Below, piece by piece: positions 1-33,021 of a stretch of 33,021 bases of DNA (positions within the stretch are counted from its first letter, which is position 1; each line of letters begins with the position of its first letter). A program made the position numbers and the translations under genes. Below the pieces are notes generated by a model. That model saw only the letters and a list, made by a program, of their open reading frames with translations. It did no database searches and was not told the origin of the DNA. This stretch comes from an uncultured Flavobacteriales bacterium (lineage in GTDB: Bacteria > Bacteroidota > Bacteroidia > Flavobacteriales_D > Parvicellaceae), in contig CAMZKF010000136.1 of assembly GCA_947311095.1 (NCBI GenBank), positions 1-33,021 on the forward strand. The letters are read 5' to 3'.

Positions 1-1
1 T

Positions 2-1441
2 CCATTTGAAACAAAAATATTTCAAGGAGAAAAAGCTGCTGGAAATGGAGAAGTAATACCAAAAGGAGGTAAATCATTTACTTACTCAAGTACAATTCCT
101 TACAACGCGAGTATGGAAGAAGGTGAATTAGTAGTTAAATTATTGCCTAAAAAAGGAAAGAAAGTAAAAGATTTAGTTACAACAGACAAAATAGCTGACG
201 GAACTATCATTACACCATTACTAGTTCAGTTTGATGATAAAGTAATGTTTGTAAAAGATAACTTTGTAAGAACAACAACAGAAAACACAGCAGCAACAAT
301 CAATTATGCTAAAGCTAAATTTGATGTAAGAAAAGCAGAGTTACAGCAAGAAGATATAGTAGCTTTTGAAGCTTTTGTTACTGATGCAGCGACAAACCCA
401 AAAAGAGAAATGAAAAGCATAGATATTATGGCTTACGCATCTCCAGAAGGTGAAGTTGATAAAAATGCTAATTTAGCTTCTGATAGAGCTGGTTCAGCGG
501 CAGCTTACTTAAACCAACTAATGACAAAAGTAAACTTCCCTGCAGGACAACAAGCTGGTTTTGTTACTCAAAATCCTAAAGGAGAAGATTGGGATGGATT
601 TAAAGCAGAAGTATCAAAAACAACACACGAAGATAAAGAGTTGATTTTAAGAGTTTTAGAAATGACTTCTGATCCTGTAAAAAGAGAAGAAGACATTAAA
701 AACATGGCAAAAACATATTCATTTTTAGAAAAACAAGTTTTACCACAATTAAGAAGATCGACAATGACACTAACTTATGACAAAATAGGTTACAGTGATG
801 AAGAATTGAAACAATTAGCTAAAACAAATCCAGAAGTTTTAAATGTTGAAGAATTATTATTTACCGCTGGATTATACGACGATTTAAATGAAAAATTAGC
901 AGTATATAAAACTGCAGAACGTTTATTTGGAAACGATTACAGAACATCAAACAATGTTGGATATGTATTGTATTTACAAAATGATATCGATGGAGCTGCT
1001 GCAATGTTTGAAAAAGCAAACGGATTAGAATCTAACGCAACGACATTAAACAATTTAGGTGCAATTGCTCACGTAAAAGGAGACAAAGTTGCTGCTGCTG
1101 ATTATTTTGATAAAGCTGGTAGTTCTGCTGAAACAAATTACAACAAAGGTATTATTGCAATACAAAATGCAGATGTAGCGGTAAAAGAAGGAAGATATGC
1201 TGAAGCAATTTCTAACATGGGGAGTTACAAAACATTGAACCTAGCTTTAGCAAAAATATTAAACGGAGAAGCTGATGCTGCTATGGAAATTATAGACGCT
1301 AGTGCTGATTCTGATGTAGCTTTAGCTTATTATTTAAAAGCTATTATTGGAGCAAGAACAAACAATAAAGATTTAATGTTGAATAACTTAAACTCTGCAA
1401 TTGGAAAAGATGCTTCTTTAAAAGAAAAAGCTAAAAGATAG
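2..1441 (+). CDS. TPR-repeat / OmpA-like secreted protein, 5' end outside window
   Basis: Frame is open from base 2 (PFETKIFQGEKAAGNGEVIPKGG... continuing into the listed ORF). The AYASPEGEVDKNANLASDRAGSAAAYL stretch resembles an OmpA-type segment, followed by TPR-like repeats. Stop TAG at 1439-1441. Confidence 0.75.
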   Translation, partial: PFETKIFQGEKAAGNGEVIPKGGKSFTYSSTIPYNASMEEGELVVKLLPKKGKKVKDLVTTDKIADGTIITPLLVQFDDKVMFVKDNFVRTTTENTAATINYAKAKFDVRKAELQQEDIVAFEAFVTDAATNPKREMKSIDIMAYASPEGEVDKNANLASDRAGSAAAYLNQLMTKVNFPAGQQAGFVTQNPKGEDWDGFKAEVSKTTHEDKELILRVLEMTSDPVKREEDIKNMAKTYSFLEKQVLPQLRRSTMTLTYDKIGYSDEELKQLAKTNPEVLNVEELLFTAGLYDDLNEKLAVYKTAERLFGNDYRTSNNVGYVLYLQNDIDGAAAMFEKANGLESNATTLNNLGAIAHVKGDKVAAADYFDKAGSSAETNYNKGIIAIQNADVAVKEGRYAEAISNMGSYKTLNLALAKILNGEADAAMEIIDASADSDVALAYYLKAIIGARTNNKDLMLNNLNSAIGKDASLKEKAKR

Positions 1442-1498
1442 AGAATTTATTAAATATGCTGATGCTATCAGTGCACTTTAAAATAAATTTATTTTAAT

Positions 1499-1536
1499 TA
1501 AAAGCCTTTAGAAATAGTTCTAAAGGCTTTTTTTTT
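1499..1536 (+). terminator. Rho-independent terminator
   Basis: AAAGCCTTTAGAA-ATAG-TTCTAAAGGCTTTTTTTTT: perfect stem followed by a T-run, downstream of the TPR gene. Confidence 0.85.
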
Positions 1537-1790
1537 GTTCTTTTTAACCTGTAATAGATAAATGAAAACCGAAATACTACTTTAGACGCATTTTAATATC
1601 AATTTGGTGTGATTATCATACTCAGTAGCTTAAAAATAAAACTTCAATAAAATACTCTGTATTAGAAAAAATACCCTATATTTGTATCATCATTTAGTGG
1701 AAACCAATTACTTTCTTAAATAACCAACCACTAAATATTCTAAAAAAGAATCCAAAAAAACACATTATATAATAATATTACAGTAGATAT

Positions 1791-3515
1791 ATGTACGATA
1801 TAGCTCAATTGAGAAGTAAAAAAGTTGCCGAATTACGTGAAATAGCAACAGAATTAAAAATCACGAAAGTAGATAAAATTAAAAAAGCAGATTTAGTTTA
1901 TAGAATTTTAGACGAACAAGCATTAGTTGTTCCCAAAAAAGATATAGAAAAACCTCGCCCTAAAAAAGTTTCTCACCCGAAGAAAGATATGCCTCAAAAA
2001 AAAGAAGCTAATCCTAAAACAGGTAATAAACAAGAAACCTCTAAAAACAACCAGGGAAAAAACATAAACCCTAAAGATAGCTCTCGTCCTCAAAAGAATT
2101 TCAAAAAAAATGACAATTCTTCTCCAGAAAAAAAAGAGCAAAAACAAGACAATAGGAAAAACGTTAATAATTCGGATTCTAAAAATACGGATTCAAAACA
2201 GCAAAACAATAGAAACAATAATCGCAAACACGATAATTCTAAAGCAAACGCTAATAATCCGAACAATAAAGGAAATAAGAATAAACCTAACAACACCAAT
2301 AAACAACATAATAATACAAATCAAAAGAGAGTTAACAATCCCAATCAAAAAACTCAAAAAAAGCATCAAACTACAGCTGAAGAATTAGGGTATAATTTTG
2401 ATGATTTGATATTTAGTGAAGGAGTTTTAGAAGTGATGCAAGACGGTTATGGTTTTTTAAGATCTTCTGACTATCATTATTTACCTTCACCAGATGATGT
2501 TTATGTTTCTCATTCTCAAATTAAATTATTTGGTTTAAGAACAGGCGACACCATCAAAGGAAGTATTAGACCTCCAAAAATAGGAGAACGTTATTTTCCA
2601 TTGATTAAATTTTTAAAAATAAACGGAAGAGACCCTAACGACATAAAAGATAGAGTTCCTTTTAAATATTTAACACCTTTATTTCCTTCTGAAAAATTAA
2701 AATTAACAGGGCACAGTAAGGAGAGCATCTCTACTCGTGTAATGGATTTGTTCTCGCCAATAGGAAAAGGTCAAAGAGGAATGATTGTAGCGCAACCTAA
2801 AACAGGTAAAACAGTACTGTTAAAAGATGTAGCCAATGCCATTGCTAGTAATCATCCTGAAGTTTATCTAATGGTTTTACTTATTGATGAAAGACCAGAG
2901 GAAGTTACAGATATGCAACGAAGTGTTAACGCAGAGGTAATTGCCTCTACATTTGACGAACCTGCCGAAAGACACGTAAAAGTAGCAAATATTGTACTCG
3001 AAAAAGCAAAACGATTGGTTGAAAGTGGACACGATGTGTGTATTTTACTCGATTCAATAACTCGATTGGCTAGAGCTTACAACACTGTAATGCCAGCTTC
3101 TGGAAAAGTCTTAACAGGAGGGGTAGACGCCAATGCACTACATAAGCCCAAGCGTTTCTTTGGAGCTGCTAGAAATATTGAAAATGGAGGTTCATTAACA
3201 ATTATAGCCACTGCTCTAACAGATACAGGTTCGAAAATGGATGAGGTTATTTTTGAAGAGTTTAAAGGTACTGGTAATATGGAATTACAGCTAGACCGTA
3301 AAATTGCTAACCGAAGAATTTTCCCTGCTATTGATATTTTATCTTCAGGAACAAGAAGAGAAGATTTGTTAATGACAAAAGAAGAATTACAAAGAATTTG
3401 GTTGTTAAGAAAGTTTATGGCGGATATGAAATCGGTAGAAGCTATGGAGTTTTTGAAAGACCGTATGCAATCTAGTAGAAACAATGAAGAATTTTTAGCT
3501 TCGATGAATGGCTAA
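1791..3515 (+). CDS. rho: Transcription termination factor Rho with a long N/K/Q-rich insertion
   Basis: N-terminal Rho_N ([18 protein letters not shown]), RNA-binding domain ([30 protein letters not shown]), Walker A (AQPKTGKT), [17 protein letters not shown], and the C-terminal Rho signature. Confidence 0.97.
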
Positions 3516-3533
3516 AATAATTCATAAAGAAAA

Positions 3534-3566
3534 AAATCCGTTAAGTTATCTTAACGGATTTTTTTT
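3534..3566 (+). terminator. Rho-independent terminator after rho
   Basis: AATCCGTTAAG-TTAT-CTTAACGGATTTTTTTTG stem-loop plus T-run. Confidence 0.85.
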
Positions 3567-3585
3567 GTTTAATTTTTAGAGTAAT

Positions 3586-4069
3586 TTATTTCAGTGCGCA
3601 ATCTTCTTGGGAAGAACTATCAAGAGATATTTGAACTAGTTCATGTCCTTGAGCTTTACACCAATCATCGGCATCTTTTTTAGACAACTTAGGTGTTAAA
3701 TAATTATCTGTTGATGTATTGGTACTTCCGCCGACTGTAGAAGTTGACGTACAAACACACGTTCTGTGTCTTTTACAAGATGTAGCAAAACTTACATCTA
3801 CAATTCCTAATATTAATGTTTTTTTATCATTTAATTCACATGTTTCAACTTCTTCATAATCTAATGAAGTTCTAGAAGCTCCTTGACTATTTTTACACCA
3901 ATCTAATGCATTTCTTTTAGACATTTTTGTTGGACTATTCATAGTTCTCGAACTAGTAGTTGTTGATACTCCATTTACTGTTTCAACCGTTTTACACTCG
4001 CAAGTATAATCCTTTTTACAAGAGGCTAACAATGCGACTGTACCCAGTACTAAAATCGTTTTTTTTCAT
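3586..4069 (-). CDS. Small putative lipoprotein with a duplicated Cys-containing domain; 5' end frameshifted at a poly-A tract
   Basis: ORF 3586..4032 lacks a signal peptide. One A fewer in the A8 run after the ATG at 4069 gives MKKTILVLGTVALLASCKKDYTC..., a canonical lipoprotein signal. There are two internal repeats (CKKDYTCECKT...DWCKNSQG / CKRHRTCVCTS...DWCKAQGH). Confidence 0.7.
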
Positions 4070-4098
4070 AAATTTAAGTTTTGATATTTAATCATATT

Positions 4099-4128
4099 CA
4101 AATTTATTTTTTTAGAATAACCAAACAA
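4099..4128 (-). promoter_or_regulatory. Bacteroidota-type promoter upstream of the lipoprotein gene
   Basis: Minus strand reads TTG-N19-TAAATTTG, matching the TTTG / TAnnTTTG consensus, about 30 nt upstream of the ATG at 4069. Confidence 0.55.
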
Positions 4129-4289
4129 AACCCAAATAAATCATTCCTGATATAAAAAATATTTAAACAGGTATTAACTACTGTGAATTAGTTCCTTATG
4201 TGTTTTTATTCTTAGGTTAGTATTTATTCTAATTCACTAAAAATACCATCTAAATCGTATGAAAGTAGTAGTATTACTTCTTCTAACAC

Positions 4290-5594
4290 TTATCCTTTGT
4301 ACTTAATCCACTTCCATAACTCTTGCCAAGTAATTTTTTTACCGTGCATTAATATTCCTGTTCGGTATATTTTTCCTGCTAGCCAAGTTGTAGCTATAAA
4401 TGTAACAATTAGCAATAGCATAGAGGTAATGATTTGCCACCACAAACCTTCCGAGCCCATTGCTGCTCTTGCTAACATTACAACAGGTGAAGTAAATGGA
4501 ATTTGACTGCACCAAAACAAAACAGGACTATTTGGGTTATCGATAGACAATATTACAATCAAGTACGAAAACATTAATGGGGCTGTAATTGGTACCATAA
4601 ATTGTTGTGAATCGGTTTCGTTGTCAACAGCAGCACCTATTGCAGCCATAAGCGCTCCATAAAGTAAATAGCCTCCTATAAAATAAAAGAAAAATAATCC
4701 AATTAACAATACCCAATTAATTTCTAAAAGTGTGTTGATTATATTGGCCTGAACATTAGACATTCCTGCAATTACCTCGGGCGATTGGTTGGCAGCTGAG
4801 TAAAACTCAGAATCAATCATTCCCATAGCGATAGAACCAAAAATGGATGACAAAATAATCCAAACCGCAAATTGAGTTAATCCAACAAACATAATTCCTA
4901 TTATTTTTCCCATCATCAATTCAAACGGTTTTACCGAAGAAACTATAACCTCGACTATACGACTCGATTTTTCTTCTATCACACCTTTCATTACAAGTGT
5001 TCCGTACATAAAAATAAACATAAAAGTAGACACTCCAAATGCCATTCCTACAAATGCTTTTACTTTTACATTCGATTCTTTTCCACTTTTATAATCAATG
5101 GCTTTTAGGCTTACCTTGTTTTTTAAACGCATGTAAGTGTCTAAAGACACATTTAATTCTTTTAGTTTTAATTTCTCTATGCTTTCGTTCACCAATCGTT
5201 CCAAATACATTCTAGTTTTGGTACTCGGAGCTTCCTTAAAATATAAGTGTCCCGAACCGTTGTTCATTTCTACAATGGTTTCTGGTAGGTATAAAAGCAA
5301 ATCTAAACTTTCGTCATTTTTAAATGACTCCTTTGCATCGTCTAAGTTTTTAGTCCCTGTGGTGTCAAAAACCATTAGGTTAAACTGCTCGGTAGGTTTA
5401 AATGGTTTTGAAACTACATAAGTATCGTCATGAATCAATATGTTTAGACTCTTATCTTCTTGTTTTCCCAAAAATATAGCCCCAACCATAAATCCAACCA
5501 TTAAAATAGGACCTAAAACCGTCATTAATAAAAACGATTTTTTAGAAACTCTACTTAGGTATTCTCTTTTTATTATTAATCCTATTTTACTCAT
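4290..5594 (-). CDS. ABC-2 type transporter permease (NatB-like)
   Basis: MSKIGLIIKREYLSRVSKKSFLLMTVLGPILM N-terminus, six or so hydrophobic segments, downstream of its ATPase. Confidence 0.88.
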   Translation of the reverse strand: MSKIGLIIKREYLSRVSKKSFLLMTVLGPILMVGFMVGAIFLGKQEDKSLNILIHDDTYVVSKPFKPTEQFNLMVFDTTGTKNLDDAKESFKNDESLDLLLYLPETIVEMNNGSGHLYFKEAPSTKTRMYLERLVNESIEKLKLKELNVSLDTYMRLKNKVSLKAIDYKSGKESNVKVKAFVGMAFGVSTFMFIFMYGTLVMKGVIEEKSSRIVEVIVSSVKPFELMMGKIIGIMFVGLTQFAVWIILSSIFGSIAMGMIDSEFYSAANQSPEVIAGMSNVQANIINTLLEINWVLLIGLFFFYFIGGYLLYGALMAAIGAAVDNETDSQQFMVPITAPLMFSYLIVILSIDNPNSPVLFWCSQIPFTSPVVMLARAAMGSEGLWWQIITSMLLLIVTFIATTWLAGKIYRTGILMHGKKITWQELWKWIKYKG

Positions 5595-5760
5595 TATCTT
5601 ATTTTTTCTTTATTTGTATTCGTGAGAACGCTTCGCTTAGTTACTCATTTATCTTATTTTTTCTTTATTTGTATTCGTGAGAACGCTATCGCTTAGTTAC
5701 TCATTTATCTTATTTTTCTTTATTTGTATTCGTGAGAACGCTATCGCTTAGTTACTCATT
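5587..5760. repeat. Tandem repeat, ~55-nt unit, 3 copies plus a partial copy
   Basis: TTACTCATTTATCTTATTTTTTCTTTATTTGTATTCGTGAGAACGCTATCGCTTAG at 5587-5640, 5641-5696 and 5697-5751, then TTACTCATT at 5752-5760. Confidence 0.95.
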
Positions 5761-5786
5761 TTTTTATTTATTGAGAATCTTCAGCG

Positions 5787-6752
5787 TTATTTTTCAGAAA
5801 CATTTTGAGTATCAGAATTTTCTTTTACCATTTTTATAAATATTTCATTCATGCTTAGCGCTACTTTATTGAAACTAATTACTTCAACAGCATCTAAAAG
5901 ACCTTTTAAGAAATTATTTAGCTCCATTTTTTCGTTCAATTTTACCTGAACCATAAAATGATTTTTACTCAATTCTTCTTTTTCTATCATTTCCCAACCA
6001 CCCCAAACGGCATTGGCAAAAGAAACCATGTTTCCTTTAAATTCTATTTTATATTGATTTTTAGAAAAGCTTTCTTTTACTTCTTTTACTTTACCTCCCA
6101 ATATTTTTTTCGATTTATTAATCAATGCCATATCGTCACATATTTCTTCTACCGATTCCATGTTGTGCGTCGATAAAATAATAGTAGCTCCGTTGTCTCG
6201 AAGTTCCATAATTTCGTTCTTAATCAAGTTGGCATTTATAGGGTCAAAACCACTAAAAGGCTCATCCAATATCAATAGTTTTGGGCGATGAATAATAGTG
6301 GTAATAAATTGAATTTTTTGAGCCATTCCTTTCGAAAGGTCTTCTACTTTTTTGTTCCACCAGCTCTCAATTTCGAATTTAATAAACCATTTTTTGAGCT
6401 CCGTTCTAGCTTCATTTCTCGACATCCCTTTCAATTGAGCCAAGTAAATTGCTTGTTCTCCAATTTTCATTTTTTTGTACAAACCTCTTTCTTCTGGCAG
6501 GTACCCAATATCTTCAATGTGCTTTCTTTTTAATTTTTCGCCATTAATCAAAATCTCTCCACTATCGGGGGCTGTAATTTGATTTATAATTCTAATTAAA
6601 GATGTTTTTCCCGCTCCATTAGGACCTAAAAGACCAAAAATACTTTGTGGTGGTACGCTTATACTTACATTATCCAACGCGATATGATTAGCGTAGGTTT
6701 TAACTATGTTTCTAGCTTCAAAAACAGGTGTTACTTCATTCATAACAAACAA
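5787..6752 (-). CDS. ABC transporter ATP-binding protein (NatA-like, with C-terminal DUF4162-like region)
   Basis: Walker A GPNGAGKTSL, signature LSKGMAQK, Walker B LLILDEPFSGFDP, and H-loop STHNMESVEEICDD. The start may be the second Met (MNEVTPVFEARN). Confidence 0.93.
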   Translation of the reverse strand: MFVMNEVTPVFEARNIVKTYANHIALDNVSISVPPQSIFGLLGPNGAGKTSLIRIINQITAPDSGEILINGEKLKRKHIEDIGYLPEERGLYKKMKIGEQAIYLAQLKGMSRNEARTELKKWFIKFEIESWWNKKVEDLSKGMAQKIQFITTIIHRPKLLILDEPFSGFDPINANLIKNEIMELRDNGATIILSTHNMESVEEICDDMALINKSKKILGGKVKEVKESFSKNQYKIEFKGNMVSFANAVWGGWEMIEKEELSKNHFMVQVKLNEKMELNNFLKGLLDAVEVISFNKVALSMNEIFIKMVKENSDTQNVSEK

Positions 6753-6844
6753 AGATACAATTTTTTAGACTTTTAGATTCAAGACTTTAAGATTTAAGAT
6801 CTTTTAATGGGTGTTTCTTCTTATTTTTAATGCTAAAAAATAAA

Positions 6845-6911
6845 AAGGCGGGCTATTTGCTATATCTTTTTTGTGAAAAACAAAAAAGGATGCCGCTGCT
6901 ATCCCTAACAC
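6845..6911. repeat. Hairpin-bearing intergenic repeat-like element
   Basis: AGGCGGGCTATTTGCTATATC-TTTTTTGTGAAAAACAAAAAA-GGATGCCGCTGCTATCCCTAAC: T6/A6 stem with distinctive flanks. Confidence 0.45.
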
Positions 6912-7018
6912 TAAAATAGACCGATTTTTTTAGACTTTAAGATTTTTTTTACGGTCTTCTTCTTTTAATAATATTCCAAATGCCTGTATATAGGATAATA
7001 CTCTAAATAGATTGATTT

Positions 7019-7128
7019 GCGTGAGGGATGGGAGCTTTGTTTGAGCTCTTTTTTGTTTTTTTTCTTGTGAAAAACAAAAAAAGCGAGTGCGGACAGCTCG
7101 ACCTCGATTTTTCATCGAGGGCACGCCC
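7019..7128. repeat. Second, oppositely oriented, degenerate copy of the same element type
   Basis: GTGAGGGATGGGAGC resembles the reverse complement of GCTGCTATCCCTAAC. The shared core GTGAAAAACAAAAAA is present, plus a hairpin CCTCGAT-TTTTC-ATCGAGG at 7102-7120. Confidence 0.4.
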
Positions 7129-7163
7129 AAATAAAAAAATAAAACTAGCTTTCTATTAATCTA

Positions 7164-7193
7164 TTGTAACTCTATCAAAAAATTGTATTTTCG
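7164..7193 (+). promoter_or_regulatory. Bacteroidota-type promoter for leuS
   Basis: TTG(7164-7166)-N19-TATTTTCG(7186-7193), 19 nt before the leuS ATG at 7213. Confidence 0.5.
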
Positions 7194-7212
7194 CATTTAT
7201 TAAACAAACATT

Positions 7213-9294
7213 ATGAGCGAATACAATCCAAATTCAGTAGAAAAAAAGTGGCAAGACAAATGGGCTACCAATAAAACGTACAAAGCAACAGAGGACACGA
7301 CCAAAAAGAAATTTTATGGTTTAGATATGTTTCCTTATCCTTCGGGGGCAGGTTTGCACGTTGGACATCCGCTTGGTTACATTGCTTCGGATATAATCGC
7401 TCGTTACAAAAAAAATAATGGTTTTAATGTTTTGCACCCTTCTGGTTACGATTCTTTTGGATTGCCAGCTGAACAATATGCGATACAAACAGGGCAACAT
7501 CCTGCGGTTACGACCGAAAAAAACATAGCTCGTTATAGACAACAATTAGATAAAATTGGTTTTGCATTTGATTGGGATAGAGAGGTGAGAACTTCAAATC
7601 CAGATTACTATAAATGGACACAATGGATTTTTAAACAAATTTTTAATTCTTGGTACAATAAAGCGACTGATAAGGCAGAGAATATTGCAGATTTGATTGC
7701 TGTTTTTGAAAAAGAAGGAAATACAAATGTAAACGCTGTTTGCGACGATACCGAAGTTTTTTCGGCAGAGGAATGGAACAGTTGGGACGAGAAAAAACAA
7801 CAAAGTACGTTGATGAACTATCGTTTGACTTACTTGGCTGATTCTTGGGTAAATTGGTGCCCTGAGTTAGGTACGGTATTGGCAAACGACGAAATAAAAG
7901 ATGGTGTTTCGGAAAGAGGCGGGCATGCGGTTGAACAGAAATTGATGCGTCAGTGGAGTATGCGAATTACAGCTTATGCTGAACGTTTGTTGCAGGGGTT
8001 GGAAAATGTAGATTTTTCGGACTCGCTGAAAGAACAACAACGCAACTGGATTGGAAAATCGAAGGGGGCAAGTGTGTTTTTTGATGTTGATGGATTTGAT
8101 GATAAAATAGAAGTTTTTACGACCAGACCCGATACTATTTTTGGAGTTACCTTTATGGTTTTGGCTCCAGAACACGAATTGGTAAACAAAATAACAACCG
8201 AAGAACACAAAGAGGCGGTAGAAAATTATAAAAAAATAGCTGGTGCTAAATCGGAAAGAGATAGACAGGCTGATGTGAAAAATATAACAGGAGAATTTAC
8301 AGGAGCTTACGCCATTCACCCTTTTACGGGCGATAAAGTTCAGATTTGGATTGGCGATTATGTATTGGCAAGTTATGGAACTGGAGCTGTAATGGCTGTT
8401 CCTGCTGGAGATCAAAGAGATTGGGATTTTGCCAACCATTTTGGAATAGAAATCCCGGCAATATTTGAAGGTGCAGACGTTACCGAAGGAGCTTATACCG
8501 AAAAAAGTGCCGTTTTAATTAATTCTGATTTTTTGAATGGCTTGAAAGCTAAAAAAGCAATAGGTCTTGCGATTTACGAAATAGAAAAAAGAGGATTGGG
8601 AAAAGGAAAAACCAATTATAGATTGAGAGAGGCAATATTTAGCCGTCAGCGTTATTGGGGAGAGCCGTTTCCTGTTTATTATAAAGATGATATTCCTTAT
8701 TTGATAGCAGACGATAAATTGCCTGTTACCTTACCCGAAGTAGATGCCTATTTACCAACCGAAGATGGAGAACCTCCGTTGGCGAGAGCAAAAAAAGAGG
8801 CTTGGAATGTTTTTGAAGGCGACCGTATGGAATACAATACCATGCCAGGTTGGGCAGGAAGTTCGTGGTATTTTTTACGTTATATGGATCCTAAGAATGA
8901 AAACGAATTTGTAAACAAAGAAAAAGCCGATTATTGGAATCAAGTCGATTTGTATATCGGTGGCTCGGAACACGCTACGGGACATTTATTGTACTCTCGT
9001 TTTTGGACTAAATTTTTATACGACAGAGGTTTTATTTCTTTTGAAGAACCGTTTAAGAAACTGATTAACCAAGGTATGATTTTGGGGAAGAGTGCTTTGA
9101 TTTATAAAGTTAAAGACGAAAACAAGTTAGTTTCTTTTGGATTAAGAAAAGAGTTTAACACTCAAAAACTTCACGTTGATATCAAATACGTAGAAAATGA
9201 CGTTTTAAACATAGAAGAAGCGAAAAAAGACCCGTTATTTAGTTTTTTAAATGATGCTGAATTTGTTTTAGAAGATGGAAAATACATTTGCTGA
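7213..9294 (+). CDS. leuS: Leucyl-tRNA synthetase, N-terminal/catalytic part, ending at an in-frame TGA
   Basis: MFPYPSGAGLHVGHPLGY (HIGH motif), editing domain (TTRPDTIFGVTFMVLAPEH), GWAGSSWYFLRYMDP, IGGSEHATGHLLYSRFW. Ends ...EDGKYIC-TGA. Confidence 0.95.
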   Translation: MSEYNPNSVEKKWQDKWATNKTYKATEDTTKKKFYGLDMFPYPSGAGLHVGHPLGYIASDIIARYKKNNGFNVLHPSGYDSFGLPAEQYAIQTGQHPAVTTEKNIARYRQQLDKIGFAFDWDREVRTSNPDYYKWTQWIFKQIFNSWYNKATDKAENIADLIAVFEKEGNTNVNAVCDDTEVFSAEEWNSWDEKKQQSTLMNYRLTYLADSWVNWCPELGTVLANDEIKDGVSERGGHAVEQKLMRQWSMRITAYAERLLQGLENVDFSDSLKEQQRNWIGKSKGASVFFDVDGFDDKIEVFTTRPDTIFGVTFMVLAPEHELVNKITTEEHKEAVENYKKIAGAKSERDRQADVKNITGEFTGAYAIHPFTGDKVQIWIGDYVLASYGTGAVMAVPAGDQRDWDFANHFGIEIPAIFEGADVTEGAYTEKSAVLINSDFLNGLKAKKAIGLAIYEIEKRGLGKGKTNYRLREAIFSRQRYWGEPFPVYYKDDIPYLIADDKLPVTLPEVDAYLPTEDGEPPLARAKKEAWNVFEGDRMEYNTMPGWAGSSWYFLRYMDPKNENEFVNKEKADYWNQVDLYIGGSEHATGHLLYSRFWTKFLYDRGFISFEEPFKKLINQGMILGKSALIYKVKDENKLVSFGLRKEFNTQKLHVDIKYVENDVLNIEEAKKDPLFSFLNDAEFVLEDGKYIC

Positions 9295-9309
9295 AGCGAG
9301 GTAGAAAAA

Positions 9310-9981
9310 ATGTCTAAATCGAAATACAACGTACAAACTCCCGACGATTTGTGCGATAAATACGGAGCAGATGCATTACGTTGCTACGAAATGTTTTTAG
9401 GACCTTTGGAACAAGCTAAACCTTGGGACACACAAGGAATAAGTGGAGTCTATAATTTTATAAAAAAACTATGGCGTTTATTCCCAGAGGACAACAATTT
9501 TGACGGAGGAGAACCAACCAAAGATGCTTTAAAGACTTTGCATAAAGCAATAAAGAAAGTAACCGAAGATTTGGAGCGCTACACTTTTAATACGGAAGTG
9601 AGTACGTTTATGATTGCGGTAAACGAATTGTCTTCTCAAAAATGTAAGAATAAACAAATATTGAGCGAATTAGTCGTTTTGGTTTCGCCGTACGCTCCAC
9701 ACATTGCCGAAGAACTTTGGGAGCGATTGGGATATACAACTAGCGTAACAGAAGCAACTTGGCCTAAGTTTGAAGAAAAGCACTTAATCGAAAGTAATTT
9801 TTCTTATCCTGTGTCTTTCAACGGAAAAATGCGATTCAAATTAGACTTACCCGTCGATTTTGGAAAAGAAGAAATAGAAAAAGCTTTGTTTGCACACGAA
9901 AAAACAGCAGGATATTTAGCAGGTAAAGACCCAAAAAAAATAATTATAGTTCCGAAGCGAATTATAAATGTAGTGGTTTAG
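9310..9981 (+). CDS. leuS: Leucyl-tRNA synthetase, C-terminal part (KMSKS loop, anticodon-binding domain), same frame as the preceding ORF
   Basis: Frame continues after the TGA as [40 protein letters not shown]..., with [18 protein letters not shown]. Confidence 0.93.
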   Translation: [223 protein letters not shown]

Positions 9982-9995
9982 AAAAATGTTGAGTT

Positions 9996-10028
9996 ATTGA
10001 TAGTTTGACTTGGAGTCAGGCTATCAAT
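9996..10028. other. Nested inverted repeat (hairpin) after leuS
   Basis: ATTGATAG-TTT-GACT-TGG-AGTC-AGG-CTATCAAT. No T-run follows on the + strand. Confidence 0.5.
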
Positions 10029-10155
10029 TAAAAACTAATAAGTCTTAAAATATTGAATTTTATAGTCTTGAATCTTTTAACTTAAAATCGTCGGATTAAT
10101 ATCAATTTAACTATAATATAAGTGTTTATTCTTACTATTTCTTTAACTTTGTATT

Positions 10156-11217
10156 GTGAAGTTTTATTTCTCCATATTTTTTAGTTTAATCATTAATATT
10201 TCTTTAGCTAATGATTCGCTAGTTAGCTTCTTTGATTTTAGTGATAAAGATTTAAGCCTTGAAACACAAACTTTAGACGGAGAATGGCTTTTTAGTTGGA
10301 ATGCTGATTATGAAAACGCTGACTACACTTCAATAATTAAAATACCAGGGTATTGGAATCAAGACAAAAAACTTTCTGCTTTTGGACAAGCTTGTTATAA
10401 AACAACAATTAAAATTCCTAAAACAGAAGAGCGATTAGCACTTAAAATTCAGAACATACACAATTCTTATGAATTATGGATAAACGGAAAATTGGTACAT
10501 ACCCACGGAAAGCCTAGTTTAAATCCTAAAGAACAAATCGCTAATTGGAGTCCTTTTTTAATTCCTTTAGATTTAGACACTTCTCAATTTGAGATAACAT
10601 TTGTAGTAGCCAATTATGGGCATCGAAATGGAGGGTTTGCATCTAGTATTTACCTTGGTAATTACGCTAAAATGCTAAAAGATAGAGATTTTTTTATGTC
10701 CATCGACGCATTGATAATTGGCGGTTTATTTGTGTTAGGTCTATTTCTATTTAGTATGTATTTGATGTGGCGACACGACAGTTCTCTACTTTATTTTCTA
10801 GGTTTTTCAATGGCATTTGGTTTGTGGACCTCATTTAGAGATGAGAAGGTGTTCTTTTCTATTTGGAATAGTTTCGATTGGGAGTTGGCTCTTAGAATAG
10901 AATATGGCTCGCTTTTGATTTCTATATCCTTTTTTGTAGTGTTTATTTCTAAACTATTTCCTAAACAAAATATAAAATTGGTTCAAAAAATAGTTTTATA
11001 CCTAAATACAGTTTTTCTTCTCATCGTAGTTTTATTTCCTCCTACTATTTTTACTTACGTAGCAATCAGTAATATTATAATTTTACTTTCTTTAGTTATC
11101 TACGTTATATTTGTTTTTTATAAAGCCAATACTAGTCATGAATTTAATAATCAATTTACAACTATTTCGTTAAGTTTATTAATTCTTTTAATTGCTTTAA
11201 AATTATCACATTTTTGA
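10156..11217 (+). CDS. 7TMR-DISM-type sensor, N-terminal part (signal peptide, jelly-roll-like extracellular domain, six TM helices)
   Basis: GTG start and signal peptide MKFYFSIFFSLIINISLA. Extracellular LDGEWLFSW...IPGYWNQ...ELWINGKLVHTHGKPS, then six hydrophobic helices. Terminates at TGA 11215-11217. Confidence 0.8.
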   Translation: MKFYFSIFFSLIINISLANDSLVSFFDFSDKDLSLETQTLDGEWLFSWNADYENADYTSIIKIPGYWNQDKKLSAFGQACYKTTIKIPKTEERLALKIQNIHNSYELWINGKLVHTHGKPSLNPKEQIANWSPFLIPLDLDTSQFEITFVVANYGHRNGGFASSIYLGNYAKMLKDRDFFMSIDALIIGGLFVLGLFLFSMYLMWRHDSSLLYFLGFSMAFGLWTSFRDEKVFFSIWNSFDWELALRIEYGSLLISISFFVVFISKLFPKQNIKLVQKIVLYLNTVFLLIVVLFPPTIFTYVAISNIIILLSLVIYVIFVFYKANTSHEFNNQFTTISLSLLILLIALKLSHF

Positions 11218-12134
11218 ATATTTATCCCATTAATAAGACTGTTTTAGACCTTACAATTCTAAGTTTTGTACTTTCTATGTCTTTAATATTTGCTAGTCGA
11301 TTTTCAGATTTATTTAACTCTACTGTAAGCTTAAAAAACAAAGCTGAAAAACAGCAATATGATTTAGAAGTTAAAAACAATGAAATAATGGCGTCTATAC
11401 AATATGCCAAACAATTGCAATCGACTATACTTCCTACAGAAGAAGAAATTTCTAAGCATTTTAATAATTATTTTATACTTTACGAACCCAAAGATATTGT
11501 TTCTGGGGATTTTTATTGGATGGAAAAATCTAAAGATTTAATTCATTTTGCTGTTGCCGATTGTACAGGACATGGTGTTCCAGGAGCTATGGTAAGTTTT
11601 GTCTGCTCTAATGTATTGAGTCAGGCGGTGTTAGATGAAAAAATATATAGCCCCGAAAAGATATTAGATCGTTCAAGAGAACTCGTAATTCGAAGGTTTA
11701 GTACTTCTGAAATTTCCTTAAATGATGGAATGGATATTTCTATTGGAACGTATAATAAAAACACAAATATATTGAGCTGGGCAGGAGCAAACAATCCTTT
11801 ATATATTGTAAGAGCAGGGATAAACGAAGTTGTAGAGATAAGAGGGAATAAACAACCGATAGGAAAATATGTAGCAGAAGAAAAGCCTTTTACATTGCAT
11901 CAGTTAACAATGGAAAAAGGAGATCGTATTTATCTATTTTCAGATGGATACATTGATCAATTTGGAGGAATTAAAGGAAAGAAATACAAAACCAATCAAT
12001 TTAAAAGGTTTATACTTAGCATTCAAAATCATTCTATTCACGAGCAACAAAGCCTATTAATGACAGAGTTTACCAATTGGAAAGGCAACAAATCTCAAAC
12101 AGACGATGTACTTGTTTGCGGATTGGAGTTTTAG
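11214..12134 (+). CDS. 7th TM helix, coiled coil and SpoIIE-type PP2C phosphatase; frame-shifted continuation of the preceding ORF
   Basis: TM LDLTILSFVLSMSLIFASRF, IMASIQYAKQLQSTILP linker, PP2C motifs VSGDFYWMEK, VADCTGHGVPGAMVS, FSDGYIDQFGG, QTDDVLV. Confidence 0.88.
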   Translation: MNIYPINKTVLDLTILSFVLSMSLIFASRFSDLFNSTVSLKNKAEKQQYDLEVKNNEIMASIQYAKQLQSTILPTEEEISKHFNNYFILYEPKDIVSGDFYWMEKSKDLIHFAVADCTGHGVPGAMVSFVCSNVLSQAVLDEKIYSPEKILDRSRELVIRRFSTSEISLNDGMDISIGTYNKNTNILSWAGANNPLYIVRAGINEVVEIRGNKQPIGKYVAEEKPFTLHQLTMEKGDRIYLFSDGYIDQFGGIKGKKYKTNQFKRFILSIQNHSIHEQQSLLMTEFTNWKGNKSQTDDVLVCGLEF

Positions 12135-12139
12135 TAAGG

Positions 12140-12853
12140 TTAAATTTTCTTAAACAACGTATAAATATAAGGTCTTTCATCTCCTGAAGGCATGGTGTAG
12201 GTGTATTCAAAACTTTCTACTAAATCAAAGTTAGCTTCAAGTTTAGTTTTAAGCATCAATTCATTGTATCTTCTTACTGGTAAACCACTACATTTAGAAG
12301 CTCCCTTTAGATTGAAAGTAGCCAAAATAACATAACCTCCTTTTCTGACTTTTTGAGCCAATAAATCTAAATAAGTTTCTTGATCTTTTACTTCTGTAAA
12401 AAAATGAAACACAGCCCTATCAATCCATAAATCGACAGGTTCTAAATCTAATAACAACGTAGGATTGGTTAAATCGTCGATAATCCAATCTATTTTTTTT
12501 GAATTATTGCCCAATCTATCTTTCAATAAATCGAGTGCAGTAGAGCTAATGTCTGTTGCTGAAATATTTTCATAATGCTGCTCTAGTAAGAAATCAACCA
12601 AAGTGGTAGTTCCTGCTCCAATGTTTATAATTCTAGCTGTTTTTTCTAAGTTTAATTGTTGAATAAGTTCCAATGATTTTTTTGGAATCTCTTCGTACCA
12701 ACCATTTTTTTGATAATCGACAACAGTATAAATCGTGTCCCAGTACTCTTGTAAATCTTCATTTACCTTGTTTTTGGTAATCAATGGTCTTTGTGAGGTT
12801 TCGATGTTTGTACCACAACCACACCCTCCACCTGTACTGCAAGAACTACTCAT
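12140..12853 (-). CDS. Class I SAM-dependent methyltransferase with Cys/Gly-rich N-terminus
   Basis: IINIGAGTTTLVDFLLEQHYENISATDIS (motif I region), LWIDRAVFHF, and N-terminus MSSSCSTGGGCGCG. Confidence 0.85.
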   Translation of the reverse strand: MSSSCSTGGGCGCGTNIETSQRPLITKNKVNEDLQEYWDTIYTVVDYQKNGWYEEIPKKSLELIQQLNLEKTARIINIGAGTTTLVDFLLEQHYENISATDISSTALDLLKDRLGNNSKKIDWIIDDLTNPTLLLDLEPVDLWIDRAVFHFFTEVKDQETYLDLLAQKVRKGGYVILATFNLKGASKCSGLPVRRYNELMLKTKLEANFDLVESFEYTYTMPSGDERPYIYTLFKKI

Positions 12854-13007
12854 AGTTATTTATTTTAGATTAATAATTTATACAAAAGTACATTATATTA
12901 TTCTATAGAATTGTAACATTAGTACCTTGTTTTTTAGCTTGTATTCTTAAAATTAGCGAGGTATGTTTACTTTAACAAATTGTCTTCAACAACATCATTT
13001 TTATTAG

Positions 13008-14033
13008 CTAATTGACACAAGCTGCATCAATATCTTTTCCTCTACTTCTTCTAATGTTAACTATTATGTTTTTACTTTCTAAGTAGGCTGCAAATGCGTC
13101 AACTCTTTCAAAGTCTGCTTGCTGAAATTCTCCACCGTCAACGGAATTATATTCAATAATATTTACTTTACAAGGTACATTTTTACAGAAATCGGCTAAT
13201 TCTTCAGCGTCTTTAATCTCATCATTAAAACCTTTGAAAACAATGTATTCAAAGGTTACTCTTTTTCCTGTTTTTCGATGGAAATTTCTTAATGAATCGG
13301 CTAATTCCTCTAAAGTATTAGTGTCGTTAATATCCATTATCGAACTTCTTTTAATGTCGTTAGCAGCGTGTAAAGAGAGCGCTAAATTAAATTTTACATT
13401 ATCATCTGCCAATTTATTTATCATTTTTGCAATTCCAGCCGTTGAAACTGTAATTCGCTTAGGAGACATTCCTAATCCGTCTTCACTTGTTATCTTATCG
13501 ATAGAATGTAATACATTTTTGTAATTCAAAAGTGGTTCTCCCATTCCCATATAAACGATATTAGATAAAGGAATACCGTACTCTTCTCTTGCTTGTTTAT
13601 CAATTAAAACAACTTGGTCGTAAATTTCGTCTGGATTTAGATTTCTAACTCTTTTTAATTTACCTGTAGCACAAAAACTACAAGCCAATCCACATCCTAC
13701 TTGAACCGAGACACATGCTGTCATTCGTTTAGAAGTAGGAATTAAAACTCCTTCTACAACTGCTCCGTCAGAAAGTTTAAAAACATTTTTTATAGTTTTG
13801 TCCTTACTCTTTTGTGATGCAGCAATGGTTAAAAAACGAATTTCGAATTTATCTTTAATTTTTTCTCTTAAAGCCAATGACAAATTAGTCATTTGATCAA
13901 AATTGGTTAATGATTTTTTCCACAACCATTCATATACTTGTTTTGCTCTAAAAGCTTTTTCTCCTATTTCAGTAAAATAATGAGTTAACTCTTCTAAAGT
14001 TAATTGTCTAATGTCTATTTTTTTTGAATCCAT
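13008..14033 (-). CDS. rlmN: 23S rRNA (adenine-2503-C2)-methyltransferase, radical SAM
   Basis: CGLACSFCATGKLKRVRNL (CxxxCxxC), MGMGEPLLNY, RITVSTAGI, SLHAANDIKRSSIMDIN, and C-terminal VNIRRSRGKDIDAAC. Confidence 0.96.
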   Translation of the reverse strand: MDSKKIDIRQLTLEELTHYFTEIGEKAFRAKQVYEWLWKKSLTNFDQMTNLSLALREKIKDKFEIRFLTIAASQKSKDKTIKNVFKLSDGAVVEGVLIPTSKRMTACVSVQVGCGLACSFCATGKLKRVRNLNPDEIYDQVVLIDKQAREEYGIPLSNIVYMGMGEPLLNYKNVLHSIDKITSEDGLGMSPKRITVSTAGIAKMINKLADDNVKFNLALSLHAANDIKRSSIMDINDTNTLEELADSLRNFHRKTGKRVTFEYIVFKGFNDEIKDAEELADFCKNVPCKVNIIEYNSVDGGEFQQADFERVDAFAAYLESKNIIVNIRRSRGKDIDAACVN

Positions 14034-14049
14034 ATTGAATATAAATTTA

Positions 14050-14085
14050 CAAAAAAACCTTGTTCAAATAATATGAACAAGGTTT
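14050..14085 (-). terminator. Rho-independent terminator downstream of queA
   Basis: Minus strand AAACCTTGTTCA-TATTATT-TGAACAAGGTTTTTTTG: 12-bp stem plus T-run. Confidence 0.85.
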
Positions 14086-14122
14086 AAATTTTGTTTTTAC
14101 CAAGTTAATATTAAATTGGTAT

Positions 14123-15172
14123 TTAGATGATTAACATTGCATCACCATAAGAATAAAAACGATATTTTTCTTTTACGGCTTCTTTGTATGCTCTCATCGC
14201 TAAATCGTAACCTGCATAAGCACTAATCATCATTAATAATGTTGATTTTGGTGTATGAAAATTCGTAATTAAAGCATCTGCAAGGCTAAATTCGTAAGGA
14301 GGGAATATAAATTTGTTTGTCCATCCTTTAAATGGTTTTAATTTTTTACCTACCGAAACAGACGACTCTAAAGCTCTCATTGCCGTAGTTCCTACTGCTA
14401 CAATTTTTTTATGTTCATCAATTCCTCTATTTACTCTATCTACTGCAGATTGGGGAATGTACAATTGCTCTGAATCCATTTTATGTTTTGTCAAATCTTC
14501 AACTTCAACACCTCTAAATGTACCCAATCCAACATGTAACGTTAATTCAGTAAAATCAACACCTTTTATTTCTAAACGTTTCATCAATTGTTTACTAAAA
14601 TGAAGACCTGCCGTAGGTGCTGCCACAGCTCCTTCATGTTTTGCGAAAATAGTTTGATAACGTTCTTTATCTTCAGGGGTAGGTTCTCTTTTGATGTATT
14701 TAGGAAGTGGAGTTTGTCCTAATTTTCTAATTGTAGCTTGAAAATCTTCATAACTTCCATCGTGCAAAAATCTTAGTGTTCTACCTCTTGATGTTGTGTT
14801 ATCTATAACTTCTGCCATTAACTCATCATTCTCACCAAAATATAGTTTGTTTCCAATTCTAATTTTTCGAGCTGGATCAACTAATACGTCCCACAATAAG
14901 CTTTCTCTATTTAATTCTCTCAATAAGAATACTTCTATTCTAGCTCCTGTTTTTTCTTTGTTTCCATAAAGTCTAGCAGGAAATACTTTTGTATTGTTCA
15001 ATACAAATACATCTCCTTCATCGAAATAATCAATAATATCTTTAAATAGCTTATGCTCAATTTTACCTGAGTCTTTGTGAACAACCATTAACCTAGACTC
15101 ATCTCTTACATCAGAAGGGTATTCTGCCAATAATTCTTCTGGCAAATCAAATTCAAATTGTGATAATTTCAT
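14123..15172 (-). CDS. queA: S-adenosylmethionine:tRNA ribosyltransferase-isomerase
   Basis: [65 protein letters not shown]. Confidence 0.97.
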
Positions 15173-15259
15173 TAAAATATATTTTAGATTTGCAAAAGTA
15201 GGGAATTAATATGAATTTTACTAACCATACTTAAAACTATTGCCTTAATAAGCTAAAAC

Positions 15260-15613
15260 CTACCTTTTTAAGCTTACAGTTCCTGTTTTTACGACTTCTT
15301 CATCGGTAAAAGAGTAGGCTTTTATAATGTAATAATATGTTCCTTCGGGAACTTCAACCCCTGCTGGCATTGTTACTCCATCCCAATAACCATTCAATCC
15401 CCACCATTGGTATATTATTTCCCCCCAACGATTGTAGATAGAGCCATTTACTTTTTTTACATTAGTATATGAAGGTCTAAAAACATCATTTACTCCATCT
15501 TTATTTGGAGTGAAAATATTTGGAACTACAACATCAATAGAATCTTGAGCTAATCCTGTTAAAGAAAAGAAACTCAATGTTATAAAAATCGATATTGCAA
15601 AAAATTTATTCAT
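15260..15613 (-). CDS. Stand-alone T9SS type-B (gliding-motility-associated, CHU_C-like) sorting domain with signal peptide
   Basis: Signal peptide MNKFFAISIFITLSFFSLTGLAQ, then PNIFTPNKDGVNDVFRP...IYNRWGEIIYQW...YWDG...VPEGTYYYIIKA...KTGTVSLKR. Confidence 0.9.
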   Translation of the reverse strand: MNKFFAISIFITLSFFSLTGLAQDSIDVVVPNIFTPNKDGVNDVFRPSYTNVKKVNGSIYNRWGEIIYQWWGLNGYWDGVTMPAGVEVPEGTYYYIIKAYSFTDEEVVKTGTVSLKR

Positions 15614-15774
15614 TTCATTTTTTTATGTTGCATAATTGTTTAATCTACGCAAGGCATCAATCAACAAATATAGCTTTTTTATTTTTAATGCAACTGTTGG
15701 TGAAAATGAATTTGAATATTATAGCCTATTTAGGGTTTTTAATAACCAATTAAAAAGCTCGTTTATTCAAATCG

Positions 15775-16149
15775 TTAAATCAATTGTGATTTCATTTTTT
15801 TAGTCATATTTTTTACAACTAACCGATATGAATCTTCAACCCATTTGTAAATTAAATCGTCGGAGATTGAAGTGTTTACTTTTACGGTATTCCAATGTTT
15901 TTTATTCATGTGATAACCAGGTAATACCTCTTCATATTGTTCTCTAAGTTCAATAGCAATTTCGGGGTCGCATTTTATATTTATATTTTCAAACAAGTCA
16001 ATATTTGTCAATACAAAAATTTTCCCTAATACTTTAAATACAAGTGTTTTTTCATCGAAAGGTAATTCTTCTGTAGTTCCTTTAAAACTCAAACAATAAT
16101 TTCTAAAATCTTCAATATTCATTTCAACTAATTTACTAAAGTTTCGCAT
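15775..16149 (-). CDS. MmcQ/YjbR family DNA-binding-like protein
   Basis: MNIEDFRNYCLSFKGTTEELPFDEKTLVFKVLGKIF...LPGYHMNKKHWNTVKVNTSISDDLIYKWVEDSYRLV is typical of the family. Confidence 0.85.
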   Translation of the reverse strand: MRNFSKLVEMNIEDFRNYCLSFKGTTEELPFDEKTLVFKVLGKIFVLTNIDLFENINIKCDPEIAIELREQYEEVLPGYHMNKKHWNTVKVNTSISDDLIYKWVEDSYRLVVKNMTKKMKSQLI

Positions 16150-16155
16150 CTTAAA

Positions 16156-16332
16156 TTAATCTAGTAATTTATTATATTTTATTGGGTATTCCAAACGTTT
16201 AAAAAAAATAAGATTTTCTGAATAGCTCAATATCTTAGAGTTTAGCTTATCACATTCAAAGGTTACACCTAAAATTACCACCGTTATCCTTTCATTTAGT
16301 TTATGTTCAATATAATCTTGTTTAATCCGAAA
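16156..16332 (-). pseudogene. Possible C-terminal relic of a WYL-domain regulator
   Basis: Minus-strand frame FRIKQDYIEHKLNERITVVILGVTFECDKLNSKILSYSENLIFFKRLEYPIKYNKLLD* resembles the end of WYL/WCX proteins. No intact upstream reading frame. Confidence 0.3.
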
Positions 16333-16445
16333 AATTCATACTCTTTTTTAATAGTCAAACTTTTTACATACCTATCAATCCACAAACGACTCATTGCTCA
16401 AATCGTTTTTCTATCGGTTTAATTTTCAAATCTTGAAATGGTAGG

Positions 16446-16757
16446 CTAGGAAGCTAATGCTTCTTTTAAAACATGATTAATCAATGGGGCGTGCTTTAAA
16501 TGAGCTACATCATTAGCGTCTTCATAACCTTGAACCATCGAAAACACACGTTGTTTAAGTAGTTTTTCATAATCATGCTCAATCAAATAAGGGCAACGAT
16601 TGTCAGGTAAAATAGCACTTCCTTTTTTGATTAATTTGTGCTTTCTTTCTTTTTTTTCTAACAAAATGATGGCTCCGTCCGAGCTGATTTTTTCTACCTA
16701 AAAATCAACTAAAACCTCATTGTTATCTAGGTAAAATACGATATTTTTAGTGCTCAT
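16446..16757 (-). pseudogene. 5' remnant of an IS1380-type transposase
   Basis: Frame MSTKNIVFYLDNNEVLVDF*VEKISSDGAIILLEKKERKHKLIKKGSAILPDNRCPYLIEHDYEKLLKQRVFSMVQGYEDANDVAHLKHAPLINHVLKEALAS*. QRVFSMVQGYEDANDVAHLKHAPL matches the conserved N-terminal part of IS1380 transposases. An in-frame TAG is present and the 3' part is lost. Confidence 0.72.
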
Positions 16758-16878
16758 TTTTGAGTATATCTAAAAGTGTAATATTTTGATTTAATAGCTT
16801 AAATATAAGTCTTTTATATTCGAAAATTAAATTATAATGAATTTTTCGGGTTAAATAAGTTGTCCGTTTATAGTTTTA

Positions 16879-16959
16879 GTTTTTAACAACAGTACACTAA
16901 GTCAAAAAGGAGCTTCTAAAGTCGCTCTTTTTAGCCATGTTGTACTAGCCGTTAAAAAC
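16879..16959. repeat. 81-nt imperfect palindrome
   Basis: GTTTTTAAC (16879-16887) pairs with GTTAAAAAC (16951-16959). Inner AGTACA/TGTACT and AAAAAG-GAGC/GCTCTTTTT arms also pair, with bulges. Confidence 0.6.
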
Positions 16960-17094
16960 AAAAAGCTACCACTACCATCTCTAATGCAAAACCTTTCATA
17001 AACAAGTAGTAAACTAAATCATGCCATGTATTTAGCAAAATTTAACAGAAAAATAGAAAATAATGGCTATCTTAACGTCATAAATATAAAGCGA

Positions 17095-18402
17095 ATGAAA
17101 GAGCAAGGCAAAATACCCACAAGTAAAGTAAAAAGAGCTGCAAAATTAATTTCAACAGGAGCAAAACTTGGAGGTAATTACGCTAAGTATTATGCCAGTT
17201 CAATAATAGGAGATAAAAAAGAGGCAAAAAATCAATTGGACAAAGACAATGCAGACGACATCTACAAATCATTAAGTGAGTTGAAAGGAAGTGCACTAAA
17301 AGTGGCTCAAATAATGAGTATGGATAAGAACACGTTGCCCAAAGCAATGATAGATAAATTTTCATTGGCACAATACAGCGCACCTCCTTTATCATATCCG
17401 CTTGTTGTTAAAACATTTAAGCAAACCTTTGGCAAAACTCCAACCGAAGTATTTGATACTTTTAGTAAAAAAGCAGTTAATGCTGCCTCAATAGGACAAG
17501 TTCATTTAGCTGAATTAGAAGGAAAAAAATTAGCCGTAAAAATCCAGTACCCAGGAGTAGCCGATAGCGTACATTCAGATTTAGCAATGGTAAAACCCAT
17601 CGCCATGAAAATGTTAGGGTTAAAAGAAAAAGAAGTAAAGCAATACTTTGAAGAAGTGGAAAGTAAACTATTGGAAGAAACCGATTATGAATTAGAACTT
17701 AAACAATCAATCGAAATTAGCCAAGGCAGTAAAAACCTCGAAGGGATTTTTTTTCCAACCTATTACCCAACACTATCCAATAAGCGAATTTTAACAATGG
17801 ATTGGCTTCAAGGAATGCATATTGATAAACTTCTTAAAACAAATCCATCTCAAGAAATTAGAAATAAAATAGGACAGCGTTTGTGGGACATGTATGACTA
17901 TCACGTCAATACTCTTAGAGCAATACATGCAGATCCTCATCCTGGTAATTTTTTATTCAATGAAAATGGAGAAATAGGTGTAATTGATTTTGGCTGTATA
18001 AAGAAGATTCCAGAAGAGTTTTATCATCAATATTTTCAATTAATAAACCCAAGTTACGTAAATGACGATATTAAATTAAAACAATTATTTTACTATTTAG
18101 AATTTTTATATGAAGACGATACAGAAGAAGCTACAAAATTCTTTTTTAACACTTTCAAAGAATCTTTATTACTTTTAATTCACCCTTTTACAGTCGATAA
18201 ATTTGATTTTTCTAACGAAGATTATTTTAATCAAATATATGCAAAAGGGGAGGAGTTGTCTAAAAGTAAAGACGTTAGAAAAAATGGAGCTGCTCGAGGG
18301 TCTCGCCATATTTTGTATATAAACAGAGCGTACTTTGGCTTATTTTCTATTCTAAATCAATTGGGAGCTACTGTCAATACTAAAACCTCATTTAAGTTTT
18401 AA
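17095..18402 (+). CDS. ABC1/AarF/UbiB-family atypical kinase-like protein
   Basis: KGSALKVAQIMSMD (KxxQ-type motif), NAASIGQVHLAEL, LAVKIQYPGV, HADPHPGNFLF, GVIDFGCIKKIP. The tool ORF starts at 17026; Met at 17095 is the more plausible start. Confidence 0.92.
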   Translation: MKEQGKIPTSKVKRAAKLISTGAKLGGNYAKYYASSIIGDKKEAKNQLDKDNADDIYKSLSELKGSALKVAQIMSMDKNTLPKAMIDKFSLAQYSAPPLSYPLVVKTFKQTFGKTPTEVFDTFSKKAVNAASIGQVHLAELEGKKLAVKIQYPGVADSVHSDLAMVKPIAMKMLGLKEKEVKQYFEEVESKLLEETDYELELKQSIEISQGSKNLEGIFFPTYYPTLSNKRILTMDWLQGMHIDKLLKTNPSQEIRNKIGQRLWDMYDYHVNTLRAIHADPHPGNFLFNENGEIGVIDFGCIKKIPEEFYHQYFQLINPSYVNDDIKLKQLFYYLEFLYEDDTEEATKFFFNTFKESLLLLIHPFTVDKFDFSNEDYFNQIYAKGEELSKSKDVRKNGAARGSRHILYINRAYFGLFSILNQLGATVNTKTSFKF

Positions 18403-18790
18403 TATTTGAAGATATTAATTGTGAAATTTCTTCAAATTCAGTTGTTTCTAACTTTAATTTAGGTCTAGAAAAATTCATGTCTTTCTCACTATTTATAGGA
18501 ATTAAGTGAATGTGAGCATGAGGAACTTCCAATCCTATAACGCTCATACCAACTCGATTGCAATCAAATGATAGTTGAATCGCTGCTGCTATTTTTTTAG
18601 AAAAAATAATTAAATCAGCTAGTAAGTCGTCAGATAAGTCAAACAAGTAATCGGTTTCCTGTTTGGGAACCACAAGAACATGTCCTTTTTGTAAAGGATT
18701 AATATCTAAAAATGCAAAAAACTTTTCATTTTCAGCAATTTTATAACATGGAATCACTCCATTTATAATTTTTGTAAAAAGTGTTGACAT
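18392..18790 (-). CDS. HIT family (histidine triad) protein
   Basis: FTKIINGVIPCYKIAENEKFFAFLDINPLQKGHVLVVPK...VPHAHIHLIPI. Confidence 0.95.
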   Translation of the reverse strand: MSTLFTKIINGVIPCYKIAENEKFFAFLDINPLQKGHVLVVPKQETDYLFDLSDDLLADLIIFSKKIAAAIQLSFDCNRVGMSVIGLEVPHAHIHLIPINSEKDMNFSRPKLKLETTEFEEISQLISSNIKT

Positions 18791-19263
18791 TATCGTGTAA
18801 TGTTAATTATTTCAAATTCCATTACTCCTCCAGGCGTTAAAACTTTAGCAATATCTCCAACAGATTTGCCTAACAAACCTTTGCCAATAGGAGAACCTAT
18901 AGAAATCTTTTTATTTTTTAAATCAGCTTCTTTTTCTGCAACCAAGGTATAGACTAATTCCATTCCATTTTTAAGATTTTTAATGGTAACAATTGACAAT
19001 ATTAAAGCTTTTGTTAAATCTAATTTAGAATCATCTATTAAACGAGCCTTACTTAATTCATTTTTAAGTTTAGATAGGCGAGCTTCCATAAGTCCTTGTT
19101 CTTCTTTTGAAGCATGATATTCAGCATTTTCAGACAAATCTCCAAGTTCAATCGCTTCTCCAATTTGACGTGATATTCTAGGACGTTCTACTCTTTCCAA
19201 AAATTCAACTTCATCTTTTAATTTTTGTAACCCTTCTTTTGTAAAATAATTAATTTTTGACAT
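18790..19263 (-). CDS. greA: Transcription elongation factor GreA
   Basis: YFTKEGLQKLKDEVEFLERVERPRISRQIGEAIELGDLSENAEYHASKEEQGLMEARL..., SPIGKGLLGKSVGD. Overlaps the HIT start by 1 nt (TAATG). Confidence 0.97.
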   Translation of the reverse strand: MSKINYFTKEGLQKLKDEVEFLERVERPRISRQIGEAIELGDLSENAEYHASKEEQGLMEARLSKLKNELSKARLIDDSKLDLTKALILSIVTIKNLKNGMELVYTLVAEKEADLKNKKISIGSPIGKGLLGKSVGDIAKVLTPGGVMEFEIINITR

Positions 19264-19284
19264 GACAATAAAGTTCTAAAACCA

Positions 19285-19318
19285 GAAAAGAGAATCTGAT
19301 AAAATCAGATTCTCTTTA
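19285..19318 (-). terminator. Terminator-like hairpin between the PorV/PorQ-family gene and greA
   Basis: AAAGAGAATCTGAT-AAA-ATCAGATTCTCTTT: 14-bp perfect stem, with a short T tract on the minus strand. Confidence 0.7.
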
Positions 19319-19345
19319 ATTGTTAATATGTAATACGTATATTTA

Positions 19346-20410
19346 TTATTTAATGTTTACTCTAGCTCCAATAGTATGAATACCTCCAAAAACAGAAGCT
19401 CTATAAGCGTAATCAATACTAATAGGAGATTTAGAATCTCCCATAGGAAACTCAACAGACATTCCACCTGTAAAACCAGTTAAAGCCGAAGTTCTTGTCT
19501 CTTTTTTCATAATTCCTTTTTCAAAAACATATCCAGCTTTAAGACTAAAATTAGCTTTAGTAGCTTCTAATCTATAGTTTGCCCCAATTCTAAATTGATC
19601 TTTTGTAAAAGAATTAGATGTAAATGCTCCAGCTAAAGTAACTTTGTTTGCTTCATTAATCAAAATATCATAAGAAGCTCCAATACTCATAAGAGAAGGT
19701 AATTCAAATGGAGTTACCCTTTGCACCATACTAATTGGATTTCCTGTTGCAGAATTAACAATATCTAAATTTAATCCGTCACCTGAAAAAGACATTGGTC
19801 CTCCAACATTTTTTAAACTAATGGCAAATTTAATTTTTTCATTTTCTCCTGTTACGTATCTGATTCCTGCATCGAATGCTACTCCAGAAGCTTTTGCATT
19901 AGTAATTGATTCAGAGATTAATTTAACTCCTAAACCTCCAGATATAGAACTTGAAAATTGTTTTGAAAAAGCTAAATTAATATTCGAATATTTTGGTCTA
20001 AACACACCAATTCCACCTTCAGGCAATTCTGTAGTTGTAATATCAATATCGCCAAAACTCATGCTTGTAAAAGTTAATCCTATTACAGCAGTTTCACCTA
20101 CTCTTTGAGCCAATCCAAAATTATTGATGGATATTCCAGCTAATTTACTTAACCAATTAGTTCTACTAAACGAAAGTTCGGTTTTGTCAGCATAAGACAA
20201 TCCCGCTACATTTACAAACATAGCTTCAAGTCCTTTAACAGAAGAAACTCCTGCGTCTGCCCAACCCGAACTTCTAGCCCACGGATTTATTAATAACTCC
20301 GAAGCTCCAGCAGAACCAGCTCTATCTTCGTTTCCAGCAAAAGAAACCGATGTAATAGCGAGCGCTCCTATAATTAAAAAACGCTTTGATATATATTTTG
20401 ATAAATTCAT
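19346..20410 (-). CDS. PorV/PorQ-family outer-membrane beta-barrel protein
   Basis: Signal peptide, then NEDRAGSAGASELLINPWARSSGWADAGVSSVKGLEAMFVNVAGLSYADKTELSFSRTNWL, ending IDYAYRASVFGGIHTIGARVNIK, typical of the PorV/PorQ family. Confidence 0.88.
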   Translation of the reverse strand: MNLSKYISKRFLIIGALAITSVSFAGNEDRAGSAGASELLINPWARSSGWADAGVSSVKGLEAMFVNVAGLSYADKTELSFSRTNWLSKLAGISINNFGLAQRVGETAVIGLTFTSMSFGDIDITTTELPEGGIGVFRPKYSNINLAFSKQFSSSISGGLGVKLISESITNAKASGVAFDAGIRYVTGENEKIKFAISLKNVGGPMSFSGDGLNLDIVNSATGNPISMVQRVTPFELPSLMSIGASYDILINEANKVTLAGAFTSNSFTKDQFRIGANYRLEATKANFSLKAGYVFEKGIMKKETRTSALTGFTGGMSVEFPMGDSKSPISIDYAYRASVFGGIHTIGARVNIK

Positions 20411-20442
20411 TTTAAAATAGTTTTTATGTTTAAATAATTAGC

Positions 20443-23400
20443 TTAGAAGTTTTTCAAATCTGGAGGCCTAACGACACCAAACCATTTCAAAATAATCTCT
20501 CTCCCTAAGCTAGGAACATCAACATGAATTAAATACAAACCTCCTGCAATAGGAATACCAGCACTATTGGTTAAATTCCAATCTACTGAAGTTATTCTAC
20601 TGTTGTCTTTAGTTATTGTTTTTACTAATGTCCCAGAAACAGTATATATTTTAATAGTACACGCATCTGGAAGATTCACAACCTTAATTCTATTATCCAA
20701 ACGACTTGTTTCGTAGTTAGAATATGCATAATAAGGATTAGGAACAACATTAATCAATCCCATCAAACTATCTTTATAAGCATCTTCACTAGAAGCTACG
20801 TTAGTAGATGTAGCTAAACCATCCATGTTAAAAGTATATAAATTATACCACTCATTGATTGAACTTCCAGCTCCATCAGAAACATATTGTCCAGCATCTG
20901 CATGTCTTCTGTAATTGTTAGCTACTCTAATTCTAATCTTAACATCTGATTCTATGTAAGAGTAAGGATCATTTGGATCACTTAGTCCTTGGGCTGTTTC
21001 AGCCAACAAAGGAATACCTACATACATACAGCCTCTCCATACTTTACGTTTATCAGAACTAGAACCACTAATAATTAATTTATTGTTTAAAAATTGACCA
21101 TTGTCATAAGCTCCTATAAAATCAGCTCCTTTGTGGTCTTTATCTACATTTCTAAAGACGTAGATATAATGTTTTCCTCCAAATACAACTCCGCTTGTTG
21201 GGTTTTGAGGATCTACAAAACTAGTTTCAATTTTCTTGGTTGGGTTAAAAATCATATCGTTTCCGTTATCATTTCCTAACCAAGAGTCTTCACCAAATGC
21301 CATGTTTAAACGTTCTCCTGTTTGTACATCAATAGCATAACCGGGGAACCAACTCATACCTACACCTGAAACAAAATTTCCAGCATCAGGATTTCCTGAA
21401 TTGTTAGCAGGGTCATTTGTTGGAACTCCATATTTATCAACCGAAGGCATTTTTTTTACTGTCATTTTTTGTGTGTTACCATCCCAAGATAAACTAGGGT
21501 TGTCTTGAGTCTCTAATACAGGAACACGCGTCCATTTACTTCTATCGCTTGTATATACAATATCTACACTTGATAAGTCCGATAAATCTTGAAAAGCAAC
21601 AGTTGAAGCATTCCACGATTCATCAGTTAAAGGTGTATGGTTACAGCTTCCTTTTGCTGCTAATACATAAGGAGCCCATGTTCCTCCTACCATTTTTTCA
21701 AATATTTGATCTTCATCAATTGGAGTACTTCCTACTTTAGTATCGTTGTAGAAAGCGGGATCTAAACAAGGATCCATTCCTGTTGTTGGACTTGCGTCAG
21801 TCGCTCCTGACCTAATCCAGTTTCTTGCTGTTAAACCATCTTGATCATCTACTCCTGTTATCCAATTATTTACAGTCATAGATGATTCTAAAAAGTCTGT
21901 AACATCGTAAGAAGAAGTTAAAGCAGTATAAAAATACTGTTGAACATTTACTGAAATACCCCAATCTGGAATCAATTGTTCGTTTCTAAAGTTAATTGTA
22001 TTTTCAGAAAATACAGTATCTATTTTGTTTCTAACTAATATCCAATTGGCACTATCCAATTGATTGTTACCGTCTTTTATAAATTTCAATTCATAATCAC
22101 CACCTTTTACATTAAGAGGATCAATTACAGTAACTTTTACCGGAGCTTTTCCTCTCGCATAAGTTATTTTTTTAGGTGTAATAGAATTTACGATTTCTTT
22201 TTCTGATTCTGGTATTAAGTCCACTATTAATCTACCGTTTCCTCTTCCTTCTACTCTTGTTAATTCAGGAGTGTCTCCAAATTCAGCATTAATAACAGAA
22301 CCATCTAATTCAGGAGTAGGTATGTGAGGTATTCCTACAACAGATTTGATTGACCCAATGGCACTTTTACGCCCTTGAAAATAAGGTTTATTTTGTCCTG
22401 CTCCAGTAGCTGGGTCATAAGGTAAATAATTATTGTAACCGTAAGCAATTGCTAAATAATAATATTTTTTATGATTAATTAAACGTGTATCGCCTTGTGC
22501 AAATAAATCTTCAGTTACTTTTAAAGAGTGAAAAACACCTTCATTTGATGCTGATACCTTTAAGTGAGGTACTGTTAATTGAATAGAAGGATCAACTTCA
22601 AAATTAATTAAATCAGCAACGCTATCTTTAACATCACATTGAGCAACTAATCGAGCTAAGGCTGGATCTTCTAAATCACTTACTCCTACTTTATCAGAAG
22701 CAACTTGATATACTTTGTATCCTTGAAATACATAGTTGTAATCACTATTACCCGCAGCTTGAATAACAGGATCTTTTTCTTTGTACAATTCATTGTAATT
22801 GTTACTATTTTTTGAATTTGTTAAATACAATATAATAGTTTTATCCATTTCTTGTAACGTTACGTCAGGAGCATCTGGACCATTTAAAATTCTAAAACAG
22901 TTGTCGAATAACGCTTGTGCTTTGTCATCAGCAGTTCGCATGTCTAAAACCGATTGCCATGCACCTCCACTTTGAGCTTTAGAGTAAATAACCCCAACCG
23001 TAATGTTGTTTACTGCTCCAGGTTCCAATGTAAAAGGACCTGCAGATTGTACCATACGTTTATCTCTATCTGGATTAGCACTACCTGAACCAGGTGTAAA
23101 CTCTGTCCATCCTGTAGAACCAATAGTAGGAGGAACTACTCCATGTGTTGCCCAGTTATAAGGGTCAGTTTCACCATAATATAAATAATCTGTTACTACA
23201 CTCGATACCGAAGAGTGTCCGCTATATCCATCGCCTCCAAAAAACATTGAAGAACCGTCTCTCCATAGACCTTTCATGTAATTGTAAAAATGAGTAGGAC
23301 TTCCTGAAGTTGGATCTGATTGATTTGCTGCTGCTCCTCCTGCATATATTGCAAATTTACGCATTCCAAATCGTTCGTTATCAACTACACCATCACCATA

Positions 23401-24626
23401 GCCAATACCCAATCCACTATATGGAATCCCGTCTTGTGCTAATGCAATAGCTACGTCTGTTGTTAATGGATTGTCCAATCCATCGTTGTCTTGATAAGGT
23501 CCTTCAAAAAAATCAATTCCGATTGCAGGAGGAATACCATTGACTGGTAAAGGACATGTACTTGGACCTGGGTTTGCTGCATCATCATCGTATTTATTAT
23601 AGGTATAAGCTAATCCTCTTTGAATATCACAACCCGAAAAGTCATTAGAAGAACATCCTACATCTGGATCTGCATAAAAAGCAAAATAGGTATTGGTTAA
23701 AGTTTGAGTTGACCGATTAATTAATTCATAATTGTAAAAAGTCATGTTGTTTATTTCATCGGTTGTAGCAAAAGCAAAGGCCTGTCCTCTTATTTCCATT
23801 CCAATTGGCTCTCCTCCACTTTCTGAGTGAATATCACCTTTATCATTAAAAACCCACCACATGTTGTAATCTCCAAATAGTGTTATTTGACGGTCGTTTC
23901 TACAATCTACTTCTTTTTTCAAATCATACCAAGGGTAATCTCCTGCACCTGGATTGTAAACACCATCGCCGTCGTTGTCATAAAAAGGAGCTAAATAAAA
24001 ATCTTGAAATTTTCCTAAATCGCCATGTGCAGGCCAATTTAAAATACTAGCAGGAATTGTATAACCTGGAAAATCAGTCGCTTTATCAGCATCTGGAGTA
24101 TTGAACCAACCGTTAAATTCTGCAATATCGTTTCTTTCTGTGATAAAGAATTTATCGTATTCAGAGCAAGTAGCAGCATCGACTGTTGCGGCACCATAAT
24201 CTTTACGTCCTATGGCAGGGTTTCCTGTATTGGGAGTAACTGAAAGGGGACCTGTCCAAAAATCATCTCCAGAATTTCTAAATTTAATAGCAGCCAATTT
24301 TAATTGACCGTTAACATCTTCTCCTCCAATCCATAATGAACCACTGTAGAGTAAAAATTGATTGGAGTTTTTAGGTACTTCATAAGCTGACTTACTAGTT
24401 GTTCTATCTTGCCAAAGACTTCCTCCTGTTTCTATTAAAGCACTTACGTTATTATATGCGAGTGTTTTTTTTCCTTGAGCTTGAGCACATGCAGAAGATT
24501 TCAATTGAAAGGAGTTTTTATTCTTTTTATGGAAGATTTATTGCGAGGGTCTTCTATTCCGTAAACAGTTGAAGATAGAGCTAAAGCTCCTATCAAAAAT
24601 GTTATAATATTTATTGTATTTTTCAT
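20443..24626 (-). CDS. Very large secreted protein with C-terminal FlgD/T9SS-like Ig fold; N-terminus frame-interrupted
   Basis: The ORF 20443..24504 lacks a signal. An overlapping ORF from ATG 24626 gives MKNTINIITFLIGALALSSTVYGIEDPRNKSSIKRIKTPFN*, ending at TGA 24501-24503. C-terminus VVPNPYYAYSNYETSRLDNRIKVVNLPDACTIKIYTVSGTLVKTI...GREIILKWFGVVRPPDLKNF. Confidence 0.82.
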
Positions 24627-24653
24627 AATTGTAATGAATTAAGTAGTCCGTAA

Positions 24654-27600
24654 TTAAAAGTCTAATTTTACACCTAAACGAATTTGTCTTGGTACACCAT
24701 AATTATATGGATTATTGACTTTCATGGCATAATAATATTTGAATGCTTCAGCATCGTTTTGAGCCTGAATTGTAGATTGAGAATTTGCAGCATTCAAATA
24801 CCCATCATCATTGGCATTACCTGTTGCTCTATAAACGCTGCTAATATTTAAAGTGTTTAATAAATTAGTCACCAATAAATAAACATTCATATTTGCCGAT
24901 TTCTTTTTGTCTTTTCCAAATTTAAGCACCATATTTTTATCAATTTGCATGTTCATTCTAAAAGTTCCTGGCATTCTAGCCCCAAATGGAGAACCTTTAG
25001 TTGTTCCATCACTAGTATTAATAACACCTTGACTATTAGGAGATACTTGAGCTGTATAAGGCCTTCCTGAAGCATAATTTCCTGTTAAGTTTATACCTGC
25101 ATTCTTAAATATTTGTTTTTCTTTAAAAATAGGACCGTTGTAATCTTTTCCTTCTCCGTATCTGAAATCAATAGCTCCGTTGACAACATGGCGTTGGTCA
25201 AACGACATTGGATAAACTGTTCTTAGGTTGGGAGCTCTAGCATTAATTAAATTCAAAGAAGACGTTGGATCAGAACCTGTTGATTGAGCAAATTGTAAGG
25301 TATAAGCTGCTCTAAGGGTAATGTTTCCTGTTCTTCTTAAATCATAAGCTGCTGTTAATCCTTTTACTGTTCCAAAATCTCTATTTCCCCATGTTTTATA
25401 ATCAGCAGGATAAGCACCTTCTACAAAAACAATGGTTACCATGTTTCTGTTTTCTTTGTAAAAAGCAGATAGCTTTAATGATGAAGATGCATTTAACGCT
25501 TGTTGAAATCCTAATTCAAAATCAATTGTTTTCTCTGGTTTCAAATTTGGATTATTTAAGATATTACTATTTTGACCTAAGAAAAGGTAATCTGTAGGGT
25601 TTAATCTACTTATTGGAGCATCTCTACCTGCAGTTGGTCTTTTGGTTAACACATCGTAATGTGAAAAGAATAAAGCTTGGTCAGAAATAGGGAATGAAAA
25701 GGAAATACGAGGCATTACATTTATCTGTGGCTTATAATCTTTAAAAACATCAGAAGTTATTGGTTTTTGAGGGTCAACACCATCAACTAGCAAAGGTTGA
25801 ATATTCCCAGAAGATTTAATTAAATCTAAATCTTGTGTTTGAACCCCCGTAGAAGTGTACCAAACCTTTCCATATCTATACCCTTTTATTGCAGTTGGAT
25901 CATTAACATCATCAACATAAACCGTAGCTCCGTCAGGAACGTTAGATGGATGTTCTACGGCAGCTCCATTAATTTTAGTTACCTCTCCTTTTGTTTGTGC
26001 AGAATAAGTTAAAAATTGATCTTTCAATACTTTTTGATTGGCATCATATCTATCGACACGAACACCAACGTTAAAAATTAAATCGTCAAAAGAAAATTTA
26101 TCCATAATATACCCAGCCATGTAAACAGGTTGAAATGCTCCTATAGATCGAGTTAAATTACCAAAGTCATCTTTTTTTGTAAAGAAGTCGTCAAAACTAG
26201 CTTTACTTTTTGTTCTATTCCCTGCATGATCGTATCCATAATAAGTAACATAATTTTGACTGTTTTGACCACTAATCAATTCATCAGCGCTAAACATATC
26301 TAAGGTAAAGAAATTTGGATCCATAGCATCTACGTTTATAAAATCAGTTCCGTCAGTATTTAAGCCTAATTTTTCACGTACATTATAATCGAAGAAAGAT
26401 TGTTCTCCTGTACCGTCATATTCTCCTGGGTCAGAATTTAATTGAGCATAGTGTCTTCTTCTAAATGTTCCGACTTCTTCATCCCAATAATTATTTTCGT
26501 CCAACTCTTTTGTGTGTCGATTGGCTAATTGGCGCATTCTAGTCCAAAGCCCTCTAGGTTTTGAAGAAAAACCACGATCAACACGTTGTTCAAATTCAAA
26601 CCCAACAGTTAAAGCATGATTGCCAACATCTGCAGAACCTTGCCCTGTCAATCTAAATTGGCTTCGGTCTCTTTTCGAGTAATTATCTACACCGTTACTT
26701 CCAACACTTAATCGTCCTCCAATGTTTTCCCAAATATTGTAAACTCTATTAGGGTTATCTCCATTTCTCAATGCATTTCCAGCTCTAATGTCATCTAAAC
26801 TACTAAATAAACCATCTGGATTTTTACCTGCATTCAAAGCAAAATATTGATTGGTAACCGCTGCTAAATCTGCATTTTCTTCAGACCCAGTGTAAGTCAC
26901 TTTAACACTATTCGTTCCGTCTTGGGCTAATCCATCAGGAATACCGTCACCATTAAAATCATGCAATGCGTAAGTAGCCTCTCTTTGAATTTCAAATTTA
27001 CCTACATGTCCGTAATTAAATATTTTATCTTTATGTTTTGAATTTTCTCTTGTTCTATTCTCATGCGAATAATCAACCATTAAAGTATAAAATGCATTTT
27101 TAATTCCTCCTGACTTTTCAGTATCATCGGAAGCATTTGCAAATCGTTGTGTAAATTTAGCGTAAGTTCTCCAAGTGATGTTTTTTTCTAAAGGATTGTT
27201 TGAAGAGTTAAATAATGAACGTTGCCAATCAGGTAAGTGTCTTTTTTGAAATCTACCTGTTCCTCCTATTGTAAAGTTTTTATTTTCTCCTAAATTAAAA
27301 TCTAATTTACCAGATAAATTGGCAGAAGTAGATTTTACATTTTGTCTAAATTTAACTTCTTCAAAATCATTTTCATTTAAAAAATTAGTATTGTACAAGA
27401 TTCCTGAACCACTAGGGTTTGGTCTTACAGGGTTTATCAATAAGCTATCTCTTACGCTTTCTTTTAATTTGTATTGAGGTAAAGCTAAAGGTCTAGGGTC
27501 AACAATTGAAGTGTAATTTCCCGATAGGAAAAAACCAACAATAGGGTCTGTTTTAGCACCTGTACTGTCTTTCTTCATTAACAATGGACCTGAAATAATA

Positions 27601-28385
27601 CCTTCAACAAGGTTATATCCATTGTGATCCAATCCATATGTTTTGTTTCCAAATTTGTAACCAGAAGTAACGTATTCTATTCCTCCAAAATATTCTCTCG
27701 AAGCTCCACGTGTAGTAATGGAAATAATTCCTCCTGTAACATCTCCATAGTTCGCAGGTAAACCACCTGTCAATACAGCAACTTCTTCAATCGCTGATTT
27801 TGGTATCGCCGAAGACCCCCTTACTTTTATACCATCTATATAGTAGTAAGTAGCATCACTCCTAGAACCTCTCAAAGATTGAACCTCTCCACTTGCATCG
27901 GTTTGAACACCTCCTACTGTTCCTGCAATTGCTCCTGCCGAACGACCAGGCATTCTTGCCAATTCATCTCTAGAAACTGTTCCTCCAGAAGAACCCCCAT
28001 CTTTATCAATCAAAGGTACTTTATAGGTGATAATTTCTACACCTTCAAGCATTTTACCTTCTTTCAAAGTTATTTTAGGTAAAGGAAGTAATTTTCCTCC
28101 TTTGATTACAATTCCTTCTGTTTTTTGAGTTTGATACCCTACAAAACTAATTTCTAAGTCATATTTTCCAGCTTCTAAGTTTGCAATCTTAAAGTTTCCA
28201 TCAAAATCGGTAGATGCTCCTGTTTTTAGATTTCCATTCTCCCACAGAGAGACAGTTACAAAAGGTAAAGGTTCTCCAGATTCATCGACAACAGTCCCTT
28301 TTAATGTTCCAGTTCCTGATTGGGCATAGGTAAATCCTAAACTAATCAGAATAAAGAAAAACGATAAAGTAATTTTATTTAACAT
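24654..28385 (-). CDS. TonB-dependent outer-membrane receptor with N-terminal carboxypeptidase-regulatory-like domain
   Basis: Signal peptide MLNKITLSFFFILISLGFTYAQ. GTLKGTVVDESGEPLPFVTVSLWENG (CarboxypepD_reg-like), plug domain (GVQTDASGEVQSLRGSRSDATYYYIDGIKVRGSSAIPKSAIEEVAVLTGGLPANYGDVTGGIISITTR), terminal RQIRLGVKLDF. A TATATTTG -7-like box at 28407-28414 supports ATG 28385 over the upstream TTG. Confidence 0.92.
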   Translation of the reverse strand: MLNKITLSFFFILISLGFTYAQSGTGTLKGTVVDESGEPLPFVTVSLWENGNLKTGASTDFDGNFKIANLEAGKYDLEISFVGYQTQKTEGIVIKGGKLLPLPKITLKEGKMLEGVEIITYKVPLIDKDGGSSGGTVSRDELARMPGRSAGAIAGTVGGVQTDASGEVQSLRGSRSDATYYYIDGIKVRGSSAIPKSAIEEVAVLTGGLPANYGDVTGGIISITTRGASREYFGGIEYVTSGYKFGNKTYGLDHNGYNLVEGIISGPLLMKKDSTGAKTDPIVGFFLSGNYTSIVDPRPLALPQYKLKESVRDSLLINPVRPNPSGSGILYNTNFLNENDFEEVKFRQNVKSTSANLSGKLDFNLGENKNFTIGGTGRFQKRHLPDWQRSLFNSSNNPLEKNITWRTYAKFTQRFANASDDTEKSGGIKNAFYTLMVDYSHENRTRENSKHKDKIFNYGHVGKFEIQREATYALHDFNGDGIPDGLAQDGTNSVKVTYTGSEENADLAAVTNQYFALNAGKNPDGLFSSLDDIRAGNALRNGDNPNRVYNIWENIGGRLSVGSNGVDNYSKRDRSQFRLTGQGSADVGNHALTVGFEFEQRVDRGFSSKPRGLWTRMRQLANRHTKELDENNYWDEEVGTFRRRHYAQLNSDPGEYDGTGEQSFFDYNVREKLGLNTDGTDFINVDAMDPNFFTLDMFSADELISGQNSQNYVTYYGYDHAGNRTKSKASFDDFFTKKDDFGNLTRSIGAFQPVYMAGYIMDKFSFDDLIFNVGVRVDRYDANQKVLKDQFLTYSAQTKGEVTKINGAAVEHPSNVPDGATVYVDDVNDPTAIKGYRYGKVWYTSTGVQTQDLDLIKSSGNIQPLLVDGVDPQKPITSDVFKDYKPQINVMPRISFSFPISDQALFFSHYDVLTKRPTAGRDAPISRLNPTDYLFLGQNSNILNNPNLKPEKTIDFELGFQQALNASSSLKLSAFYKENRNMVTIVFVEGAYPADYKTWGNRDFGTVKGLTAAYDLRRTGNITLRAAYTLQFAQSTGSDPTSSLNLINARAPNLRTVYPMSFDQRHVVNGAIDFRYGEGKDYNGPIFKEKQIFKNAGINLTGNYASGRPYTAQVSPNSQGVINTSDGTTKGSPFGARMPGTFRMNMQIDKNMVLKFGKDKKKSANMNVYLLVTNLLNTLNISSVYRATGNANDDGYLNAANSQSTIQAQNDAEAFKYYYAMKVNNPYNYGVPRQIRLGVKLDF

Positions 28386-28645
28386 ATATTTATTATTTAA
28401 ATTCTTCAAATATAGATAGTTAGCTTGTTTCTAAGTGGTTTTAAAATACTAAACACAGCTAATCACAAGTTACAAAGAAAATAATTCTTTGCGAATAATT
28501 AACATTTTTTTACATTTATTTTTAATAATCACAATTATTTTTATTGAAAGATATAAAAATAGTTGTGATAAAAAGGTTTAAAATTAGTTATCGGTAACAC
28601 TGAACATACTAACGGTAAACTAAAGTTTTAATGTTTACTATAAAA

Positions 28646-29404
28646 TTAAAAAGTGTTGATAAAAGATAAAAAATCGCTTAGTTTTCTTCTTGAGATAGGG
28701 ACTAGTTTTCCTGAGCTTAAGATGGCTACGTTTCCTTCAGAGCGTGAAAACTCTTTCAGATGATTTTTTACATTTATGATGTGAGATTTATGCACTCGAT
28801 AAAAAACAGAAGGATCTAAATTCTCTTCATAAATTTTTATATTCTTACTACTTAAATGTCTTTTTCCGTTCGATAAGTAAAGCATGGTATAATTATCGCT
28901 AGCTTCAAGGTGAAGGATTTCTTCATTTTTAAGAATTAGATAACCATTTCTTGTTGGAATACTAATTCTGTCCAATGCTTTTGGTTCAATTACTTCAGTT
29001 ATAAATTGATTCACTTCAGTATTTGTTCTTTGCTCGTTTGTTCCGTGTATTCTGGCTAATTTTTGAGTTGCATTTTGTAAATCATCGATGCTTAACGGTT
29101 TTTCTAAATAGTCGATGGCATTTGCTTTAAATGCTTTGAGTGCAAACTCGTTATAGGCTGTAGTAAAAACAACAGAAAGGTCGTTTTTGGGTAAGGATTT
29201 GAGTAAAGAAAAACCATCTTCATTAGGCATTGCTATGTCTAAGAATAAAACTTGGGGTGATAGCTCTTTTATTTTATTTCGGGCATCTTCTGCACTTTCA
29301 GCTAATCCCACTACATCTATTTCTTTGCAGTACTCGGTTAGTAATAATTTTAGGTTATTACGTGCATTGTACTCATCATCTACTATTAGTGCTTTCAACT
29401 TCAT
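28646..29404 (-). CDS. LytTR-family response regulator (REC + LytTR)
   Basis: LKALIVDDEYNARNNLKLLL, VLFLDIAMPNEDGFSLL, FTTAYNEFALKAFKANAIDYLEKP. C-terminal LytTR (ISIPTRNGYLILKNEEILHLEASDNYTMLYLSNGK...FYRVHKSHIINVKNH). Confidence 0.96.
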   Translation of the reverse strand: MKLKALIVDDEYNARNNLKLLLTEYCKEIDVVGLAESAEDARNKIKELSPQVLFLDIAMPNEDGFSLLKSLPKNDLSVVFTTAYNEFALKAFKANAIDYLEKPLSIDDLQNATQKLARIHGTNEQRTNTEVNQFITEVIEPKALDRISIPTRNGYLILKNEEILHLEASDNYTMLYLSNGKRHLSSKNIKIYEENLDPSVFYRVHKSHIINVKNHLKEFSRSEGNVAILSSGKLVPISRRKLSDFLSFINTF

Positions 29405-29515
29405 ATGGCTTTGTAATTTGATACTAAATTAACAAAAATTAAGAGAAATACAGCTGTAAAAATTGTTTAAAGGAATATTTGATTGTATTAACGGTTTTTA
29501 TACCGATAAAATAGC

Positions 29516-30481
29516 CTAATTTATAATAACTTTAATTGTTTTTTCTTTATTATTAATTCTTATGTTTAAGATGTAAAATCCTTTTGAAAGGTTATTAAAC
29601 GAAAGGTTTTTTTGCCTTGTTTTTATAGCTTTTATTTTATTTCCTAAAGTGTTGTATAGGGTGATTTCTCTTTCATAAGTATTGGAAAATTGGAGTTTAA
29701 AATCGCCATTTGAGGGGTTAGGAAATAAGTCGTATTCTAATTCTGTTTGGTTCGAAATGCCTACAAATTGATGAATTACACCTACGCCATCTAAGTCAAA
29801 TCCCGAACTAGGATAGGGAGTAGGAAAGGGGTCGTTGATTTGATTCCCGTAGCTGTCGTAACTGGTTTGGCTTGCATTTACAATTCCGATAACATCTATT
29901 ATTTTTAGGTGTGTAATATTATTGATATCTACGTTAGCTGAGTCGATTAAGTCTTCTAAATCGAAGGGAGTACCATAATTAACCTTATATTTCCCTGCTA
30001 GATTGTGAATGTTTTTAGGGTTTAAATTATCAAAACCTCCAATTTGAGTATTGAATGGAGTTTGAGAATGGGAAGGGAAACGAACAAAATCAATTCCATT
30101 AGAGCTAACTTCGACAAAAGCTAACTCTAAAAATACATTGCTAAACGAGTTCTCAAAAACGGCAAAATCGGCACCTATCTCATTGATTATTGGATGGTTA
30201 AATGTAAGGATAGCGTTTCCTCCATCTCCAAGACTAACAATATCATGGTCTCCTGCCATTCCTATTCCGCTTTGGTTTGACCCTATTGTAGTATAACCTA
30301 AAGAAGGGTCTAATATATTTTGATATCCTCTTGTTACAATGCAATTTTTTGCCCAATCGACAAAAGCACTAGAATCTTTATACATAGCTGTAGTACCAAC
30401 AGAGTCAGCGCATGGGGCGTAATTTCCTTGACTGTAAGAACTAAAATAAATGAGAAGAAATAAGCTGAAAATATTTTTCAT
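29516..30481 (-). CDS. Secreted cell-surface protein with C-terminal T9SS type-A sorting domain
   Basis: Signal peptide MKNIFSLFLLIYFSSYSQ. HDIVSLGDGGNAILTFNHPIINEIGADFAVFENSFSNVFLELAFVEVSSNGIDFVRFPS. C-terminus DLFPNPSNGDFKLQFSN...KGFYILNIRINNKEKTIKVIIN. Confidence 0.85.
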   Translation of the reverse strand: MKNIFSLFLLIYFSSYSQGNYAPCADSVGTTAMYKDSSAFVDWAKNCIVTRGYQNILDPSLGYTTIGSNQSGIGMAGDHDIVSLGDGGNAILTFNHPIINEIGADFAVFENSFSNVFLELAFVEVSSNGIDFVRFPSHSQTPFNTQIGGFDNLNPKNIHNLAGKYKVNYGTPFDLEDLIDSANVDINNITHLKIIDVIGIVNASQTSYDSYGNQINDPFPTPYPSSGFDLDGVGVIHQFVGISNQTELEYDLFPNPSNGDFKLQFSNTYEREITLYNTLGNKIKAIKTRQKNLSFNNLSKGFYILNIRINNKEKTIKVIIN

Positions 30482-30521
30482 AATAATTTTTTTATGCAGA
30501 GCTATTTGATTTGAATGTAAA

Positions 30522-30562
30522 TGAAAAAGGAGTATTTTAATAAAAAAAATACTCCTTTTAAC
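30522..30562 (-). terminator. Hairpin terminator downstream of the DUF4465-like gene
   Basis: AAAAGGAGTATTTT / AAAATACTCCTTTT inverted repeat, followed by a T5 tract on the minus strand. Confidence 0.7.
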
Positions 30563-30625
30563 GAATTAATTATACCTATATATAGTCAAACCAATTTTAT
30601 TTTCGGTTTGAGATATCTATATATT

Positions 30626-31651
30626 TTATTTTTTTATGAATTTAGAAGTAATGATTTCATTATCTTTTTGAATTCTTAACGTATAGATTCCATTTGCTAA
30701 ATGAGCAACATTAACAGGAGTATTGTAATTGTAGATTGTTAATCCGACTACTTTTTGTCCTGCAAGATTAAATATGGATAAATCACTGTTTTCGAAATTA
30801 CCACTAACATTTAAAATCGATGTGGTAGGGTTAGGATAAAGTTTTAAATCATTGTTTGCTGAAAATTCATTAACCGATGTGTAAGACGAAAAATTAATAT
30901 TGTCTAATGCTAAATAAGCAGGAGTATTCATTCCATAATTACCATTGTCAGAAGATGATAATTCGAATCTTACTTTGTTAATAGCTCCTAAAGACGTTAA
31001 GTCAAGTGTTGTCCAATCTTTTATGATGTAATCTTGAGAGTTGTCGGCAAAACGATAGTCTGCTAAATAAAATTTCACTGTATCTGTAACAGAGCCTGTT
31101 GCGTCATACCCGATAACACTTAATAAAAACCAATCGGCATCGTCTCCTGTTGTTCCTCCAAATTTCTTTGCGATGTTACCACCATAATAAGCATCTCCTT
31201 GTAACATTGACAAGGCAGCATAAGAATTATTGGTAACAGAAATATCGTTAAAAATGGCTGTAACTCCTGTTTCAAAAGTCATTTCTTTTCCTCCTCCAAT
31301 ATACGTAACGGCATAGTTTGAAGAACCGTCTGCTCCACCACCTGCGTAACTATTATATGCTCCGGCTAGATTAGGTACACTGTCAGCTGTTCGACTAGAG
31401 AAAGCCCATCCTCCTGATTGATAATTCCAATTGTAATGCCATTGGTTGGTGAAATTTAAACCAGAGAAGTTAAATTCTGAATTGTAATAAATTACAGTAT
31501 CAGTAGCTGAAAATACAGAATCGACAGTTCCCGATAAATCAGAACCATTCCAAACGGTATCAGCTCCTAAATTGAAGGATTCAAAATCAACGGTTTGAGC
31601 GTTAGAAAAATTAGCAAATGAAATTGCTAAAGCAAAGTAAAATTTTTTCAT
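30626..31651 (-). CDS. DUF4465-like secreted protein with T9SS type-A sorting domain
   Basis: Signal peptide MKKFYFALAISFANFSNAQ. TVDFESFNLGADTVWNGSDLSG...FNFTNQWHYNWNYQSGGWAFSSRTADSVPNLAGAYNSYAGGGADGSSNYAVTYIG. C-terminus LKLYPNPTTSILNVSGN...GIYTLRIQKDNEIITSKFIKK. Confidence 0.85.
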   Translation of the reverse strand: MKKFYFALAISFANFSNAQTVDFESFNLGADTVWNGSDLSGTVDSVFSATDTVIYYNSEFNFSGLNFTNQWHYNWNYQSGGWAFSSRTADSVPNLAGAYNSYAGGGADGSSNYAVTYIGGGKEMTFETGVTAIFNDISVTNNSYAALSMLQGDAYYGGNIAKKFGGTTGDDADWFLLSVIGYDATGSVTDTVKFYLADYRFADNSQDYIIKDWTTLDLTSLGAINKVRFELSSSDNGNYGMNTPAYLALDNINFSSYTSVNEFSANNDLKLYPNPTTSILNVSGNFENSDLSIFNLAGQKVVGLTIYNYNTPVNVAHLANGIYTLRIQKDNEIITSKFIKK

Positions 31652-31698
31652 CTTTTTTGTTTTTTTAATGAATAAATTAATAAAAAAGATAAAAACAT
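31648..31698 (-). CDS. Possible hydrophobic uORF (MFLSFLLIYSLKKQKR*) overlapping the DUF4465-like start
   Basis: ATG at 31698-31696 and TGA at 31650-31648, overlapping the ATG of the next gene as ATGA. The frame is open back to about the riboswitch 3' end (VRRPAKNQLSAFGIKAKEGFTYFQTIGLTILMFLSFLLIYSLKKQKR). Confidence 0.35.
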   Translation of the reverse strand: MFLSFLLIYSLKKQKR

Positions 31699-31776
31699 AA
31701 GAATAGTTAGACCTATTGTTTGAAAATAAGTAAACCCCTCTTTAGCTTTTATCCCGAAAGCACTGAGTTGATTTTT

Positions 31777-31936
31777 GGCAGGTCTTCTGACTTATTTTAT
31801 AATTTAAATACCTTCCCATTTACAAGTAAACAGTGGTGTTTATTTAAACTTAAAAAAACTTACAGCTACGGGAATAGTTCAAGATTTACACTTGATTCCC
31901 TTTTAATTTCGACGAATCGAAAACCAAAAATCAGGA
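31777..31936 (-). ncRNA. Cobalamin riboswitch
   Basis: Minus strand: TTTCGA-TTCG-TCGAAA hairpin, AAAAGGGAATCAAGTGTAAATCTTGAACTATTCCCGTAGCTGTAA, CACCACTG...TGGGAAGGT, AAGTCAGAAGACCTGCC. These are the B12-box and core motifs of the cobalamin riboswitch class. Confidence 0.95.
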
Positions 31937-32127
31937 CAAAGGTATGCTTTTTTATTTCATAAATGAATAGAATTTTTATAAAATACTCTTTCTAAATAAA
32001 ATTATACTTAACTATGATATGTATTTATTTTTTTAAGAAAATAAGTGATAAAAGGAATTATTTACGAGGAGTGTTTCAAATTTTATTTGAAATTACTAAT
32101 TGGTTGGTATCGTAAATTGGAAATGTC

Positions 32128-32469
32128 TTATCCTATATAAACTTCAATATCCAAACCATTTAAGGGCATATATTTTTGTTTTCGAAGCTCTTTTACCTTA
32201 GCTGTCACCTTTTCTCCTCTATCTATTTGTTTGCTTATTATACCACTTGTTTTGGAAGAAATGTATCCTATTTTAAATCCTTTAAAAAACACGCAAATTG
32301 CATTTTTATCCCAAAGACGATTATAGTCTCGCTCCAAAAATAGCGTGTCACCAATCGATAAATGATGGTAAATGTAAATCATATCAAATTTATTTAATTC
32401 TACAATTTGGGTAAGAATACCTAAGTTTGGTAGAGTTGATTTTTGAACTTGTATTTTTAATTGTCTCAT
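32128..32469 (-). CDS. Stand-alone HIRAN-domain protein
   Basis: IYIYHHLSIGDTLFLERDYNRLWDKNAICVFFKGFKIGYISSKTSGIISKQIDRGEKVTAKVKEL. Met at 32469 is the likely start. Confidence 0.75.
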   Translation of the reverse strand: MRQLKIQVQKSTLPNLGILTQIVELNKFDMIYIYHHLSIGDTLFLERDYNRLWDKNAICVFFKGFKIGYISSKTSGIISKQIDRGEKVTAKVKELRKQKYMPLNGLDIEVYIG

Positions 32470-32497
32470 AACAGTTGTTTTATATTCGTAAATAGTA

Positions 32498-32824
32498 TTA
32501 AGCAGCATTGTTTAATAATGTAAAATCATTTACAATTAAGTTTTGACCAAGAAGAGAAGATAAATTAACTTCAGAAACTAATTGATTTTCTTTAAAAAGA
32601 GTATTAGAAAGTAAGTCATAAATATCTATTCCTTTTTGTAGTAGTTGAGCAATCAAACCATTAAATTGAGAAAAACTAATAGATAGATTGGTATAGTATA
32701 ATTTATTGTTTTTAGCTATTTTGCAAGCCATCATAATACCGTCATCTCCTTTTTCGTAAACTAAATGAGAAATCTCTATTTGATTGATGATAGATGTTGT
32801 TTGTAGGTTTCTAACTTTTTTCAT
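32498..32824 (-). CDS. Hypothetical protein, probably co-transcribed with the HIRAN protein
   Basis: 108-aa ORF with ATG start in an A-rich context. No family recognised. Confidence 0.6.
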   Translation of the reverse strand: MKKVRNLQTTSIINQIEISHLVYEKGDDGIMMACKIAKNNKLYYTNLSISFSQFNGLIAQLLQKGIDIYDLLSNTLFKENQLVSEVNLSSLLGQNLIVNDFTLLNNAA

Positions 32825-33021
32825 AATAATAAGTATTTAATTGATTCTGGTACAAACTTACAATGCTACAACGTAATCTATTTACGTTGTGGTAATAAAA
32901 GTTAAATGCTTATCCGCTTGTTTTCCCAAGACGGAAAAAGTATCCTTAATTTTCTCTACGCTCTGTGTCTTCAAGCCAGACAGGCTCTTCATTTTTTTCT
33001 TAGTCAAAAAAACGAAGCAAA

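Follow-up and report, generated by a model that had tools for sequence, protein, structure and literature searches.

The surface proteins with which Bacteroidota compete for vitamin B12 have been studied almost solely in gut Bacteroides, where they are lipoproteins. Among the closest described systems are BtuJ1 and BtuJ2 of B. thetaiotaomicron, two DUF4465 proteins which bind cobalamin very tightly (PMC12751083, PMC13398666) and in which four conserved positions, contributed by an NTPxY motif of the HI loop and a Tyr of the DE helix, hydrogen-bond the corrin. Eight divergent members of the DUF4465 family, among them a Fluviicola taffensis protein, have been shown to bind B12 (PMC13398666). The cobamide loci of B. 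thetaiotaomicron, whose expression drops with cobalamin, also encode BtuL, a lipoprotein without cobalamin binding (PMC12751083).

Here we analysed a window of 33,021 nucleotides from an uncultured Flavobacteriales bacterium, the window being all of contig C136 of a metagenome-assembled genome (MAG; 2.88 Mb, 335 contigs, 92% complete). The locus found in it (Table 1) represents the B12-scavenging operon of Bacteroidota in a split form with T9SS-delivered proteins, of which the second, P2, is the new part.

Table 1. Features of the riboswitch locus (coordinates refer to the window)
Feature	Position	Strand	Basis or remark
TACCTTTG, promoter-like -7 element	31937..31944	(-)	TAnnTTTG match at 5' edge of aptamer
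Cobalamin riboswitch aptamer (RF00174)	31760..31943	(-)	Rfam match, 114.5 bits, E 3.1e-28
P5/L5 hairpin CTATTCCCGTAG, loop UUCCCG	31866..31877	(-)	
P13/L13 regulatory hairpin GCTTTCGGGATAAAAGC	31745..31761	(-)	Loop complementary to L5 (kissing loop)
Gene 1, DUF4465 (BtuJ family), 341 aa	30626..31651	(-)	Pfam, TIGR04183, PDB relatives, residues
14-bp A/T-rich hairpin, T-rich 3' side	30524..30559	(-)	Gap between gene 1 and gene 2
Gene 2, P2, 321 aa	29516..30481	(-)	T9SS tail, no other Pfam domain, structure model

An intact cobalamin riboswitch in front of gene 1

The initial annotation had placed a cobalamin riboswitch on the minus strand at 31777-31936, an interval lying inside the match returned by the Rfam scan, which covers the full RF00174 model (1-189) and scores 114.5 bits, the gathering threshold being 31.5. 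A whole-genome search of the MAG revealed no second RF00174 match. The motif at the 5' edge of the aptamer, TAnnTTTG, is the consensus of the Bacteroidota -7 promoter element, and 13 of 20 related leaders have it between -15 and +15 relative to the start of the aptamer, compared with 0.4 expected from shuffles. Directly 3' of the aptamer lies P13, the L13 loop of which (CGGGA) pairs with UCCCG of L5 to form the kissing loop. A P13 hairpin with an L5-complementary loop was present in 39 of the 49 related leaders in which the motifs were readable (1.2 expected from shuffles), and in a subgroup of leaders with TCTG in L5 the L13 sequence is CAGA, a compensatory change accompanied by alteration of the P13 stem. 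An alignment of 20 sequences further revealed changes on both sides in 17 of 28 predicted pairs. The window leader folds more stably than its shuffles (z -3.5), which together with the kissing-loop count puts the riboswitch feature far beyond chance, and the kissing loop, the compensatory L5/L13 changes and the paired changes indicate that the riboswitch is intact and under selection. Terminator-like hairpins 3' of the aptamer occurred in 9 of 20 leaders (2.8 expected), that of the window itself being weak. By analogy with its relatives, gene 1 is probably repressed by cobamide in this organism.

Gene 1 encodes a DUF4465 protein of the BtuJ family

Two surface proteins, the first of them DUF4465-like, had been proposed downstream of the riboswitch, and both were recovered. 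Gene 1 matched PF14717 (E 4.9e-48, 164.3 bits versus a cut-off of 25) and its product consists of a signal-like N-terminus, the DUF4465 domain (residues 74-252) and, at residues 271-341, a T9SS type A tail that exceeds the cut-offs of both PF18962 and TIGR04183. The tails of the two window genes score 53.2 and 41.0 bits with TIGR04183 (cut-off 23), and both N-termini are hydrophobic and signal-like without a lipobox, as judged by eye. This tail is the T9SS sorting domain, which we take IPR026444 to be.

The PDB relatives of gene 1 (9hmu, 9fct and 9i2l) are B12-bound DUF4465 structures. Its Tyr144, Asn242, Thr243 and Tyr246 align with Tyr146, Asn241, Thr242 and Tyr245 of BtuJ1, the NTPxY motif of the HI loop being kept as MNTPAY and Tyr144 being the Tyr of the DE helix. 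The AB-loop Tyr (Tyr97 of BtuJ1) is replaced in gene 1 and in most members of the order; this residue is not defining, since that side of the pocket is reported to be variable. Because B12 binding by DUF4465 (BtuJ) proteins is experimentally established (PMC13398666) and the hydrogen-bonding residues are kept, capture of corrinoids at the cell surface by the gene 1 product appears well supported from its sequence, and both its B12 binding and its surface location would follow those of its relatives. The earlier suggestion that T9SS-delivered proteins capture or process corrinoids is thus upheld for capture by gene 1, while nothing suggests processing. Corrinoid capture by a DUF4465 protein is not new and was to be expected from the published work on the family; the T9SS tails have likewise been counted already, IPR026444 C-terminal extracellular targeting tails being published for 229 of 824 DUF4465 proteins.

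P2 is a predicted surface protein linked to cobamide-uptake genes

P2 comprises a signal-like N-terminus, followed by an undescribed beta-sandwich domain (approximately residues 17-237) and, at residues 252-321, a T9SS type A tail. Searches for domain families in Pfam, NCBIfam and PDB sequences returned only the T9SS tail and a sub-threshold match to LIC_13355, nothing among the PDB sequences falling below E 0.1, and no sequence or profile similarity to BtuG, BtuH, DUF4465 or any known B12-binding protein was detected. The possibility that P2 is a diverged DUF4465 protein was rejected (hhalign probability 0.4%). Its predicted structure is a beta-sandwich (pLDDT 95.4) whose fold search gave weak F5/8C and CBM32 domain neighbours, with 8blw_B (BtuG1 chain and H domain) at rank 9; no match reached E <= 1e-3 and rmsd was high, and the function of P2 is not deducible from its fold. 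A search of open-access literature yielded no description of the P2 family or of T9SS-delivered B12 capture as a system.

P2 is tied to cobamide uptake by its genomic company. Among 199 genomes of the order, DUF4465 was found in 68 and P2 in 77 (78 genes), with both in 64, DUF4465 without P2 in four and P2 without DUF4465 in 13 (Fisher 9e-34, a value that ignores shared ancestry). The linkage of riboswitch and DUF4465 in relatives, on which the initial annotation had staked its proposal, was found as well: for at least 55 of the 68 DUF4465 genes, a same-strand cobalamin riboswitch lies no more than 4 kb upstream, and for at least 46 of them no more than 700 bases. Of the order's 78 P2 genes, at least 55 have one on the same strand up to 6 kb upstream. 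The commonest operon reads riboswitch, DUF4465, BtuB, BtuG, P2, and most relatives hold BtuB and BtuG inside the same operon. Gene order varies within the window's own family, and members of its genus no longer have BtuB and BtuG at the locus. P2 and DUF4465 lie on separate contigs in the congeners G111 and G135, and no riboswitch was found on the P2 contigs of these two genomes.

Scanning 84,980 genomes for P2 revealed more than 550 relatives, of which the best 80 loci were analysed. As this sample consists of the query's nearest relatives, which are not independent of one another, its fractions hold for these loci alone. The 80 loci span Flavobacteriales, Bacteroidales, Chitinophagales, Sphingobacteriaceae, Cytophagaceae and one Ignavibacteria MAG. 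All 79 readable P2 genes encode a T9SS tail, and their neighbours include BtuG in 51 cases, BtuB in 49 and DUF4465 in 33. A riboswitch match, obtained with a model built from the order's riboswitches, was present in about 60 loci, and in about a dozen loci, several without DUF4465, P2 is the first gene after the riboswitch. P2 and DUF4465 are also naturally fused in two loci (L118 and L139), in opposite domain orders. More distant P2 proteins from other lineages of the phylum adjoin BtuB and BtuG without DUF4465. P2 is thereby recognised by its genomic company in many genomes and lends itself to a direct binding assay.

Several other proteins were noticed in these loci. Where DUF4465 is absent, its slot before P2 often holds another gene: in L110, L130, L137, L154, L158, L174 and L179 this encodes a T9SS-tailed protein, some 420 aa long, with the look of a repeat-rich propeller. 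In L147, L163 and L166 the slot is occupied by a protein in which an 'AWGYRF' domain is repeated, and in L169 by a similar repeat protein. The proteins occupying the DUF4465 slot before P2 are candidate B12-capture families. Tandem DUF4465-DUF4465-T9SS proteins of 544-649 aa occur in the B12 loci L146, L153, L161, L162 and L181. Finally, in L116 and L123 a match resembling a cobalamin riboswitch (36-37 bits) precedes a small membrane protein of the DUF6580 type near P2 (DUF6580 was confirmed in L116); DUF6580 may represent an alternative cobamide transporter.

BtuB, BtuG and the rest of the pathway lie elsewhere in the genome

No BtuB was found beside genes 1 and 2, in agreement with the initial observation that no corrinoid TonB receptor adjoins them; the 1251-aa TonB-receptor-like protein at 24654-28409, beyond a LytTR regulator, shows only carboxypeptidase-regulatory and plug domains. 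Using profiles built from the operon neighbours of relatives, we located a BtuB orthologue on contig C204 of the same genome (621-aa frame, E 1.3e-182 to the operon BtuB profile) and, adjoining it, a BtuG orthologue (E 8.8e-113). The BtuG assignment is based on the match of the family profile to solved BtuG structures (8p97, 1.6e-86; 8bmx, 8.7e-85). The BtuB-BtuG pair was also found in five of six congeners searched, the sixth having BtuB alone, cut short. No second or weak cobalamin riboswitch was detected before BtuB in this genome and three congeners. The BtuG frame on C204 (L093 5950-7005) is broken in an A run after the lipobox cysteine, while those of the congeners are open; the break could reflect slippage, a pseudogene and real loss, or an assembly error. 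The contrast with an adjacent BtuB, which had been read as a separate strategy, does not hold: BtuB and BtuG belong to the operon in most relatives and are present on C204 here, and the contrast is an accident of the split operon. This genome shows that BtuB and BtuG can relocate without the riboswitch parting from the capture protein.

BtuFCD is encoded on contig C55 and is 55-64% identical to the three genes directly before the riboswitch in congener G060. The genome also encodes MetH, a mutase-type protein carrying B12-binding and MeaB domains, and the T9SS component SprA, the last split into two pieces (contigs C286 and C294). A search for CbiC, which belongs to the biosynthetic pathway, gave no hit in the 92%-complete MAG; this fits a scavenger lifestyle, with the reservation that the MAG is incomplete.

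Other elements were recorded around the locus. P2 is followed at 20443-29404 (-) by genes for the LytTR response regulator, the 1251-aa TonB-receptor-like protein and a 1353-aa protein, in the same order as in congener G060 (L033). A Flavo-1 RNA (RF01705, 55.9 bits) lies at 6842-6916 (-); in congener G135 this RNA occurs near BtuB-BtuG (L096 3545-3632) and near DUF4465 (L099 4050-4138). Upstream of the riboswitch, a 108-aa protein (32498-32824, -) has a 47%-identical homologue beside BtuG in G135 (L096 3922-4245).

Proposed mechanism and alternatives

The observed RNA, protein families, binding residues, T9SS tails, gene linkage and remote BtuBG and BtuFCD genes can be assembled into one scheme. 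When cobamides are scarce, the riboswitch would allow transcripts begun at its 5'-edge promoter to extend into gene 1. The resulting DUF4465 protein would travel by Sec to the periplasm and from there, by the type IX system, to the cell's outer face, binding cobamides tightly there in the loop pocket of its jelly roll; the vitamin would then pass to BtuG and BtuB, encoded elsewhere in the genome, and on to BtuFCD, the imported cobamide feeding MetH and the methylmalonyl-CoA-mutase-type enzyme. P2 would be delivered by the same route and serve the surface system as a dedicated accessory. When cobamides are plentiful, the aptamer would be occupied, the L5-L13 kissing loop would lock and gene 1 would be turned off. 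We regard the whole scheme, a riboswitch-gated, T9SS-delivered DUF4465 capture protein with remote BtuBG and BtuFCD and P2 as accessory, as highly probable. The absence of BtuB from the locus itself could alternatively mean that T9SS proteins replaced BtuB, with no corrinoid TonB receptor taking part in corrinoid entry, a reading which the orthologues on C204 and the pair in most congeners contradict and which we consider very improbable.

The role of P2 is most likely that of an accessory of the surface B12 system, forming a second ligand-binding or hand-over module with DUF4465 and BtuG; that it binds cobamide itself is a guess. Tentatively, and with almost even confidence, we propose that P2 represents an unrecognised, widespread family of B12-binding or B12-transfer surface proteins working with BtuB-BtuG in the outer-membrane cobamide uptake of T9SS-bearing Bacteroidota and related bacteria, for which DUF4465 is optional and which perhaps extends to Leptospira lipoproteins. 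P2 might instead be a non-binder with a surface role like that of BtuL, for example in vesicle release or in docking of the capture protein. BtuL, from a riboswitch-controlled cobamide locus that also encodes DUF4465, shows strong induction and no cobalamin binding and favours early release of vesicles (PMC12751083), and the lack of similarity between P2 and known B12 binders would suit such a role; but nothing connects P2 to vesicles, and its position directly behind the riboswitch in some loci, several without DUF4465, as well as its two fusions to DUF4465, speak against this possible but rather doubtful role. A further question is whether P2 shares the regulation of gene 1. The 144-nt gap between the two genes folds far better than its shuffles (z -5.6), and the hairpin in it, a terminator-like or mRNA-processing element, has a similar counterpart in the same gap of congener G060 (L033), suggesting that P2 may be only partly, or not at all, riboswitch-controlled in this genome. 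Gene 1 could then be alone in the B12 regulon here, with P2 isolated by the hairpin and expressed separately, as its separation from DUF4465 in G111 and G135 might also indicate. However, no TAnnTTTG promoter for P2 was found in the 144-nt gap, the gap of congener G078 (L056) is 24 nt long and without the hairpin, and most other loci have the genes overlapping or only a few bases apart; moreover, partial read-through at the hairpin would merely give a high ratio of DUF4465 to P2. Separate expression of P2 seems less likely than not, but the hairpin makes co-regulation of P2 by the riboswitch less certain in this genome.

Comparison with known systems

The sole named family similar to the P2 domain is the LIC_13355 lipoprotein of Leptospira (NF033170), to which the window protein matched with E 4e-4 and distant P2 proteins beside BtuG (L195 9547-10530 and L204 8877-9737) with E 7.5e-12 at best, all far under the family cut-off of 120 bits. 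The Leptospira protein is reported to have been studied for binding activities (PMC11891782); given the distant likeness to P2, a role of this family in cobamide uptake is worth a look. The P2 model shares its fold weakly, and without a sequence match, with the beta-sandwiches of the BtuH C-terminal domain, F5/8C and CBM32-like domains, and P2 is likened to BtuL (BT_1955) of B. thetaiotaomicron by locus setting.

With the BtuB-BtuG outer-membrane complexes of Bacteroides (PMC10404256), the relatives of the window share a BtuG-type gene that matches BtuG structures and adjoins BtuB, whereas the pair of this genome lies on another contig with no detected riboswitch and a broken BtuG frame. With BtuJ1 and BtuJ2 (DUF4465, IPR027828; PMC12751083, PMC13398666), gene 1 has in common the domain, the binding residues and the riboswitch in front, and their linkage to BtuB and BtuG is paralleled in the window's relatives. 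Unlike BtuJ1 and BtuJ2, gene 1 has a T9SS type A tail in place of a lipoprotein signal and is unlinked from BtuB and BtuG in this genome, its partner being P2. It appears that T9SS-delivered proteins do the same B12 job here, taking the strategy into other lineages.
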